Part shown: in pieces, positions 1 through 64,000 of the stretch
Layout of the letters: every line of letters starts with the position of its first letter
Position numbering within the stretch: the stretch's first letter is position 1
Assembly (NCBI RefSeq): GCF_947500045.1
Contig: NZ_CANMQQ010000003.1
Span: 248,001-312,000, forward strand
From: an uncultured Ruegeria sp.
GTDB taxonomy: Bacteria > Pseudomonadota > Alphaproteobacteria > Rhodobacterales > Rhodobacteraceae
DNA: 64,000 nt
Direction: 5' to 3'
Made by a program: the position numbers and the translations under genes
The notes under the pieces: model-generated
What the model saw: only the letters and a program-made list of their open reading frames with translations
Database searches by the model: none
What the model was told of the DNA's origin: nothing

Positions 1-269
1 AGGTGTGAACCTTGAACTACACGCAGAGGCCCCCGTGGTATGCTTCTCAGGCCGACTACGGGGGTTCATTCCAACAAATGACCTACGCACACTCCACATA
101 GGGGTGCTAATATGACAAGCGGTAACGCCGTCAAATCGAAACACAATCGTGAATTTGTGCAATTGGGGTTAGCCAGACTAAAGCCGCATTTACTGACATT
201 TAAAGCAAAGTTAGCCAAGTTATCGCGTTGTAATAAAACACATTTTTTTGCCCCTCCGGGCCTACCAAA
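1..269. other. non-coding left edge with one hairpin
   Basis: No convincing gene is seen here. Positions 30-39 and 55-64 form a 10-bp stem (CCCCCGTGGT / ACTACGGGGG) with one G-T wobble and a 15-nt loop; no clear T-tract follows, so it may be the end of an upstream transcript or an RNA element. The rest is AT-richer than the flanking coding DNA. Confidence 0.4.
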
Positions 270-1589
270 TCACCGCCCGATGACGATATCCGCACAAAGT
301 CCGCCCATCTTTTCGCTGCTGCCCAGCCGAAGGATGCCGCCGTGCACGCGCGCAATGTCGGCGACAATCGCAAGACCCAGACCAACTCCGCTGCCCTGAT
401 TCTGGTTTCGAGCCGGGTCAAGGCGCGTGAAGGGTTTGACCGCTTCGGTGCGCTGTTCGGCGGGGATACCTGGGCCGTCATCTTCGACCCGAATGCGGAG
501 TGATTTTGGTGTCAATGACAGGCTGACCTCAGCCCGCGAACCATAGCGAATCGCGTTGCCGATTAGGTTCTCGACCGCCCTGCGTATCGCCGTCGGACGC
601 AGCATCGCGGTTCCTTGTCCTTCGACCGAAACCAGTTCGACCTTCTGACCTGCACGCTGTGCATCATCGATAATCTGGCTTAGCCATATTTCAGGCTCTA
701 CCACCTCGGGTGAGCTTTCCGCCGTTCCCCGCGCAAAGTCCAAAAACGCATCCAGCAGCGATTGCATCTCGTCCACATCCTGCAACAGCGGGGCTGCCTC
801 TTCTTCCGGTAGCAAAGCAAGACCCAATTTAAGCCGTGTCAAAGGCGTCCTCAGGTCGTGGCTGACACCTGACAACATCAAAGTGCGCTGTTCGATCTGC
901 CGCTCGATTCGGGAGCGCATGTCGACAAAAGCATTGCCCGCTGCGCGCACCTCAATAGCGCCGCCAGGTGAGTATGGCACCACGCGTCCACGACCAAACG
1001 CCTGCGCCGCATCCGCAAGGCGCGTAATCGGTCGTAGTTGATTGCGCATATAAAGAAACGAGATCGTGGTAATCAGAGCCGCAAAGAAAACCATCGTTAC
1101 GATAAGCTGATGTGGCGCAGTCGGCGACAGGCGTCGCCGATCGAAACTCAGCTCCAGCGTGCCTAGATCGGTTGCCAAATACAGCCGCACCTCCTGCCCA
1201 TTCGGCAGCGCAATGTCCTCCATTTGGGGCAGCAGCGTGCGCATTTCGGCGTCAACTTGCGGGGCGATAAAATCATACCACCGGCGCTTGCCAACCTGCG
1301 GCTCTTGATTCACAGGTAAAAATCGAGCTGTCATATTCAGCGCCGCAAGGTCTGACCGTGCAGCCGCCAACGCCTGTTGCTGTGTCTCGGTCCCTTCCAT
1401 TACACCTAGCACCAGCGTCACCTCGCGTGCGGCTGTGCGGGTCATCTGGGCGGTAACCTCTTCAAGGTGCTTTTGCAGAAATGCAATCGCAACAACCAAA
1501 AGCACTACGATAACCGGCAATGCCAGAATAAGTGCGGCACGCGCATAAAGGCTGCGCGGCATATAGAGTTTGAGCCATCGGGTCGACAT
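270..1589 (-). CDS. EnvZ-like sensor histidine kinase
   Basis: A 439-residue inner-membrane sensor kinase. Seen: membrane segments at about residues 13-38 and 159-180 enclosing a periplasmic domain of about 120 residues, a HAMP linker from about 182, the H-box GVSHDLRTPLTR with phospho-accepting His244, an N-box (ENLIGNAIRYG) near 330-340, the G1 box DDGPGIP near 360 and the G2 box GVGLGLAI near 391. This layout matches the EnvZ/OmpR class, which autophosphorylates and passes phosphate to a DNA-binding regulator. The start is ATG. No response regulator is encoded beside it in this window: the upstream neighbour is a divergent hydrolase 44 bp away. The signal sensed cannot be read from the sequence. 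Confidence 0.9.
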   Translation of the reverse strand: MSTRWLKLYMPRSLYARAALILALPVIVVLLVVAIAFLQKHLEEVTAQMTRTAAREVTLVLGVMEGTETQQQALAAARSDLAALNMTARFLPVNQEPQVGKRRWYDFIAPQVDAEMRTLLPQMEDIALPNGQEVRLYLATDLGTLELSFDRRRLSPTAPHQLIVTMVFFAALITTISFLYMRNQLRPITRLADAAQAFGRGRVVPYSPGGAIEVRAAGNAFVDMRSRIERQIEQRTLMLSGVSHDLRTPLTRLKLGLALLPEEEAAPLLQDVDEMQSLLDAFLDFARGTAESSPEVVEPEIWLSQIIDDAQRAGQKVELVSVEGQGTAMLRPTAIRRAVENLIGNAIRYGSRAEVSLSLTPKSLRIRVEDDGPGIPAEQRTEAVKPFTRLDPARNQNQGSGVGLGLAIVADIARVHGGILRLGSSEKMGGLCADIVIGR

Positions 1590-1633
1590 GCGCTAAACCT
1601 AGCGGGCTGCCCGGGCAAGAGGAAGAGGTCAGA

Positions 1634-2548
1634 ATGCAAGCGCCAGACGATTTCGACCCAGCGCCCGGACGCGCCTATCAACTCGCCCCCGGCCTCAGAC
1701 GCCTACTTGCGCCCAATCCTTCGCCCATGACCTATCGCGGCACCAACACCTATCTTTTGGGAGAGAAAGATATTGCCGTTATTGACCCGGGACCGCTGAG
1801 CGATGTGCATTTGCAGGCCATTCTTGATGCACTGCAACCCGGTCAACGGATAAGCCACATATTTGTCACCCATACTCATCTGGATCATTCCCCCCTTGCC
1901 GCCCCGCTTGCAAAATGTACCGGCGCGCCTGTGCTGGCCTTTGGGGGTCCGCAGGCGGGGCGTAGCGACGTGATGAACGAACTCGCACAGAACGGCCTTG
2001 CCGGTGGTGGTGAGGGGATCGATGCCGATTTCCACGCCGATATCGAGCTTGAGGACGGTGCACATGTCACGACCGATGACTGGACGCTTGAGGTCCTCCA
2101 TACCCCCGGCCATCTGGGCAACCATATCGCACTGGCTTGGGGTGATGTCTGTTTCACCGCCGATCACGTCATGGGGTGGGCCAGTTCACTGGTTTCCCCC
2201 CCTGATGGTGACCTGACGGATTTCATGGCCGCCTGCCATCGCCTGCGCGCACGGGATTGGTCTGTTTTTCACCCGGGTCACGGTGCGCCCATCACAGCGC
2301 CAGCCGAACGGCTGGATTGGTTGATACAACACCGGTTAATGCGTGAGGCTCAGATTCTTGAACAGCTGGCCCAAGGCCCCGCCACCCCCCGCCAGCTTGC
2401 GCAGCGCATCTATACTGAAACCCCTGACGCGTTGCTGCCTGCAGCGGAGCGGAATGTTTTTGCCCATCTGGTCGATCTGAGCGGAAGATCCCAGATCGCA
2501 CCTGATGATGCGCTTTCAGCGACCTCACGATTTCGCAGGCTTGGTTAG
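1634..2548 (+). CDS. metallo-beta-lactamase-fold hydrolase (LACTB2-like)
   Basis: A 304-residue metallo-hydrolase, probably cytoplasmic since no signal peptide is visible. The metal ligands are clear: HTHLDH at 80-85, the GH at 159-160, Asp177 in FTADH, and His216 in HPGHG. After about residue 230 the chain continues into a helical region (QHRLMREAQILEQL) typical of the winged-helix extension of LACTB2-type and roseobacterial MBL proteins. The family includes thioesterases, nucleases and glyoxalase-like enzymes, so the substrate is not defined. It is transcribed divergently from the kinase gene with 44 bp between the starts; an AGAGG-like ribosome site precedes the ATG. Confidence 0.85.
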   Translation: MQAPDDFDPAPGRAYQLAPGLRRLLAPNPSPMTYRGTNTYLLGEKDIAVIDPGPLSDVHLQAILDALQPGQRISHIFVTHTHLDHSPLAAPLAKCTGAPVLAFGGPQAGRSDVMNELAQNGLAGGGEGIDADFHADIELEDGAHVTTDDWTLEVLHTPGHLGNHIALAWGDVCFTADHVMGWASSLVSPPDGDLTDFMAACHRLRARDWSVFHPGHGAPITAPAERLDWLIQHRLMREAQILEQLAQGPATPRQLAQRIYTETPDALLPAAERNVFAHLVDLSGRSQIAPDDALSATSRFRRLG

Positions 2549-2581
2549 TCGATATTTTTTTATCAGCGATGCGCTTCTCCT

Positions 2582-2610
2582 CTGGACGGCGAAAAACCGG
2601 GTTGTTATAC
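2582..2610 (+). promoter_or_regulatory. predicted promoter of first tRNA-Asn
   Basis: A CTGGAC -35 element (2582-2587), a 17-bp spacer and a TTATAC -10 element (2605-2610) lie 10 bp before the tRNA. The same elements with the same 17-bp spacing precede the second tRNA-Asn copy, and the block TCCTCTGGACGGC is shared, which supports the call. Confidence 0.6.
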
Positions 2611-2620
2611 GCCCCTCAGT

Positions 2621-2695
2621 TCCGGCGTAGCTCAGCGGTAGAGCAGTTGACTGTTAATCAATTGGTCGTAGGTTCGATCCCTACCGCCGGAGCCA
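2621..2695 (+). tRNA. tRNA-Asn (GTT), copy 1
   Basis: A 75-nt cloverleaf with the acceptor stem TCCGGCG/CGCCGGA, D-arm GCTC..GAGC, an anticodon loop CTGTTAA carrying anticodon GTT at 2653-2655, a GGTTCGATCC T-loop and an encoded CCA end. It decodes AAC/AAU. It is identical to the copy at 3960-4034. Confidence 0.97.
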
Positions 2696-2727
2696 AAATC
2701 CAAAAAATTTCTCCCCGCTTTTCAGGA

Positions 2728-2746
2728 TAGAGTTCATTGAACTCTA
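2728..2746. promoter_or_regulatory. perfect palindrome upstream of glycosyltransferase
   Basis: TAGAGTTCA, one base, then TGAACTCTA: perfect 9-bp arms. A second, imperfect hairpin (CTCCACTAC / GTAGGGAG) follows at about 2748-2771. The site sits about 150 bp before the glycosyltransferase start and could be an operator or part of a leader RNA. Nothing shows which protein would bind. Confidence 0.4.
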
Positions 2747-2895
2747 GCTCCACTACGATGCAGTAGGGAGACGGTGGTGCAATCTTGTCATTTGATTGCC
2801 TTGTCGCAGTCGAGTTTGGCGATTAGGACTCCACCCAATTTACAAAAATGGCAGAGTGATTTTCTGACAACAGGCCAACAGGAACAAGACCGGAC

Positions 2896-3777
2896 ATGAG
2901 CCATGAATACGAAATTGGGATGCTGTGGGTCGAGGGCCCGCTCAGCTATGTTGAGGTTCTTTGCGCGCAGTCATTTCTAGATGCTGGCCATCACGTAAAA
3001 CTCTACCACTATGGTGATGTAAGGAACGTGCCGGAAGGGGTACAGCTTGTCAACGGCAACACCGTACTCGGCAGCGACCGATTTATCAAACACGGGCGTA
3101 CGGGCAGCTTCGCATTGTTCTCGGACGTTTTTAGATATCATCTTCTTCGGCAAAATGATCGAATGATCTGGGCTGACCTTGATGCCTATTGCGTCAAAAC
3201 CTTTAAGTCGGAGACGGGTCATTTCTACGCATGGGAATCTGATTATCAGATTGCTGGTGGAGTATTGGGGCTGCCATCAGATAGCGAAGCACTTGGGCAA
3301 CTTCTTGAGATGACCGAAGACGAGTATGGAATTCCAGAATGGTACCCGGACGAAGAAAAAAAGCGCCTTGAAGATCTGAAGCAGGCCGGAACACCGGTCC
3401 ATGTCAGTGAGTTGCGTTGGGGTGTATGGGGTCCACATGCAGTAACTCATTTTCTGAAGAAGACAGGTGAGTCAAAATACGCATTCCCAGAGCATTGGCT
3501 CTATCCCATTAGCTTCAAGAACCGCCGATTCTTAATGCGTGGAAAAATGGCTCGTAAAGTTCGGCGAGCAGTGACTGAAGATACATACTCCGTTCACTTC
3601 TATGGGCGAAGGGTTCGGCAATTTCTATCTACTCTCGGAGGGCTTCCCGAACCAGGCAGCTACATGGAACACTTGTTGAAAAATCACAACATTGATACCG
3701 CTGCTGCCCCCATCTTTACGCGGCAGGAACGCGAAGCCCAAAAAGCAGCTCAGAACATGAACTTACCTGAGACCTAA
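2896..3777 (+). CDS. glycosyltransferase with DXD motif (GT32-like)
   Basis: A 293-residue protein resembling the DXD-containing sugar transferases of the Gly_transf_sug/GT32 type. The telling stretch is SDVFRYHLL followed by IWADLDAYCV, where Asp94-x-Asp96 would hold the metal and nucleotide-sugar. No signal peptide or membrane segment is seen, so it probably works on the cytoplasmic face in surface-polysaccharide or lipid glycosylation; the sugar and acceptor are unknown. An AGGAACAAG ribosome site precedes the ATG. It is alone, with AT-richer codon use than its neighbours, between two identical tRNA-Asn genes, which suggests an acquired islet. Family assignment rests on the motif only. Confidence 0.75.
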   Translation: MSHEYEIGMLWVEGPLSYVEVLCAQSFLDAGHHVKLYHYGDVRNVPEGVQLVNGNTVLGSDRFIKHGRTGSFALFSDVFRYHLLRQNDRMIWADLDAYCVKTFKSETGHFYAWESDYQIAGGVLGLPSDSEALGQLLEMTEDEYGIPEWYPDEEKKRLEDLKQAGTPVHVSELRWGVWGPHAVTHFLKKTGESKYAFPEHWLYPISFKNRRFLMRGKMARKVRRAVTEDTYSVHFYGRRVRQFLSTLGGLPEPGSYMEHLLKNHNIDTAAAPIFTRQEREAQKAAQNMNLPET

Positions 3778-3918
3778 ATCAGTAGGTGGTCTGGGGGTAT
3801 TCTGCAGCAATCCAACTTGTTAAGGCATTACTCAGTTTGAATAATGTTGGCCTTTTCACTCTTGCGATCACCTTGATTTCTCGCTGAATCAGTTTTGCCT
3901 AAAAAAGCACCTTATCCT

Positions 3919-3947
3919 CTGGACGGCACAAAATCAGATTGCTATAC
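3919..3947 (+). promoter_or_regulatory. predicted promoter of second tRNA-Asn
   Basis: CTGGAC (3919-3924), 17 bp, CTATAC (3942-3947), ending 12 bp before the tRNA. It matches the promoter of copy 1 in element sequence and spacing, so the duplicated unit includes promoter and gene. Confidence 0.6.
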
Positions 3948-3959
3948 GGCGCGAACCGT

Positions 3960-4034
3960 TCCGGCGTAGCTCAGCGGTAGAGCAGTTGACTGTTAATCAA
4001 TTGGTCGTAGGTTCGATCCCTACCGCCGGAGCCA
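3960..4034 (+). tRNA. tRNA-Asn (GTT), copy 2
   Basis: The 75 nt are identical to the gene at 2621-2695, including anticodon GTT and the encoded CCA. Sequences 3' of the two copies differ, while the upstream 40 bp are related. Its 3' end lies 17 bp from the stop codon of the convergent acyl-CoA synthetase gene. Confidence 0.97.
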
Positions 4035-4051
4035 TTCTTCCCTGACTGGCC

Positions 4052-5671
4052 CTATCCCATCAGCGCATCACTGAAATCCGCGCGCAGGTTGCGTTTCAGA
4101 ACCTTTCCGGTTGCGTTCAACGGCAGAGCGTCGACGAATACTACCTTGTCCGGCACTTGCCATTTGGCGATTTTACCATCGAAATAGGATATCAGATCCT
4201 GTTCGGTTGGTTCTTCGCCCTCGGCCTTAACAGCGACCAATAGCGGCCGTTCATCCCATTTCGGATGCGGAACCCCAACAACGGCAGCAGTAGCCAGTTG
4301 AGGATGCGCGACAGCGATATTCTCCAACTCGACCGAGCTGATCCATTCACCACCCGATTTGATGATGTCCTTAGAACGGTCGCGAATGGTCATGTAACCG
4401 TCAGGGTCCAGTGTTGCCACGTCGCCAGTTGCGAACCAGCCATCTTGCAGCAATGCCTCATCTTGCATGTGGAAATAACTGTCCAGCACCCAGTGCCCGC
4501 GTACCATCAGATCGCCCTGTGTCTCACCGTCATGCGGGAGATCGTTGCCGTCATCGTCGACGATTTTAAGCTCAACTCCAAATGGCGGGCGGCCCTGACT
4601 CTCACGCAGCTTGTACTGGGCCTCAAGCGGCATCCCCAGATGTTTCGCCATCGGATAATTCGTAGTGCCCAGTGGGCTCATCTCGCTCATTCCCCAGGCG
4701 TGAACGGTATCGACACCATAGGTCTCGCGGAAGGTTTCGATCATCGAGGGTGGACATGCCGAGCCTCCGATCACTGTGCGATTGAGGCTTTCCAGTTTTG
4801 TTCCGCACTTCGCGGCATGAGCCAGCAGCCCCTGCCAAATGGTTGGCACCCCCATCGCCAACGTTACCCCATAAGTGTCAATCAGATCGACCAGCGCTTC
4901 ACCATGCAGGCCAGGCCCTGGCATTACCATTCGCGAGCCCGACATTGCGCTGGCATAGGGCGAGCCCCACGCGTTGACATGGAACATCGGCACCACCGGC
5001 ATCACCACATCCATGGCGGAAAAGCCGATCACATCCTTCGTGTTAGACGCAAAACTGTGCAGCACCGTAGACCGGTGCGAATAGAGAACGCCTTTGGGAT
5101 TACCCGTCGTGCCTGACGTGTAACAAAGACTGGAGGCGGTATTTTCATCAAAGTCGGGCCACGTGTAGTCATCATCACCGGTTTCGATCAACTCATCATA
5201 AAAGACCACTCCGGGCACTTGTGATGCCACCTCTTCATCTCGTGCGCCCATCAGCACATAGTGCTGCACTTCGGTCAGATGCCCGTGCAGCGCAGCCACC
5301 AATGGCAGAAAGGTTGCATCGAAGAACAGAACCCGGTCCTGTGCGTGGTTGATGATATAGGTCAGCTGTTCGGGAAACAGACGCGGGTTGATCGTGTGAC
5401 ACACAAAGCCCGCGCCAGAAACGGCATAGTAAATCTCAAGGTGCCGGCGGTTGTTCCAAGCCAGTGTGCCGATGCGATCTTGTGGCTGCAACCCCAGTTT
5501 CGAAAGCGCCGAGGCCATCCGCCGAGAATTTCGTGCAATTCCGGCCCAATTGGTCTCGGTCACGGTGCCGTCTGTTTCGACCGAGATGATCTCGGTCTGG
5601 CCGTGATAGCGTTCGGCGTGATCAATCAGCGACGAAATCAGCAAAGGCTGCGTCATCATCTGTCCCAGCAT
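4052..5671 (-). CDS. medium/long-chain acyl-CoA synthetase
   Basis: A 539-residue member of the ANL superfamily, which activates a carboxylic acid with ATP to an acyl-adenylate and then transfers it to CoA. The P-loop YTSGTTGNPKG lies near residue 184, the adenylate-binding HAWGMSEMSP follows, then the hinge ATGDVATLDPDGY, the A8 motif and the C-terminal lysine motif LPLNATGKVLKR. It most resembles fatty-acyl-CoA ligases used in beta-oxidation. I place the start at the ATG preceded by GGAGGA with a 6-nt spacer; an in-frame ATG 15 bp upstream lacks such a site. It is a single-gene unit with a small palindrome 70 bp upstream. Confidence 0.88.
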   Translation of the reverse strand: MLGQMMTQPLLISSLIDHAERYHGQTEIISVETDGTVTETNWAGIARNSRRMASALSKLGLQPQDRIGTLAWNNRRHLEIYYAVSGAGFVCHTINPRLFPEQLTYIINHAQDRVLFFDATFLPLVAALHGHLTEVQHYVLMGARDEEVASQVPGVVFYDELIETGDDDYTWPDFDENTASSLCYTSGTTGNPKGVLYSHRSTVLHSFASNTKDVIGFSAMDVVMPVVPMFHVNAWGSPYASAMSGSRMVMPGPGLHGEALVDLIDTYGVTLAMGVPTIWQGLLAHAAKCGTKLESLNRTVIGGSACPPSMIETFRETYGVDTVHAWGMSEMSPLGTTNYPMAKHLGMPLEAQYKLRESQGRPPFGVELKIVDDDGNDLPHDGETQGDLMVRGHWVLDSYFHMQDEALLQDGWFATGDVATLDPDGYMTIRDRSKDIIKSGGEWISSVELENIAVAHPQLATAAVVGVPHPKWDERPLLVAVKAEGEEPTEQDLISYFDGKIAKWQVPDKVVFVDALPLNATGKVLKRNLRADFSDALMG

Positions 5672-5740
5672 GGACATTCCTCCCATCGTCAGCGCATGAC
5701 CGCGCCCTTGGTCCTTGGCAATGACCCTGCCAAGAATTCA

Positions 5741-5753
5741 ATTGTCTGACAAT
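5741..5753. promoter_or_regulatory. candidate operator before acyl-CoA synthetase
   Basis: ATTGTC-T-GACAAT is a perfect 6-bp inverted repeat with a 1-nt spacer, about 70 bp upstream of the chosen start of the acyl-CoA synthetase. Position and symmetry fit a dimeric repressor site such as a TetR-family regulator of fatty-acid use; the regulator is not in the window. Confidence 0.3.
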
Positions 5754-5776
5754 AAAAGAGTGCAGCCGGGTGCCGC
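5754..5776 (-). terminator. weak terminator after pgi
   Basis: Immediately after the pgi stop, minus-strand GCGGC-ACCCG-GCAGC-type arms (plus 5762-5766 and 5772-5776, one wobble) form a 5-bp stem, then ACTC and TTTT. It is short, but it is the only hairpin at the end of the zwf-pgl-pgi operon. Confidence 0.4.
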
Positions 5777-5777
5777 G

Positions 5778-7388
5778 TCAACCGCGATGGCGCAACGCGT
5801 AATCGACCAAAGCAGCAGTTGATCCGTCCTTACCCACGGTACTGACCTCACCATCGACTATGGGACCAAGCGAAGTGGCCAGTTCCTTGCCCAGTTCAAC
5901 GCCCCATTGATCGAACGAGTTGATGCCTAGCAGCACGCCTTCGACAAACACACGATGTTCGTACAACGCGACGATCTGGCCCAGCACATAAGGCGTAAGC
6001 TGCGGATACATCAGCGTGGTTGAGGGCCGGTTCCCCGAGAACACACGATGGCGCGCCTGACGTTCAAGTTCATCTCCGGTCAGGCCCTTTTCCTCCATCT
6101 GCGCCCGCGCTTCATCAAGTGATCGACCGCGCATCAGAGCCTCGGACTGAGCAAAGCAATTGGCCAGCAGCAACCGATGATGATGTGTCAATTCTGGCTC
6201 GTGCCCTTCGGCGGCGGCCATGAACTCGCAGGGGATCACATCGGTGCCCTGATGAATCAACTGATAAAATGCGTGCTGCCCATTGGTGCCGGGTTCACCC
6301 CAGACCACCGGACCGGATGGTACCGTAAGATCGCTGCCATCCATCGCGACGGATTTGCCGTTCGATTCCATTTCAAGCTGTTGAAAATACGCCGGGAGAC
6401 GCAGCAGGCGTTGATCATACGGCAATACCGCACGGCTGGCATGACCAAGCACCTGACGGTGCCAGACACCTACAAGCGCCAGCATGACCGGAACATTCTC
6501 CGCCCATTCTGCCGAGCGAAAATGCAAATCCATCGCCTGTCCACCGCGCAGGAAAGAATCGAACGCGTTTGAGCCGACGGCGATCATGACTGGTAAGCCA
6601 ACCGGCCCCCAAACGGAATAGCGCCCGCCCACCCAGTCGGCGAAGCCGAACACGCGTGCCTCGGGGATACCAAACGCTTGCGTCTTATCAACCGCGCTTG
6701 AAACCGCCGCAAACTGTTGCGACGGGTCCCCACCGCCATCCACCATCCATGCCCGCGCTGTCCGTGCATTGGTCATGGTTTCAATGGTTGTGAAGGTCTT
6801 GGAGGCGACGATCACCAAGGTCCGTGTCGGATCAAGTGGTCGCAACGTATCCGCGATATGCGCACCATCCACGTTCGAGACATAGTGCAGCCTTGGCCCA
6901 TCGTGGTATTGCGACAGCGCATGGGTCGCCATGACCGGCCCCAAGTCTGAGCCGCCAATGCCGATATTCACCACGTCAGTAAAACTGCCCCCTGCCCCCT
7001 TGATCGCCCCGCCACGCACCTCTTCGGCGAACACACGCATCCTTTGCAGTGTATCCAGAACGTCTGGCATCACGTCCTGACCATCAACTTCGACTGGTCC
7101 ACCATCAAGGTTGCGCAACGCAGTGTGCAGCACCGAACGCCCTTCGGTCTCATTGATCTTTTCGCCCGCAAACATCGCAGCCCGGCGATCAGCCAGGTTG
7201 GCCTGGTCACAAAGTTGGATAAGTGCTGACCTGATATCGTCGTCGATCTGCGTTTTTGAATAATCAAACAACATGTCGCCGGTCGAGGCCGAGAAGCCCT
7301 GTGCCCTGTTTGAATCCGCGTCGAACAGATCAAGTATCCGGCGGCCTTTCAGGGACGCCGCAAAAGAGTTCAGTTGATCCAATTGCAT
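5778..7388 (-). CDS. pgi: glucose-6-phosphate isomerase
   Basis: A 536-residue phosphoglucose isomerase interconverting glucose-6-phosphate and fructose-6-phosphate in the cytoplasm. Family signatures are visible: the phosphate-binding [12 protein letters not shown] near residue 145 and the C-terminal [19 protein letters not shown] block with the catalytic region. Length matches bacterial Pgi. The ATG follows a GGAG site 8 nt upstream, and the gene begins 5 bp after pgl ends, making it the third gene of the zwf-pgl-pgi operon. In marine Rhodobacteraceae this set usually feeds the Entner-Doudoroff route, with Pgi returning fructose-6-phosphate or supplying precursors. Confidence 0.97.
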
Positions 7389-7393
7389 CGCGA

Positions 7394-8065
7394 TTACTCC
7401 GCCCAGTGAACTGTCATGCCACTCAGCACAGCTGCGATCGGGGCCTCCTCGGGCGGCAATGACATGGCACGGTCCAGAGCATCCCGCTTGGCTCCTCCAA
7501 ATATGACAAGGTGTTTCGACATCGCGCCCTCCAAAACCGGTGCGGTCAGTGTGATCCGCACCTCAGGCTGCACGTCTGTGCGTGCCACTGCCAATGTCGG
7601 CGCATGGTTATCCAACGCGGCGGACAAGCCTTCCATCCCGGGAAAGAGCGAAGCAGTGTGCATATCCTCCCCCATGCCCAACACCAGTACCGATAAAGGC
7701 AAAACCGGGTTAATCAGGCTTTCGATCTCGGGCAATACCGCCTCGGGCTCGTGACCCGCGACATACAGAGGGATGTATTGCGCGACGGATGCGCGGCTGG
7801 TCAGCAGCCTTTCACGGATCAATCGCTCGTTCGAGCGTTCGTGATCCCCCGGCAAACATCGTTCATCGGTGGGCAAAACACGCACGCGATCCCAATCCAG
7901 ATCAGCCGCACATAACCCATCGAACACAGGCCCCGGTGTGGTACCGCCGGGAACGGCCAGCGAGACGGCATCGTGGTGCAGCAACGCGGCCTCAAGGTCG
8001 CCAGCTAATGCGTTCGCTACATCAATTGCCAGCATATCACGATCGGCGTATTCTTTGATATTCAT
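7394..8065 (-). CDS. pgl: 6-phosphogluconolactonase
   Basis: A 223-residue DevB/Pgl-type lactonase that hydrolyses 6-phosphogluconolactone, the Zwf product, to 6-phosphogluconate. The N-terminal [17 protein letters not shown], the [18 protein letters not shown] block and [17 protein letters not shown] are all diagnostic of the glucosamine-6-phosphate isomerase-like fold. The ATG overlaps the zwf stop (ATGA), so the two are translationally coupled. It is slightly shorter than many DevB proteins but has every conserved block. Confidence 0.95.
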
Positions 8066-9516
8066 GGGTTTATTCCTTGCCAGCGGCGGTGATCTCGTTT
8101 CATCAGCAGTTCGGCATCCCCTGGTCCGGTGCTGCCATTCTCATAGGGTTTGGGAACGTCACCACGCGCCTGCCAACCGGCGATAATCGGATCGGTCCAG
8201 GCCCAGGCGGCCTCGACCTCATCGCCACGCATGAACAGTGTCTGGTTGCCGCGGATGACATCCATGACCAGCCTTTCATAAGCGTCGGGCGGATCCTGAT
8301 TTTCAGGGCCCAATGCCTCTGCAAAGCTCATGTCCAATGGCACGTCGACCAAGCGCATACCGCCCTGCCCAGGTTCCTTGATCGTAACCTTCAGGGTGAT
8401 GCCTTCGTTCGGCTGCAAACGGATCGACAGCGCATTGGCATGGCGACCAGCCTCTTCCCCGAAAATCGAATGCGGCGCGTCCTTGAACATCACATTGATG
8501 ACAGACGATCGCGCCACCAGTTCTTTTCCCGTGCGCAGATAAAACGGTGTCCCCGCCCAACGCCAATTACTGACATGCGCACGCAAAGCAACATAGCTTT
8601 CGGTCGTAGATCGGGGGTTTCCAGCGGCTTCACGATAGCTGCGGCCATCACCGCCACCCGCAAACTGGCCGCGCACGATGTGATGCGGCTCAACCGGGTC
8701 AAGCGCGCGGATCACCTTGAGTTTTTCATCACGCACTGCGTCCGGGTCGAATTTTGCGGGCGGTTCCATCGCGATCAGGCACAACAGCTGCATCAAATGG
8801 TTCTGCATCATGTCACGCATGGCGCCTGCGCGTTCATAATACTCTTCTCGCCCGTCTATGCCGACGGTTTCGGCCACAGTGATCTGGATATGGTCGACAT
8901 ACTGGCTGTTCCAGAGCGGTTCGAACAGCATGTTGCCGAACCGTACAGCCATCAAGTTCTGAACTGTTTCCTTACCCAGATAGTGATCGATCCGATAGAT
9001 CTGCCCTTCGTCGAAATGCGCCGCCAAAGTCGCGTTCAACGCGCGGGCGCTTTCCAGATTATGACCAAACGGCTTTTCAACAACGATGCGTGTCTGCGGC
9101 GTAGCTAAATCGTGCGCTCTGATCCGTTCGGCTAGCGGCCCAAACAATCTTGGCCCGACCGAGAAATAAAAGGCCCGGATACGATCCGTACTCAGCCTAT
9201 CGACCAACTGCGCCCAGCCTTCGTCGGATAATGCATCCAGCGGAACATAGTCCAAACGCTGCAGAAAACCCCTCACAGCCTCAGGGTCTTTTGCCCGCTT
9301 CGGCGCGTGCTTGCGCAGCGAATCGGCGACCATCCCACGAAACGCATCAACCGTTAATCCAGCCCGCGCCGCACCTATGATCCTGGCAGCCTCGGGCCAC
9401 TGTCCGGCACAGTAACGCCGAAACAGAGCTGGAACGATCTTGCGCTGTGCCAGATCGCCAGTTCCGCCGAAAATGACCAGATCAAATGGGTCAACAGGTA
9501 TGACGCGAGAAACCAT
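8062..9516 (-). CDS. zwf: glucose-6-phosphate 1-dehydrogenase
   Basis: A 484-residue enzyme that oxidises glucose-6-phosphate to 6-phosphogluconolactone with NAD(P)+. The nucleotide site FGGTGDLAQRK is at 16-26, EKPFG at 147-151 and the active-site RIDHYLGKE from 175. It is the first gene of a three-gene operon; the ATG is preceded by AAGGAAAAG. The 163-bp divergent region shared with the radical SAM gene holds two inverted repeats that could regulate either side. edd and eda are not in the window. Confidence 0.97.
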   Translation of the reverse strand: MVSRVIPVDPFDLVIFGGTGDLAQRKIVPALFRRYCAGQWPEAARIIGAARAGLTVDAFRGMVADSLRKHAPKRAKDPEAVRGFLQRLDYVPLDALSDEGWAQLVDRLSTDRIRAFYFSVGPRLFGPLAERIRAHDLATPQTRIVVEKPFGHNLESARALNATLAAHFDEGQIYRIDHYLGKETVQNLMAVRFGNMLFEPLWNSQYVDHIQITVAETVGIDGREEYYERAGAMRDMMQNHLMQLLCLIAMEPPAKFDPDAVRDEKLKVIRALDPVEPHHIVRGQFAGGGDGRSYREAAGNPRSTTESYVALRAHVSNWRWAGTPFYLRTGKELVARSSVINVMFKDAPHSIFGEEAGRHANALSIRLQPNEGITLKVTIKEPGQGGMRLVDVPLDMSFAEALGPENQDPPDAYERLVMDVIRGNQTLFMRGDEVEAAWAWTDPIIAGWQARGDVPKPYENGSTGPGDAELLMKRDHRRWQGINP

Positions 9517-9617
9517 GGCTTTTCCTTACCTTGCCGCTTGAGGCATGTCCAATGTTAGCGCAATCATTCGGCAATTTTCTTCCAACATCAAAACTCTGTC
9601 AGCAAAGGGTCAACATA

Positions 9618-9669
9618 CTTAACTAAACTGGTGCAAACGGTTAAGTCGGTTCAGTGAATTCACAGAACC
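9618..9669. promoter_or_regulatory. two inverted repeats in zwf / radical SAM divergent region
   Basis: CTTAAC at 9618-9623 pairs with GTTAAG at 9640-9645. Next to it, 9648-9669 is a 22-bp palindrome with outer arms GGTTC/GAACC and core GTGAATTCAC, broken only by one A-A pair. It ends 10 bp before the radical SAM ATG, so it covers the region where a ribosome site would lie. It could be an operator or a translation-blocking hairpin. Confidence 0.5.
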
Positions 9670-9679
9670 GGATGCCGGA

Positions 9680-10633
9680 ATGAAAGACAACGCCACTCAG
9701 GCAGCAAATATCGGGAAGTTTCAAAACAGTTTGGTGACAGCGGACGGGCAGACGCGCGCCTCAGTTGCACTGACCAATCCCGAGACATTGTGGTTCAATA
9801 CAGGCACGCTGTGCAATATCGAATGCGTGAACTGCTATATCGCCAGCAGCCCGACCAATGATGCGTTGGTTTACATTACTGCGGACGAAGTGCGCGAATT
9901 TCTGGATCAGATCGAAGATCGCGGGTGGCCGATACGCGAGATCGGATTTACCGGCGGTGAGCCGTTCATGAACCCCCAGATGATCGATATGACCCGTGCG
10001 GCACTGGAACGCGGATACGAGGTTCTGATCCTCACCAATGCAATGCTTCCGATGATGCGTCGCAAGATGCGCGATGGGTTGCTGGCCCTGCAGCAAGAGT
10101 ATGGGGATAAGCTGATCCTTCGCGTTTCTGTCGATCATTATCGCCCTGAACTTCATGATGAAGAACGCGGCAAAGGCAGTTTTGCCAAAACTCTCACCGG
10201 TATGGGGTGGTTGCGGGACAATAATCTCAAAATGGCCATCGCGGGGCGGACCGTTTGGGGCGATTCCGACGCTGAAAGCCGCGCAGGATATGCCGCGTTT
10301 TTTGCCGAGCATGGGTTTGATATCGATGCGCAGGATCCGGGCCAAACAGTCCTGTTTCCCGAAATGGACGAAACGGTAGAAGTGCCCGAAATTACAACCG
10401 CTTGCTGGGGAATTCTAAATAAATCCCCAGATGCGGTCATGTGCGCAAGCTCCCGCATGGTGGTCAAGCGCAAAGGCGCAGAGCGCCCGACGGTGCTGGC
10501 CTGCACCCTGCTGCCGAATTCACCTGAGTTCGAAATGGGAGAGACCCTTGCCGAAGCCGAGGCCGACGTACACCTGAATCACCCCCACTGCGCCAAATTC
10601 TGCGTTCTTGGTGGGGCGAGTTGTTCCGGATGA
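9680..10633 (+). CDS. radical SAM protein with Cys-rich C-terminus
   Basis: A 317-residue radical SAM enzyme. The [4Fe-4S] motif is CNIECVNC (Cys45, Cys49, Cys52), and FTGGEPFMNPQ is the GGE motif that binds SAM. The tail holds further cysteines (CWG, MCASS, ACTLL, HPHCAKFCVLGGASC), suggesting an auxiliary iron-sulfur cluster as in SPASM-like proteins. No precursor peptide is evident nearby, so the substrate is unknown; small-molecule or peptide modification are both possible. A strong Shine-Dalgarno is lacking before the ATG, where a 22-bp palindrome ends. The stop codon directly abuts the stop of the convergent YSC84-type gene. Confidence 0.85.
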   Translation: MKDNATQAANIGKFQNSLVTADGQTRASVALTNPETLWFNTGTLCNIECVNCYIASSPTNDALVYITADEVREFLDQIEDRGWPIREIGFTGGEPFMNPQMIDMTRAALERGYEVLILTNAMLPMMRRKMRDGLLALQQEYGDKLILRVSVDHYRPELHDEERGKGSFAKTLTGMGWLRDNNLKMAIAGRTVWGDSDAESRAGYAAFFAEHGFDIDAQDPGQTVLFPEMDETVEVPEITTACWGILNKSPDAVMCASSRMVVKRKGAERPTVLACTLLPNSPEFEMGETLAEAEADVHLNHPHCAKFCVLGGASCSG

Positions 10634-11344
10634 TCAATTAAGTTCCGGCGACTTCCAAAATTTCGTACCCGTGGCACCCGCAGAAACGCGCCACCCCTTC
10701 TTACTCAGTGCAAAGAATGATCGGCCCTCTGTGAAGTGGAGCGTTTCGCCCGAACGATCCTCTCCATACATCGCACCTGTTTCTGCCGTCGCGTCATAGC
10801 CCTGGCTGATGAACTTTTCCAAATCCGCGGGTGTTTCGAACAGAATGACAAACTTGGTTTCGAACCCACCAATTCCGATGGCCCCACCGACCCCGCCTGT
10901 ACCCATATTCATGTATGTGTGTTGTTCAGTTTCCTTTGAAACGGCTACACCGCGGCCGTAGCCAGCCGACACTGGAAACACGGTCACTTTACGCGAGTCG
11001 AATACAGCATATCCGGCGCTGACATCGTAGAGTGCTTGCGCCTGCGGGTCTTCTGCAAGCAATTGATCCAGAATGTCGCCTGCCATCGCATCCAGCTTGA
11101 CACGCGTCTCTTCTGGCGTCGCTTCGTACTTTAACAGTTCGGAAGTGGAATCAATGGTGTCATCAACCGCGTTGGCACCCTTTTCAATAGTATTCCCAAC
11201 GCCTTCTGCGCCGCGGCCGATAGCGGTTGCTGTGTTCTCGGCCCCTTTTTTGATCTTGTCCAGAACGCCCTCAGCAAATGCAGGGCTGTTCAGACAAAGC
11301 GCCACGGCAATGAATAGTATTCTGGGCATAGTGGAATTCCGCAT
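10634..11344 (-). CDS. YSC84-domain secreted protein
   Basis: About 236 residues from the start chosen here (MRNSTMPRIL); an ATG 15 bp downstream and a longer in-frame start are also possible. The N-terminus is a signal peptide ending near PAFA. A helical region with repeated Gly-Ala-Glu-Asn residues follows, then the YSC84 (DUF500) lipid-binding domain, recognised from SAGYAVFDSRKVTVFPVSAG, the GTGGVGGAIGIGG stretch and the ending FWKSPELN. Family members bind phosphoinositides in eukaryotes; the bacterial role is unclear, probably envelope-associated. A second YSC84 protein is at 42116-42688. Confidence 0.75.
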   Translation of the reverse strand: MRNSTMPRILFIAVALCLNSPAFAEGVLDKIKKGAENTATAIGRGAEGVGNTIEKGANAVDDTIDSTSELLKYEATPEETRVKLDAMAGDILDQLLAEDPQAQALYDVSAGYAVFDSRKVTVFPVSAGYGRGVAVSKETEQHTYMNMGTGGVGGAIGIGGFETKFVILFETPADLEKFISQGYDATAETGAMYGEDRSGETLHFTEGRSFFALSKKGWRVSAGATGTKFWKSPELN

Positions 11345-11431
11345 GAGACCATCAACTTGGTCGACACCATAACCCAATTGCCTCGATTGAAAACCAGTCT
11401 TTAGAACGCGCAGATGATATTTGTCTCAGCT

Positions 11432-11701
11432 TCAGTTCACCTGGAATTCGCCGACCATGTTCCTCCACTCGCCCGGAGCGATCATCTTGCGATGGGTGAA
11501 ACGGACCGAATGCAGCGGTCCCTCAATCTCTTTTTGCCAATATTCAACGAATTCAAACAGCTTTGGATGATCCGGGGCAAGATCGTAGTCCTGCCAAATG
11601 AACGTGTTCAGAACGTGAATATAGTCGGGCATATGGTAGAAGAACTCGGCCGTCGTTAACCCGTAACCTCTGAGCATAAGTTCGGTTTCGCTTTGCGCCA
11701 T
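11432..11701 (-). CDS. usg: Usg family protein
   Basis: An 89-residue protein recognised as Usg, a small alphaproteobacterial family once placed with tryptophan genes. Diagnostic text includes LMLRGYGLTTAEFFYHMPDY and the C-terminal MIAPGEWRNMVGEF. GGAGG stands 6 nt before the ATG. The biochemical role is not established; no trp genes adjoin it here. It is divergent from gyrA with 194 bp between the starts. Confidence 0.85.
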   Translation of the reverse strand: MAQSETELMLRGYGLTTAEFFYHMPDYIHVLNTFIWQDYDLAPDHPKLFEFVEYWQKEIEGPLHSVRFTHRKMIAPGEWRNMVGEFQVN

Positions 11702-11822
11702 TCAGACCTCCAAATTTATTACAAGGTCTTCTCAGGGTAACATGGAAACTACCTAATACTTAGATAACAATATGTTACTCTACTGTTACCAAGCTAAATT
11801 GGCCTCGAGACGGTTGCTTGCT

Positions 11823-11854
11823 TGCACCTTATATGCCGCGTCTGATAAGGTGCA
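11823..11854 (+). promoter_or_regulatory. stem-loop in gyrA leader
   Basis: TGCACCTTAT (11823-11832) and ATAAGGTGCA (11845-11854) are perfect 10-bp arms around a 12-nt loop, ending 41 bp before the gyrA start. It lacks a T-tract. It could be a protein operator or a 5' leader structure affecting gyrA expression. Confidence 0.5.
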
Positions 11855-11895
11855 TCCACAAGATATAGATCAAAAACAAGACACGGGCAGCCTAC

Positions 11896-14631
11896 GTGAG
11901 CGATACGCCAGAAACACCTGAAAACATGGATGAAACTCCGCCAGAACGCCCGGTCTATGATGGCCCGACGGTCTCTATCGAATCCGAGATGCGCACGTCC
12001 TACTTGGATTATGCCATGTCTGTCATCGTTTCGCGCGCGATCCCCGATCTGCGAGACGGGTTGAAGCCGGTGCATCGGCGCATTCTCTATGCAATGCACG
12101 AAACCGGGAACACGCACGACAAATCCTATCGCAAGTCCGCCCGTCCGGTTGGCGATGTGATGGGTAAGTACCACCCACATGGTGACAGCGCGATCTATGA
12201 CGCGCTGGTGCGGATGGCACAAGATTTCTCGATGTCTCTGCCGCTGCTGGATGGTCAGGGCAACTTTGGTTCGATGGACGGCGATAACCCGGCGGCCATG
12301 CGTTACACCGAAGTGCGGATGGATAAGCCTGCCGCATCCCTACTGGCCGATATCGAAAAAGACACGGTCGATTTTCAGGACAACTACGACGGCAAAGACA
12401 AAGAGCCGACCGTCCTGCCCGCCCGTTTCCCGAATATGTTGGTCAACGGTGCCGGCGGTATCGCCGTGGGTATGGCAACCAACATTCCGCCACATAATCT
12501 GGGCGAAGTCATTGACGCGACGCTGGCACTGATCGACGACCCGGATCTGACGTCCGAGCAGTTGATCGAATACGTCCCCGGCCCCGATTTCCCGACCGGC
12601 GGCCTGATGTTGGGCCGCTCGGGTGCGCGCAAGGCCTATCTGGAAGGCCGCGGCAGCGTCATCATCCGCTCAAAAACCCGCGTCGAGGAGATCCGCAAAG
12701 ATCGCTATGCCATCGTCGTGGATGAGATTCCCTATCAGGTGAACAAGGCTTCGATGATCGAAAAGATCGCTGAAGCGGTGCGCGAGAAACGCATCGAAGG
12801 TGTTTCCCACGTCCAGGACGAATCCGACCGCAACGGTGTACGTGTCGTAGTCGAACTTAAACGCGATGCAACGCCCGAAGTGGTCCTGAATCAGCTGTTC
12901 CGCTTCTCGCCGATGCAGACCTATTTCGGCTGTAACATGCTGGCATTGAATGGCGGTCGGCCCGAACAGTTGACGCTTCGTCGCTTTTTGACCTCGTTTA
13001 TCGACTTCCGCGAAGATGTCGTCGCCCGTCGAACCGCGCATCTGTTGCGTAAGGCGCGCGAACGCAGCCACATTCTATGTGGTCTGGCCGTGGCCGTCAC
13101 CAATATCGATGAGATTGTGACGACGATCCGCCAATCTGCAGACGCCGCTGAGGCCCGCGAAAAGCTGATGACTCGGCGATGGCCCGCGCAGCCGATCCTG
13201 GAATACATCGCGTTGATCGATGATCCGACCCACACAGCGAACGAGGATGGAACCTATAACCTGTCCGAAACGCAAGCGCGCGCCATTCTGGAATTGCGGT
13301 TGCAGCGCCTGACCCAGATCGGTGTGAAAGAAGTCACCGACGAGTTGGAAGAACTGGCAGGCAAGATCAAGGAATACCTTGAAATTCTTGGCTCTCGCGA
13401 GCGCATTATGTCCATTATCGGTGACGAGCTGCGTGAAGTACGCGAACAGTTTGCTGTGCCGCGCCGCACGGAAATCGTCGACTGGTCTGGCGACATGGAC
13501 GACGAAGACCTGATCGAACGGGAAGACATGGTCGTGACAGTCACCTCGGGCGGATACATCAAGCGTACCCCGTTGGCCGACTTCCGTGCGCAGAAGCGCG
13601 GCGGCAAGGGTCTGTCGGGCATGCAGACCAAGGAAGAGGACGTGGTTACCACCCTCTTCGTGGCGAATACACACACGCAACTGTTGTTCTTCACCACCGA
13701 TGGAATGGTCTACAAGCTCAAGACCTGGCGTCTGCCGCAATCGGGGCGCACCGGCAAGGGCAAGGCCATCGTCAACATTCTGCCGATCCCAACCGGAGTT
13801 TCCATCGCCGCGATCATGCCAGTGGATGTGCCGGATGAAGAATGGGAAAACCTGCAGATCGTGTTCGCCACCAGTGCGGGCACCGTGCGACGCAACCGCC
13901 TGTCGGATTTCACCAATGTGAAACGTAACGGCAAGATCGCGATGAAGTTCGAAGAGGATCATGCGGATACCAAACTGATCAACGCGCGCATCTGCTCGGA
14001 TGATGATGACGTGATGCTGGTCACAAAATCCGGTCGTGCGATCCGCTTTTCAACAACGGATGTACGGGTATTCAACAGCCGGTCCTCGGTCGGTGTGCGC
14101 GGTGTGCGCCTGACCGGCAAGGATGAGGTGGTCTCGATGTCGGTTATCCGCCACTTCAACGCCACTTCGGATGAACGGGCCGCTTACCTTAAGATGCGCC
14201 GTCTGATGGCTGGCGTGACGGATGAGGCCGAGACGGATGAAGATGAAGGCAATGCTGACAGTGTCCTGCCTCAGGAACGCTATGCCGAGATGTCGGCGGC
14301 CGAGAACCTGATCCTGACCATCACCGCTGGTGGCGCGGGCAAACTAAGCTCCAGCCACGACTATCCCGTTCGCGGCCGTGGCGGCATGGGTGTTGCAGCA
14401 ATGGACAAAGCCATGCGCGGAGGTGAATTGGTGGCATCCTTCCCGGTCGAGATTGACGATCAGATCATGCTGGCCACCTCCAAAGGTCAGTCGATCCGGG
14501 TGCCGGTTGATGGAATATCCTTCCGCTCCCGCAGCGCCGGGGGAGTGAAGGTCTTCAACACCGGCAAAGGCGAAGAGGTCGTCAGTGTGGCCTGGATCGC
14601 GGATCAGGGCGACGAAGAGGCCGAAGAGTGA
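11896..14631 (+). CDS. gyrA: DNA gyrase subunit A
   Basis: The 911-residue A subunit of DNA gyrase, which with GyrB introduces negative supercoils. The catalytic tyrosine is Tyr137 in AMRYTEVRM. The quinolone-resistance region [17 protein letters not shown] has Ser98 and Asp102 (E. coli Ser83 and Asp87), the usual sensitive residues. The C-terminal half shows the beta-pinwheel repeats and the GyrA box as RAQKRGGKG. It starts with GTG. A perfect inverted repeat lies in its leader and a 13-bp terminator follows the stop by 9 bp, so it is probably monocistronic. The C-terminus is acidic (GDEEAEE). Confidence 0.98.
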
Positions 14632-14640
14632 AAGATCAAG

Positions 14641-14673
14641 AAAGAAACCGGGTGAGATAAACTCGGTTTCTTT
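14641..14673 (+). terminator. terminator of gyrA
   Basis: A 13-bp stem (14641-14653 with 14661-14673, one G-T wobble) with the 7-nt loop GAGATAA. The descending arm ends in TTTCTTT, and it begins 9 bp after the gyrA stop. Confidence 0.75.
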
Positions 14674-14777
14674 GGTCTAAACTTTCCAACGACCGCTCAG
14701 CAGGCAATGTGTGCATTCGCAGCGCACGCGACGATGTCGGCATTGTGGATAAGATCAGCCCAGAAGGCCTCGGTCGG

Positions 14778-14807
14778 CTGCCAAGCGGTCTTTGAACCGC
14801 TTGGCAG
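14778..14807. terminator. 12-bp perfect stem-loop between gyrA and symporter
   Basis: CTGCCAAGCGGT and ACCGCTTGGCAG surround a 6-nt CTTTGA loop. On the plus strand GTCTTCTC follows, a weak T-tract. It lies between two convergent genes and may be a back-up or bidirectional terminator, or the 3' end of a short RNA in 14674-14845. Confidence 0.5.
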
Positions 14808-14828
14808 GTCTTCTCACTTAATACTTAG

Positions 14829-14850
14829 ACTAGTCTTCCTGCAGACTAGT
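14829..14850 (-). terminator. small inverted repeat at symporter stop
   Basis: ACTAGTC at 14829-14835 and GACTAGT at 14844-14850 pair across 8 nt, and the repeat includes the stop codon of the alanine symporter gene. No T-tract follows on either strand. Confidence 0.25.
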
Positions 14851-16348
14851 GGCTGTATTTCTTGATCTCACCACTTTTGATGCGATCGAGGTAGCTGTTC
14901 ATTTCGCGCTTCACGACTGGTGCCAGGAAGTAGAGCGCCAAAATATTGGGAACACAGATTAGGAAGACCAACGCATCCGAGATATCAAGGATCGGACCAA
15001 GCTGAACCATGCAACCCAATGCCACAAAGGCGCAGAAGATTACTTTGTACAAGGTCTGCGTGCTTTCACCAAACAGATATGTCCAGCCCTTCAGCCCGTA
15101 GTAAGACCATGAGATCATGGTCGAGAAGGCAAAGAGCAGAGCCGCGATGGCCAATACGTATGGGAACCAGCTGATCTGCCGTTCGAATGCCGCTGAGGTC
15201 ATGGCAACCCCGGTTGCATCCCCGGCAAAGCCCGGTGCCGCTACTTGTGTGGTGCCGATTACTAATGCAGTAATGGTACAAATCACGATGGTGTCTATGA
15301 ATGGCTCCAGCAGAGATACATAGCCCTCGGTAACAGGCTCATTCGTCCGAACAGCAGAGTGCGCGATAGAAGCAGAGCCGATCCCGGCCTCGTTTGAAAA
15401 GACCGCCCGTTGGAAACCGATGATGAGTGCACCAAGCGCTCCACCAGCGACGCCTTCCGGGGTGAGCGCCCCGCTAAAGATGTTGCCAATCGCTGCTGGG
15501 ATATAGGCCCCATTCATTAGGATCACGATGATTGCAAATACACAATAAAGCACTGCCATGAACGGCACCACTTTCTCAGTCACAGCCGCAATAGATTTGA
15601 TACCGCCGATGATGACAGCGAATACGACACCCGCCAGGATCAGGCCTACAAGCCAGCCAAACCCGTCAAGCGCCCCGCCAGCCACGGTGTTAAGCTGCAC
15701 ATAGGCCTGATTGGACTGGAACATATTCCCAATGCCAAGCGCGCCAACAAAAATACCAATGGCGTAGAATGTTCCCATGAACCTTCCCAGGCCAGCCCGA
15801 CCCTGCGCCGCCAGTCCGTCGCGCATGAAGTACATAGGCCCGCCAGACACCGATCCGTCCGGGTTCTGCTGACGGTATTTAACACCGAGAGTACATTCCA
15901 CGAATTTTGTCGACATGCCGAGGAACCCTGCAAGGATCATCCAGAAGGTGGCACCTGGTCCACCAACGGTTACCGCCACAGCGACGCCACCGATATTACC
16001 GATCCCAACTGTCCCTGAAACCGCCGTTGCCAGGGCCTGAAAGTGCGAAACTTCCCCGGCATCGTTTGGATTAGAGTAATCGCCGCGAACCAGCTCAATC
16101 GCATGCTTGAAACCACGAAGGCTGACAAAGCCCATGTAGAATGTGAAAAACACCGCACCAACCACGAGCCAAAGCACGACAAGTGGAAGTTGTGCTCCGA
16201 ATACCGGGATTTTGAAGAACACGATCTGCCCGACCAGCGCTGCAATCGGAGCCGTAATCGAGTTGATGGTGTCGTCGATCCCGGCGAATGCCGGGGAAGC
16301 CAGGGCGGCAAAGAGCACTGAGCAGGCGATTAAATGTCGATAAGCCAT
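14846..16348 (-). CDS. sodium:alanine symporter (AGCS family)
   Basis: A 500-residue AGCS transporter taking up alanine or glycine with sodium. It has an N-terminal signal-like segment ending near SPAFA and about ten further hydrophobic segments. Family blocks are the conserved VSGTVGIGNIGGVAVAVTVG near residue 110, the GGPMYFMRDGL stretch and VFSNEAGIGSASIAHSA. GGAGGG precedes the ATG. It lies 43 bp downstream of the UspA gene on the same strand, so co-transcription is possible. Substrate choice among small amino acids cannot be told from sequence. Confidence 0.92.
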   Translation of the reverse strand: MAYRHLIACSVLFAALASPAFAGIDDTINSITAPIAALVGQIVFFKIPVFGAQLPLVVLWLVVGAVFFTFYMGFVSLRGFKHAIELVRGDYSNPNDAGEVSHFQALATAVSGTVGIGNIGGVAVAVTVGGPGATFWMILAGFLGMSTKFVECTLGVKYRQQNPDGSVSGGPMYFMRDGLAAQGRAGLGRFMGTFYAIGIFVGALGIGNMFQSNQAYVQLNTVAGGALDGFGWLVGLILAGVVFAVIIGGIKSIAAVTEKVVPFMAVLYCVFAIIVILMNGAYIPAAIGNIFSGALTPEGVAGGALGALIIGFQRAVFSNEAGIGSASIAHSAVRTNEPVTEGYVSLLEPFIDTIVICTITALVIGTTQVAAPGFAGDATGVAMTSAAFERQISWFPYVLAIAALLFAFSTMISWSYYGLKGWTYLFGESTQTLYKVIFCAFVALGCMVQLGPILDISDALVFLICVPNILALYFLAPVVKREMNSYLDRIKSGEIKKYSH

Positions 16349-16391
16349 GTTGTCCCTCCGGAGTTTCTTTATAAATTCTGTCTTCTTTGTT

Positions 16392-16826
16392 TTAGGGGAC
16401 GATCAAAACCGGAACTGAGCTGATCTGGACGAGTTTCGATGGCGTCGTGCCAAACAGCATCGTCGACATACCACTTTCACCACTTCGTCCGGCGATTATC
16501 TGAGCAACATCATGTTCAATTGCCATCTCAGCAAGTGTTTCGGCCGCCTTGCCGTGCCGAACTTCGGACGACGACTGCACACCTGCCTCTTCGACGCGCT
16601 TCATGATTGGTGCCAGCACTACATCCCTTGCCCTTGTTAGTTCTTCTTCGCGCCGCTTGTGCCGCGCAGAGAGCTCTTCTGGGGTATGAAAGCTGTAGGG
16701 TGACCAGTCGATGACGTGGGCTAAGATCAGCTCTGCATTCGATGCTTTCGCGCGTTCGATTGCATGCGCCAAAGCACGTTGACTGCCTTCGCTTCCTTCA
16801 ACAGCGACAAGGTATTTGTTCAACAT
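16392..16826 (-). CDS. universal stress protein, UspA family
   Basis: A single-domain 144-residue UspA protein. The ATP-binding signature G-2x-G-9x-G-T is complete in GRSGESGMSTMLFGTTP, so it is likely of the nucleotide-binding class. The chosen ATG begins LNKYLVAVEGSEGS, the usual first strand; a longer in-frame extension upstream shows no family features and is discounted. It precedes the alanine symporter and may be co-transcribed. Role in stress survival is inferred from the family. Confidence 0.88.
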   Translation of the reverse strand: MLNKYLVAVEGSEGSQRALAHAIERAKASNAELILAHVIDWSPYSFHTPEELSARHKRREEELTRARDVVLAPIMKRVEEAGVQSSSEVRHGKAAETLAEMAIEHDVAQIIAGRSGESGMSTMLFGTTPSKLVQISSVPVLIVP

Positions 16827-17087
16827 ATTGGGCCCCGCTAGAGTTTTTCTGCCCCACAACGCAATAAGAACGTTGGGATAATTTTTTGTATCTGACCAAT
16901 CTAGAGGCGAGATTAACCCAAAGTCACGTACTTTCTGTTTGCATCGCTGACCAACCGCGCTCAGTTCCCGACATTCATTTTGGTTGCAGAAACCGTAATT
17001 TTGGCGCAAAGCGGACAGCGCCCTCAAGTCAATTCCTGAATTCGTAAACTTGCGCACACCTTTGGGAGGTTAATATTTGACCCTCAC

Positions 17088-18557
17088 TCAAAGCGCATAC
17101 AACGACCCAAACTTGTCCTCAAGATACGCCAACAAAGGCTCCGGCCCCGGTTCAACTCCACCTGCCCGCTGGATGACCTCGCGTGGCGCATAAAGTCCGC
17201 CGAATTGCTGGACGTTCTCGCGCAACCAACCCGTTGCGCCCGAGGTGTCGCCTTTGGCCAATTGCGCATCTAGCTCAGGAACAGCTTTCTGTAACGCTTG
17301 ATTGAGGCACCCCGCATAGACATTGCCCAGCGAATAGGTTGGGAAGTACCCAAACAGACCAACGGACCAGTGCACATCCTGCAGACATCCATTCGATGGC
17401 TTGTCGACCGCATATCCGAAATCAGCTGCAAAACGGTCGTTCCATGCGGCTTCAAGGTCGCCGACCTGAAGATCACCCGCCATCAGCGCACGCTCAAGAT
17501 CGAAACGCAGCATGATATGCAGGTTGTACTGAACCTCGTCCGCTTCGGTTCGGATATATCCGTTGTGCACGCGGTTGACCGTAGCGTAGAAGGCATCCGC
17601 ATCTGCGATACCAAAATCACCAAAGGCTTCCTTCATCTGGTCGAACAGCCAGCCGGTAAAGGCGCGAGACCGGCCCAACTGGTTTTCGTAAATCCTGCTT
17701 TGGCTTTCATGCACACCCATGGACACGCCGCTTCCCAATGGCGTCAGCAGATAGACCGGATCAATGCCCTGTTCATAGGCCGCATGACCCACCTCATGAA
17801 TCGTCGAGTAGAAGCAGTTGAACGGGTCGGTCTCGCTGGTTCTGGTGGTGATGCGCACATCCAGCCCACTGCCCGAACTGAACGGGTGTACCGCCTTGTC
17901 GACGCGGCCGTTGTTCAGGTCATACCCGAATGCGACGGCCAGCTTTTGCGACAGGCGCATCTGGGTCATTTCATCAAAACTGCCGGTCAAGGCCGCAGGT
18001 TCGGGCCGATCCAGAACGGCTGCGCGCAAGGCAACTAATCGCGGGCGCATCTGGTCGAAAATCTCGGCGATCTGGGCACCCGTCGTGTAGGGTTCGTAAT
18101 CCTCGACCATTGCATCATAGATATCGCCACCTTGGGCAAGCGCCGAGCCCTCCTCGCGCTTGAGAGCAACAACCTCCTCAAGAACAGGCAGGAAGGCTGC
18201 AACATCTTCGTCAGCACGGGCCTGCGCCCATTTTCCCTGTGCCTCGGACGTCAGGCGCGCAATCGCCGTGGCCAAATCCGACGGAACCTTTACCGCACGT
18301 TCATAGGCGCGGCGAATTTCCCGCAGTTGGGCCTTGTCTGCATCGCTGGTTGCATATGCGCTTTCCAACCACTCCGCGACACGCGGGTCTGATCGACGTG
18401 CGTGAAGCACAGCTTCTATCGCGGCCATCTCCTCGGCCCGCTGCGGAGCGGCGCCGCGCGGCATCACGGTTTCCTGATCCCAACCAAGACGTCCGGCAAT
18501 CTGGCCAAGGGCCGAGGTTTGGCGCTGATACGCCATCAGGTCGTTGAAAGCTGTCAT
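17088..18557 (-). CDS. carboxypeptidase Taq (M32 metallopeptidase)
   Basis: A 489-residue cytoplasmic zinc carboxypeptidase of family M32, removing C-terminal residues from peptides. The zinc motif HEVGH is at 254-258, and GVHESQSRIYENQLGRS, with the third ligand glutamate in HESQSR, follows about 30 residues later. Also conserved are DVRITTR and the YPTYSLGN-like block near the end (GYFPTYSLGNVYAGCLNQ). The ATG lies 5 bp before the end of ctaA, so the two genes form an operon with ctaA upstream. The functional link to haem A synthesis is not obvious. Confidence 0.95.
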   Translation of the reverse strand: MTAFNDLMAYQRQTSALGQIAGRLGWDQETVMPRGAAPQRAEEMAAIEAVLHARRSDPRVAEWLESAYATSDADKAQLREIRRAYERAVKVPSDLATAIARLTSEAQGKWAQARADEDVAAFLPVLEEVVALKREEGSALAQGGDIYDAMVEDYEPYTTGAQIAEIFDQMRPRLVALRAAVLDRPEPAALTGSFDEMTQMRLSQKLAVAFGYDLNNGRVDKAVHPFSSGSGLDVRITTRTSETDPFNCFYSTIHEVGHAAYEQGIDPVYLLTPLGSGVSMGVHESQSRIYENQLGRSRAFTGWLFDQMKEAFGDFGIADADAFYATVNRVHNGYIRTEADEVQYNLHIMLRFDLERALMAGDLQVGDLEAAWNDRFAADFGYAVDKPSNGCLQDVHWSVGLFGYFPTYSLGNVYAGCLNQALQKAVPELDAQLAKGDTSGATGWLRENVQQFGGLYAPREVIQRAGGVEPGPEPLLAYLEDKFGSLYAL

Positions 18558-18562
18558 CTAAA

Positions 18563-19708
18563 TCATGCTCCGCGCAAAGAGGTTGCAATGGGATAGGCCG
18601 TCAAAAAACGTGCGCGCAGGATCAGTATCCAGACCACAACGGCCATGAGTTGGTGGAATATCGCTATTTGCCAGGGTGCTGCATAGATCACTGTCATGAT
18701 CCCGACCACAACCTGTAGTGATAGCGCGGCAAACAATGCATTAAAGGCGAACCGGGTCTGCGGGTGCGCGCTGGCGCTGCCTCGCCGCCAGACAACGATT
18801 CCAAAAGCCAACAGCAGATAGCCGGCGCAGCGGTGGATGAACTGCACCAGACCCGGGCTTTCGAAGAAGTTTCGCCACATCGGTTCCAGCATGGTCGCAT
18901 CCGGTGGCAGGATTTGGCCTCCGATCAACGGCCAATCCGTATAAGAACGACCGGCGTCGATTCCAGCGACCAAAGCACCAATGAGTATCTGCAAAAAGGC
19001 GAAATGCATCAGGCCTGTGGACAGCGAGAACAACCGCGCTTCTTTTGCACGGCGGGCTTGCATCAGATCGCGTTCCTCGCGCCCCAACATGAAGATGTAC
19101 CAAGCCAGAAACCCGAGGATCACAAACGCAAGCCCCAGATGAACGGCCAGTCGGTAGCTGGCGACGGCGGTCATCCCCTCGCCCTGCGTCACGCCCGAGG
19201 CGACCATCCACCAGCCGACAGCCCCCTGTACGCCGCCCAATGCTCCGGGGATCAACAAGCGCCCGGTCCAACCTGTCGGAATCTTTCGGGCTGCCAGGAA
19301 ACCAAAGAAACCAATCGCCCAGACCAGACCGATCACACGGCCCAGCTGGCGGTGGCCCCATTCCCACCAGTAGATTGACTTGAAATCGTCCAGCTCCATC
19401 CACTGGTTCTGGATACGCCATTGATCGATCTGCTTGTACTTGTCGAACTCGGCCTGCCAGTCGGTTTCAGAGGTCGGCGGGATGGCTCCGGTGATCGGGC
19501 GCCACTCAGTGATCGACAGGCCGCTATCGGTCAGGCGGGTCAGACCACCGACCGCGATCATGATGACCACAAGCGCGAACAGGATCATAAGCCAGATGCG
19601 AATGGCCTGACGCGCGCCGCCACGCCCACGATCAAGCAATCCCGGTTGAACTGCCTCTTGTTTTTCCGTGTCTGAGACGTCTTCGAAGATGCTGCGCTTA
19701 CCGCTCAT
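18563..19708 (-). CDS. ctaA: haem A synthase
   Basis: A 381-residue integral membrane COX15/CtaA protein that converts haem O to haem A for cytochrome aa3 oxidases. About eight membrane segments are visible, and family blocks include VGGLTRLTDSGLSITEWRP, the YWWEWGHRQLGR segment with a haem-linked His, and the later HLGLAF and FIHRCAGYLLL histidines. The cytosolic N-terminus is short and charged. It is followed after 5 bp by the M32 peptidase gene. Other cytochrome oxidase genes are not in the window. Confidence 0.96.
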   Translation of the reverse strand: MSGKRSIFEDVSDTEKQEAVQPGLLDRGRGGARQAIRIWLMILFALVVIMIAVGGLTRLTDSGLSITEWRPITGAIPPTSETDWQAEFDKYKQIDQWRIQNQWMELDDFKSIYWWEWGHRQLGRVIGLVWAIGFFGFLAARKIPTGWTGRLLIPGALGGVQGAVGWWMVASGVTQGEGMTAVASYRLAVHLGLAFVILGFLAWYIFMLGREERDLMQARRAKEARLFSLSTGLMHFAFLQILIGALVAGIDAGRSYTDWPLIGGQILPPDATMLEPMWRNFFESPGLVQFIHRCAGYLLLAFGIVVWRRGSASAHPQTRFAFNALFAALSLQVVVGIMTVIYAAPWQIAIFHQLMAVVVWILILRARFLTAYPIATSLRGA

Positions 19709-19770
19709 GCTGTCCTCTTGTGCCTTGGATTTCGTCGCAAGCTAGGTTGACTTGGGCATGAGGTCCAGCC

Positions 19771-20514
19771 TCAGCCCCGATCCTTCCAGCGGACCATCTG
19801 ACGCATGACACCATGCAGCATCTGCACATCCGCCCGCGTCATCCGCATTCGTGACCACAGATTGCGCAGGTTTGTCTTCATCCCTTCGGCTTTTTCGGGA
19901 GGATAGAAGAAACCTGCTTCTTCCAAACGGTCCTCGTAGTGTTCGACCAGTTTTTCGACCTCGATCCCCGTCGCCCAGTCGCCTTTGCCCAGATCAGTGG
20001 CTTCATGCACCACATCCCCGGTCTGGCGCATCCACTCATAAGCGGTCAGCAGCACACATTGCCCAAGATTCAACGAGGCATATTCAGGGTTTACCGGCAC
20101 CGAGATAATCGCATTTGCCTTGGCGATATCCTCATTCTCAAGCCCGGCGCGTTCAGGTCCGAACAACACGGCGACCTTCTCGCCCGAGGCTACCTTTTCA
20201 GCGGCGATCTGCATGGCCCGTTCGGGGCTGAATACGGGTTTGGTCAGGCCCCGTTGCCGCGCCGTGGTTGCAAAGACATAGGTCCGATCCCCCAATGCCC
20301 CGGCCAGATCGTCAAACAGTTGTGCCTCATCCAACAGCCGCCCTGCCCCGCTGGACATCGCGACGGCTTTGGGGTTTGGCCAACCATCGCGCGGCGCAAC
20401 AATCCGCATCCGGTCTAGCCCGAAATTCCACATCGCCCGCGCTGCGGCGCCGATGTTTTCTCCCATCTGCGGGCGCACAAGCACAAAGGACGGCTGAGAT
20501 TTGTCGCTGGGCAT
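19771..20514 (-). CDS. trmJ: tRNA (cytidine/uridine-2'-O)-methyltransferase TrmJ
   Basis: A 247-residue SPOUT-class methyltransferase that 2'-O-methylates position 32 of tRNAs. The SAM-knot motifs are visible: VRPQMGENIGAAARAMWNFG, the central VAVLFGPERAGLENEDI and VPVNPEYASLNLGQCVLL. A C-terminal helical extension of about 80 residues fits TrmJ rather than the shorter TrmL. I place the start at the second of two adjacent ATGs, 6 nt after GGAG; an upstream in-frame TTG overlaps that ribosome site. It is separate from ctaA by 62 bp and divergent from the ThiE-like gene. Confidence 0.9.
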   Translation of the reverse strand: MPSDKSQPSFVLVRPQMGENIGAAARAMWNFGLDRMRIVAPRDGWPNPKAVAMSSGAGRLLDEAQLFDDLAGALGDRTYVFATTARQRGLTKPVFSPERAMQIAAEKVASGEKVAVLFGPERAGLENEDIAKANAIISVPVNPEYASLNLGQCVLLTAYEWMRQTGDVVHEATDLGKGDWATGIEVEKLVEHYEDRLEEAGFFYPPEKAEGMKTNLRNLWSRMRMTRADVQMLHGVMRQMVRWKDRG

Positions 20515-20678
20515 CATGGACTCCAAAAAAGCTCCGCCCGCTCTAATCCTCTCGTCCCGTCAGGGCAAGCCGCCCCTGCTTTTTCTGTTCCCAATTACAT
20601 CTGGCAGAGGCATGAAAGTTTGCATCCCCGGCACAATCCGCTAAACCCCGCGAAAGACCGAAAGCCAAGGACGCGCCC

Positions 20679-21299
20679 ATGGACACCCCAGAGCAGCCGC
20701 AGATATATCTGATCACCCCGCCAACGATCACCCTGAGCACGTTCCCCGACCAACTGTCCCGCGTATTGGACGGGGCCGAGATCGCTTGCATCCGATTGGC
20801 GTTGGCTGGCAGTGACGAAGACACCATTGCCCGCGCCGCAGATGCCTGCCGCGAGGTTGCCCATGCCCGAGACGTGGCGCTGGTGATATCAAACCACGTG
20901 CTTCTGGCACAACGGTTGGGGCTGGATGGTGTGCATCTGGACGATGCAGCACGCTCGGTCAGGGCCGCGCGCAAGGAACTGGGCCCGGATGCCATCGTCG
21001 GCAGCTTTTGCGGAGCTTCCAGCCACGATGGCATGTCCGCTGGAGAAGGCGGAGCAGACTATGTTGCCTTTGGTCCGGTCGGAAACGTTGCATTGGGCGA
21101 CGGAACCCGCGCCGAGCACGACCTGTTCCAATGGTGGTCGCAGATGATCGAGGTTCCGGTCGTGGCCGAGGGTGGTCTGACCGATGGATTGGTCCGCGAT
21201 CTGACCCCCTGCACCGATTTTTTCGGCATAGGGGATGAAATCTGGTCACAGGAAAACCCGCTAGACGCGTTGAACACACTGATCGCTGCAATGCGCTGA
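20679..21299 (+). CDS. thiamine phosphate synthase-like protein
   Basis: A 206-residue TIM-barrel protein of the ThiE family, which joins hydroxymethylpyrimidine diphosphate and thiazole phosphate into thiamine phosphate. Seen: IYLITPP at the start, ALVISNHVLLAQRLGLDGVHL, GADYVAFGPV and VVAEGGL. ThiE proteins usually bind diphosphate through a conserved Ser and Arg pattern near GxSxH; here the corresponding region is GSFCGASSHDG, so activity is likely but not certain. It stands alone from other thi genes, 43 bp before psuK, and may be in that operon. TenI-like function is an alternative. Confidence 0.75.
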   Translation: MDTPEQPQIYLITPPTITLSTFPDQLSRVLDGAEIACIRLALAGSDEDTIARAADACREVAHARDVALVISNHVLLAQRLGLDGVHLDDAARSVRAARKELGPDAIVGSFCGASSHDGMSAGEGGADYVAFGPVGNVALGDGTRAEHDLFQWWSQMIEVPVVAEGGLTDGLVRDLTPCTDFFGIGDEIWSQENPLDALNTLIAAMR

Positions 21300-21342
21300 G
21301 GACCGTGAGCGTTAACCCTTGCACCCGCTCCGGGGCTGCGGC

Positions 21343-22248
21343 ATGACACCAGACATGACTCAGAACTGCGAAATCCTGTGTATCGGATCGGTCCTTTGGG
21401 ACGTGATCGGGCGCTCTGCCAGCGTGATGCGGCAGGGATCGGACGTTCCGGGGCGGATCACGCGCCTGCCCGGCGGCGTCGCCATGAACATCGCCATGAC
21501 GCTGGTACGCTTCGGGATGACCCCTACATTGCTGACTGCAATCGGACGTGATCCCGAAGGGGACGAACTGACCAACGCCTGCGCTCGGATGGGTATGATC
21601 ACCGATCACATTTATCGGTCGCAAGACCTGCCAACCGATCGCTATATGGCAGTCGAGGGTGCGAATGGTCTGATCGCTGCCATCGCCGATGCACATTCGC
21701 TCGAAGCTGCTGGCGCCAAGATCCTGCGGCCCCTGATGCATGGGCCATTGGGCTATGAAAACGATCCGTTCGAAGGGCCCGTGGCGCTGGATGGAAACCT
21801 GACGCTGGACCTGCTGAAAGAGATCGCCCAAAGCCCCGCTTTTGCCCGTGCTGACCTGCGCGTAGCGCCGGCCTCGCCCGGCAAGGCTGAACGTCTACTG
21901 CCCTTTTTGAAACACGCCCGAGCGACGCTTTACGTGAATCTCGAAGAGGCAGGGTTATTGTGCCAGCGAGAGTTCACCGATTCCGAAAGCGCCGCCAAAG
22001 GCCTGCTCGACCGAGGTGCATTGCGCGTTCTTGTGACAGATGGCGGCAACTCTGCCACTGTCGGCAGCGGCGATAATATTCTGACCCAGAAACCACCTTC
22101 CGTTCTGGTCACGCGCGTGACCGGTGCGGGCGATACATTCATGGCCGCCCATATCGCCGCAGAGGCAAACGGCGCGGACAATGACGCCGCTCTGGCCCGC
22201 GCTCTGCACGCTGCCGCAACATATGTTTCCGGAGAAACTCCACTGTGA
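21343..22248 (+). CDS. psuK: PfkB-family kinase, probable pseudouridine kinase
   Basis: A 301-residue PfkB carbohydrate kinase. The N-terminal ILCIGSVLWDVIGR and LPGGVAMNIAMTLVRFG and the C-terminal VTGAGDTFMAAHIAA, with the catalytic Asp in GAGD, are the two PfkB signatures. Because its stop codon overlaps the start of psuG (GTGA), the substrate is most likely pseudouridine, giving pseudouridine 5'-phosphate for PsuG. I use the first ATG after a TTG-initiated extension with no family match; a second ATG 12 bp later is equally plausible. Confidence 0.85.
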   Translation: MTPDMTQNCEILCIGSVLWDVIGRSASVMRQGSDVPGRITRLPGGVAMNIAMTLVRFGMTPTLLTAIGRDPEGDELTNACARMGMITDHIYRSQDLPTDRYMAVEGANGLIAAIADAHSLEAAGAKILRPLMHGPLGYENDPFEGPVALDGNLTLDLLKEIAQSPAFARADLRVAPASPGKAERLLPFLKHARATLYVNLEEAGLLCQREFTDSESAAKGLLDRGALRVLVTDGGNSATVGSGDNILTQKPPSVLVTRVTGAGDTFMAAHIAAEANGADNDAALARALHAAATYVSGETPL

Positions 22249-23159
22249 TCAACATCCAATATTCTGCCGAAGTCCGCGACGCAAAAAACGCTGGGCATCC
22301 CATCGTTGCGCTGGAAAGCACCATCATCACCCATGGGATGCCCTACCCCCAGAATATCGAGGTCGCCGCTCAGGTCGAACAGGATATCCGCGACGCAGGC
22401 GCAGTTCCGGCAACGATTGCAGTGATCGATGGCGTGTTGAATGTTGGTCTCGAACCGGATCAGCTTAAGGCGCTGGGTCAGACGCAAGGCGTCGCCAAGC
22501 TGTCGCGGGCCGACATGGCCGCCTGCCTTGCCACCGGCGGCACCGGCGCCACCACCGTCGCTGCCACCATGATTGCCGCGCATTTTGCGGGTATCGAGGT
22601 TTTCGCCACCGGCGGTATCGGCGGCGTGCATCAGGGCGCCGAAACTTCGTTCGATATCTCTGCCGACCTTCATGAGCTTGCGCAAACGCCGGTAACCGTT
22701 GTCGCGGCGGGTGCCAAAGCCATCCTCGATCTGGCCAAAACGCTTGAGGTACTTGAGACCCTAGGCGTACCCGTTATCGCGCATGGCCAAGATGAGTTTC
22801 CCGCTTTCTGGTCTGCCAAGTCCCCCTTGGCCGCACCCTTGCGGATGGACAGTCCCGCAGACATTGCAAAGGCTCATGCCACTCGTCGCGCACTGGGCCT
22901 ACCGGGCGGACAGCTGGTCGCCAATCCGATCCCACAGACCGACCAGATCGCAGCTGAAGAGCTTGCTCCGATCATTGCGTCGGCTCAGGCTGATGCCGAA
23001 GCGCACAGAATTACCGGCAAGGGTGTGACCCCCTATCTGTTACAGCGCATCTACGAACGCACCGAAGGTCGTTCGTTAACCGCCAACATCGCGCTGGTGC
23101 GCAACAACGCGCGCCTGGCAGCTGGTATTGCAAAGGCCCTGATCAACAGCGCCGGGTAG
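22245..23159 (+). CDS. psuG: pseudouridine-5'-phosphate glycosidase
   Basis: A 304-residue PsuG enzyme that splits pseudouridine 5'-phosphate into uracil and ribose 5-phosphate, letting the cell recycle RNA-derived pseudouridine. Recognised from VALESTIITHGMPYPQN, a glycine-rich LATGGTGATTVAATM, VFATGGIGGVH and LGLPGGQLVANPIP. The GTG start overlaps the psuK stop, so kinase and glycosidase are coupled. Length matches the family. Confidence 0.95.
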   Translation: MINIQYSAEVRDAKNAGHPIVALESTIITHGMPYPQNIEVAAQVEQDIRDAGAVPATIAVIDGVLNVGLEPDQLKALGQTQGVAKLSRADMAACLATGGTGATTVAATMIAAHFAGIEVFATGGIGGVHQGAETSFDISADLHELAQTPVTVVAAGAKAILDLAKTLEVLETLGVPVIAHGQDEFPAFWSAKSPLAAPLRMDSPADIAKAHATRRALGLPGGQLVANPIPQTDQIAAEELAPIIASAQADAEAHRITGKGVTPYLLQRIYERTEGRSLTANIALVRNNARLAAGIAKALINSAG

Positions 23160-23223
23160 CAATCGCCTATTGTACCAAGACCTCGGACTGCTTAACTAAA
23201 TCCGCAAACCACTCAGGACCGCA

Positions 23224-23901
23224 ATGAACACGCCGTTTGACGAAGAACCTCATCGCCGCTCGGGCCTGTTATCCGGGTTGCGCGCGTCATTTCTGACGGG
23301 CATTGTCGTCATTGCTCCGGTCTGGCTGACGATCTGGCTGATCTGGTCCGTCGTGGGCTGGATCGACAGCGCGGTGCTGCCGCTCATTCCCCAGAAATTC
23401 CAACCTTCGGAATATGTGGGAATCAACTTGCGTGGCGTCGGCGTCATCATCTTCCTGATTTTCACGATCATCGTCGGCTGGATCGCCAAGGGCATTCTTG
23501 GCCGTTCGCTGATCCACTTCGCCGAAAGCCTTGTTAACCGGATGCCCGTTGTCCGTTCGGTCTATTCCGGTATCAAACAAATTTCGGAAACGGTCTTTGC
23601 ACAGACAGAACGCTCTTTCGAAAAGGCCTGCCTAATCCAGTATCCGCGCCGCGGGATTTGGGCAATCGGCTTCGTGTCGACAACGGCCCGGGGCGAGGTT
23701 AGCGAGCGTGCCGACACGGCTGGCGAATTGCTAAGCATCTTTGTCCCTACCACCCCGAACCCCACATCCGGTTTCTTGCTGTTCTTTCCAGCCGAAGATG
23801 TGATCTTGCTGGATATGTCGATCGAGGACGCGGCCAAACTGGTGATTTCGGCGGGGCTTGTATACCCCAACGAAAAAGACCCAACACAACCGCCTGAATA
23901 G
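23224..23901 (+). CDS. DUF502 family membrane protein
   Basis: A 225-residue protein of the DUF502 family. Two hydrophobic segments are visible at about residues 22-45 and 70-92, then a soluble domain containing the family blocks RMPVVRSVYSGIKQISETVF and VFVPT-type IFVPTTPNPTSGFLLF. The C-terminal domain ends with a proline-rich tail. Family function is unknown; plant homologues are of the COV type. Its stop codon directly abuts the stop of the convergent patatin gene, with no room for a terminator. Confidence 0.85.
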   Translation: MNTPFDEEPHRRSGLLSGLRASFLTGIVVIAPVWLTIWLIWSVVGWIDSAVLPLIPQKFQPSEYVGINLRGVGVIIFLIFTIIVGWIAKGILGRSLIHFAESLVNRMPVVRSVYSGIKQISETVFAQTERSFEKACLIQYPRRGIWAIGFVSTTARGEVSERADTAGELLSIFVPTTPNPTSGFLLFFPAEDVILLDMSIEDAAKLVISAGLVYPNEKDPTQPPE

Positions 23902-24927
23902 TTAACCAAACATAGCGGGCAGATCGACCGTACTGCGTTCGCCCAGATCTTTCTTATGGGCACGCAGGAACTGATCAGCGGCCGCGCGGCCGGCCTGTTT
24001 CAACCTGTTCAGCACCACCGGGTTCGGGACAGTCTTTGTCGCCGCTGACAAATCATTCATCAGTTCATCATCCGCGATCATGTGAACCAGTACCCGGTTC
24101 ATCTCACCCGCCCTCAACTTGCCTTCTGCCAACAAGCGCTGAACAAAGTTGATCGCCCGCAACTCGCGAAACAGGGACGAATTAAAACTGATTTCGTTGA
24201 TCCGATTCTGTATCTGCTGCGGCGTCTTGGGCACCTCGTCCCGTTCCAGCGGATTGATATTCACGATCACCAAATCGTCGGGTAAATCATCACCGAACAA
24301 GGGATAGAGCGCCGGGTTACCGGTATAGCCCCCATCCCAATACGCCTCGGTCCGATCAGATTTTGGATCGTATATCTCGACTGCCTGAAAAAGGTTGGGC
24401 AGACAGGCCGACGCCAAAATGGCATCCGTGGAAATCTCGTCGCCTGTGAACACCCTGATCTTGCCACTGCGCACACAAGTCGCGCAGACAAAAAGATCCG
24501 GCCCCTCATCCGCGCAAATCTCATCAAAATTAAACCGATCCACCACCGGCTCCAGCGGATTGCGATAGAATGGTCCGTAGGCATACGGCGACACCAGCCG
24601 CGACCATGTCTCCGCCATCGAATATGGCAGTGAATACTCAAGCGCCTGCGCAATGTGCGCGGGCTCAATACCGCGCATCCAATGGGCGATCCGCATATCA
24701 CCGACGGCTCCCATCCGTTTCCACAATCCATCAAGACATGCCCGCGCACCGTCACGCCCCGCATGCACCATACCGGATTTGAATGCGGCACCGTTCAGGG
24801 CCCCGGCCGAGGTTCCGGTAATCGCCGCAACTTCGATATCCTCTTCATCCAACAACCGATCCAGCACGCCCCAGGTAAACGCCCCATGCGCCCCTCCTCC
24901 CTGCAGTGCCAGATTGATCTTTTTCAC
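23902..24927 (-). CDS. patatin-like phospholipase
   Basis: A 341-residue patatin-type acyl hydrolase using a Ser-Asp dyad. The oxyanion motif GGGAHG is at 10-15, the nucleophile Ser40 sits in GTSAG, and the catalytic Asp is in YWDGGYTGNP. No signal peptide is seen. It starts with GTG after an AAAGG-like site. It lies 64 bp downstream of bdhA on the same strand. This pairing suggests a role in polyhydroxybutyrate or membrane-lipid turnover; both are inference from neighbourhood. Confidence 0.9.
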   Translation of the reverse strand: MKKINLALQGGGAHGAFTWGVLDRLLDEEDIEVAAITGTSAGALNGAAFKSGMVHAGRDGARACLDGLWKRMGAVGDMRIAHWMRGIEPAHIAQALEYSLPYSMAETWSRLVSPYAYGPFYRNPLEPVVDRFNFDEICADEGPDLFVCATCVRSGKIRVFTGDEISTDAILASACLPNLFQAVEIYDPKSDRTEAYWDGGYTGNPALYPLFGDDLPDDLVIVNINPLERDEVPKTPQQIQNRINEISFNSSLFRELRAINFVQRLLAEGKLRAGEMNRVLVHMIADDELMNDLSAATKTVPNPVVLNRLKQAGRAAADQFLRAHKKDLGERSTVDLPAMFG

Positions 24928-24960
24928 AACTGAAACCTTTTCTTCTGTTCAACATACCTC

Positions 24961-24985
24961 GGGGGTATGGGGGTGGTACCCCCAT
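24961..24985 (-). other. G/C-tract hairpin between bdhA and patatin
   Basis: ATGGGGGT (24967-24974) and ACCCCCAT (24978-24985) form an 8-bp stem with a 3-nt loop, and an alternative pairing uses GGGGGTA at 24961. It lies 6 bp after the bdhA stop. No T-tract follows, so it may slow transcription or stabilise the bdhA end of the mRNA rather than end it. Confidence 0.4.
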
Positions 24986-24991
24986 GAAACC

Positions 24992-25765
24992 TCACAATGC
25001 GGTCCAGCCCCCATCGACCGAAATCGTCGTCCCCGTAATCTGCGCCGCCGCGTCTGAACAAAGAAAGATCGTTGTTCCGCCCAATTGCTCGACGGTGGCG
25101 AATTCCTTGGACGGCTGCCGCTCCAGAAGGACATTCTTCACCACATCCTCGCGGCTCATGTTGTATTCCTTCATCGTATTTGGGATCTGCGCTTCGACCA
25201 GCGGGGTCAGGACATATCCCGGACAGATCGCGTTGCAGGTAATCGGTTCCTGAGCAGTCTCCAGCGCTACGCTTTTGGTCATCCCAACCACACCGTGCTT
25301 GGCCGCGATATAAGCCGCCTTGAAAGGTGAGGCCGTCAAACCATGGGCCGAGGCGATATTCACAATCCGACCCCAACCTGCCGCACGCATCATCGGCAAC
25401 GCTGCCGCCATCGTGTGGAAAGCTGAATTCATGTTGATCGCAATGATCGCGTCCCACTTGTCGGTTGGAAACTGGTCGATCGGGGCTACATGCTGAATAC
25501 CTGCGTTGTTCACCAGAATGTCACAGGCACCCGCCTGCTCGATCAGGGCGCGGCATTCATCACCTTTCGACATGTCCGCCTTGATGTAGCGCGCATTGGT
25601 TCCGGTCTCTTGCCCAATCTCGGCGGCCAGTGCGTGATCCTCTTCCCGGTCAGTGAACGAATTCAGAACCACGTCCGCACCGGCCTTGGCCAGCTCACGC
25701 GCAATGCCCAGTCCAATCCCTGAATTCGATCCCGTAATGATGGCCGTTTTTCCCGACAAGCTCAT
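24992..25765 (-). CDS. bdhA: 3-hydroxybutyrate dehydrogenase
   Basis: A 257-residue short-chain dehydrogenase that oxidises D-3-hydroxybutyrate to acetoacetate with NAD+. Seen are the Rossmann TGSNSGIGLGIA, NNAGIQHVAPI, active-site Ser in NIASAHGL and the YIAAKHG catalytic pair, plus the family-typical AICPGYVLTPLVE and the ending ISVDGGWTAL. The start follows GGAGAG by about 5 nt; an in-frame extension of 11 residues upstream lacks a site. With the patatin gene it suggests ketone-body or polyhydroxybutyrate use. Confidence 0.92.
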   Translation of the reverse strand: MSLSGKTAIITGSNSGIGLGIARELAKAGADVVLNSFTDREEDHALAAEIGQETGTNARYIKADMSKGDECRALIEQAGACDILVNNAGIQHVAPIDQFPTDKWDAIIAINMNSAFHTMAAALPMMRAAGWGRIVNIASAHGLTASPFKAAYIAAKHGVVGMTKSVALETAQEPITCNAICPGYVLTPLVEAQIPNTMKEYNMSREDVVKNVLLERQPSKEFATVEQLGGTTIFLCSDAAAQITGTTISVDGGWTAL

Positions 25766-25867
25766 GACCGCTCTCCGTCCTGATTTCGTTTCGGGCACAC
25801 AGTGCCATGCTGCACCTGCAAAGGAAACGGGGAATGATCGGGCGGGAACGTCCCCGCAGATTTTGCC

Positions 25868-25896
25868 AAAAAAAACGCCCGCACGAAGCGGGCGTT
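25868..25896 (-). terminator. Rho-independent terminator on minus strand
   Basis: AACGCCCGC and GCGGGCGTT form a perfect 9-bp stem with a 5-nt loop, and on the minus strand it is followed by a run of eight T. It cannot belong to bdhA, which starts downstream at 25765. It must end a minus-strand transcript coming from the right, and the only candidate there is the small ORF at 25951-26079. Confidence 0.85.
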
Positions 25897-25950
25897 AAGT
25901 TATTGAGGCAGGTTTCATACAGGCAAGAAACCTATCGAGCAGTACGCCCT

Positions 25951-26079
25951 TTATAAGCAATTCTGTGCCTTCATCCAAGCTAAAAGTTTGATAATAAGAA
26001 AAATCATGGCTACGGTGAATCCCAAACAAAATAAGGCCAGAGCAGGATTGTTTCCAAAATGAGCCCCGATTATCTCCAT
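25951..26079 (-). CDS. candidate 42-residue membrane protein
   Basis: An ORF of 42 codons beginning MEIIGAHFGNNPALAL, with one hydrophobic segment of about 20 residues (CLGFTVAMIFLIIKLLAW) and a short Lys-containing tail. Evidence that it is real: a single clean transmembrane helix, a GGACGG/GGAAGG purine stretch before ATG, and the strong minus-strand terminator 55 bp downstream that no other gene can use. Its first codons overlap, in antisense, the first seven codons of the YejA-like gene. No homologue is known to me. Alternatively, the transcript is a non-coding antisense RNA. Confidence 0.45.
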   Translation of the reverse strand: MEIIGAHFGNNPALALFCLGFTVAMIFLIIKLLAWMKAQNCL

Positions 26080-27885
26080 CCCTTCCGTCCAGCAATTGCG
26101 GGAATCGCCTGCATTTTGGCGGCCTCGTTCGCTTCGGCAGAATCGGCCCATGGCATAGCTATGTATGGCGACCCTGCCCTACCACCGGATTTTGTGTCGC
26201 TGCCCTATGCAAACGCGGACGCGCCTAAAGGCGGCAAGGTCGTGTTCGGCAATACCGGCGGCTATAACAGTTTGAACCCGTTTGTGCAAAAAGGCACGTC
26301 ACCCTGGCAATTGCGATTTTGGACCCATGAAAGCCTAATGGGCCGGTCTTGGGACGAACCTTTCTCTCTTTACGGGTTGTTAGCCGAATCAGTTGAGACT
26401 GATCCGGACCGAACCTGGGTCGAATTTACACTGCGGGAAAATGCCGAATTCTCGGACGGAACGCCGGTCACTGTCGAAGACGTGATCTGGTCGTATGAGA
26501 CTTTGGGCACCGAAGGTCATCTGCGGTATCGCGGGCTTTGGGGCAAGATTGACAGCATAGAACAGACCGGCCCGCGCAGCGCCCGGATCACTTTTAACGA
26601 CCCCGATCGCGAACTGGCGCTGATCGCCGGATTGCGCCCAATCCTGCAGAAGGCACAATGGGAGGGGAAATCATTCGCGGATGCCCAGTTGCACGACATT
26701 CCCATCGGATCAGGACCATATGTGATCGATGATTACGAAGCCGGCCGTTTTGTAAATCTGCGCCGCAACCCGGACTATTGGGGGGCAGATATCCCCTACC
26801 GCAAGGGTACGATGAATCTCGACGACATGCGGATTGAATTCTACGGCGACGGCACCGTCGCTTTCGAAGCCTTCAAAGCCGGCGAGCTTTCCGCTGTGCG
26901 CGAGTTCAACGCGGACAAGTGGAACACTCAGTACAACTTTCCCGCAGCTCAGCGCGGCGATGTCGTGAAGACGGAAATCCCTCATCAAAAGCCATCGGGC
27001 ATGACTGGGTTCGTCATGAATACGCGCAAGGCACCGTACGATGATTGGCGCGTTCGCGAGGCGCTGACGCTGGCGTTCAACTTCGAGTTTATCAACGACA
27101 CCATCACCGGTGGCGCGCAGCCGAGGATTACATCGTATTTTTCCGGCTCTACGCTGGGCATGCAGCCCGGACCGGCAACGGGTCGGGTCGAAGACCTGTT
27201 GCAACCCTATGCCGCCGAGTTGCCCCCCGGCACGCTGGATGGATATGAATTGCCGCAGGGTGATGGATCCGAACGCAACCGTAGCAACATCCGCAAAGCG
27301 CTCAAACTACTGGAAGAGGCAGGATGGACAATTCAGGACGGTCAGCTTCGTAATGCCCAGGGTGAGGCCTTCCAGGTTGATCTGGTGATCAGCCAAGGCA
27401 GCCTGAATGTCGTGCAGGATGTGGGTGTAATCGCAGAAATATATGCCCGCGCCCTCGAACGACTTGGCATCCAGTTGACTGTCGAAAAGGTCGATGACGC
27501 GCAGTATACCTCGCGTATCGACGCGCAGGATTTCGATATGACCCCATTCCGTCGCGCACTCTCACTATCGCCGGGTAACGAGCAACGCCTGTATTGGGGC
27601 AGCGAAAACGCCGACACTGCGGGAACGCGCAATGTAATGGGTTTGACCTCTCCAGCAGTAGACGGGTTGATCGATGCGATGTTGGCGTCGGAAAGCCATG
27701 AAGATTTCGTTGCCGCAACCCGCGCTTTGGATCGCGTGTTGACCGCTGGCCGTTATGTCATTCCGATCTGGAGCTTTGATGTCGGCCGTATTGCCCACAT
27801 AAAAGAACTGAGGCAACCCGACACTCTGCCGATTTATGGCGACGGACCTGAATATATGCCTCAGGTCTGGTGGTATCAGGATTGA
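26059..27885 (+). CDS. YejA-like extracellular solute-binding protein (family 5)
   Basis: A 608-residue periplasmic binding protein of SBP family 5. A signal peptide covers about residues 1-28 (ending ASFASA). The family blocks MYGDPALPPDF, LPYANADAPKGGKVVFG, FTLRENAEFSDGTPVTVEDV and GSGPYVIDDYEAGR are seen, and the overall match is to the YejA/microcin C type used for peptides. No permease or ATPase genes adjoin, so it would have to work with a transporter encoded elsewhere. The ATG has no strong ribosome site. Its stop codon overlaps the predicted -35 element of the arsenic operon. Confidence 0.88.
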   Translation: MSPDYLHPFRPAIAGIACILAASFASAESAHGIAMYGDPALPPDFVSLPYANADAPKGGKVVFGNTGGYNSLNPFVQKGTSPWQLRFWTHESLMGRSWDEPFSLYGLLAESVETDPDRTWVEFTLRENAEFSDGTPVTVEDVIWSYETLGTEGHLRYRGLWGKIDSIEQTGPRSARITFNDPDRELALIAGLRPILQKAQWEGKSFADAQLHDIPIGSGPYVIDDYEAGRFVNLRRNPDYWGADIPYRKGTMNLDDMRIEFYGDGTVAFEAFKAGELSAVREFNADKWNTQYNFPAAQRGDVVKTEIPHQKPSGMTGFVMNTRKAPYDDWRVREALTLAFNFEFINDTITGGAQPRITSYFSGSTLGMQPGPATGRVEDLLQPYAAELPPGTLDGYELPQGDGSERNRSNIRKALKLLEEAGWTIQDGQLRNAQGEAFQVDLVISQGSLNVVQDVGVIAEIYARALERLGIQLTVEKVDDAQYTSRIDAQDFDMTPFRRALSLSPGNEQRLYWGSENADTAGTRNVMGLTSPAVDGLIDAMLASESHEDFVAATRALDRVLTAGRYVIPIWSFDVGRIAHIKELRQPDTLPIYGDGPEYMPQVWWYQD

Positions 27886-27930
27886 CGAACCCTCTCTATT
27901 TCCATATTTCATGAAATATGGAAATAGAGA
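27882..27930 (+). promoter_or_regulatory. ars promoter and 38-bp palindromic operator
   Basis: TTGACG at 27882-27887 is a likely -35; a -10 of the type CATATT or TATTTC lies at about 27903-27910. From 27893 to 27930 the DNA is a perfect palindrome with 19-bp arms and no spacer (left arm TCTCTATTTCCATATTTCA). It covers the -10, the expected transcription start and the ATG at 27918, so ArsR binding would block both polymerase and the message start. No ribosome site precedes the ATG. Confidence 0.7.
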
Positions 27931-28742
27931 TTCACGACAAGCTCGGCGCGCTTGCGCATCCCAAACGGCTGGATTTGTTCCGGCTGCTCATGCGCCGCTA
28001 TCCTGGTTCAGTTGCCGCCGGTCAGATAGCGGACGCGCTGGGGCTTAAGCCCAACACGACTTCTACCTACCTAAACGCTCTCAAATCTGCCGGATTGATC
28101 GAACAGTCCCGCAGCGGGACGTCGTTGCAATATACGGCGAACCTGCCTGCGGTGCGGGGATTGTTTGATAGCCTTCTGGGTGAATGCTGTCAGAACCGCC
28201 CCGACCTCTGCCTGCAAACCCCCAAGGGGCCTTTCCTCAAGAACCCGGACCGCGTTATGAACGCTCTTTTTATCTGCACTGGGAATTCCGCCCGTTCCAT
28301 CATGGCCGAAGCGATTCTGAACGATGCAGGTACCGGGTTATTCCGGGCGTATTCCGCGGGCAACGCCCCAACGGACGGGCCGAACCCAACTGTATTGGAG
28401 CTGCTGCAGAAAAAGGACTTCGATGTTTCGAAGTTGCGCTCAAAATCGGTGGAGGAATTCACCGTCGAAGACGCACCCAGAATGGATTTCGTTTTCACCG
28501 TCTGCGACCACGCGGCGAACGAAGCCTGTCCAGCTTGGCCCGGTCAGCCTATGAGCGCCCATTGGGGTCTGCCCGATCCGGTCAAGGCCGAAGGGACCGA
28601 GGCGCAAAAGCAGCTGGCGTTCCAGCAGACCTATGGTTTGCTGCGCAACCGCATCACAGCCTTTGCGAGCCTTCCTTTTGAAACGCTCGACCGTATCTCA
28701 TTGCAACACAAGGTGGACGATATCGGCCGGATGTCCGATTAG
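27918..28742 (+). CDS. ArsR repressor fused to arsenate reductase
   Basis: A 274-residue two-domain protein. Residues 1 to about 95 are a winged-helix ArsR/SmtB repressor (HPKRLDLFRLL, then LGLKPNTTSTYLNALKSAGLIEQ), with Cys90, Cys91 and Cys98 as possible arsenite ligands. Residues 114-274 are a thioredoxin-type, low-molecular-weight phosphatase-fold arsenate reductase with the P-loop CTGNSARS (Cys120, Arg126) and later Cys residues in TVCDHAANEACPAWPG. It would sense arsenite and reduce arsenate. The ATG lies inside a 38-bp palindrome with no ribosome site. An internal ATG at 28257 begins the reductase domain and might give a separate product. Confidence 0.92.
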   Translation: MEIEIHDKLGALAHPKRLDLFRLLMRRYPGSVAAGQIADALGLKPNTTSTYLNALKSAGLIEQSRSGTSLQYTANLPAVRGLFDSLLGECCQNRPDLCLQTPKGPFLKNPDRVMNALFICTGNSARSIMAEAILNDAGTGLFRAYSAGNAPTDGPNPTVLELLQKKDFDVSKLRSKSVEEFTVEDAPRMDFVFTVCDHAANEACPAWPGQPMSAHWGLPDPVKAEGTEAQKQLAFQQTYGLLRNRITAFASLPFETLDRISLQHKVDDIGRMSD

Positions 28743-28768
28743 CCCCTCGCCAACCCAAGGATTTCTCC

Positions 28769-29245
28769 ATGAACATACTGGTTCTGTGTACCGGCAACTC
28801 AGCCCGGTCCATCCTGCTGGAATCGATCTTCAACCATAACGGCGACGCGCGTGTTCGCGCCTATTCCGCGGGTTCCAACCCGACGGGGCGGGTTCATCCG
28901 CAATCCCTGGCGCTGCTTAGTGCCGAAGGCCATGACCTTCGCGATGCCCGGTCCAAAAGCTGGGATGAGTTTGCCGCAGAAAACGCCCCGGAAATGGACA
29001 TGGTGATCACCGTCTGCGGTTCCGCCGCCGATGAAACCTGCCCCGTGTGGCCCGGTGCACCCTTGCGCACGCACTGGGGCGTCGAAGACCCCGCCGCCGC
29101 GTCAGAGGCCGACTGGGACACCGCCTTTCGCACCGCATATGACATTCTGGGCCGCCGCGCCCAGGCCCTGCTGACGCTGCCAATTGAAACCATGGATAGC
29201 GCACAACTTACCGCTCATCTCAAACGTATCGGAGACATCCAATGA
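28769..29245 (+). CDS. arsC: arsenate reductase (LMW phosphatase type)
   Basis: A 158-residue stand-alone arsenate reductase: P-loop CTGNSARS with Cys7 and Arg13, then TVCGSAADETCPVWPG carrying the redox cysteines. It reduces arsenate to arsenite, coupled to thioredoxin or a similar donor. It follows the fusion gene by 26 bp with an AAGG site, and its stop overlaps the aqpS start (ATGA). It is clearly homologous to the reductase half of the preceding fusion, so the operon has two copies of this domain. Confidence 0.93.
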   Translation: MNILVLCTGNSARSILLESIFNHNGDARVRAYSAGSNPTGRVHPQSLALLSAEGHDLRDARSKSWDEFAAENAPEMDMVITVCGSAADETCPVWPGAPLRTHWGVEDPAAASEADWDTAFRTAYDILGRRAQALLTLPIETMDSAQLTAHLKRIGDIQ

Positions 29246-29901
29246 ACGCCCGCCAGTACTTTGCCGAGTTTCTTGGAACAGCCTTCCTGCTGATCGGTGT
29301 CGTAGGGTCGGGTATCATGGCGCAAACATTGTCCGACGGGAACATCGCGCTTGCCTTGCTGGCCAATGCCATCGCCACCGGCTGCATGCTTTATGCCATC
29401 ATCACGACGCTTGGCCCCGTGTCAGGCGCACATTTTAATCCGGCAGTAACTTTGGCTTTCGCCTTGCGCGGCGAACATCCATGGCGCGCTGTTGCGCCAT
29501 ACATGCTGGTTCAGATTGCCGGCGGCATCGTTGGCGTCTGGGCCAGTCACTACATGTTCGACCTGCCGATTCTACAAAGCTCGGAAACATTGCACCGCAC
29601 CGGATCGCATCAATGGTTTTCCGAAATCATCGCGACCCTGGGCTTGCTTTTTGTGATTTTCGGCGGAATTCGGCACAAGCCGGATACTGTACCAGCGCTT
29701 GTGGGGCTCTATATCACTGGCGCCTACTGGTACACATCATCCACAAGTTTTGCGAATCCGGCGGTTACCATCGCTAGGGGCTTTACGGACACGTTTGCCG
29801 GGATATACCCTGCGCATATTCCGATGTTCATTTTAATGCAGATAATTGCTGTATTTATCGGTCACATAATACTGAACTGGCTGTTCACGCCAGAAGAATA
29901 A
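29242..29901 (+). CDS. aqpS: AqpS-type aquaglyceroporin
   Basis: A 219-residue MIP-family channel with six membrane segments and both NPA motifs, at 66-68 (SGAHFNPAVT) and 172-174 (SFANPAVTIARG). In Sinorhizobium meliloti an AqpS channel in an ars operon lets arsenite made by ArsC leave the cell; the same layout here supports that role. It overlaps the arsC stop by 4 bp. No ArsB or Acr3 pump gene is beside it. A terminator begins 39 bp after its stop. Confidence 0.88.
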   Translation: MNARQYFAEFLGTAFLLIGVVGSGIMAQTLSDGNIALALLANAIATGCMLYAIITTLGPVSGAHFNPAVTLAFALRGEHPWRAVAPYMLVQIAGGIVGVWASHYMFDLPILQSSETLHRTGSHQWFSEIIATLGLLFVIFGGIRHKPDTVPALVGLYITGAYWYTSSTSFANPAVTIARGFTDTFAGIYPAHIPMFILMQIIAVFIGHIILNWLFTPEE

Positions 29902-29939
29902 CGGACCGGCCGCCACTCACATAACTGCAGGTCCGTCGG

Positions 29940-29970
29940 CCCGTTGCGGTATTGCCGCAGCGGGTTTTTT
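29940..29970 (+). terminator. terminator of the ars operon
   Basis: CCCGTTGCGG and CCGCAGCGGG form a 10-bp stem with one wobble around TATTG, followed directly by six T. Confidence 0.88.
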
Positions 29971-30089
29971 CACTCGATTGCCCTTACGGCAACATGCGAC
30001 ATTTTGTCATGTCCGCGATCCCACCCAACACTCCGTAGGCTGACTTGGGGGAGAGCAATCCTGGAACCTGAAAAAGGGAAGGCTCGCAG

Positions 30090-30326
30090 ATGCTGAACTG
30101 GGCTGATCTGACGCAAGATTGGGACGCGTCTTATGCACGTGCGAAACGCAGGTTTCCTAACCTGCGCAACAGGGACATGGCGCGCGTTGGCGAAGATCGC
30201 AAACAATTCGAAGCGTATCTGGCCGAGCGTCACCACCTGACGGTGAACGAAGCGCGAGAAGAGCTTGAGGATTTTCTGTATACCGAAGCGTTGAACCGCG
30301 AAGTCGCCCAGACCCTAAGTAAGTGA
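30090..30326 (+). CDS. small conserved-looking protein, CsbD-like layout
   Basis: A 78-residue, highly charged protein starting MLNWADLTQDWDASYARAK with FPNLRNRDMARVGEDR in the middle and a helical acidic-basic C-terminus. The order of a Trp-rich start, a short linker and a G-(D/R) segment resembles the CsbD stress-protein family, but the match is weak. GGGAAGG precedes the ATG by about 8 nt. No membrane or signal segment is seen. Its last 12 bp overlap the end of the convergent cupin regulator gene. Confidence 0.65.
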   Translation: MLNWADLTQDWDASYARAKRRFPNLRNRDMARVGEDRKQFEAYLAERHHLTVNEAREELEDFLYTEALNREVAQTLSK

Positions 30327-30938
30327 CGTCACCCACAGGATCGTCGCATCCTCATCACTGATTGAGATAACATTGTGGCCCATACTACCATCGTAGTATG
30401 CAGTGTCGCCCCGGCGCATTTCGACCGGTTCATAGAATTCGGTGAATAGCTGCACCACACCGGTGAGAACATACAGAAATTCCTCGCCATCGTGGCGCAC
30501 CCATCCGTCGAACTCTTCCATCGAACGCGAGCGTACTCGTGCGCGGTAGGGAAGCATCTGCTTTTTGGTCAGCGTTTCGGCCAACAACTCATGTTCATAG
30601 GTGGTCGTGGCATGTGCAGTCCCCTCACCCATTTTGGTCACCGCCATGCGACCGATCACCTGATCACGCTGAGGTGGTGTAAAAAGCTGCGGGACCGAGA
30701 TCTCTAGACCCGTTGCCAGCTTTTTAAGTGCATCATAGGTCGGGGACATCTGACCATTTTCGATCTTGCTGAGTGTCGACCGCGCGAGACCCGCCTGACT
30801 TGCCGCCTGTTCCAGTGTCCAGTTCCGGGCCTTGCGCAGTTCGCGCACCCGTGCGCCAAGATCGACCGGCTCCAACTCGGTGCTGACACCGTTGTCACGG
30901 GCGATTCTGACGATGGACTTATGATCATTAGTGGTCAT
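30315..30938 (-). CDS. XRE-family regulator with C-terminal cupin
   Basis: A 207-residue transcription regulator. The HTH (VRELRKARNWTLEQAASQAGL, then STLSKIENGQMSPTY) is at about residues 32-75, followed by a cupin barrel at about 120-200 (HDGEEFLYVLTGVVQL, RRGDTAYYDGSMGHNVIS). Such HTH-cupin proteins bind a small metabolite and control nearby catabolic or transport genes. The first ATG is used; an in-frame TTG 36 bp upstream is discounted. The divergent acyl-CoA ligase gene, 65 bp away, is the natural target but this is inference. Confidence 0.88.
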   Translation of the reverse strand: MTTNDHKSIVRIARDNGVSTELEPVDLGARVRELRKARNWTLEQAASQAGLARSTLSKIENGQMSPTYDALKKLATGLEISVPQLFTPPQRDQVIGRMAVTKMGEGTAHATTTYEHELLAETLTKKQMLPYRARVRSRSMEEFDGWVRHDGEEFLYVLTGVVQLFTEFYEPVEMRRGDTAYYDGSMGHNVISISDEDATILWVTSLT

Positions 30939-31003
30939 GGGGCTTTCTATAGGGCCAGCATGCCCCGCTTGCAACGGACGTCATGCGGCGATAGCCAGTT
31001 CTC

Positions 31004-32521
31004 ATGTTGTCAATCTTTGATCAGGGGCCTCCGCCACCCTGCCCGCGCCCGTTCAATCTTGCTGCGCATGTCATGCGTCATGCACAAACTTGTGCTGGGA
31101 AGACTGCGCTGTCGGTGCTTGGATCGACTGGTGCAACAGACTGGACTTACGGCGATCTGCGATCGGCCATTTTGGGGACCGGGGCGGGGTTGCTCCAGAG
31201 CGGCCTAAACCCCGGTGACACCGTCTTGATGCGACTGGGAAATACCGTCGATTTTCCTATCGCCTACTTGGGTGCAATTGCCGTGGGATTGGTTCCGGTG
31301 CCAACCTCATCGCAACTGACCGACACAGAAACCGGCAAGATCATCGACGATCTAAAACCCGCCGCAGTTTTGCGCGACCCCAATGTCACCTGCGCCCCGC
31401 ATCCGCGTCAGATAATGTTGGTAGAGTTGGTTCGCATGCGATCCCTGCCCCCAGCAACATTTGCCATGGGTGATCCCGAGCGGCTGGCCTATGTCGTCTA
31501 CACGTCAGGCACATCCGGCAAACCTCGGGCCGTGGCCCATGCGCATCGTGCGATTTGGGCGCGGCAGATGATGGTCGACGGCTGGTACGGCCTGCAATCC
31601 TCGGACCGCTTGTGCCACGCGGGTGCGTTCAACTGGACCTATACGCTGGGAACAGGATTGATGGATCCCTGGACCATCGGCGCAACGGCCCTGATCCCTG
31701 AACCGGGGACAGACATCAGTGAACTTCCCGCCCTGTTGAAACAACACCGAGCCACCATTTTTGCCGCCGCCCCGGGGGTCTTCCGGAAGATCATGCAAGA
31801 GGAGGTCCAACTGAACCTCCCCGATCTACGCCACGGCTTATGCGCCGGAGAAAAGCTTTCACGGCATCTGCATGAACAGTGGGTGCAACTTACCGGGACT
31901 GAGCTTTATGAGGCGTACGGCATGTCGGAATGCTCGACCTTCATTTCATCCAGCCCCAGCCACCCCGCGCGAGGGGAGGCTCTGGGTCAGCCACAGCCCG
32001 GGCGCCGCGTCGCCATCGTCGGGCCGGGCGGCCCGGTCCCGCAGGGGCAAGAGGGCACGATCGCCATTCATCGCAACGACCCCGGACTGATGCTGACCTA
32101 TCTGAACGCGCCGGAAGAGGCCGAGGCGCGCATGGCTGGCAACTGGTTCCTGACCGGAGATCAGGGCGCGATGTCAGCCGATGGGCAGATCACCTATCTG
32201 GGCCGCGACGATGACATGATGAATGCAGGCGGATACAGGGTTTCTCCGGTCGAAGTTGAGGCCGCCCTATCCACCCACCCCGGCATAACGCAGGTCGGCG
32301 CGGCAGCGGTTGAGGTGAAACAGGACAGCTTTATCATCGTTGCCTTTTATACCGGACCCGAAGAACTGGACGCGGCGACGCTGCAGGCCTATGTGTCTGA
32401 CAAGCTGGCGCGCTACAAACAGCCGCGCGCCTTTGTCCATCTGTCCGCCCTGCCCACCGGAGGCAACGGCAAACTCCTGCGCCGCGCCCTGCCGGCCTAT
32501 TTCAAGGCGACGTCCGAATGA
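31004..32521 (+). CDS. AMP-dependent acid:CoA ligase
   Basis: A 505-residue ANL-family ligase. Motifs: YVVYTSGTSGKPRAVAHAHR for ATP, ELYEAYGMSECSTF for the adenylate, FLTGDQGAMSADGQITYLGR for the hinge and LPTGGNGKLLRRAL with the catalytic Lys. It resembles benzoate/aryl-CoA or acetoacetyl-CoA-type ligases more than long-chain enzymes, but the acid is unknown. Its stop overlaps the start of the DsbA-family gene (ATGA), so the products probably act in one pathway. It is divergent from the XRE-cupin regulator. Confidence 0.85.
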   Translation: MLSIFDQGPPPPCPRPFNLAAHVMRHAQTCAGKTALSVLGSTGATDWTYGDLRSAILGTGAGLLQSGLNPGDTVLMRLGNTVDFPIAYLGAIAVGLVPVPTSSQLTDTETGKIIDDLKPAAVLRDPNVTCAPHPRQIMLVELVRMRSLPPATFAMGDPERLAYVVYTSGTSGKPRAVAHAHRAIWARQMMVDGWYGLQSSDRLCHAGAFNWTYTLGTGLMDPWTIGATALIPEPGTDISELPALLKQHRATIFAAAPGVFRKIMQEEVQLNLPDLRHGLCAGEKLSRHLHEQWVQLTGTELYEAYGMSECSTFISSSPSHPARGEALGQPQPGRRVAIVGPGGPVPQGQEGTIAIHRNDPGLMLTYLNAPEEAEARMAGNWFLTGDQGAMSADGQITYLGRDDDMMNAGGYRVSPVEVEAALSTHPGITQVGAAAVEVKQDSFIIVAFYTGPEELDAATLQAYVSDKLARYKQPRAFVHLSALPTGGNGKLLRRALPAYFKATSE

Positions 32522-33177
32522 CACAAACCGTTAAGCTCGACATCATGTCCGATCCCATCTGCCCCTGGTGCTATATCGGCAAGACCCATCTGGACAAAGC
32601 GCTCGCTGCGGTGCCCGAACACCCCTTTGTCATCGAATGGCATCCCTTTCAGCTGAATCCAGACATGCCCGACGCAGGCATGGACCGGCGCGAGTATCTC
32701 GAACGCAAGTTTGGCGGCAAGGACGGCGCTGTCCGCGCCTATGCTCCTGTGGTTGAACATGCCGAAAACGCTGGTCTGAAGATCGATTTCGAGGGCATGA
32801 AACGCACGCCCAACACACTGGATGCCCACCGCCTGATCCACTGGGCCGGGATCGAGACCAAACAGGACGCTGTGGTCGATGCCTTATTCAAAGCATACTT
32901 CGTAGATGCGCGCGACATCGGAAGTCACGAGGTCCTTGCCGATATCGCTGACAGCGTCGGTATGGACGCCGCAGTCGTTCTGAAACTGCTTCAATCTGAC
33001 GCCGATCGCGAAGATATCCGCACCCGCGACAGCCATTCGCGAGAAATGGGCGTGAGTTCGGTTCCCACTTATATCGTGGCCAACCAACACGCTGTACCCG
33101 GTGCACAACCTCCTGAATTGTGGGGGAAAGTGATATCCGAGATCATGTCTCAGATTGAGGCTTCCCCTGCAGAATAG
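32518..33177 (+). CDS. DsbA-family oxidoreductase (FrnE-like)
   Basis: A 219-residue thioredoxin-fold protein with active site CPWC (15-18) and cis-proline loop GVSSVPTYI near 180. No signal peptide is present, so it is cytoplasmic, like FrnE and 2-hydroxychromene-2-carboxylate isomerase-type members. Because it is coupled to the acyl-CoA ligase by a 4-bp overlap, a role in an aromatic or polyketide-like degradation step or in thiol redox protection are both possible. The CxxC argues for redox chemistry. Confidence 0.85.
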   Translation: MTQTVKLDIMSDPICPWCYIGKTHLDKALAAVPEHPFVIEWHPFQLNPDMPDAGMDRREYLERKFGGKDGAVRAYAPVVEHAENAGLKIDFEGMKRTPNTLDAHRLIHWAGIETKQDAVVDALFKAYFVDARDIGSHEVLADIADSVGMDAAVVLKLLQSDADREDIRTRDSHSREMGVSSVPTYIVANQHAVPGAQPPELWGKVISEIMSQIEASPAE

Positions 33178-33250
33178 CACATATATCTGTGCATTTCTGA
33201 TCTAGTCCAACCAAGTGCGCCGTGATAGCGCATTTGGGAAGGAGTTCCCC

Positions 33251-34459
33251 ATGACTAATCGCATGTCCCGGGGCGAATTCATTGCGCTGGTCGCGATGAT
33301 GTTCGCCACGATCGCATTTTCGATCGACTCAATGCTGCCCGCCCTGCCCGAGATCGGGGCCGAGCTTAGCCCCAATGACATGAACAAAGCACAGCTGATC
33401 CTGACATCTTTTGTTCTGGGCATGGGGATTGGCACATTCTTCACAGGCCCGATTTCGGATGCCTTTGGCCGCAAGCCAGTCATTTATGGCGGGGTCGCTC
33501 TCTATATTTTTGCCTCGGCTGTAGCTTGGGCCAGTTCATCGCTCGAACTGGTGCTTGCCGCGCGCGTTCTTCAGGGGCTTGGCGTTGCCGGTCCTCGCGT
33601 CGTGGCAATGGCGATCATTCGCGACCTCTTTTCCGGGCGCGAGATGGCGCGCATCATCTCCATCGCGATGATGATTTTCACCTTGGTCCCTGCCATCGCA
33701 CCGCTGCTTGGCGCAGGGGTTATTGCCTTGGTTGGCTGGCGCGGGATCTTTGTGTCCTTCATTCTCTTTGCATCGGTCATCGTGATTTGGATGGCGACGC
33801 GCCTGCCCGAATCCCTGGCCCCCGAAAACCGCCGCCCATTCCGTTTGCCACTGATGATCACGGCCGTCCAAGAGATGCTTTCCCATCCCACGGTACGTCT
33901 GTCGATCCTTGTGCAGGCTCTGTGCATGGGGCTGCTGTTCACCATGTTGACAATGGTGCAGCCGGTATTTGACGTCATACATGATCGGGCAGAAAGCTTT
34001 CCGTTCTGGTTTGGCTTGGTAGCGCTGATCTCTGGTTCAGCCAGTCTATTGAACGCCGCGCTGGTTGTAAGTCTCGGCATGCGCCGGATCGTGACCTGGG
34101 CCTTAGGCCTGCAAATACTGATCACCGGAGGCGTCATCGTTCTGAACATGATGCCCTTGTCCCCGGATGTCTCATTTGCGGTGTTCGTGGCGTGGCAGAC
34201 CTCGATATTCTTCATGGCGGGTGTCACCATGGGCAATCTGAACGCAATCGCGATGGAGCCGATGGGCCATATCGCAGGCATGGCCGCCTCGGTCATCGGT
34301 TCGATTGCCACGGTACTGGCCGCAGCGATTGCCGCGCCGATCGGGTTGTTGTTCGACGGGTCGATTACACCTTTGACCACAGGCGTGTTGATCATGTGCA
34401 TCACGGGCTTCGGCCTGATGCTGCACATGGGCCGGATCGAAAACAGACTGCCCGCCTGA
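33251..34459 (+). CDS. MFS exporter, Bcr/CflA type
   Basis: A 402-residue transporter with about 12 membrane segments. The N-terminal block FSIDSMLPALPEIGAEL and GPISDAFGRKPVIYGGVALY, the inter-helix signature of Bcr/CflA drug exporters, are seen. The true start is the ATG after GGAAGGAG; a GTG 36 bp upstream in frame is discounted. It would expel a toxic compound using the proton gradient; the substrate is not predictable. It stands alone, 73 bp after the DsbA-family gene. Confidence 0.87.
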   Translation: MTNRMSRGEFIALVAMMFATIAFSIDSMLPALPEIGAELSPNDMNKAQLILTSFVLGMGIGTFFTGPISDAFGRKPVIYGGVALYIFASAVAWASSSLELVLAARVLQGLGVAGPRVVAMAIIRDLFSGREMARIISIAMMIFTLVPAIAPLLGAGVIALVGWRGIFVSFILFASVIVIWMATRLPESLAPENRRPFRLPLMITAVQEMLSHPTVRLSILVQALCMGLLFTMLTMVQPVFDVIHDRAESFPFWFGLVALISGSASLLNAALVVSLGMRRIVTWALGLQILITGGVIVLNMMPLSPDVSFAVFVAWQTSIFFMAGVTMGNLNAIAMEPMGHIAGMAASVIGSIATVLAAAIAAPIGLLFDGSITPLTTGVLIMCITGFGLMLHMGRIENRLPA

Positions 34460-34516
34460 TCTGTGCAGAGCCTCTGAAACCCGCTAAACTCCTGTCAATT
34501 CTTGGGAGGGGGTTTC

Positions 34517-36181
34517 ATGAGCGACTATTATGATCTTGGCACGTATTCTCGTGTCGTCACCACTGCATCATCCGAGGCGCAGCTTTGGTTCAATCGCGGG
34601 CTGGTCTGGACCTATGGCTATAACCATGACGAAGCGGTCGCCTGCTTCCAGAAAGCCGCCGAGCATGACCCTGACTGCTCCATGGCGCATTGGGGCATCG
34701 CGTATGCGGCAGGGCCGAACTATAACCTGCCATGGGACCTGCGCGATGATCAGGGACAAATCAAATCGTTGGCTATTGCATATGATGCCACGCAAAAAGC
34801 CATGTCCCTTCTGGACAGGTGCACGCCGGTTGAGCAGGCCCTGATCCGGGCACTGCCAGCGCGCTACCCTCAGCGTGATCCGATCGAAGACATGCATCCC
34901 TGGAATCATGATTTTGCCGATGCCATGCGTGCGGCATTTGCAGAACTGCCCGGCGATCTGGATCTACGCACGATCTATGTTGAGGCATTGATGAATCTCA
35001 CGCCCTGGCAGATGTGGGACCTTAAAACCGGTCAACCTGCCGAAGGTGCTGCCACATTGGAGGCGCAAGAGGCTTTGGAATTCGCGATGGCCAACGGCTC
35101 CGCCGCCATGTCACATCCCGGGCTGCTGCATCTGTATGTGCATCTGATGGAAATGTCGCCGACCCCCGAAAAAGCTTTGCAAGCTGGGGATATCCTGCGC
35201 ACGCTCGTGCCGGACGCGGGGCATCTGGTGCATATGCCCACCCATATTGACGTGCTGTGCGGTCACTATCAAAACGTCACTTTTTGGAACGAAACCGCCT
35301 CTGTTGCGGACTTGAAATATTACGAGCGCGAAGGCCCGTTCAACATCTACACCGGTTATCGCCAGCATAATTATCACTTTGCTATCTACGGCGCGTTGTT
35401 TCTGGGACAGATGGAGCCCGCCCTGCGCGCCAATCAGGGCCTGTGGGACACCACACCCGAAGAGCTGCTGCGCATCGAAAGTCCGCCCATGGCGGATTAT
35501 TTCGAAAGCTACATGTCCATGGGTCCGCATATCCTGATCCGCTTTGGGCGCTGGGAAGAAGCCAAGGCGCTGAACCTTCCTGACGACACGGACCTGTACC
35601 GCACACTCACCGCGACGACGCATTATGCGCGCGCCATCGCCCATGCGGCCACGGGCGAGGTTGCGCAGGCGGAATCCGAAGAACAACTGTTCCTCGCCGC
35701 AAAAACCTGCGTGCCCGAGACACGAAGATTGCACAACAACCGTGTCATTGACCTGCTTGAAATCGCAGCAGAAATGCTGCGAGGAGAGATCGAGTATCGC
35801 AGGGGCAACTACGAAATCGCCTATGCCCATCTGCGCAGGTCCGTCGAATTGGATGACACTCTGCCCTATGACGAGCCGTGGGGCTGGATGCAGCCCACCC
35901 GCCACGCACTGGGCGCGTTGTTATTCGAACAAGGCCATGTGGCCGAGGCCGAGATGGTTTATCGAGAGGATCTGGGCCTCGGAGGAAACCTCAGTCGTGC
36001 CTCAATCCACCCCGATAATGTCTGGAGCCTCAAGGGCTTGCGCGATTGCCTGAAAGAACGTGGAGAAACCATTGAAATCAAACAAGTCCAGCAGCGTCTT
36101 GATCTTGCGCTTGCCCGCGCGGACCGGGCCGTTGGCGCCTCCTGTTTCTGTGCCCAAGCCGCGATGAGAGCCGCAGAATGA
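34517..36181 (+). CDS. tetratricopeptide repeat protein (TTC38-like)
   Basis: A 554-residue soluble helical-repeat protein. Near the N-terminus LWFNRGLVWTYGYNHDEAVACFQKA reads as a TPR, followed by CSMAHWGIAYAAGPNYNLPW; further pairs of helices continue to the end (VAEAEMVYREDLGLGGNLSR). This arrangement resembles the TPR-38 group found in many bacteria, of unknown function, probably a protein-binding scaffold. GGGAGGGGG precedes the ATG. The 3' end overlaps the SH3-domain gene by 4 bp, implying the two work together. Confidence 0.8.
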   Translation: MSDYYDLGTYSRVVTTASSEAQLWFNRGLVWTYGYNHDEAVACFQKAAEHDPDCSMAHWGIAYAAGPNYNLPWDLRDDQGQIKSLAIAYDATQKAMSLLDRCTPVEQALIRALPARYPQRDPIEDMHPWNHDFADAMRAAFAELPGDLDLRTIYVEALMNLTPWQMWDLKTGQPAEGAATLEAQEALEFAMANGSAAMSHPGLLHLYVHLMEMSPTPEKALQAGDILRTLVPDAGHLVHMPTHIDVLCGHYQNVTFWNETASVADLKYYEREGPFNIYTGYRQHNYHFAIYGALFLGQMEPALRANQGLWDTTPEELLRIESPPMADYFESYMSMGPHILIRFGRWEEAKALNLPDDTDLYRTLTATTHYARAIAHAATGEVAQAESEEQLFLAAKTCVPETRRLHNNRVIDLLEIAAEMLRGEIEYRRGNYEIAYAHLRRSVELDDTLPYDEPWGWMQPTRHALGALLFEQGHVAEAEMVYREDLGLGGNLSRASIHPDNVWSLKGLRDCLKERGETIEIKQVQQRLDLALARADRAVGASCFCAQAAMRAAE

Positions 36182-36855
36182 AAGCACTGCCTTTGGCGCT
36201 GGCCCTACTACTGTGTGGCCCCGCACTTGCCCAACGGCAATCGTTTCCCCCTGTGGATCAAGCCGAACGTGACCCTGATTTGCTGGCCTTCCGGGCCGAT
36301 CTGCTTGCAAAGATCACGGCACAAGATACCGAATCCGTGGTGGCCGCAGCCTGCCCTGGTATTTATCTGAGCCATGACAGCAAAGGCGGCCCGGACGAGT
36401 TCCGTTTGAACCTGACCGTACCGCCCGAAGTACTGGGCGAGGAATTCAAAGACGAGGCCGACGAACTGCGCGAGGCCTACTGGTCCGATCTGCAGAACAC
36501 ATTGTCGCAACCGGGCTATTTCGACGATCAGGGCGAATTCTGGATGCCCGCCCATTGGCAGATCGCCCTGCCCGCCTCGCTTGATCCGTTCACTGCGTAT
36601 TTTGTGGCGGCTGAACGGGTTACCCTCCGCCAAACTCCATCGCGCAGCGGTGCGATTGTCGGATTGATCAGCCATGAGGTGGTCATCGTTCCCGACTACC
36701 AACCCGATGAAACCTATCAAAAAGTCAGACTTACGGATGGAACCACCGGCCACATGCACAGCGACTTTTTGACTTCCATGGTCGGGTATCGCGCGGCACT
36801 GGTGAAATCCGACACCGGCGACTGGCAGCTTTGTACCTTTGTAACGGGTGACTAA
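36178..36855 (+). CDS. secreted protein with C-terminal SH3-like domain
   Basis: A 225-residue periplasmic protein. A signal peptide covers residues 1-19 (ends GPALA). The last 85 residues read as an SH3b domain (VTLRQTPSRSGAIVGLISHEVV, then YQKVRLTDGTTGHMH). The part before it is acidic and not recognised. It is coupled to the TPR gene by ATGA. Its stop overlaps the mfd stop by 4 bp on the other strand. A role at the cell wall is inferred from the SH3b domain only. Confidence 0.75.
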   Translation: MKALPLALALLLCGPALAQRQSFPPVDQAERDPDLLAFRADLLAKITAQDTESVVAAACPGIYLSHDSKGGPDEFRLNLTVPPEVLGEEFKDEADELREAYWSDLQNTLSQPGYFDDQGEFWMPAHWQIALPASLDPFTAYFVAAERVTLRQTPSRSGAIVGLISHEVVIVPDYQPDETYQKVRLTDGTTGHMHSDFLTSMVGYRAALVKSDTGDWQLCTFVTGD

Positions 36856-39800
36856 ACCTTTGCTTTTTTCCTCGCGGCCACGATTTTCTCGGCCAGATCA
36901 CGGGCGATGGCAAAGGCGCCTTTGATTTTGTCGCTGTCCTTTTTCCAGTCGCGCCGAACAACGATCTTGTTGTCCTTGACCTTGGCCAGTCCACGCTGGT
37001 TCTGGATGAATTCAACCAGTCCCTGAGGCGAGGCGAATTTGTCATTGTGGAACTGTATCGTCGCGCCCTTCGGCCCTCCGTCCAGCTTGGCAATGCCTGC
37101 CCGTTTACACATTGCCTTGATACGCACGACCAACATCAGAGTGTTGACCTCTTTCGGCAAAGAGCCAAAGCGGTCGATCAGTTCAGCGGCAAAACCTTCA
37201 AGCTCTACCTTGGTCGAAAGTGATGAGAGGCGTCGATAAAGACCCAGGCGCACGTCCAGATCGGGCACATAATCCTCGGGGATCAGAACCGGGACGCCAA
37301 GGTTAATCTGCGGGGCCCATTGATCGTCGGCATCCGACAGCCCCTCCATCTCACCGGCTTTGATCTTGGCAATCGCCTCTTCCAGCATCGACTGGTAGAG
37401 TTCATAGCCCACGTCGCGCATCTGACCGGACTGTTCCTCGCCCAGCAGATTGCCAGCGCCGCGAATATCCAGATCCTGTGAGGCCAGCGTAAAACCGGCA
37501 CCCAATGTATCCAATGATCCAAGAACACGCAGACGCTTTTCGGCCGTTGCCGTCAGACGCGCGCGCGGTTTGGTGGTCAGATAGGCATAGGCCCGAGTTT
37601 TCGAGCGCCCGACCCTGCCGCGAATTTGATAAAGCTGCGCCAAACCGAACATATCCGCCCGGTGCACGACCATGGTGTTTGCCGTCGGAATATCCAGTCC
37701 GCTTTCCACGATCGTCGTAGCCAGCAGCACGTCGTACTTCCCGTCATAAAACGCGTTCATCCGATCATCGAGCTCGCCCGCCGCCATTTGCCCATGCGCC
37801 ACCATGTAGGTCAGTTCGGGCAGTTGTTCCTTTAGGAACTCTTCGATGTCCGGCAGGTCCGAGATACGCGGCACCACGTAAAAGCTTTGCCCACCGCGAT
37901 AATGTTCGCGCAGCAACGCCTCACGGATCGTGACCGCATCGAATTCGCTGACATAGGTACGGATGGCAAGGCGGTCGATGGGCGGGGTTCCGATGATCGA
38001 CAGATCACGCACACCGGTCAGTGACAGCTGCAGCGTCCGAGGGATCGGAGTGGCAGTGAGCGTTAGAACATGCACGTCTGAGCGCAATTGCTTTAACCGT
38101 TCTTTATGCGCCACGCCGAAATGCTGCTCTTCGTCGATGATCAGCAGGCCTAGATTGTTGAACCTGATCCCCTTGGCCAGCAGAGCATGGGTACCGATTA
38201 CTATATCCACAGTGCCACGCGCCATCCCGTCGCGCGTTTGTTGCGCATCCTTCGCCGATACAAAGCGCGACAGTTGCCGTACCTCCAGTGGAAACCCCCG
38301 GAAGCGTTCCTTGAATGAGGCCGCATGCTGCCGCGCAAGCAGCGTGGTTGGCGCGACAACTGCCACCTGTACGCCCGACATGGCGGCAACGAAGGCCGCG
38401 CGCATTGCGACCTCGGTCTTGCCAAAGCCCACGTCACCACAGATCAGACGATCCATCGGAGCGCCGGAGTGCATGTCTTCCATGACCTCAGAGATTGCAC
38501 GCAGCTGATCGTCGGTTTCCTGATAGGGGAAACGCGCGCTGAACTCTTCCCACGCGTGGGGTGGCGGGTCCATTATCGGTGCTTTGCGCAATGCACGTTC
38601 GGCAGCAATGCGGATCAGCTTGTCCGCCATTTCGCGGATACGCTCTTTCAGCTTGGCCTTCTTGGCCTGCCATGCGCCACCGCCCAACCGATCAAGCAGC
38701 CCCTCGTCATGGCCGTATTTTGACAGCAGTTCGATGTTTTCGACAGGCAGATACAGCTTGGACTGTTCAGCATATTCCAACAGCAGGCATTCGTGGGCCG
38801 CACCTGCAGCGGTGACGACCTCCATCCCTTTAAAGCGCCCGATGCCGTGATCGACGTGGACCACCAGATCACCGGGGCTGAGCGATTGCGTCTCAGTCAG
38901 GAAGTTCTCGGCCTTGCGCCGTTTCTTGGGTTGGCGGATCAGGCGGTCGCCCAACACGTCCTGCTCGGCGATCACTGTCATGTCGGGTGTTTCGAACCCG
39001 TGTTCCAATGCCCAGACCGCCAGATGCAGGCCACGTTTTCCAATCCGCGTACCATCTGAGACGGGGACCGCCTCGGCCAGACCTTCATCCTCGATCAACC
39101 CGGTCAGACGTTCGCGCGCGCCTTCGGAATATGAAGCGATAAGGACAGGACCCTTGTCCATCTTGTTTTGGATGTGACTTGCCAGCGCACCAAACAGGCT
39201 GATGCTCTCCTGTTGACGCTCTGGCGCAAAATTACGCCCGATCCGGCCACCTGCATCGATCACACCCGGCCCGCTGGATTGCGGCAACGGGTTGAACTGC
39301 AACACCCGCCGTTCGTCGACAGCAATTTCCCATGCAGCGTCATCCATATAAAGCAGATTGGGTGGCGTGGGTTTATAGACGGTATCCATACGCGCGCGGT
39401 TTTCCAACGCAAGTCGCCGCGTTTCGTACTGATCCGAAATACTATCCCAGCGCGCCAACCGCGCCGGTGTGACCTGATCATCCAGCGAAATCGTGGCTCC
39501 CGGCAGATAGTCAAACAGCGTCTCAAGCTTTTCGTGGAAAAACGGCAGCCAATGTTCCATCCCCTGATGCTTTCGACCGGCACTGACGGCCTCGTACAAG
39601 GGGTCATCGGTGCCCGCGGCCCCGAATTCGATGCGATAATTCTGGCGGAATCGGGTTATTGCCGCGTCATCCATAATGACCTCGGACACCGGGGCCAGTT
39701 CTACCAGGTCGAGCTTTTCTGTAGTCCGCTGGGTCGCAGGATCAAACCGGCGCGCACCATCCAGAACGTCTCCGAAAAAATCCAGTCGCACGGGGCCACT

Positions 39801-40307
39801 GTCCCCCGGGGGGAAAATATCGATAATGCCACCACGAACGGCGTAATCACCCGGCTCCATCACCGTGGGGCTTTGGGTGAAACCCATCCGCACCAGAAAG
39901 GCGCGAAGGGCCGCTTCGTCAATGCGCTGATCCACGCGGGCAGTGAACGCAGCCTCGCGTAAAACCTCGCGGGCGGGAACTCTCTGTGTCACGGCATTCA
40001 GAGTTGTCAGCAGAACAAACTGCTGCGGCATCTGATGAACCAATGCCGCCAGAGTCGCCACACGCGCAGCAGATATGTCTGCATTCGGCGAAACCCGATC
40101 ATAGGGTAGACAATCCCAGCCGGGGAATACAAATACAGGCATATCCGGCGCAAAGAACGCCAGTGCCGCCCGCATCGCCTCCATCCGCTTGTCATCGCGG
40201 GCGATATGGCAGACCGGACCACCCGAACGGGCGATCTCATTCAGCACAAGCTGCGCATCAAACCCCTCAGGGGCGCCGCCAACCGTTACGTGGTTCGGAG
40301 CCTTCAT
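36852..40307 (-). CDS. mfd: transcription-repair coupling factor
   Basis: A 1151-residue Mfd protein, which removes stalled RNA polymerase and recruits UvrA for repair of the transcribed strand. Order of parts: UvrB-like N-terminal modules, a polymerase-interacting CarD-like domain (GDLVVHVDHGIGRFKGMEVV) near 480-500, the helicase motor with Walker A CGDVGFGKTEVAMRA and DEEQ box IDEEQHFGVAHK, the TRG region (ITATPIPRTL-like), and a C-terminal D7 module. Length and domain order match the family. It starts with ATG 18 bp after the end of the downstream-labelled membrane gene at 40326-40853, with which it is probably co-transcribed. Confidence 0.97.
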   Translation of the reverse strand: MKAPNHVTVGGAPEGFDAQLVLNEIARSGGPVCHIARDDKRMEAMRAALAFFAPDMPVFVFPGWDCLPYDRVSPNADISAARVATLAALVHQMPQQFVLLTTLNAVTQRVPAREVLREAAFTARVDQRIDEAALRAFLVRMGFTQSPTVMEPGDYAVRGGIIDIFPPGDSGPVRLDFFGDVLDGARRFDPATQRTTEKLDLVELAPVSEVIMDDAAITRFRQNYRIEFGAAGTDDPLYEAVSAGRKHQGMEHWLPFFHEKLETLFDYLPGATISLDDQVTPARLARWDSISDQYETRRLALENRARMDTVYKPTPPNLLYMDDAAWEIAVDERRVLQFNPLPQSSGPGVIDAGGRIGRNFAPERQQESISLFGALASHIQNKMDKGPVLIASYSEGARERLTGLIEDEGLAEAVPVSDGTRIGKRGLHLAVWALEHGFETPDMTVIAEQDVLGDRLIRQPKKRRKAENFLTETQSLSPGDLVVHVDHGIGRFKGMEVVTAAGAAHECLLLEYAEQSKLYLPVENIELLSKYGHDEGLLDRLGGGAWQAKKAKLKERIREMADKLIRIAAERALRKAPIMDPPPHAWEEFSARFPYQETDDQLRAISEVMEDMHSGAPMDRLICGDVGFGKTEVAMRAAFVAAMSGVQVAVVAPTTLLARQHAASFKERFRGFPLEVRQLSRFVSAKDAQQTRDGMARGTVDIVIGTHALLAKGIRFNNLGLLIIDEEQHFGVAHKERLKQLRSDVHVLTLTATPIPRTLQLSLTGVRDLSIIGTPPIDRLAIRTYVSEFDAVTIREALLREHYRGGQSFYVVPRISDLPDIEEFLKEQLPELTYMVAHGQMAAGELDDRMNAFYDGKYDVLLATTIVESGLDIPTANTMVVHRADMFGLAQLYQIRGRVGRSKTRAYAYLTTKPRARLTATAEKRLRVLGSLDTLGAGFTLASQDLDIRGAGNLLGEEQSGQMRDVGYELYQSMLEEAIAKIKAGEMEGLSDADDQWAPQINLGVPVLIPEDYVPDLDVRLGLYRRLSSLSTKVELEGFAAELIDRFGSLPKEVNTLMLVVRIKAMCKRAGIAKLDGGPKGATIQFHNDKFASPQGLVEFIQNQRGLAKVKDNKIVVRRDWKKDSDKIKGAFAIARDLAEKIVAARKKAKV

Positions 40308-40325
40308 TGTGCTGCCTTTCAGATA

Positions 40326-40853
40326 TCACCAACTCAGAACGCCAACCGTGAAGTTCTGATACATGCCCCAAAACGAAGTGACCAGAATAGAGATCATACC
40401 AATGATCTGCGTATACACCCGGCAACGGATCAGTTTTTTGGAGACAAGTTCCAACGTCAATTCTTGCTGGCTCAATCGTCGTGCGGCCGAGATGTTTATT
40501 AGCGTTACGAAACACATCGGAAACAACAGCAAGAACACTGCTTGCGCGAACTCCAGCCCGTAGAAAAAGCCCATTGTGGCCAATCCTGTCAGCACGAAAC
40601 TACAAATCGCAAAAATCGCAAGCCCGGACGTGTCAACGATGTATAACAGCCGGTTCGTGTTGATCCTGGCGATATCCAGCAGGTCTTGTTCCGACTGGCC
40701 ACCCACCCGACGCGCACGCGTTACCAGATCATGGGGCACGCCAATTGCCCAGTGGCTGGCAGAGGACCAAAGAACGGCTAAGCCGATCCAATACCACAGA
40801 TTCGAAAAGCTCCGCATATCGATGATTTCGAAAATCGAAGAGTAAATGTCCAA
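40326..40853 (-). CDS. conserved four-helix membrane protein, function unknown
   Basis: A 175-residue integral membrane protein with about four hydrophobic segments (residues 15-40, 75-100, 105-125 and 150-170) and a soluble segment with RRVGGQSEQDLLDIARINTNRLLYI. The N-terminal FEIIDMRSFSNLWYWIGLAV is typical of a family found in Rhodobacteraceae. Some databases label similar proteins as part of the Suf complex, which I cannot support. The start codon chosen is TTG, as the conserved N-terminus precedes the first ATG. It is 18 bp upstream of mfd. Confidence 0.7.
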   Translation of the reverse strand: MDIYSSIFEIIDMRSFSNLWYWIGLAVLWSSASHWAIGVPHDLVTRARRVGGQSEQDLLDIARINTNRLLYIVDTSGLAIFAICSFVLTGLATMGFFYGLEFAQAVFLLLFPMCFVTLINISAARRLSQQELTLELVSKKLIRCRVYTQIIGMISILVTSFWGMYQNFTVGVLSW

Positions 40854-40898
40854 GCCACTGCCCTTTATTATACGTCTGCAGGGACCCTCATCGCATAG

Positions 40899-41972
<1,074 letters not shown>

Positions 41973-42115
41973 CACCACAGTTTTTCGCAATTTTTCGCCG
42001 ATTTGCTGCGTCCGCAGCACAGCTTTCCCGTGACAGGCAGGCACAATCGGCGTATTCTTGCAGACAAGATCGGGAATACCCGACAATTCAGGCACATATA
42101 CAGAGACAGAGAAAC

Positions 42116-42688
42116 ATGAGCAGTTCAAACTCCCCCCGACTCAGCCGTCGCGGTTTTGCATTTGGCGTGGCCGGATTGACGCTGACCGCCGCGTGCGGCA
42201 ACGGCGTTGGGAATACCAACGCCGCAACGCTCGACGCGCGCGTCGACGCGACGCTGAACGAAATGTACAGCAAATACCCCAATACCCGCGAGATCGCCAA
42301 CAAGGCCAACGGGATGTTGGTTATGCCGCTGATCACCGATGCCGGATTTATCTTTGGCGGGGCCTATGGTCAGGGCGCATTGCGCATTCAGGGTGCAACA
42401 GTCGACTATTATTCCGCCATATCTGGCAGTGCAGGCCTGCAGATCGGTGCGCAGCAATACGCGCATGTTCTGTTCTTCATGACCGAAGAAGCACTGAACG
42501 ATTTCCGCCGCTCCAGCGGTTGGACCGCTGGGGCTGATATCGGATACGTCGTCGATGCGACCGGCGAATCCCTGTCCACCGACACGACCCAGCTGCGCAA
42601 GCCGGTGCTGGCTGCCGTCTTCGGTCAGGCGGGTCTGAAGTTTGGTGCGACGGTCGAAGGCATCAAATACACACGCATCATTCCCTGA
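42116..42688 (+). CDS. YSC84-type lipoprotein
   Basis: A 190-residue secreted protein. The N-terminus carries a twin-arginine-like SRRGFAFGVAGLTLTAAC with a lipobox Cys, so it may be exported by Tat and lipid-anchored. The mature part is a YSC84/DUF500 domain (MLVMPLITDAGFIFGGAYGQG, then IGAQQYAHVLFFM and KFGATVEGIKYTRIIP). It is paralogous to the secreted protein at 10634-11344. The ATG is preceded by AGAGACAGAG. It is 143 bp after hemB and ends 28 bp before a terminator. Confidence 0.82.
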   Translation: MSSSNSPRLSRRGFAFGVAGLTLTAACGNGVGNTNAATLDARVDATLNEMYSKYPNTREIANKANGMLVMPLITDAGFIFGGAYGQGALRIQGATVDYYSAISGSAGLQIGAQQYAHVLFFMTEEALNDFRRSSGWTAGADIGYVVDATGESLSTDTTQLRKPVLAAVFGQAGLKFGATVEGIKYTRIIP

Positions 42689-42716
42689 TTTAATAAATTC
42701 CCCCTCCCCCTCGGAC

Positions 42717-42754
42717 GAGCCCTGCTACATCTTGTGGCGGGGCTCTGGGTTTTA
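42717..42754 (+). terminator. terminator after the YSC84 lipoprotein
   Basis: A 13-bp stem (42717-42729 with 42733-42745, wobbles only) with a 3-nt loop TCT. The outer arms are GAGCCC/GGGCTC, and TGGGTTTTA follows. Confidence 0.8.
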
Positions 42755-42851
42755 GTGGATTTACGCAATTTCAGCAGGCATTCCTCTTTCGGTCCGGAAG
42801 GGCTTCCAGTAACCTCGGCGCAAACGAATATACTGATTTCTTGGGGGACAG

Positions 42852-45314
42852 ATGGGTCTGGTTTTTCGCTGGCTGGTGCGGCTTACGACGGGCCTGATCC
42901 TGCTTACCGTTGCGGCGGTCGGGTTGATCTATTTTCTGGCCAGCCAATCCCTGCCTGAATACGATCAGTCCCTGGAAGTCGAAGGGATAACAGCCCCGGT
43001 CGAAATCATCCGCGACACGGCGAATGTGCCGCACATACTTGGCAATTCCGATCCGGATGTGTTCTTCGGCCTTGGATACGCCCACGCGCAGGACCGGCTT
43101 TGGCAAATGACCGTTTTACGCCGTACCGTGCAGGGCCGATTGTCAGAAGTATTCGGCCAACGCACAGTTCACATAGACAAACTGTTGCGTCGACTGGACC
43201 TTTATGGCCTCGCCCATCGTTCTGTCACGGTGCAGGACGATTACACAAAGGCGGCTCTGCGCGCTTATTCTGCCGGGATCAACGCGCGTCTGGCTGAAAT
43301 AAACGAACAAGCCCTTGGTCGTGGCGCGCCCGAGATGTTCCTGTTCAATGCACCCGTTCCGCCCTGGCAACCCGGAGACAGTCTGGCGATCATGAAGTTG
43401 ATGAGCTTGCAACTCTCAGGCCATCTTGCGGATGAGGTTCTACGCGCCCGGACGTCTCTGATATTGAACGACCCTACGCGTTTGGCCGATATTTTACCGG
43501 ATGTCCCCGGCCCCGGCATCGCAGCCTTGCCCGAATATGCCGTGCTGTTTCCGAACCTGCCGCGTTATGCGCATGGCACCCCGATGCCCGATACGCCACT
43601 TTCGCCCTTCCCGCGGCGCGGTTTGGCAGGTGCATCCAATGCCTGGACAGCCGCACCGTCCCGCTCGGCCAGCGGCGGCACATTGTTAGCCAACGATCCT
43701 CATCTGGGCTTTACCGCCCCCGGTATCTGGTATCTGGCACGATTGGAACTGGCCAAAGGCGGTGTGATCGGTGCAACCATACCTGGAATACCGGCGGTTT
43801 CAGCTGGTCGGAGCGAGCGTTTGGGTTGGGGGCTGACCTCATCCTATCTGGACGATCAGGACGTTCACATTGAACAACTGAACCCCGACAACCCCGAGGA
43901 ATACCTGACGCCCGACGGCTATGCACGTTTCCGGACCCGCCCTTCGATCATCGAAATCAAGGACGCAGCGCCGATTACCCTGACCCTGCGCTGGACCGAG
44001 AACGGCCCCGTTCTACCGGGCACGCATTATGATTTGGAAACGATAACGCCCCCAGGTCATGTCGCGTCTCTGTCGTGGAGCGCGCTCAGCCCGCGCGACA
44101 CATCCATGAGCGCATCTTTGGCACTGATGGGCGCCGATACGGTGCGCCAGGCCATCAATCTGGCCGAAGATTTCATCGCACCTTCACAAAACCTGTCGCT
44201 GGTCGATGAAAACACCATCGGCCTGAAACTGATCGGTGCTATGCCCCGACGCGACCTGAACAACCAAAGCCGAGGCCGCATTCCCACACCCGGTTGGCTG
44301 GAACGCAACCGCTGGCAGGGTCGATTGCCTTATGCGGATAACCCGGAGTTCGTAGCGCCGGTGGGCGGCGTTTTGGGCAATACCAACAACAAGATCATCG
44401 ACCGCCCCTTCCCTGATCACGTTTCATACGAATGGGGCGATACGCAGCGGGTTCACCGCTGGGAGCGTCTGATGCAATCGCGTGAAGTGCACACGCGCGA
44501 CAGCTTTATCGAGGCGCAGTTGGATACGGTCAGCTTTACCGCTCGGTCACTGTTACCATTGATCGGCGCCGACCTTTGGTTCACCGGGGAATCCGCACCA
44601 GAAGGCACTTCGGAGCGTCAGCGCCAGGTCGCGCTTGATCTACTTGCCAACTGGAATGGTGAGATGAACGAACATCTGCCAGAGCCGTTGATCTATGCTG
44701 CCTGGCTGCGCGCGCTGCAAATCCGCCTGATCTCGGACGATCTTGGCCCGTTGGCAGCAGAATACAAACATGTCGAGCCGCTGTTCATCGAACGTGTCTA
44801 TCGTGACATCGAAGGGGCGTCGGTCTGGTGCGATGTGCGCCAAAGCGCACCGGTTGAAACCTGCACCGACATGGCAAGGCTGGCGCTGGATGATGCAATC
44901 ATCTGGATTTCCGAACGCTATGGCACCGCACTTCAATCCTTGCGTTGGGGCGATGCACATCAGGCCGCCCATGACCACCCGGTACTGGGTGAAGTGCCGG
45001 TGCTGCGCTTCTTCGTCAACATCCGCCAATCCACCAGCGGGGGCGACAACACGCTGCTGCGCGGACGCACTTCGGGCGAAGGACCAGACCCGTTCCAGAA
45101 CGTGCACGGCGCAGGATACCGGGGTGTGTATGATTTCGCCGACCCTGACAGTTCGGTATTCATAACAGCCACGGGTCAGTCGGGCCATTTCCTGTCGCGT
45201 TATTACGACGATCAGGCCCAGTTGTGGCGGCGCGGAGAATATATTCCTATGTCATTGGATATTGGTCTTGCTCGCGCTGCGGCAGTTGGTGTGACCCTGC
45301 TCAACCCTCGCTAG
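42852..45314 (+). CDS. penicillin acylase family Ntn-hydrolase
   Basis: An 820-residue member of peptidase family S45. An N-terminal membrane anchor (residues 10-30) leads to the alpha-chain (DTANVPHILGNSDPDVFFGLGY) and then the nucleophile Ser262 in AGASNAW, where the precursor would be cleaved to expose the Ser. The beta-chain has ANDPHLGFTAPGIWYLA and VGGVLGNTNNKIID. Family members hydrolyse penicillins, cephalosporins or N-acyl-homoserine lactones; the AHL option would interest quorum-sensing work in roseobacters. Unlike most secreted acylases, it has a membrane anchor and no cleavable signal. GGGGGA precedes the ATG. Confidence 0.9.
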   Translation: MGLVFRWLVRLTTGLILLTVAAVGLIYFLASQSLPEYDQSLEVEGITAPVEIIRDTANVPHILGNSDPDVFFGLGYAHAQDRLWQMTVLRRTVQGRLSEVFGQRTVHIDKLLRRLDLYGLAHRSVTVQDDYTKAALRAYSAGINARLAEINEQALGRGAPEMFLFNAPVPPWQPGDSLAIMKLMSLQLSGHLADEVLRARTSLILNDPTRLADILPDVPGPGIAALPEYAVLFPNLPRYAHGTPMPDTPLSPFPRRGLAGASNAWTAAPSRSASGGTLLANDPHLGFTAPGIWYLARLELAKGGVIGATIPGIPAVSAGRSERLGWGLTSSYLDDQDVHIEQLNPDNPEEYLTPDGYARFRTRPSIIEIKDAAPITLTLRWTENGPVLPGTHYDLETITPPGHVASLSWSALSPRDTSMSASLALMGADTVRQAINLAEDFIAPSQNLSLVDENTIGLKLIGAMPRRDLNNQSRGRIPTPGWLERNRWQGRLPYADNPEFVAPVGGVLGNTNNKIIDRPFPDHVSYEWGDTQRVHRWERLMQSREVHTRDSFIEAQLDTVSFTARSLLPLIGADLWFTGESAPEGTSERQRQVALDLLANWNGEMNEHLPEPLIYAAWLRALQIRLISDDLGPLAAEYKHVEPLFIERVYRDIEGASVWCDVRQSAPVETCTDMARLALDDAIIWISERYGTALQSLRWGDAHQAAHDHPVLGEVPVLRFFVNIRQSTSGGDNTLLRGRTSGEGPDPFQNVHGAGYRGVYDFADPDSSVFITATGQSGHFLSRYYDDQAQLWRRGEYIPMSLDIGLARAAAVGVTLLNPR

Positions 45315-45417
45315 GCGCATCGGCAAGTCCCCGCCCCTTTTCGGGTATCGCGTGGACGCGGTTGTTTGTTTTCGCCTAAAATCACGAAGCCATCGCATCG
45401 CACCAAGGGGGAAATGC

Positions 45418-45813
45418 ATGGGCAGCTTGCGCGATACTTTGAACAATCTGGCGCGCGACTACGCCATCGCCTGGAGTTCAGGTGACCCCGAAGCGGTCGC
45501 CAGTTTCTTTGCACCCGAAGGTCAGATCAGCGTCAATCGCGGTGAGACACTACAGGGTCACGCAGCAATCGCGGAAATGGCGCGTGCGGTGTACTCCGAT
45601 TTCCTCGATCTGGAAGTACGTTGTGACATGATGCGGTGGGCCGGGCCTCACGCGTTGTTTGTCAGAACGCTTGAAGGGCTCCACAGCGCAACCGGAAATC
45701 GTGTTGTTGTCAGAGGCTGGGAACAATGGGAACTGACACCGGACAATAAAATTCAATCTTCGCTTGAATGGTTCGATGCAGACGATTTCCAGCGTCAAAT
45801 CGACGGCAAATAG
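45418..45813 (+). CDS. SnoaL/NTF2-like protein
   Basis: A 131-residue cone-fold protein. ARDYAIAWSSGDPEAVASFFAPEG and VNRGETLQGHAAIAEM are typical of SnoaL or DUF4440-type proteins with a hydrophobic pocket. No catalytic residues can be assigned. An AAGGGGG site and an upstream out-of-frame ATG precede the start used. It ends 14 bp from the end of the convergent ABM gene. Confidence 0.75.
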   Translation: MGSLRDTLNNLARDYAIAWSSGDPEAVASFFAPEGQISVNRGETLQGHAAIAEMARAVYSDFLDLEVRCDMMRWAGPHALFVRTLEGLHSATGNRVVVRGWEQWELTPDNKIQSSLEWFDADDFQRQIDGK

Positions 45814-45827
45814 CACAGGCAAACACT

Positions 45828-46118
45828 CTAGTCTGAGGTCACCGAGTATTCACGCGGAATGCCCTGTGTGATGCGGAACCAGTCCGAGTTTCTCGTCCTG
45901 TTCTGATGGGCATCGAGTGCGGCCCGATTTGAAAACACCTCGGATACGTTGAACCTTCCCGGATGGGCATCGTCTTCGCTGACCTCAAACGCGATACAGC
46001 CCTCTTCCGCCCGCGTCAGAGCTATGTGTGTTGGCAGCGCTCGTCGTACCTCATCCAGTCGATCCAACGGCACAGCGATATGGCCTTGAAGATAAACTTT
46101 CCCGTCACTTTTCGTCAT
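45828..46118 (-). CDS. antibiotic biosynthesis monooxygenase-fold protein
   Basis: A 96-residue ABM (YgiN-like) dimeric alpha-beta barrel: GHIAVPLDRLDEVRRAL, EEGCIAFEVSEDDAHPGRFNV and EVFSNRAALDAHQ. Members oxidise quinols or act in hydroxylation and haem chemistry; the substrate is unknown. AGAGG stands before the ATG. It lies 32 bp downstream of hflX on the same strand. Confidence 0.8.
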   Translation of the reverse strand: MTKSDGKVYLQGHIAVPLDRLDEVRRALPTHIALTRAEEGCIAFEVSEDDAHPGRFNVSEVFSNRAALDAHQNRTRNSDWFRITQGIPREYSVTSD

Positions 46119-46150
46119 CGGCAACCTCTTGTGATCCGGCAGTCTTGGGG

Positions 46151-47422
46151 TCAAAGCGCTGCAAAACGGGCCGCTTGTTTGTCGGTCCAAAACACCGTGA
46201 TCGCAAACCCGTCATCGGTCTGCTTCTCCGACCGCACTACATCCTGGCGGAACAGCCAGGCGCGCTTGTTCCCTTCGGCAAAATCCAAGGTCAGTGTCGT
46301 CTCATGCCGCGCACCCTGCAGCATCGTAGCAATCTCGGACAATAATGGTTCAACCCCTTCGCCCGTCACCGCCGATATGGCAAAGATCGCAGGATCCCGC
46401 TCGGCCCGCGCCAGCGTGGCATCGCGGTCTTCCGCGTCCAGCAGGTCGATCTTGTTCCAGACTTCCAACCGGGGCCGGTCATCCTCCACGCCCAGAGATG
46501 TCAGGATCGTCTCAACATCCTGAGCCTGCGCCTCGGTCTCTTCATGGCTGATGTCGCGGACATGAACGACCAGATCAGCGCCTAAAACCTCTTCCAATGT
46601 GGCACGGAAGGCGGCGACCAATTCTGTTGGCAAGTTCGAGATGAAACCCACGGTATCCGACAGGATCACCTCGGGCCCGTCCGGCAGTTCAACCCGGCGC
46701 ATCGTCGGGTCGAGCGTGGCAAACAGCATGTCCTTGGCCATCACCTCAGCCCCGGTCAAACTGTTAAAAAGCGTAGATTTCCCTGCGTTTGTGTAACCGA
46801 CCAGCGCAACAATCGGATACGGCACCTTGGCCCGCGCTGCCCGGTGTAGCGTGCGGGTCTTGATGACTTTCTGCAGCTGACGGCGCAAACGCACGAGTTG
46901 ATCATCAATGGCACGGCGGTCAGCCTCGATCTGGGTTTCACCCGGACCGCCGACAAATCCCAAACCACCCCGTTGCCGCTCTAGGTGAGTCCATGCCCGC
47001 ACCAAGCGTGTTCGCTGATAGCTGAGCGCCGCCATCTCGACCTGCAGCACACCCTCGCGTGTGCGCGCCCGATCGCTGAAAATCTCCAGGATCAGGCCCG
47101 TGCGGTCGAGGATTTTGACATTCCAAGCCTTCTCAAGGTTACGCTGCTGAACAGGCGTAACCGGTCCATCGATCAGAACGAGCTCTACTTCGTTCTCGTG
47201 AAAGCGCTCGCCCAGCTCGTCGATCTTGCCGCTGCCGAACAACAAACCGGCCTGCGCGCGTGGAAGACGAACGATTTCAGATCCGACCACATCCAGGTCG
47301 GGCAACGCAGCAGCCAAGGCAACCGCCTCGGCCAGCGCCGGTTCAGGGACACGGCGCTGTTCATCTGATTTGATTTCGGGATGCAGCACCCAGGCCCGGG
47401 TGCGCGCCCTCTCATGTTCCAT
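46151..47422 (-). CDS. hflX: ribosome-associated GTPase HflX
   Basis: A 423-residue GTPase that splits stalled ribosomes. The N-terminal domain has the family block SGKIDELGERF, followed by GGLGFVGGPGETQIEADRR, and the G domain carries G1 GYTNAGKST, G3 DTVGFI and G4 NKID. The ATG overlaps the last base of the hfq stop (TGATG), so hfq-hflX are coupled, as is common in proteobacteria. Confidence 0.95.
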   Translation of the reverse strand: MEHERARTRAWVLHPEIKSDEQRRVPEPALAEAVALAAALPDLDVVGSEIVRLPRAQAGLLFGSGKIDELGERFHENEVELVLIDGPVTPVQQRNLEKAWNVKILDRTGLILEIFSDRARTREGVLQVEMAALSYQRTRLVRAWTHLERQRGGLGFVGGPGETQIEADRRAIDDQLVRLRRQLQKVIKTRTLHRAARAKVPYPIVALVGYTNAGKSTLFNSLTGAEVMAKDMLFATLDPTMRRVELPDGPEVILSDTVGFISNLPTELVAAFRATLEEVLGADLVVHVRDISHEETEAQAQDVETILTSLGVEDDRPRLEVWNKIDLLDAEDRDATLARAERDPAIFAISAVTGEGVEPLLSEIATMLQGARHETTLTLDFAEGNKRAWLFRQDVVRSEKQTDDGFAITVFWTDKQAARFAAL

Positions 47423-47661
47423 CAAGAGGCGTCTTCGCCCTCATACAGGTTGATCGGCTGTGACGGCATGATGGTCGATATCGCGTGTTTATAAACCAGC
47501 TGCGACTGTCCGTCGCGGCGCAGCAGCACGCAAAAATTATCGAACCAAGTGATCACACCCTGCAATTTCACGCCGTTGATCAGGAATATCGTGACCGGGA
47601 CCTTTGCTTTCCGTACATTGTTCAGGAACGCGTCCTGCAGATTTTGTCTGTCCGAAGCCAT
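47422..47661 (-). CDS. hfq: RNA chaperone Hfq
   Basis: A 79-residue Sm-like RNA chaperone that joins small RNAs to mRNA targets. Sm1 and Sm2 regions are clear: [22 protein letters not shown], with the family FDNFCVLL and the YKHAIS motif of the proximal RNA site. The tail is short (NLYEGEDAS), as in other alphaproteobacteria. It is followed by hflX through a TGATG overlap. Confidence 0.97.
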
Positions 47662-47793
47662 ATTATAATAATCTCGCCATTGTTCTTGCTACGCGCTGCG
47701 GACCAACGCGCTCCCTCCGGCAGAGTATGGAGTGGTGCGCGCAGATATTCCAGATGAAAAATCAGGCAGTAACAGCAGACACCTGCCGTTAGG

Positions 47794-49335
47794 TCAATCT
47801 CGCCACAGCGTTGGCGTAATCAACGCCACGATTGCCAGCGTTTCCAACCGACCAATGACCATCGCGGCGCAGACAGTCAGTTTGGCGCCGCCGGACAGGT
47901 CGATCAGGCGAATAGGTACATCAGTTGCCAGCTCAATCAGCGGTCCTGTGGTGCTCAGCGCGGCGACGCTCAGCACCATGGCCTGCTCAAATCCGACACC
48001 CATCACAGCCAGCAGCAAATCGAACAGAGCCAGCGTCAGAGCAAACATCATCAGGAAGATCCAGGCGATGAAGGCACCATCACTTTGAATGCGACGATTG
48101 CCGCCACCTTCACCGCTGACGGATGAAGGATAGATAAGCCGGTCAATCTCGCGCTTGCCGTTAAGGTAGAGCGCAAAGACACGCAGCAGTTTGACTCCTC
48201 CGGCGGTGGTGGCCACACCGCCTCCGATCAACGCGAGCCCCATCAGGATCAACCCCGGTGTGCCAAGGCCAGACAGTTGCTGCGCATCGTTCCAGTTTGC
48301 ACTTTCAAATCCTGCGGTGGTCAGAAAAGACATCACCGTGAACACCATGCCCCACGCCACATGTAGTGCCTGTGAAATCTCGATCTGGATGCCGAGCTCT
48401 GCCGTTCCAACCAGTACGCGGATAAACAGCAATGCCGCAACCACCAGCACGATGAAGAGACCGATCCGAAACTCGGGGTCTTTGTCCAACCGAGAATAGC
48501 CCGAGGTTGCTGTATCGGTCGAAAATGTCAGCCGCGACAAGGCGAAGAAAAGAAACAGGAACAGGATTGCCTCGCCGGTAATGCCAGCGGTCGAACCCTC
48601 AAGACCGCCGACCGGTGAGATACCGGATGTCGCCATCACCGACATTGCGTGGCACACGGCAGTGAGCCCCTGCTCACCTGCGATCAGCAGAAGAACCCAG
48701 ATCACCACGGTCAGGCCAGCATAGACCGGGGTCAATGCGCGAGAAACGCGGATCAGATGACCCCGTGGATCGGCCTTTTCGCTTTGTGCCACACCTGAAA
48801 CGGGACGCCCCGGTTGCCCTCTGGCCGTCACCTCGAATCCCCCCAGCGACAACGGGGCAAGGATCGCAGCAGCCGAAATCCACATCAGCAAACCGCCCAT
48901 CCATCCGACCAGCGCGCGCCACAAATGCAACGGGGCAGAAAGACGTGCAGGATCAGGGAACAGGTCCGCGCCTGTCGTGGTCAGCGCGCTGACCATATCG
49001 AAGTAAGCATTCAGAAAACTGGTGGTTCCCAACGCCTCATGAAACGGTATGGCCAGGAATATCGGCAATATGGTGAACGCAGCCAGCAGGACCGCCAATT
49101 GGCCAAGTGTTCCACGCCGGGGTTTTCGGTTCGACATCGCCAACGCAATAATCGAAACGGCAAAAATCCCCAGCAATCCGGAATAAAAGAATGATCGCGA
49201 AGTGTCGTGATCATCCAGAAACAACGCATAAGCTGCAGGTATCCACATAGCCAATGAGCCTATGCCCCAGATCATCAGCAATAGCGGTAGGCGCCGCATT
49301 ACTCCGATCCGTTGCTGTCCGCGCGCCTGCAACAT
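47794..49335 (-). CDS. trkH: Trk potassium uptake channel
   Basis: A 513-residue membrane protein forming the potassium channel of the Trk system. The four filter loops have the T-x-G pattern (TTTGADL, ATSGISP, LTTAGFE, STTGPL). Further cues include RLIYPSSV and about ten membrane segments. The ATG overlaps the trkA stop by 1 bp (TGATG), so TrkA and TrkH are made together. A shorter start 36 bp downstream is less likely given the overlap. Confidence 0.94.
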   Translation of the reverse strand: MLQARGQQRIGVMRRLPLLLMIWGIGSLAMWIPAAYALFLDDHDTSRSFFYSGLLGIFAVSIIALAMSNRKPRRGTLGQLAVLLAAFTILPIFLAIPFHEALGTTSFLNAYFDMVSALTTTGADLFPDPARLSAPLHLWRALVGWMGGLLMWISAAAILAPLSLGGFEVTARGQPGRPVSGVAQSEKADPRGHLIRVSRALTPVYAGLTVVIWVLLLIAGEQGLTAVCHAMSVMATSGISPVGGLEGSTAGITGEAILFLFLFFALSRLTFSTDTATSGYSRLDKDPEFRIGLFIVLVVAALLFIRVLVGTAELGIQIEISQALHVAWGMVFTVMSFLTTAGFESANWNDAQQLSGLGTPGLILMGLALIGGGVATTAGGVKLLRVFALYLNGKREIDRLIYPSSVSGEGGGNRRIQSDGAFIAWIFLMMFALTLALFDLLLAVMGVGFEQAMVLSVAALSTTGPLIELATDVPIRLIDLSGGAKLTVCAAMVIGRLETLAIVALITPTLWRD

Positions 49336-50711
49336 CAGAAGAAATCGATCGAGACCTGCATCAGGCGTTCCACCTCGGGCACATCCTTGGCCAGGGCGAA
49401 GATCGCGACGACGTCTTTTTCGTCTATGCGCAGGCTGCCGGTCGGGCGCAGAACCTCGTCCCCCTTACGTACGGCTCCGACAAGGACACCTTCGGGAAAG
49501 TCGATATCCCGCAGCTTTTGTCCCGCCATCGGTGAGGTTGACAGGACTTCGGCTTCGATCACCTCCGCCTCGGCATCGCCAATGGAATAAACCTGACGCA
49601 CACGCCCGTGCCGGATGTGGCGTAGGATCGAGCTGACGGTGGTGGCACGCGGGTTGATATAGGCGTCGATTCCCAGCGGCCCCATCAGTGCGACCATACT
49701 GGGATCGTTGATCAAGGCGATAGCCAGCGCGCAACCTTCGCCTTTGGCACGAACAGCGGCCAGCATATTGGTCCGGTCATCATCCGTGACCGCCAGCATC
49801 GCATCGGCCCTGTCAATTCCGGCCTCGCTCAGCAAGGCCGAATCCAGACCATCGCCATTCAGAACAATCGTCCGCTCCAATGCCTCAGCAGCGATTTCGG
49901 CGCACTTGCGATCTCGTTCGATAATCTTGGCGCGGATCCGGCCTTCACGCTCTTCCAAAGTCCGGGCCACTTCAAGCCCGACATTGCCGCCGCCAACGAT
50001 GACCACGCGATCCTGCTGACGCTGCGCTTTGCCAAACACCTCCATTGTGCGGTCGACGTCCTTGACGCTGGTGAAGACATAACATTCGTCCCCTACAAAC
50101 AGCTGATCATCGGGTTCAGGCGCAAACAGCGTCCCTTCACGGCGGACACCAACCACGATCGAGCTGAGCGTGGAAAACAGATCGGTCAACTGGCGCAGCG
50201 GAGTGTTGACGATAGGGCAATCTTCTTCGACACGGATGCCCAATAGCTGTGCCTTGCCATCCATAAACAGTTCCGTATCGAACGCCGAAGGTGCCGAAAG
50301 ACGACGCATCGCAGCGGCCGCGACCTCGCGTTCAGGGCTGATCACCACATCGATGGGCAGATGATCCCTGCGGTAAAGATCGGAATGGATCGCCTCAAGA
50401 TAAGATTTCGAGCGCAGGCGCGCGATCTTGCGCTGGATCGAAAAGACCGAGTGGGCCATCTGGCAGGTGACCATGTTCACCTCATCCGAATGGGTTGCGG
50501 CGATGATCATTTCTGCGTCGCGGGCACCGGCGCGTTCCAGCACATCTGGATAGCTGGCAAACCCGGCGATCCCCTGAACATCCAACGTCTCGGTCGCACG
50601 GCGCACCAGATCGGGGTTGTTGTCGACCACCGTCACATCGTTCAACTCGCCCGAAAGGTGACGCGCAATCTGCCAGCCAACCTGACCGGCACCGCATATG
50701 ATGACCTTCAT
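49335..50711 (-). CDS. trkA: Trk potassium uptake regulator
   Basis: A 458-residue cytosolic NAD-binding subunit controlling TrkH. It has two RCK halves, with Rossmann signatures GAGQVGWQIA near residue 8 and VGGGNVGLEVA near 237. The ATG used gives the standard TrkA length; an in-frame upstream extension is dismissed. In this family trkA normally follows ntrX closely; here about 2.4 kb with three other genes intervene. Confidence 0.95.
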   Translation of the reverse strand: MKVIICGAGQVGWQIARHLSGELNDVTVVDNNPDLVRRATETLDVQGIAGFASYPDVLERAGARDAEMIIAATHSDEVNMVTCQMAHSVFSIQRKIARLRSKSYLEAIHSDLYRRDHLPIDVVISPEREVAAAAMRRLSAPSAFDTELFMDGKAQLLGIRVEEDCPIVNTPLRQLTDLFSTLSSIVVGVRREGTLFAPEPDDQLFVGDECYVFTSVKDVDRTMEVFGKAQRQQDRVVIVGGGNVGLEVARTLEEREGRIRAKIIERDRKCAEIAAEALERTIVLNGDGLDSALLSEAGIDRADAMLAVTDDDRTNMLAAVRAKGEGCALAIALINDPSMVALMGPLGIDAYINPRATTVSSILRHIRHGRVRQVYSIGDAEAEVIEAEVLSTSPMAGQKLRDIDFPEGVLVGAVRKGDEVLRPTGSLRIDEKDVVAIFALAKDVPEVERLMQVSIDFF

Positions 50712-50807
50712 ATAACTGGCCCCTCTGCCTGAAATCTTTGAATGACAGATGCCCCCAAAGCGGTCAATTGAATTGTCATGGCACACAAGCTGCGTCAAAG
50801 TAAGTGT

Positions 50808-51287
50808 ATGAAAACAATTCTGCCCACGCTGATTTGCCTGCTGATACTCTCGGCCTGCGGCCCACTTTCGCTGTATTACCGAGAAGGTGAGAGTGTTTCG
50901 CGGATGCAAAACGAGACAACGAATTGTCAGGTGCAGGCCCTCAAGGACGCCCCCGTCGCCAATCAGGTCCGTCAGAGCCCTCCGGTCTATTGGCCCGGGC
51001 GCACCTATTGCGATGGGCGGGGCCGATGCTATCGCAACCCCGGCTGGTGGGAGCCTGGGCGGGTGTACACGGTGGACGTAAATCAGGGGCTACGAAACAA
51101 GGTCGAGGCACAGTGCATGGCGCAAAAAGGCTATCGCCCGGTCAGCCTTCCGCCATGTAAACAGGGCGTCAAATCGCGGGTTCCACCGATACGCACCACG
51201 ACGCTCCCGCCACTCAGCAGCGCGTCCTGCTTCGTTAAATTCGACGATGGTTCATTCCAGATCATTACGCCGGGTCAATCCGGCTGA
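50808..51287 (+). CDS. predicted lipoprotein, unknown function
   Basis: A 159-residue lipoprotein starting MKTILPTLICLLILSACG, with a lipobox Cys. The mature part is rich in Cys and Pro (CDGRGRCYRNPGWW, CMAQKGYRP, SLPPC). No domain is recognised. The start used is the ATG at 50808, because the signal starts there; an ATG 30 bp upstream adds polar residues. Its 3' end overlaps the convergent MFS gene by 36 bp. Confidence 0.7.
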   Translation: MKTILPTLICLLILSACGPLSLYYREGESVSRMQNETTNCQVQALKDAPVANQVRQSPPVYWPGRTYCDGRGRCYRNPGWWEPGRVYTVDVNQGLRNKVEAQCMAQKGYRPVSLPPCKQGVKSRVPPIRTTTLPPLSSASCFVKFDDGSFQIITPGQSG

Positions 51288-52445
51288 CCTGCGGCGCTGC
51301 GCAAGCACCAGATGCACAAGGATTGCGATGCTGTAAAACGCAGCGACTGCCAAGAACATTCCAACCTCATCTGCGCCCATCAGGATCACCAGCAAAATGG
51401 GTGTTCCCAGAAGATTCCCAGCATTGCCCATCTGTGCCATTGCGCCATAACTCAGGGCTTGGGCCTCAGGCGTGTCGTTCAATTCGGGCACCGCCGCGAA
51501 ACTGCCACCTTGCACCAATCCCAGAACCGCGAACAACGCGATGCATCCGGCGGCCAGAGGTGCACCCAAAAACAGTGCAAGGATTGTCAGAATACCCAAT
51601 GCGAACCCCAGATTGACGACACTGACGCAGCTCAGCACCGTCAGAAGAAATGGCACCACCAGCCACGACAGTACAATCCCGGCCAACGGCATCAGTGCAG
51701 CAATCGATGCGCCCTGCCCCTCAGGCAGCCGACCCGGCAGAATCGCCAGCAGCGACACGAAAGTCAGTGTGTAGAAGAACCACCCAATCGCAGGCGCTGA
51801 AATAAAGGGGGAACGGTAGGTTCTGAGATGCACGTTAAGGAACGCGGAAATACCCCACCCCATGCCGATCGACTGGTCTGTATGCGATTTCAGACCGCTG
51901 GACGCGATCAAACCGGCAATCAACAGCATCAAGAACCCGTGCAAAGCAAAGTAGCTGGTCAGCCCGAACCGATCGACAATTGGCAGCCCAATCCAGGCAT
52001 TCAATGCAAAGGCGACGCCAAAGAACGTGCTCCATAGCACCATCGCATTATATCGCGCGCGGCCCGTTGTGATCTGAGCAATCAGCGTTGGGGCAGCAAC
52101 AACAATCGCAAGATGGGAAAGCCCCTCGATTACCCGGCTGAGCAGCATCAGTTGGAACCCCGGCAAGCTCGATTGAAACAAAGATAACGCGCCGCCGAGG
52201 ACTAGACCTGTCAATAGCAGTCGGCTTGGTCCGATCCTTGCAGTAATTGCCCCGGATATTGCGCCCAAGGCCGCCCCCATCAGACTGATGATCGAAAGCA
52301 GCCAGCCGATCACTGCGATATGATCTGGATACAATGGTCCAATGTCAGCAAACGGAACGGCAATCTTGGCAAATTGAGTCGCAGCCCCAAGGCCTGCGAA
52401 CCAGATCAGCAGGACGTGCAGAAATGTGCGGAAGGACTCGTTCAT
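51252..52445 (-). CDS. MFS transporter
   Basis: A 397-residue, 12-segment MFS protein. The typical first-half pattern (LYPDHIAVIGWLLSIISLMGAALGAI, IGPSRLLLTGLVLGGAL) is present, but the classic GRK signature is altered. The substrate is unknown. It is 43 bp downstream of the XRE regulator gene on the same strand, so that regulator may control it. Confidence 0.82.
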   Translation of the reverse strand: MNESFRTFLHVLLIWFAGLGAATQFAKIAVPFADIGPLYPDHIAVIGWLLSIISLMGAALGAISGAITARIGPSRLLLTGLVLGGALSLFQSSLPGFQLMLLSRVIEGLSHLAIVVAAPTLIAQITTGRARYNAMVLWSTFFGVAFALNAWIGLPIVDRFGLTSYFALHGFLMLLIAGLIASSGLKSHTDQSIGMGWGISAFLNVHLRTYRSPFISAPAIGWFFYTLTFVSLLAILPGRLPEGQGASIAALMPLAGIVLSWLVVPFLLTVLSCVSVVNLGFALGILTILALFLGAPLAAGCIALFAVLGLVQGGSFAAVPELNDTPEAQALSYGAMAQMGNAGNLLGTPILLVILMGADEVGMFLAVAAFYSIAILVHLVLAQRRRSAGLTRRNDLE

Positions 52446-52488
52446 GCCTTTGGTCTATCGCGGCGAGCGCACCGGCGGAACGCATAAA

Positions 52489-53091
52489 TTATGCGGCGCC
52501 TTCGCGCCGTCCGCTGACCAGACGAACCGGAGTACCATCGGCCAGATACAAACGTTCCCACACGATTTGTCCGGCGCTGATCCTAATCTGGTCATGTACG
52601 GCCTCTGACGTCAAAAAGGCCTTGGGCGAAGGTGAATGCAATTCCCACCAGCCGTCCTTCTGTAGTTCGGCTTCGGCCTGCCTGATCTCATCCGTCGCGA
52701 ACTGCCAGAGCGACACGCCCAGCAATGCATGCTGAGAGGTCTTCCAGTCCCGCGCCCTGCTGGCCGAATAAGCAAGGCAGGTGTGACTGGCTTCTTCAAC
52801 AAGATGAAGGCACTCGGCCGAATTCACCACCAGCCGTTTCAGCGCAGAATCCTGAACCCGGGATGGGCCGAGCGCAGAAAAAACCTCTTGCTGAACATGA
52901 ACCGAAGGGGTCTGCCCCCCATTCTCCCAGCGTGAAACCGTGGTTTGATCGACCCCGAGCAAACCGGCAAGGGCAGATTGCTTCAATCCAACCGACCGGC
53001 GCAACCGCCGCAGACGTTTTCCAAAGGCTGGGAAGCCGATTGAAACGGCGGAAGTTTTCGCACCCTCGGCATTCATTGACTCAATTCCCAT
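52489..53091 (-). CDS. XRE-family transcription regulator
   Basis: A 200-residue regulator with an N-terminal Cro/C1-type HTH (FGKRLRRLRRSVGLKQSALAG, then GVDQTTVSRWENGGQTP) and a C-terminal region of about 120 residues that I do not recognise, with Trp- and Tyr-containing segments. The ATG chosen follows AGGAAA by a few nt; an earlier ATG at 53133 lies within the ntrX coding region. It sits between ntrX and an MFS gene and may control that transporter. Confidence 0.8.
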   Translation of the reverse strand: MGIESMNAEGAKTSAVSIGFPAFGKRLRRLRRSVGLKQSALAGLLGVDQTTVSRWENGGQTPSVHVQQEVFSALGPSRVQDSALKRLVVNSAECLHLVEEASHTCLAYSASRARDWKTSQHALLGVSLWQFATDEIRQAEAELQKDGWWELHSPSPKAFLTSEAVHDQIRISAGQIVWERLYLADGTPVRLVSGRREGAA

Positions 53092-53110
53092 ACTTTCCTG
53101 AGTGACGATA

Positions 53111-54520
53111 TCACTCAGCGGGTTCAGGCTCATCTATTTGGGCCACACGCGCGCCCGATTTGTTCGAGGTCACAACGCCAAGAGACTTGAGTTTACGATG
53201 CAATGCGCTGCGCTCCATGCCAACAAAGCTGGCGGTGCGGCTGATATTGCCGCCAAACCGGTTGATCTGAGTCAGCAGATACTCGCGCTCAAATGCCTCA
53301 CGGGCCTCACGGAGCGGCAGCGTCGCCAAAGCGCCCGACAGAACCACACGCCCGGTTTCGTCGGATTTCTCTTCTTCATTGGGAAGTTCGCGCGCTTCGA
53401 TCGGACCAGTACTGTCACCAAGGATCAGCACCCGCTCGATCAGGTTCTTGAGCTGACGCACATTGCCGGGCCATGTCATCGTTTGAAGAAGCGCGACGGC
53501 CTCATCCGATAGATCACGCACCGGCAAACCCTGAGTTTCATTGCACATTTCGATAAAGTGCTGCGCTAGAACCGGGATATCCTCGCGTCGTTCTTCCAGC
53601 GAAGGCACCGCGATCGGCACAACATTCAGCCGGTGATAAAGCTCTTCGCGGAATCGGTCTGCCGTGATCTCATCTTCCAGATCACGATTGGTCGATGAGA
53701 TGACGCGCAGATCGACCCGCACCTTGTCGGAACCACCCACGCGCTGGAACTGCTGGTCAACCAAAACACGCAGGATCTTAGACTGCGTCCCCAGCGGCAT
53801 ATCCGCGACTTCGTCGAAATAAACAACGCCGCCATGTGCCTCTTCCAGCAAGCCCGATTCGACCCCGCGTTCCGAGGATTCGCGACCAAACAGAACCTCC
53901 TCAACCCGCTCGGGCTCAATCCCCGCGCAGTTGACTGTGACGAAGGGCGCGTTGGCCCGGTTCGAATGCGCGTGGATATAGCGCGCGGCAATTTCCTTGC
54001 CCGACCCCGCCGGTCCGCTCAGCATGACGCGACCGTTCGATTTGGTCACTTTGTCCAACTGACCCTGCATCGCCCGGAACGAGGCCGACTTACCGATCAT
54101 GTCTGAACAGCTAACCTCTTGCCGCTTCAGCGAAGCGTTCTCACGGCGAAGGCGCGAGGTTTCCATCGCGCGGCGGATCACCACCATCAACTGGTCAATA
54201 TTAAAGGGCTTCTCGATAAAGTCGTAAGCGCCCTGCTTAATCGCGGCCACCGCAATTTCGATATTGCCATGGCCCGAGATGATTACCACCGGCACGTCCG
54301 GGTTATCCCGTTTCACTGCTTTCAGAATGTCAATCCCGTCCATACGGCTGTCTTTCAGCCAGATATCCAGGATCAACAGCCCCGGAGGTTCTGCATTGAT
54401 TGACGCCATGCACTCGTCCGAGTTCGCCGCCAGCCGTGTGGAATAGCCTTCGTCCTCCAGAATGTCGGACACCAATTCACGAATATCGCGTTCGTCATCT
54501 ACGATCAGAATGTCGCTCAT
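53111..54520 (-). CDS. ntrX: response regulator NtrX
   Basis: A 469-residue NtrC-family regulator paired with NtrY. Receiver: acidic pair in VDDE and phospho-accepting Asp52 in LLILDIWL. The AAA+ part has a Walker A GPAGSGKE and Walker B VVYFDEV. Between them FGRESSERGVESGLLEEA lacks the GAFTGA loop, so contact with sigma-54 is unlikely. A Fis-type HTH (GGNISRTASFVGMERSALHR) ends the protein. Its ATG overlaps the ntrY stop. It is nitrogen-, redox- or envelope-related in other alphaproteobacteria. Confidence 0.95.
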   Translation of the reverse strand: MSDILIVDDERDIRELVSDILEDEGYSTRLAANSDECMASINAEPPGLLILDIWLKDSRMDGIDILKAVKRDNPDVPVVIISGHGNIEIAVAAIKQGAYDFIEKPFNIDQLMVVIRRAMETSRLRRENASLKRQEVSCSDMIGKSASFRAMQGQLDKVTKSNGRVMLSGPAGSGKEIAARYIHAHSNRANAPFVTVNCAGIEPERVEEVLFGRESSERGVESGLLEEAHGGVVYFDEVADMPLGTQSKILRVLVDQQFQRVGGSDKVRVDLRVISSTNRDLEDEITADRFREELYHRLNVVPIAVPSLEERREDIPVLAQHFIEMCNETQGLPVRDLSDEAVALLQTMTWPGNVRQLKNLIERVLILGDSTGPIEARELPNEEEKSDETGRVVLSGALATLPLREAREAFEREYLLTQINRFGGNISRTASFVGMERSALHRKLKSLGVVTSNKSGARVAQIDEPEPAE

Positions 54521-56850
54521 CTTTGGCCTGCTTTCAGTTTGTTTGTTTTAATCGCCTGTTTTTCCGGCGCCATTGACGGGCCACCTGAGGCCCCAGGGAG
54601 ACGAATGACAGCCATCGCGCCAAAATGGTCTTGTCCGTCGAATGTGGGCGCGTCTTCCAATGTCAGCACTCCGCCATGTTCTTCGATTATCTTTTTGACG
54701 ATAGGCAGGCCAAGGCCAGTGCCCTCGTCTCGGGTAGTCACGTAAGGTTCAAACAGCCGCGCGCGGTCTTCAGGCAGGCCGATACCGTTGTCGGCAATCG
54801 TGATCTGCGTTCCGGCATCGTCGCCGAAGACTGCAATCTTGATCTGCGGTTGCAAGTTGTCCGGTGCGCCCTTTTCTTTCAGCGTTCCAATGGCCTCACC
54901 CGCATTCTTGATCAGGTTGGTCAAAGCCTGACTCAGCATGGTTGAATCCACATCCACCAAAATTGGGTGTTCGGGCAGATCAGCGTCGATCTGAACGTCC
55001 GGCTGACCCGCTTGTTGCAGCAGAACAGCTTCGCGCACCAGAGTGACGATGTTCTCTTCCCGTCGTTCTGGTTCCGGCATCCGCGCGAATTTCGAAAACT
55101 CGTCCACGATCCGCCGCAGATCATTGGTCTGCCGCACAATGACATCAGTCATCGATTCCAGACTATCGCAATCTTCCTCATCCAATTTGCGCGAGAACTT
55201 GCGCTTGATCCGCTCGGCGCTCAATTGGATGGGGGTCAATGGGTTCTTGATCTCATGCGCGATGCGGCGGGCCACGTCGCCCCAGGCCGCCATTCGCTGG
55301 GCGCTGACCAGATCGGTCACATCGTCAAAGGCCACCACGTAACCTTCCAGCCCACCATCCTCACCACGTCGGGTTGCCATGCGCACCAACAAGTTCTCAA
55401 GCTGACCCTTGCGTGTGACCTTGACCTCGCCCTGTACCGCCTCTTGCCCGCTATCCTTAAGGTTTTCGAACAAAGGCAGGAATTCCGGCACCGCGATGCC
55501 GATGGCCAAATGGTGTTCACCGCCGGACCACCCGAGCAATCGCTCGGCAGACCGGTTTACAAACGTCACGCAGCCATCCGGATCAACGCCAACAACCCCG
55601 GAGGTCACCGAGCTGAGAACAGAATCGAATAACCGGCGCCGACGCTCGATCTGGCGCGTGTTCTCCAGCAACGTATCGCGCTGCCCCTTCAACTGACGGG
55701 TCATCTGATTGAAGTATCGACCCAGCATCGCGATTTCGTCATCGCTGGCCTCTTCGATGACCTGAACGCTCAGATCACCTGCACCAACACGTTGCGCGGC
55801 GGTGGTAAGTCGCCCGACAGGGCGCGATAGGCGCTCGGCGAACCACATGCCAAGTGACATTGCGGCAAGGATCAAGATCACCGCGAAGCTCAGGTACAAA
55901 AGCCCGAATTCGAACAGCACCCTGCCCCGTTCACTTTCAAGCTGTCGGTAGAACTGCGCAGTTTCCTTGGTTTCGTCCAGCAATGTCAAAAGCTGCCCGT
56001 CAACCTCTCGACTGACATAAAGATAACGATCCAGGTAAGCGCGCAGAGGCACCAGTGCGCGGAATTCGCTGTTTTCCCAATCGGCGATGATCGCCATGCC
56101 CTGATCATTCGCCTCGATCATCTCTTCCGGCGTGGGGGCCTCATAGTCGAACAGATAAGACCGATCCCCGCGCGAGCGGATCTCACCACTGCCGTCGATC
56201 ACATACGCCTCACGCAGGCCACGCTGAATCTGAGACTGGCCCTGCGCCAGTACCTCACGCAGCTCGGCGTCCGAGATATAGTAATCAAGCGATCGCGCGT
56301 TATCGAGAAACCGAGCCAGAACAACCGCGTCCTGGGTCAGACCTTCGCGATGTTCCAGTTCATAAGCCTCGGCAGCGGTCAGTGACGATCCCACAACCTG
56401 ACGCACCCGGTCTGAGAACCAACCTTCCAGGCCGATATTCACAGTCAACCCGGCGAATATTGCCACAGTCACGGTTGGCACCAAAGCCAACAGCGTAAAC
56501 GCGCCGATCAGGCGCAGGTGAAGCCGCGAACCCGCCGATTTGGCACGGCGTGCCGCGATCAGACTGAAGAGTTGCCCCAGTACCAGCGCGGCCACGACCA
56601 GCACATAGACCAGATCAGCCAACAAGATCAGCCGCAGCGTCGGAGCCGCAGCGCCAAGATCAAAAGGACCAATGACCAGATAGGTCGCAAGCGCCAAAAC
56701 CGGCCCTAAGATAACCAATCCCAAAGTACTGAAATTACGCATCCTCCGGGACCTGCGCCACCGGTTGATCGATAGGATCGGCCCACTCTGTGCCCGGGTT
56801 GCCACTGTCTGCCCTCTTACTGATGTGCCGCTTGCGCGGCTTACCGCCAT
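54517..56850 (-). CDS. ntrY: sensor histidine kinase NtrY
   Basis: A 777-residue membrane kinase. Three or four membrane segments lie within about residues 38-130, then an extracytoplasmic region, another segment near 320-345 (LLYLSFAVILILAAMSLGMW), HAMP, a PAS domain (DSVLSSVTSGVVGVDPDGCV), and the kinase core with the H-box [21 protein letters not shown]-box NLIKNAGEA and G-box DNGIGLPED. It donates phosphate to NtrX and is implicated in nitrogen or redox sensing. The N-terminal 35 residues are basic. Confidence 0.96.
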   Translation of the reverse strand: MAVSRASGTSVRGQTVATRAQSGPILSINRWRRSRRMRNFSTLGLVILGPVLALATYLVIGPFDLGAAAPTLRLILLADLVYVLVVAALVLGQLFSLIAARRAKSAGSRLHLRLIGAFTLLALVPTVTVAIFAGLTVNIGLEGWFSDRVRQVVGSSLTAAEAYELEHREGLTQDAVVLARFLDNARSLDYYISDAELREVLAQGQSQIQRGLREAYVIDGSGEIRSRGDRSYLFDYEAPTPEEMIEANDQGMAIIADWENSEFRALVPLRAYLDRYLYVSREVDGQLLTLLDETKETAQFYRQLESERGRVLFEFGLLYLSFAVILILAAMSLGMWFAERLSRPVGRLTTAAQRVGAGDLSVQVIEEASDDEIAMLGRYFNQMTRQLKGQRDTLLENTRQIERRRRLFDSVLSSVTSGVVGVDPDGCVTFVNRSAERLLGWSGGEHHLAIGIAVPEFLPLFENLKDSGQEAVQGEVKVTRKGQLENLLVRMATRRGEDGGLEGYVVAFDDVTDLVSAQRMAAWGDVARRIAHEIKNPLTPIQLSAERIKRKFSRKLDEEDCDSLESMTDVIVRQTNDLRRIVDEFSKFARMPEPERREENIVTLVREAVLLQQAGQPDVQIDADLPEHPILVDVDSTMLSQALTNLIKNAGEAIGTLKEKGAPDNLQPQIKIAVFGDDAGTQITIADNGIGLPEDRARLFEPYVTTRDEGTGLGLPIVKKIIEEHGGVLTLEDAPTFDGQDHFGAMAVIRLPGASGGPSMAPEKQAIKTNKLKAGQR

Positions 56851-56904
56851 ATGTCGTGGTCGTTCCCGGGTGCGAACCCGAATGCCACGATTTGTGTGGC
56901 GATA

Positions 56905-58272
56905 TTACATCAGTTTGCGTCGACGTGTCACCTGAATATCGAGGTCGGTGATCTTTTTCCGCAGCGTATTCCGGTTAATCCCCAGAAGATCAGCACATTT
57001 TGCCTGATTGCCCCCGGTCGCATCCAACGCGATTTCGATCAAAGGCGCCTCGACCTCGCGTAAAATTCGTTGATAGAGGCCCGGCGGCGGCAGGATATTC
57101 CCATGCAAATCGAAATAACGCCGCAGGTGACGCCCCACCGAAGACGACAGCTTTTCACGCTCACCATCGCCTAGAACCGGCTCGACCTCAGGCTGGCTGC
57201 CCAGCACCATCTCAACTTCGGTGCGCGAGATATCCTCGGCACGGCTGGTCAGGCTAAGACGTCGAATTGCATTTTCCAGCTGACGCACATTTCCGGGCCA
57301 GGAATACCGGCGCACCAGTTCAACGGCTTCGGGGCTGAGGCGGCGTTGTGTGCCACTTTCACGTTCTTCCCGAGCCAGAAAGTGATCGGTTAGCAGCGTG
57401 ATATCATCAACGCGTTCGCGCAGTGCAGGCACTTGGATCGTTGCACCACAGAGGCGATAATAAAGATCCTGCCGCACACGACCACTTTCCATCGCGCTGG
57501 TCAGATCCGATTGGCTGGTGGCCATGAAACGCGGTGCATGATCGCCCGGAGCATCCATCATACGCACGATCCGGGCCTGAATCTCATCATCGATATCTGT
57601 GATTTCGTCGATCAGCAGTGTTCCGCCCCGCACCCTGGCCATGACTCGCGCCGGGCCTTCCAGATCGCTGAGATCAGCGGCCGTTACGGTGACAAAAGGC
57701 AGTGTCCGGCGGTCTGAAAAATCATGAATGGCGCGCGCAATCAACGACTTGCCCGTACCACTTTCGCCCGAGATCATCACCGATAGATCCGTATTCATCA
57801 CCCGCGCGACCAGACGATATAGCGCTTGCATTACGGGGGTGCGCCCAACCAAAGGCAATTCGTCCGGTCGCTCTGCGCTGGGTTCAGAAAACTCGGTCTG
57901 CGCGCGCTGTTTCTGGTCCAGTGCACGCGCAGTGCGCTTCATCAGATCAGGTAGATCGAAGGGCTTGGGCAGATAGTCATATGCATCCGCCTCAGCCGCC
58001 TGAATAGCGGTCATAATAGTGTTCTGTGCCGAGATCACGATGACCGGCAGACCGGGACGATCTTGTGCGATCTTCGGCAACATCTCGAGCCCGTTTCCGT
58101 CCGGCATCACCACGTCCGAGATCACAACATCCCCCTTCCCCTCGGCCACCCAACGCATCAGCGTGGTCAGCGAGGATGTCGCATGCACTTTGCATCCCGC
58201 CCGTGTCAGGGCCTGGGTCAGAACCGTACGGATCGTGCGGTCGTCATCGGCGACCAGAACTGTGCCATCCAT
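56905..58272 (-). CDS. ntrC: nitrogen regulator NtrC
   Basis: A 455-residue response regulator of nitrogen control. The receiver has DDD near residues 9-11 and Asp53 as phospho-acceptor. AAA+: Walker A GESGTGKS and Walker B GGTLLIDE. The GAFTGA loop is absent, replaced by a short linker ([16 protein letters not shown]). R. capsulatus NtrC also lacks the loop and works with the housekeeping sigma factor. The Fis HTH is at the end ([20 protein letters not shown]). ATG at 58272 overlaps the ntrB stop (TGATG). Confidence 0.95.
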
Positions 58273-59351
58273 CAATTGCTCTCCTTGTCATATGTGCCTT
58301 GCGGTGCGCGCCGCAGCGACAATCGGAATACAGTACGCCCGGGCACAGATTCCGCTGATATCCATCCGTCGTGGTCGGATATGATCTTGCTGACCAAGGC
58401 CAGCCCCAGGCCGGTGCCGTTTTCTTTGCCGGAAACAAACGGATCGAAGATTTCTCCTTCAATCTTTTCCGGCAATCCCGGCCCGTCGTCGATGATCTCG
58501 ATCTGCAAGGGTAGCGAGTGGCCGGAACCATCGCTGCGTCGCAGTCGGAACGAATGTTCGAAATAGGTGCGCAACCGGATTGTGCCATTGCCATCAGCAG
58601 CTTCCGAGGCATTCTTGAGCAGATTTAGAACCACCTGCAAGAACTGGTCCGGGTCTCCGTAGGCCAATGGTAACGAGGGATCGTAATCCTCGATTATGGT
58701 CATATGCGCGCCGAAACCCAGCAGCGCCGATCGGCGCGCGCGATCCAAAACGTCGTGAATATTGACGGGTTTGAAATCGGGTTGAGACAGGTTACCGAAC
58801 TGTTCCACCTGCTCCAACAGCTTCACGATTCGGCGACTTTCTTCGACAATAAGGTCTGTCAATTCAAGATCTTGCTGTGAGATATTCATGCTCAGCAATT
58901 GTGCCGCACCAGTAATACCTGCCAATGGGTTTTTGATCTCATGCGCCAGCATCTCAGCCATGCCGATGGCTGACTGCGCCGCCGACTTCACCGTATTGCC
59001 GCGTGTCATCCGCCCGGATAGTTCGCGTGGCGAGATGATCATGATCATGGAACCGGGCTGCCCGACCAACGGCGCGATCTGCAACGCACATTGCAACGGT
59101 GCGCGATTGCCCGAGCCGACATCGACATCGTTCACAAACAAAGGAGTGCCTTGCTGACGGGCGCGCAAAAAGGCCTCCTCCAACGGCGCATCGACGGCGA
59201 TCTGATCCCAGACTGGGTGCCCGATCACCGCTTTGCGGGAGGCGTTCAAAAACCCCTCACCTGCGGAATTGATGTCTGCTATGCGATCCTCGGGGTCGAT
59301 GACGAAGGCCGGAACCGGCAGCGAGGTCCAGATGCTCTGATCCGAGGTCAT
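58272..59351 (-). CDS. ntrB: nitrogen sensor kinase NtrB
   Basis: A 359-residue soluble histidine kinase that phosphorylates NtrC under nitrogen limitation. A PAS domain fills residues 5-110 and the H-box [19 protein letters not shown] places His137. N-box NLLKNASEA and G-box DDGPGLPEK follow. It responds to PII in other bacteria. The ATG overlaps the dusB stop (ATGA), matching the nifR3-ntrB-ntrC order of Rhodobacter. Confidence 0.96.
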
Positions 59352-60331
59352 GCCGCAGCCTCCGCCGGGCTGCTCATGGCATCGCCTAACATCCGCAGCA
59401 CTTCATCCGTATCGCGCGACGTCAAGACCGCGCGTCGTAACGTGGCGGGCGTTCCAGCCCCATCCATGTACCAGCCCAAATGCTTGCGTGCGACGCGTAG
59501 GCCAAGATCAGTGCCGTAGAACCCAAGCATGGCCTGATAGTGACCGCGCACCATTTCAATCAGATCGGAACCAGTCGGTATGGTCGGCGCCGCAGCGCCA
59601 TAAAGATCGTGACAAATCTGCGCCAGCAACCACGGCTTGCCCTGAGCGCCCCGTCCCACCATCAGTCCGTCAGCCCCTGACTGTTCCAGCGCGGTTTTTG
59701 CAGCCTCCGCGTCAACGATATCTCCGTTCGCAATGACGGGGATCGAGACCGCCTCTTTCACCGCACGGATTGCATGCCAATCAGCGCGCCCCTTGTAGAA
59801 CTGGCAGCGCGTGCGCCCATGGATCGTAACCATCCGGATACCCGCATCTTGCGCCCGCCGCGCCACATCCGGCGCGTTCAGCAAATTGTCGTCCCAACCC
59901 AATCGGGTCTTTAGTGTCACCGGCACGTCCACAGCACCAACGACAGCTTCGATCAGCGTCAGCGCGTGATCCGGCGTTTTCAGCAAGGCTGATCCGGAAT
60001 AGCCGTTTGTCACCTTTTTGGCTGGGCATCCCATGTTGATGTCGATCACCCGCGCACCCCGGTCGACAACTTGACGGGCGGCTTCAGCCATCCAATGCGC
60101 CTCGCGCCCGGCCAATTGAACGGCAGTGTTTTCTACATCCGCCGACAGTTCAGCCCGTTCGCGGACGCCCGGTTTGGCCTGTACCATCTCTTGACTGGCA
60201 ACCATTTCGCTGACCACCATGCCCGCGCCGAAGCGCATCACGAGATCCCGGAATGGTCGATCCGTGATTCCGGCCATGGGTGCCAGCAACACCGGAGGGG
60301 TCAGATCTTTGTCAGCAAGACGCAGGGTCAA
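59348..60331 (-). CDS. dusB: tRNA-dihydrouridine synthase DusB
   Basis: A 327-residue FMN enzyme that reduces uridine to dihydrouridine in tRNA, also called NifR3 in Rhodobacter. Seen: LAPMAGITDRPFRDLV, DINMGCPAKKV with the active-site Cys, KTRLGWDDN and IHGRTRCQFYKG. I choose a TTG start giving MTLRLADKDLTPPVLLAP, which fits family length; an earlier TTG would add about 28 odd residues. Downstream, it overlaps ntrB. Confidence 0.92.
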   Translation of the reverse strand: MTLRLADKDLTPPVLLAPMAGITDRPFRDLVMRFGAGMVVSEMVASQEMVQAKPGVRERAELSADVENTAVQLAGREAHWMAEAARQVVDRGARVIDINMGCPAKKVTNGYSGSALLKTPDHALTLIEAVVGAVDVPVTLKTRLGWDDNLLNAPDVARRAQDAGIRMVTIHGRTRCQFYKGRADWHAIRAVKEAVSIPVIANGDIVDAEAAKTALEQSGADGLMVGRGAQGKPWLLAQICHDLYGAAAPTIPTGSDLIEMVRGHYQAMLGFYGTDLGLRVARKHLGWYMDGAGTPATLRRAVLTSRDTDEVLRMLGDAMSSPAEAAA

Positions 60332-60423
60332 TGTGCCTAATCCTTGAGCAGTTGCGCATTTGATATCGAAATCACAGCATATGAACAACAAAACGGCGGC
60401 GCACAAGCTCGTCAAATCATCAT

Positions 60424-60449
60424 ATGCCTATTTTTTAGGCATGTTGACG
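60424..60449 (+). promoter_or_regulatory. palindrome and -35 candidate before ispDF
   Basis: ATGCCTA-TTTTT-TAGGCAT (60424-60442) has perfect 7-bp arms, and TTGACG at 60444-60449 could be a -35 with a poor -10 near 60466-60472. It lies in the divergent dusB/ispDF region. Confidence 0.3.
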
Positions 60450-60511
60450 TGGGTGATTGCCTCTGCATTCACCGCCCCCTAAACAATGCCTCAATCAGGA
60501 GAACAAAAAAG

Positions 60512-61642
60512 ATGACCACAGCTGCCATCATTGTTGCCGCCGGTCGGGGCCAGCGCGCCGGAGGCGGAGTGCCCAAACAATGGCGTGCCATGGGTGGGCG
60601 GCGCGTGGCAGATTGGACCATCGATCGCTTCGAGGGGCTGGTTGATCATATCGTTTTGGTTCTTGCGGTAGACGACACTGCGGTCTGGGAAGAATTCAAC
60701 AATACTAAACTCATTCTTGCAGCGGGCGGCGCAGACAGGGCTGGATCGGTCCGCAACGGTCTGCAGGCTTTGGAAGCGTATGGCGTTGAAAAGGTTTTGA
60801 TTCACGATGTTGCCCGCCCTTGCGTTAGCGCTCGGGTGATCAGAGACGTTCTGGACGCGCTCGACACGCTTCCCGCTGCCGCTCCGGGATTGGCCGTCAC
60901 AGATGCCCTCTGGACCGGAGATGGATCGGTGGTCACGGGAACACAGGACCGATCCGGTCTTTTTGCTGCACAGACGCCGCAGGGGTTTCACTATGGCGCG
61001 ATCACAGCTGCGCACGCAGCCCATCCCGGAGGCGCAGCGGATGACGTCGAAGTCGCGCGTGCAGCCGGGATCGATGTTGCGATCATTCCGGGCGACGCGG
61101 ATAACCTGAAAATCACCAGACCCGAGGATTTCGACCGGGCCGAACGCATAATGGGTAAGGATATGGATGTAAGGCTGGGCAACGGATACGACGTGCACCG
61201 ATTTAGGGACGGAGATCACGTGATCCTCTGTGGTGTAAAGGTGCCGCATAATCGTGGTCTGCAAGGTCATTCGGACGCCGATGTCGGAATGCACGCGGTG
61301 ACCGACGCGATCTATGGCGCGCTGGCGCAAGGTGATATCGGGCAACATTTCCCGCCCTCTGACCCGCAATGGAAAGGCGCGGCGAGCGAGATTTTCCTGC
61401 GGCACGCCGTCGATCTGGCCGAGCAGATGGGTTACGCCATCTCGAATGTCGATTGCACGCTGGTCTGCGAATTTCCCAAGATCGGCCCGCATGCCGAAGC
61501 CATGCGCACTCAGATGGCGCGGATCCTGGGGCTGCGCGCCGATCAGGTCTCGGTCAAGGCGACAACATCGGAGCGGTTGGGCTTTACCGGTCGCGGCGAA
61601 GGCATCGCATCGCTCGCTACAGCCTGTCTGGTGAAATCATGA
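60512..61642 (+). CDS. ispDF: bifunctional IspD/IspF isoprenoid enzyme
   Basis: A 376-residue fusion of two MEP-pathway enzymes, common in alphaproteobacteria. IspD (about 1-220): CTP site [16 protein letters not shown] and [10 protein letters not shown]. IspF (about 221-376): GNGYDVHRF and GHSDADVG with the zinc-binding Asp-His, ending [14 protein letters not shown]. It makes 4-diphosphocytidyl-methylerythritol and later the cyclic diphosphate. ATG after AGGAGAAC. Its stop overlaps pgpA by 4 bp. Confidence 0.97.
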
Positions 61643-62136
61643 CCGTCGCACGGACGATCGGAACCGTCTGTGGCGTCGGTTATCTGCGCCCTGCCCCCGG
61701 CACCTGGGGTTCCCTGGCCGCGCTGCCGCTGGCCTGGGTGCTGCATATGCTGGGCGGTTTCCCTCTGCTGGTCCTCGCGACCTTCGCGGTCTTCTTCGGC
61801 GGCCTCTGGGCTACGCGCGTCATGACCGCTGGACAGGAAGACCATGACCCATCCGAGATTGTCATCGATGAGGTCGCAGGCCAGTTCATCGCCATCTGGG
61901 CGATTTCCTACCCGTCATGGGCGCACGGGATAGATATCTCAGCGCTCTGGCCCGGTTGGGTGGCGGGCTTCGTACTGTTTCGCCTGTTTGACATCACCAA
62001 GCCCGGCCCCATCGGCTGGGCTGACCGGCGCGGTGACCCGATGGGCGTGATGTTGGACGATGTGATCGCAGGCGTCTTTGCCGCCACCGGCGTGGTCATC
62101 CTTGCCGGTATCGCACATGGAGTGATGGGCCTGTGA
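61639..62136 (+). CDS. pgpA: phosphatidylglycerophosphatase A
   Basis: A 165-residue membrane enzyme that dephosphorylates phosphatidylglycerol phosphate. [29 protein letters not shown] and [14 protein letters not shown] are diagnostic, with three or four membrane segments. It is coupled to ispDF (ATGA) and to pncC (GTGA). Confidence 0.95.
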
Positions 62137-62615
62137 CAGTGACCGACCTACTGGACCGCGCCAAAGCGCAGGGCGTGATGATCACCACCGCCGAAAGCTG
62201 CACGGGCGGCATGGTCGCTGTTGCGCTGACCGACATCCCCGGCAGCTCTGCCGTGGTCGAGCGCGGTTTCGTCACCTACACCAACACCGCCAAGCAAGAG
62301 ATGCTGGGCGTGCGTGCCGATACACTTGAGGCACATGGTGCCGTCTCAGAGGAAGTGGCGCGCGAAATGGCCGAAGGTGCGCTGCGCAATTCACAGGCGC
62401 AGCTGGCGGTCTCGATCACCGGCATCGCTGGCCCCGGCGGGTCAGAGTATAAACCCGAAGGCCGAGTTTGTTTTGGTCTGGCTGCCAATGATCAGGCCAC
62501 ACGTACCGAAACAATCGAATTCGGCGCATTGGGGCGTAACAATGTGCGCCGCGCTGCCCGTGATCATGCACTGGTCCTTCTGAACAACGCGCTTTGCACC
62601 CCGCCGCAGGATTAG
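62133..62615 (+). CDS. pncC: nicotinamide-nucleotide amidohydrolase (CinA C-terminal type)
   Basis: A 160-residue PncC protein, converting nicotinamide mononucleotide to nicotinic acid mononucleotide in NAD salvage. TTAESCTGGMVA, with a catalytic Ser, and VSITGIAGPGGS are the family marks. It is the stand-alone CinA domain without the N-terminal MoaB-like part. GTG start overlaps the pgpA stop. Confidence 0.93.
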   Translation: MTVTDLLDRAKAQGVMITTAESCTGGMVAVALTDIPGSSAVVERGFVTYTNTAKQEMLGVRADTLEAHGAVSEEVAREMAEGALRNSQAQLAVSITGIAGPGGSEYKPEGRVCFGLAANDQATRTETIEFGALGRNNVRRAARDHALVLLNNALCTPPQD

Positions 62616-62742
62616 AAAAACCTGCATGGCGTGGGATTTCCCAATGAACAAGGTTGCCATGCGGCCTGTCTTTGCGGCAGCTATCACGATTGTGAGGGCA
62701 AAGATGGTTGCACCTCATACCCCGCCTCGCGTAAACGCCGAC

Positions 62743-62873
62743 AACAAGACAACGGCCTTACTATCTTTTCTGCAATGAAAGATCGGGCCTTTTACAGGAG
62801 CAGTTGAGCCCACCTCAAACTGCTTTGCCCGCAAGGGCACAAAGCGGACCTCTTTGGGGTCCGCTTTTCTTTT
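62743..62873 (+). ncRNA. candidate structured RNA or pyrE leader
   Basis: The 330-bp gap 62616-62945 holds no ORF of note but four consecutive hairpins: 62754-62789 (GGCC arms with an inner ATCTTT/AAAGAT stem, then TTTT), 62799-62824 (AGCAGTT/AACTGCT with GAG/CTC), 62826-62839 (TGCCC-GCAA-GGGCA, a GNRA-type tetraloop) and 62841-62867 (the terminator listed separately). A weak promoter, TTGCAC at 62708 and GTAAAC at 62731, could begin it near 62743. It could be a small RNA or an attenuating leader of pyrE. I recognise no known RNA family. Confidence 0.4.
62841..62873 (+). terminator. strong terminator before pyrE
   Basis: AAAGCGGACC and GGTCCGCTTT form a perfect 10-bp stem with a 7-nt loop, followed by TCTTTT. 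It ends about 72 bp before the pyrE ATG. It may end ispDF-pgpA-pncC, a small RNA, or act as an attenuator. Confidence 0.85.
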
Positions 62874-62945
62874 GCACGCCTCTCGACTCTGACCTTGTGG
62901 ACGGGCTATCAGCCCGCAACGTCATTTCAGCACCGAGGTCCCGAC

Positions 62946-63626
62946 ATGATCCCCAGTTCCTTTCCCGATAGCACTGAAATCGCCCGCCTGACTGCGCGGA
63001 TGTTGCTGGAGATCAAAGCCGTCCACTTCAATTCGCGTGAGCCGTTCACCCTGTCCTCTGGCCTGCCCAGCCCGACCTATATCGACTGCCGCAAGCTGAT
63101 CTCGTACCCGCGCATCCGCTCGACCCTTATGGATTTCCTGACCGTCACCGTGATGCGCGACGCGGGCTTTGAAGCCTTCGACAACATTGCCGGTGGTGAG
63201 ACTGCAGGCATACCCTTTGCCGCAATGGTGGCTGAACGCATGGCCCTGCCGATGACATACGTGCGCAAGAAGCCCAAAGGCTATGGCCGCAACGCCCGCA
63301 TCGAAGGCGCGATGGGCGAAGGCGAACGGGTCCTGTTGGTCGAGGATCTGACGACTGATGGCGGATCAAAACTGTCTTTCGTGGATGCGATCCGCGACAC
63401 CGGCGCGACATGTGGGCATACGGCCGTGATCTTCTATTACGGCATCTTCCCCGAAACGGAAAAAACGCTGGGTGATCATGGCATACAACTGCATCACCTG
63501 TGCACCTGGTGGGATGTGCTGGCCGAGGCCAAGGCACAAAAGGCCTTTGATGAAGAAACCCTTAGTGATGTCGAGGCCTTTTTGAATGACCCGCGCGGCT
63601 GGCAGGACGCCAATAAAACCACGTAA
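62946..63626 (+). CDS. pyrE: orotate phosphoribosyltransferase
   Basis: A 226-residue enzyme making orotidine 5'-phosphate from orotate and PRPP in pyrimidine synthesis. The PRPP loop [14 protein letters not shown] and the lysine-rich [17 protein letters not shown] are clear. The ATG at 62946 is chosen because the in-frame extension is unlike the family. It stands downstream of a strong terminator with several hairpins, which could couple pyrE to nucleotide levels. Confidence 0.96.
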
Positions 63627-63632
63627 AACTCA

Positions 63633-63785
63633 TGTGGATAGATTGGGGATAAGCACAGAAGAATCGGCGCGCGCGCCACGATATCTAGTGACTTTTCCGT
63701 CGATTTCTACATAATAAGCTACGCACACGCAGGTATCGGAACTGTCAGGAAAGTTATCCCAAGGCTTTACCCCAACTTAGCCACA
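63633..63785. promoter_or_regulatory. cluster of DnaA-box-like 9-mers upstream of dnaB
   Basis: Four sites close to TTATCCACA: minus-strand CTATCCACA (63633-63641, one mismatch), minus-strand TTATCCCCA (63644-63652, one mismatch), plus-strand TTATCCCAA (63754-63762, two mismatches) and TTAGCCACA (63777-63785, one mismatch). They all lie in the 225-bp pyrE-dnaB gap, which otherwise has no gene. Confidence 0.45.
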
Positions 63786-63851
63786 AGGATTTCCAGATAG
63801 CTTGCAAACGCATTTCGCGTATAGAACCTCGGGACGGGCAGCGGGGACGAG

Positions 63852-64000
63852 ATGAACGAGATTAGCAGTATCGAGCAGGCAGCGGCACAGATTCAGAGCC
63901 CAGAAACCATGCCGCACTCCATCGAGGCCGAGCAGCAGCTTCTGGGTGCGATTCTAACCAATAATGATCTGTATGACCGAGTTGCGTCGATCATCGGGGC
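63852..64000 (+). CDS. dnaB: replicative DNA helicase DnaB (5' part)
   Basis: Only the first 49 codons are in the window. They read MNEISSIEQAA, then MPHSIEAEQQLLGAILTNND and DRVASIIG, the N-terminal domain of DnaB. A GGGGACGAG site precedes the ATG. The 3' end is cut by the window edge, not by mutation. DnaB unwinds DNA at the replication fork. Confidence 0.9.
   Translation, partial: MNEISSIEQAAAQIQSPETMPHSIEAEQQLLGAILTNNDLYDRVASIIG

Follow-up and report, generated by a model that had tools for sequence, protein, structure and literature searches.

In Rhodobacter sphaeroides the mRNA of the acuR-acuI-dddL operon begins exactly at the AUG, as mapped by 5' RACE, and its promoter carries the elements TTGATT and TATTAT, whose centres lie 35 and 10 bp before that point, with the operator lying over the promoter, according to the portion of the report available to us (PMC3017554). 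The same portion names lambda cI and Tn1721 tetR as further leaderless repressor mRNAs (PMC3017554). In Sinorhizobium meliloti 171 leaderless transcripts have been mapped, all of them starting with AUG, as stated in the excerpt of that study (PMC3616915). Operators of the SmtB/ArsR family are described, in the part of a report that we could consult, as a 12-2-12 repeat adjoining or overlapping the transcription start, either upstream of or within the regulated gene (PMC8790569), and the putative ArsR1 motifs of Agrobacterium tumefaciens 5A do not fit 12-2-12 in the extract of their description (PMC7965956). For AfArsR of Acidithiobacillus ferrooxidans, the cysteines numbered 95/96 are reported, in the accessible part of the paper, to be essential for arsenite binding (PMC8470949). 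A search of titles and abstract openings in the open-licence PubMed Central literature, supplementary tables lying outside it, found no leaderless ArsR operon.

Here we describe an arsenic resistance (ars) operon in a 64-kb stretch of DNA, hereafter the window, the promoter region of which compares closely with that of acuR. In both the repressor gene comes first, a Shine-Dalgarno sequence is lacking, the -35 and -10 elements (predicted ones in the window) have the same layout and an inverted-repeat operator (likewise predicted in the window) lies over the promoter, as far as the excerpt on acuR goes; moreover, R. sphaeroides belongs to the order Rhodobacterales, as do the named relatives of the window. 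They differ in that acuR is described there as encoding a TetR-family repressor with acrylate as inducer, whereas ArsR and arsenite are predicted for the window, and the acuR operator, TAATAGAC-n6-GTCTATTA, is given no reach into the coding sequence and no long perfect palindrome is mentioned in the portion of the report available to us (PMC3017554). The cI and tetR messages named in that portion are leaderless, as predicted for our locus, and likewise encode regulators not needed in large amounts, but the regulators and their operators are unrelated. The repeat in the window has the form of the SmtB/ArsR 12-2-12 repeat, as excerpted, and the same placement at the start; what sets it apart is that it is perfect, that the ATG it overlaps belongs to a gene predicted to be leaderless, and that in one clade it is extended, to as much as 40 bp (locus L005). 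By analogy, an operator over a leaderless start would belong to a known kind, acuR being a proven leaderless repressor operon. We consider it highly probable, from sequence comparison, that an autoregulatory ArsR operator lies over the leaderless promoter and the ATG of this ars operon, and such an arrangement would extend the proven leaderless-repressor design of acuR to arsenic operons of one bacterial family.

Materials and methods

Related loci were collected from several searches. A protein search of family genomes at E 1e-30 matched 206 of 295 genomes, some through the ArsC part alone, and 30 loci were taken; from a search of named genome contigs the best 80 of 569 matches were kept; in a genus search all 54 of 54 genomes matched and 30 loci were requested; and three further genera were sampled with 4, 1 and 7 genomes. 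Loci fetched with the palindrome pattern were also added, together with 60 more stretches from family genomes, which were chosen roughly by score and make up part of the remaining matches. From the resulting 255 loci 16 were excluded (6 from the window's own genome reached via other matches and 10 with ArsC only), which left 239 with a start, and these gave 218 distinct start regions including that of the window. The genus-spread subset (n=85) consists of the window, the loci of the family-genome search and the 60 further stretches. The in-frame ATG nearest the homologous position was taken as the start, and other codons were used only where there was no ATG. Neighbour genes were called from ORF length and codon-position G+C, without annotation.

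The palindrome and its predicted operator core

The features of the locus are collected in Table 1. The preliminary description had reported a perfect 38-bp palindrome with 19-bp arms, no spacer and no mismatch, and this was exact on re-measurement: the arms at 27893-27911 and 27912-27930, 19 nt each, are 100% complementary. No other spacerless palindrome in the window is as long, the runners-up having arms of 9 and 8 bp. When 64 kb was simulated 100 times with a first-order Markov model, the longest spacerless arm reached 7-12, and at the local composition chance would give about 7e-7 arms of at least 19 per 64 kb. The palindrome had also been said to cover the promoter, the start site and the ATG. 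Within it lie the end of the spacer, the -10, the ATG and what is presumably the start site, but it does not cover the whole promoter, because the TTGACG -35 (27882-27887) sits outside it.

Table 1. Features of the ars operon and its promoter region (positions in the window)
Feature	Position	Strand	Basis
Family 5 extracellular solute-binding protein gene, co-directional	26059..27885	+	SBP_bac_5 E 1.7e-67
-35 element TTGACG, -36 to -31 from ATG	27882..27887	+	TTGAC at -36 in 58/218
Perfect palindrome, arms 19 + 19	27893..27930	.	palindrome scan and simulations
Left outer arm TCTCTA, outside the conserved operator	27893..27898	.	covaries with 27925-27930 where the upstream gene is at 32 bp
Predicted ArsR operator core, 12-2-12, TTTCCATATTTC-AT-GAAATATGGAAA	27899..27924	.	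dyad centre 6.5 bp before ATG
Probable -10 TATTTC inside the operator (-13 to -8)	27905..27910	+	17-bp spacer and consensus of 58 TTGAC loci
In-frame TGA two codons before ATG, made by the operator	27912..27914	+	stop here in 143/208 operator-bearing loci
ATG start codon and inferred leaderless transcription start	27918..27920	+	-35/-10 spacing; ATG 218/218
arsR-arsC fusion gene, 274 aa	27918..28742	+	ORF and domain searches
Codon 2 GAA, outer right operator half-site	27921..27923	+	GAA 162, GAG 0 of 218
Right outer arm TAGAGA, in codons 3-5	27925..27930	.	covariation with left outer arm
Second arsC (low-molecular-weight phosphatase fold)	28769..29245	+	domain search
Major intrinsic protein gene (aquaglyceroporin, AqpS-like by position)	29242..29901	+	PF00230 E 1.1e-24

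When 80 possible dyad centres were scored over 107 loci, the centre at -6.5 from the ATG came out on top (mean pairing 0.634, median 0.263). The consensus around it is TTC-N5-TTC-AT-GAA-N5-GAA, a 12-2-12 repeat whose final half-site falls in codon 2. At least 8 of the 12 half-site bases were matched in 208 of the 218 start regions and all 12 in 111 of them, a descriptive count since 107 of these loci had served to define the half-site positions; without the pattern-fetched loci the operator was present in 185/195, and in the genus-spread subset in 81/85. Two of the ten misses (L073 and L090) are start-assignment errors with the site present, while in the other eight (L031, L088, L095, L103, L111, L205, L221 and L248) the operator is absent at the assigned start. 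In L031, L205 and L248 the layout with the operator on the ATG seems to have been lost or displaced, and these three loci could act as natural controls for leaderless expression. A search of 394 family genomes located the 26-bp core at up to 3 mismatches in 30 and its reversed control in 0, and an ArsR homologue is encoded at all 30 loci fetched by the core pattern. In the window's own genome the only perfect match to the core is the site described here, with 17 sites at up to 3 mismatches as against 6 for the reversed control. The locus has two marks of an autoregulated ars operon of the ArsR/SmtB type, namely a winged-helix repressor encoded in the operon and a perfect 12-2-12 repeat at the promoter.

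An ArsR site over the promoter and the start codon had been proposed earlier, and the overlap is kept in the 208 operator-bearing start regions; it is the extent of the site that has to be corrected. We predict that the 26-bp core at 27899-27924 is the operator rather than the full 38 bp, the outer 6 bp on each side being unconserved in sequence and pairing well only in a subset of loci. The dyad centred at -10.5 was rejected as the main operator, as it scored only second best (0.566). It bears on a different reading, in which two ArsR dimers sit on overlapping dyads and the long palindrome is a mirror composite of both sites; this second centre is indeed the next best over the 107 loci, and on reading the sequence the inner palindrome holds a mirror image of the -10.5 dyad, but the outermost arms carry no recurring half-site and vary in sequence among species, and we regard two dimers as unlikely. 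The earlier suggestion that the repressor would hide the DNA of the start codon adds nothing beyond the blocking of RNA polymerase. The geometry has other consequences: it restricts the coding sequence at codon 2, and it would place the AUG in a hairpin only in upstream-started RNA.

In four loci (L152, L165, L168 and L169) the operator was noticed ahead of short, apparently unfused ArsR genes, and the operator may be older than the fusion or may have moved along with the ArsR domain.

Start codon, codon 2 and the predicted leaderless promoter

The ATG of arsR-arsC at 27918 lies inside the palindrome, as first described, and is the only sensible start because an in-frame TGA stands at 27912-27914 and the next in-frame start codons are a TTG at codon 20 and an ATG at codon 25. 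The stop, six bases ahead of the ATG, is made by the operator itself and recurs in 143 of the 208 operator-bearing loci, window included. The ATG was found in 218/218 start regions, partly by construction, since our start rule favours ATG. Over these related genes, with kinship uncorrected, codon 2 was GAA in 162 and GAG in 0 of the 218 start regions, while codons 13-40 of the same genes held GAG 180 times as against 121 for GAA; codon 4 was mixed (GAA 35, GAG 27). Codon 2 of other ORFs, taken as control (GAA 6, GAG 2), gave too few cases for a comparison. We see here a probable case of the first residues of a protein being set by a DNA-binding site.

TTGAC was located exactly at -36 in 58 of the 218 start regions, the next commonest offset being represented 5 times. 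In the genus-spread subset it was found there in 9/85; its frequency leans on the neighbourhood of the window. A TTGACG -35 with a -10 near 27903-27910 and a start at about the A of the ATG had been proposed for the window, and we arrived at the same promoter: a 17-bp spacer puts the -10 at 27905-27910, where TATTTC, a poor -10, matches TATAAT at 3/6, and the start is expected 7 nt later, at about 27918. The promoter consensus scanner did not list the TTGACG/TATTTC pair because it demands 9 matches and a final T, the pair having 8/12 matches and a -10 that lacks the final T. On reading the sequence no Shine-Dalgarno-like motif was seen ahead of the ATG at 27918, in agreement with the absence of a ribosome site noted before, so that the gene shows two features expected of a leaderless one, an AUG start and no Shine-Dalgarno sequence. 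Shine-Dalgarno-like 4-mers were present in 8/218 start regions as against 135/380 first-ATG ORFs, a crude control drawn from 107 of the same loci, and the AT-rich operator alone would depress the former count; arsC2 as a further control was found in 8 cases, 4 of which had a 4-mer. The proposal of a leaderless mRNA is well supported by this comparison, with the operator in 208/218 and TTGAC at -36 in 58/218 start regions. Against it, 108 of the 208 operator-bearing loci lack both TTGAC at -36 and the PhoB-box-like element described below, and with TTGAC in 9/85 of the genus-spread set only a minority of the lineages beyond the window's neighbourhood have a clear promoter. For the window, comparison gives good support to an ars operon that is leaderless and represses itself, and such an operon would offer a clean signature in which one operator fixes the -10, the start site, the ATG and codon 2 together.

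The TGA stop of the upstream solute-binding-protein gene (27883-27885) lies inside the -35 hexamer TTGACG (27882-27887), so that one operon ends within the promoter of the next. With that gene close and co-directional, some RNA probably crosses the site, and one may ask whether arsR-arsC has an ordinary leader, the promoter lying further upstream and the palindrome serving only as an operator or as a 3' hairpin for the gene before it. The weakness of the -10 and the presence of TTGAC at -36 in only 9 of 85 genus-spread loci would agree with this. It is nevertheless quite improbable in our judgement, as TTGAC recurs at exactly -36 in those 58 start regions, a ribosome site is absent, and the hairpin lacks a U run and so is not a standard terminator. 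The palindrome as an intrinsic terminator was itself ruled out on this ground: in place of a G+C-rich stem followed by a U run there is an AT-rich stem with no U run after 27930, and the terminator scanner listed none at the palindrome.

A different element, TTCAC or TTCAT near -40, was observed in 42 of the 208 operator-bearing loci (for example L030, L107 and L112). The consensus around it is tGTcAcAAAA-cTTCACTTG, from about 52 to 35 bp before the ATG, and TTGAC at -36 was present in 0/42 of these loci. We take the element to resemble a PhoB box, which suggests that arsenate resistance is under phosphate-starvation control in the species that have it. In this class the transcript could start about 10 nt earlier, with a short leader. 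The element is absent from the window.

Long arms of the palindrome

At least 16 of the 19 pairs are formed at 18 loci, and every one of these has a co-directional upstream neighbour, which is the same solute-binding-protein gene. Fourteen of the 18 are among the 16 loci where the upstream gene ends 32 bp before the ATG (the rest are L006, L035, L044 and L162), and these 16 have on average 16.9 of 19 pairs. Judged from this distribution, the long arms are an addition peculiar to one clade and a trait apart from the operator, occurring in lineages with the solute-binding-protein gene just upstream. Their sequences vary: CTCT/AGAG in the window, CGTT/AACG in L005, whose 20-bp arms bring the palindrome up to 40 bp, TCAT/ATGA in L119, CACTA/TAGTG in L154 and TGCAATC/GATTGCA in L162. 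A sequence-specific reading of the outer arms was ruled out by these differences between species.

As RNA the palindrome behaves differently according to where the transcript begins. A 71-nt RNA across it folds into a 17-bp hairpin of -22.6 kcal/mol (z -4.74) with the AUG in the stem, while the RNA from 27918 has an unremarkable z of -0.34, its AUG being unpaired in the centroid and two AUG bases being paired in the minimum-energy fold. One possible reading, which we hold tentatively, is that readthrough RNA would fold this 17-bp hairpin, bury the AUG and block re-initiation after the stop at 27883-27885, and therefore arsR-arsC would be expressed from no promoter but its own, which is repressed and leaderless. 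The contrast between the two z values speaks for it, as does the presence of the co-directional solute-binding-protein gene at all 18 loci with at least 16 pairs. Folding at -12 kcal/mol or below was likewise observed in 16/16 loci whose upstream gene ends 32 bp away and in 7/69 with a divergent neighbour. The link to orientation is strong in the pooled set, which includes loci fetched by the palindrome pattern and one large clade: strong hairpins were found there in 22/26 co-directional loci within 60 bp as against 7/69 divergent ones; with the pattern-fetched and 32-bp loci removed the figures were 19/59 and 7/62 (p 0.007, uncorrected for kinship and multiple comparisons); and with one locus per genus and the 32-bp loci again left out they were 8/29 (co-directional within 150 bp) and 4/29 (p 0.33), which counts against the hairpin as a device. 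We rejected the direction of the upstream gene as a guide to hairpin strength in general; the effect is clear only when the 32-bp loci are counted.

The pairing of the outer arms was also compared with shuffled and slid controls, all of which leave relatedness in. For outer pairs 15-18 of the 16 loci at 32 bp, 69% of cells were formed as against 43% after shuffling (highest of 2000 shuffles, 61%), while the other 192 operators had no excess in these pairs (30% vs 30% shuffled). When the pattern-fetched L151 and L154 were left out 2/2000 shuffles reached the observed pairing, and when L176 and L177 were left out as well 1/2000 did. In 15 aligned rows the six outer pairs were formed in 84% of cells vs 69% shuffled, and 14 cells had changed on both sides vs 4.7 shuffled (0/500), the slid controls giving at most 5. 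This covariation would fit a conserved RNA hairpin, though template switching can give the same pattern. The 4 pairs that show changes on both sides are no excess over the shuffles (mean 3.0; 158/500), G-U mismatches have no clear lead over A-C (11 vs 7), and outer changes in L175, L176, L177 and L124 are uncompensated. Furthermore, all 16 loci at 32 bp lie inside one 24-row branch of a 31-row tree, with three changes needed on the branch, and since they sit in one branch, ancestry can explain much of the long-arm pattern.

According to the excerpt of a study on the subject, template switching is able to make palindromes perfect, with compensatory changes of several bases as its trace (PMC8794818). 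If replication copied one arm onto the other in this way, the long arms would be a functionless by-product of a strong operator core, a reading to which we give appreciable weight, short of an even chance. It agrees with the outer arms keeping complementarity and not sequence, and with L119, which has two adjacent changes in the left arm and two matching changes in the right arm relative to its close relatives L117/L118. On its own template switching fails to explain why the long arms cluster by one upstream gene end; shared ancestry could do so. We give the hairpin device and template switching about equal weight.

Insulation from readthrough by the hairpin would be a plausible benefit. A palindrome of dual use, serving as the ArsR operator in DNA and as an AUG-hiding hairpin in readthrough RNA, with compensatory changes that reach codons 3-5, is in our view a doubtful proposition; under it the leaderless mRNA would escape the hairpin, because a start inside the palindrome leaves out one arm. 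If the outer arms do act as RNA, a start inside the palindrome would be a simple way to discriminate the operon's own transcript from the readthrough transcript, and if they do not, the locus would be a good natural case in which to test evolution by template switching in bacteria.

Genes of the operon and proposed regulation

In profile searches the ArsR-ArsC fusion matched HTH_20 (4e-10), HTH_5 (1.2e-6) and LMWPc (8.5e-18), the two HTH matches exceeding the gathering score. The ArsR winged helix occupies about residues 8-82 and the ArsC domain residues 117-249. The closest sequence with a solved structure is an ArsR, 6j05 (E 7e-15), with similarity from residue 5; we take this entry to be AfArsR. 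Cysteines occupy residues 95, 96 and 102 of its chain, and C90/C91 of the fusion align to 95/96. Among relatives of at least 200 aa, C90, C91 and C98 are kept in 132/146, 132/146 and 129/146, respectively, and we consider them the probable arsenite-sensor cysteines. The fusion shares with AfArsR, as its best match among solved structures, the C-terminal CC and a third cysteine, the arsenite site as far as the excerpt on AfArsR describes it (PMC8470949); it differs in that the third cysteine lies one residue further on (CC-x6-C) and in being fused to ArsC. Arsenite sensing by the fusion is likely, because the sensor cysteines are conserved and C90/C91 align with 95/96 of 6j05 in the AfArsR numbering. 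In the ArsC domain C120, C196 and C204 are kept in 146/146 relatives of at least 200 aa, which gives three cysteines in an LMWP fold as in thioredoxin-type ArsC; the score of the domain, 83.7 bits, is below the NCBIfam equivalog cut-off of 174.3 bits, and it is thus a candidate for that subtype. By analogy with thioredoxin-type ArsC we assume that these three cysteines have the catalytic roles.

Taken with the operator and promoter described above, these features lead us to propose that a dimer of the ArsR domain of the first gene product would bind the 12-2-12 repeat at 27899-27924, so that the bound site would span the -10, the transcription start and the ATG and reach into codon 2, and the bound repressor would shut out RNA polymerase. 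Arsenite at C90/C91/C98 would free the repressor from the operator, and the mRNA would then start at the A of the ATG and be translated leaderless, probably with a modest output of the fusion. The sequence itself shows the conserved site, its fixed placement with respect to the ATG and to the -35 where that can be recognised, the rarity of Shine-Dalgarno sequences, the constraint on codon 2 and the conserved sensor and catalytic cysteines; ArsR binding, release by arsenite, the precise position of the 5' end and how strongly the message is translated are what we infer.

In some relatives (G067, G149, G189, G024, G130 and G166) the arsR-arsC match was interrupted by a single in-frame stop; pseudogenes, misassigned starts or separate ArsR and ArsC genes are possible explanations in these six genomes. 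Downstream of the fusion, the gene at 29242..29901 is assigned the role of AqpS from its position, as an inference. It overlaps arsC2 by an ATGA at 29242-29245, which suggests that the two genes are translationally coupled.
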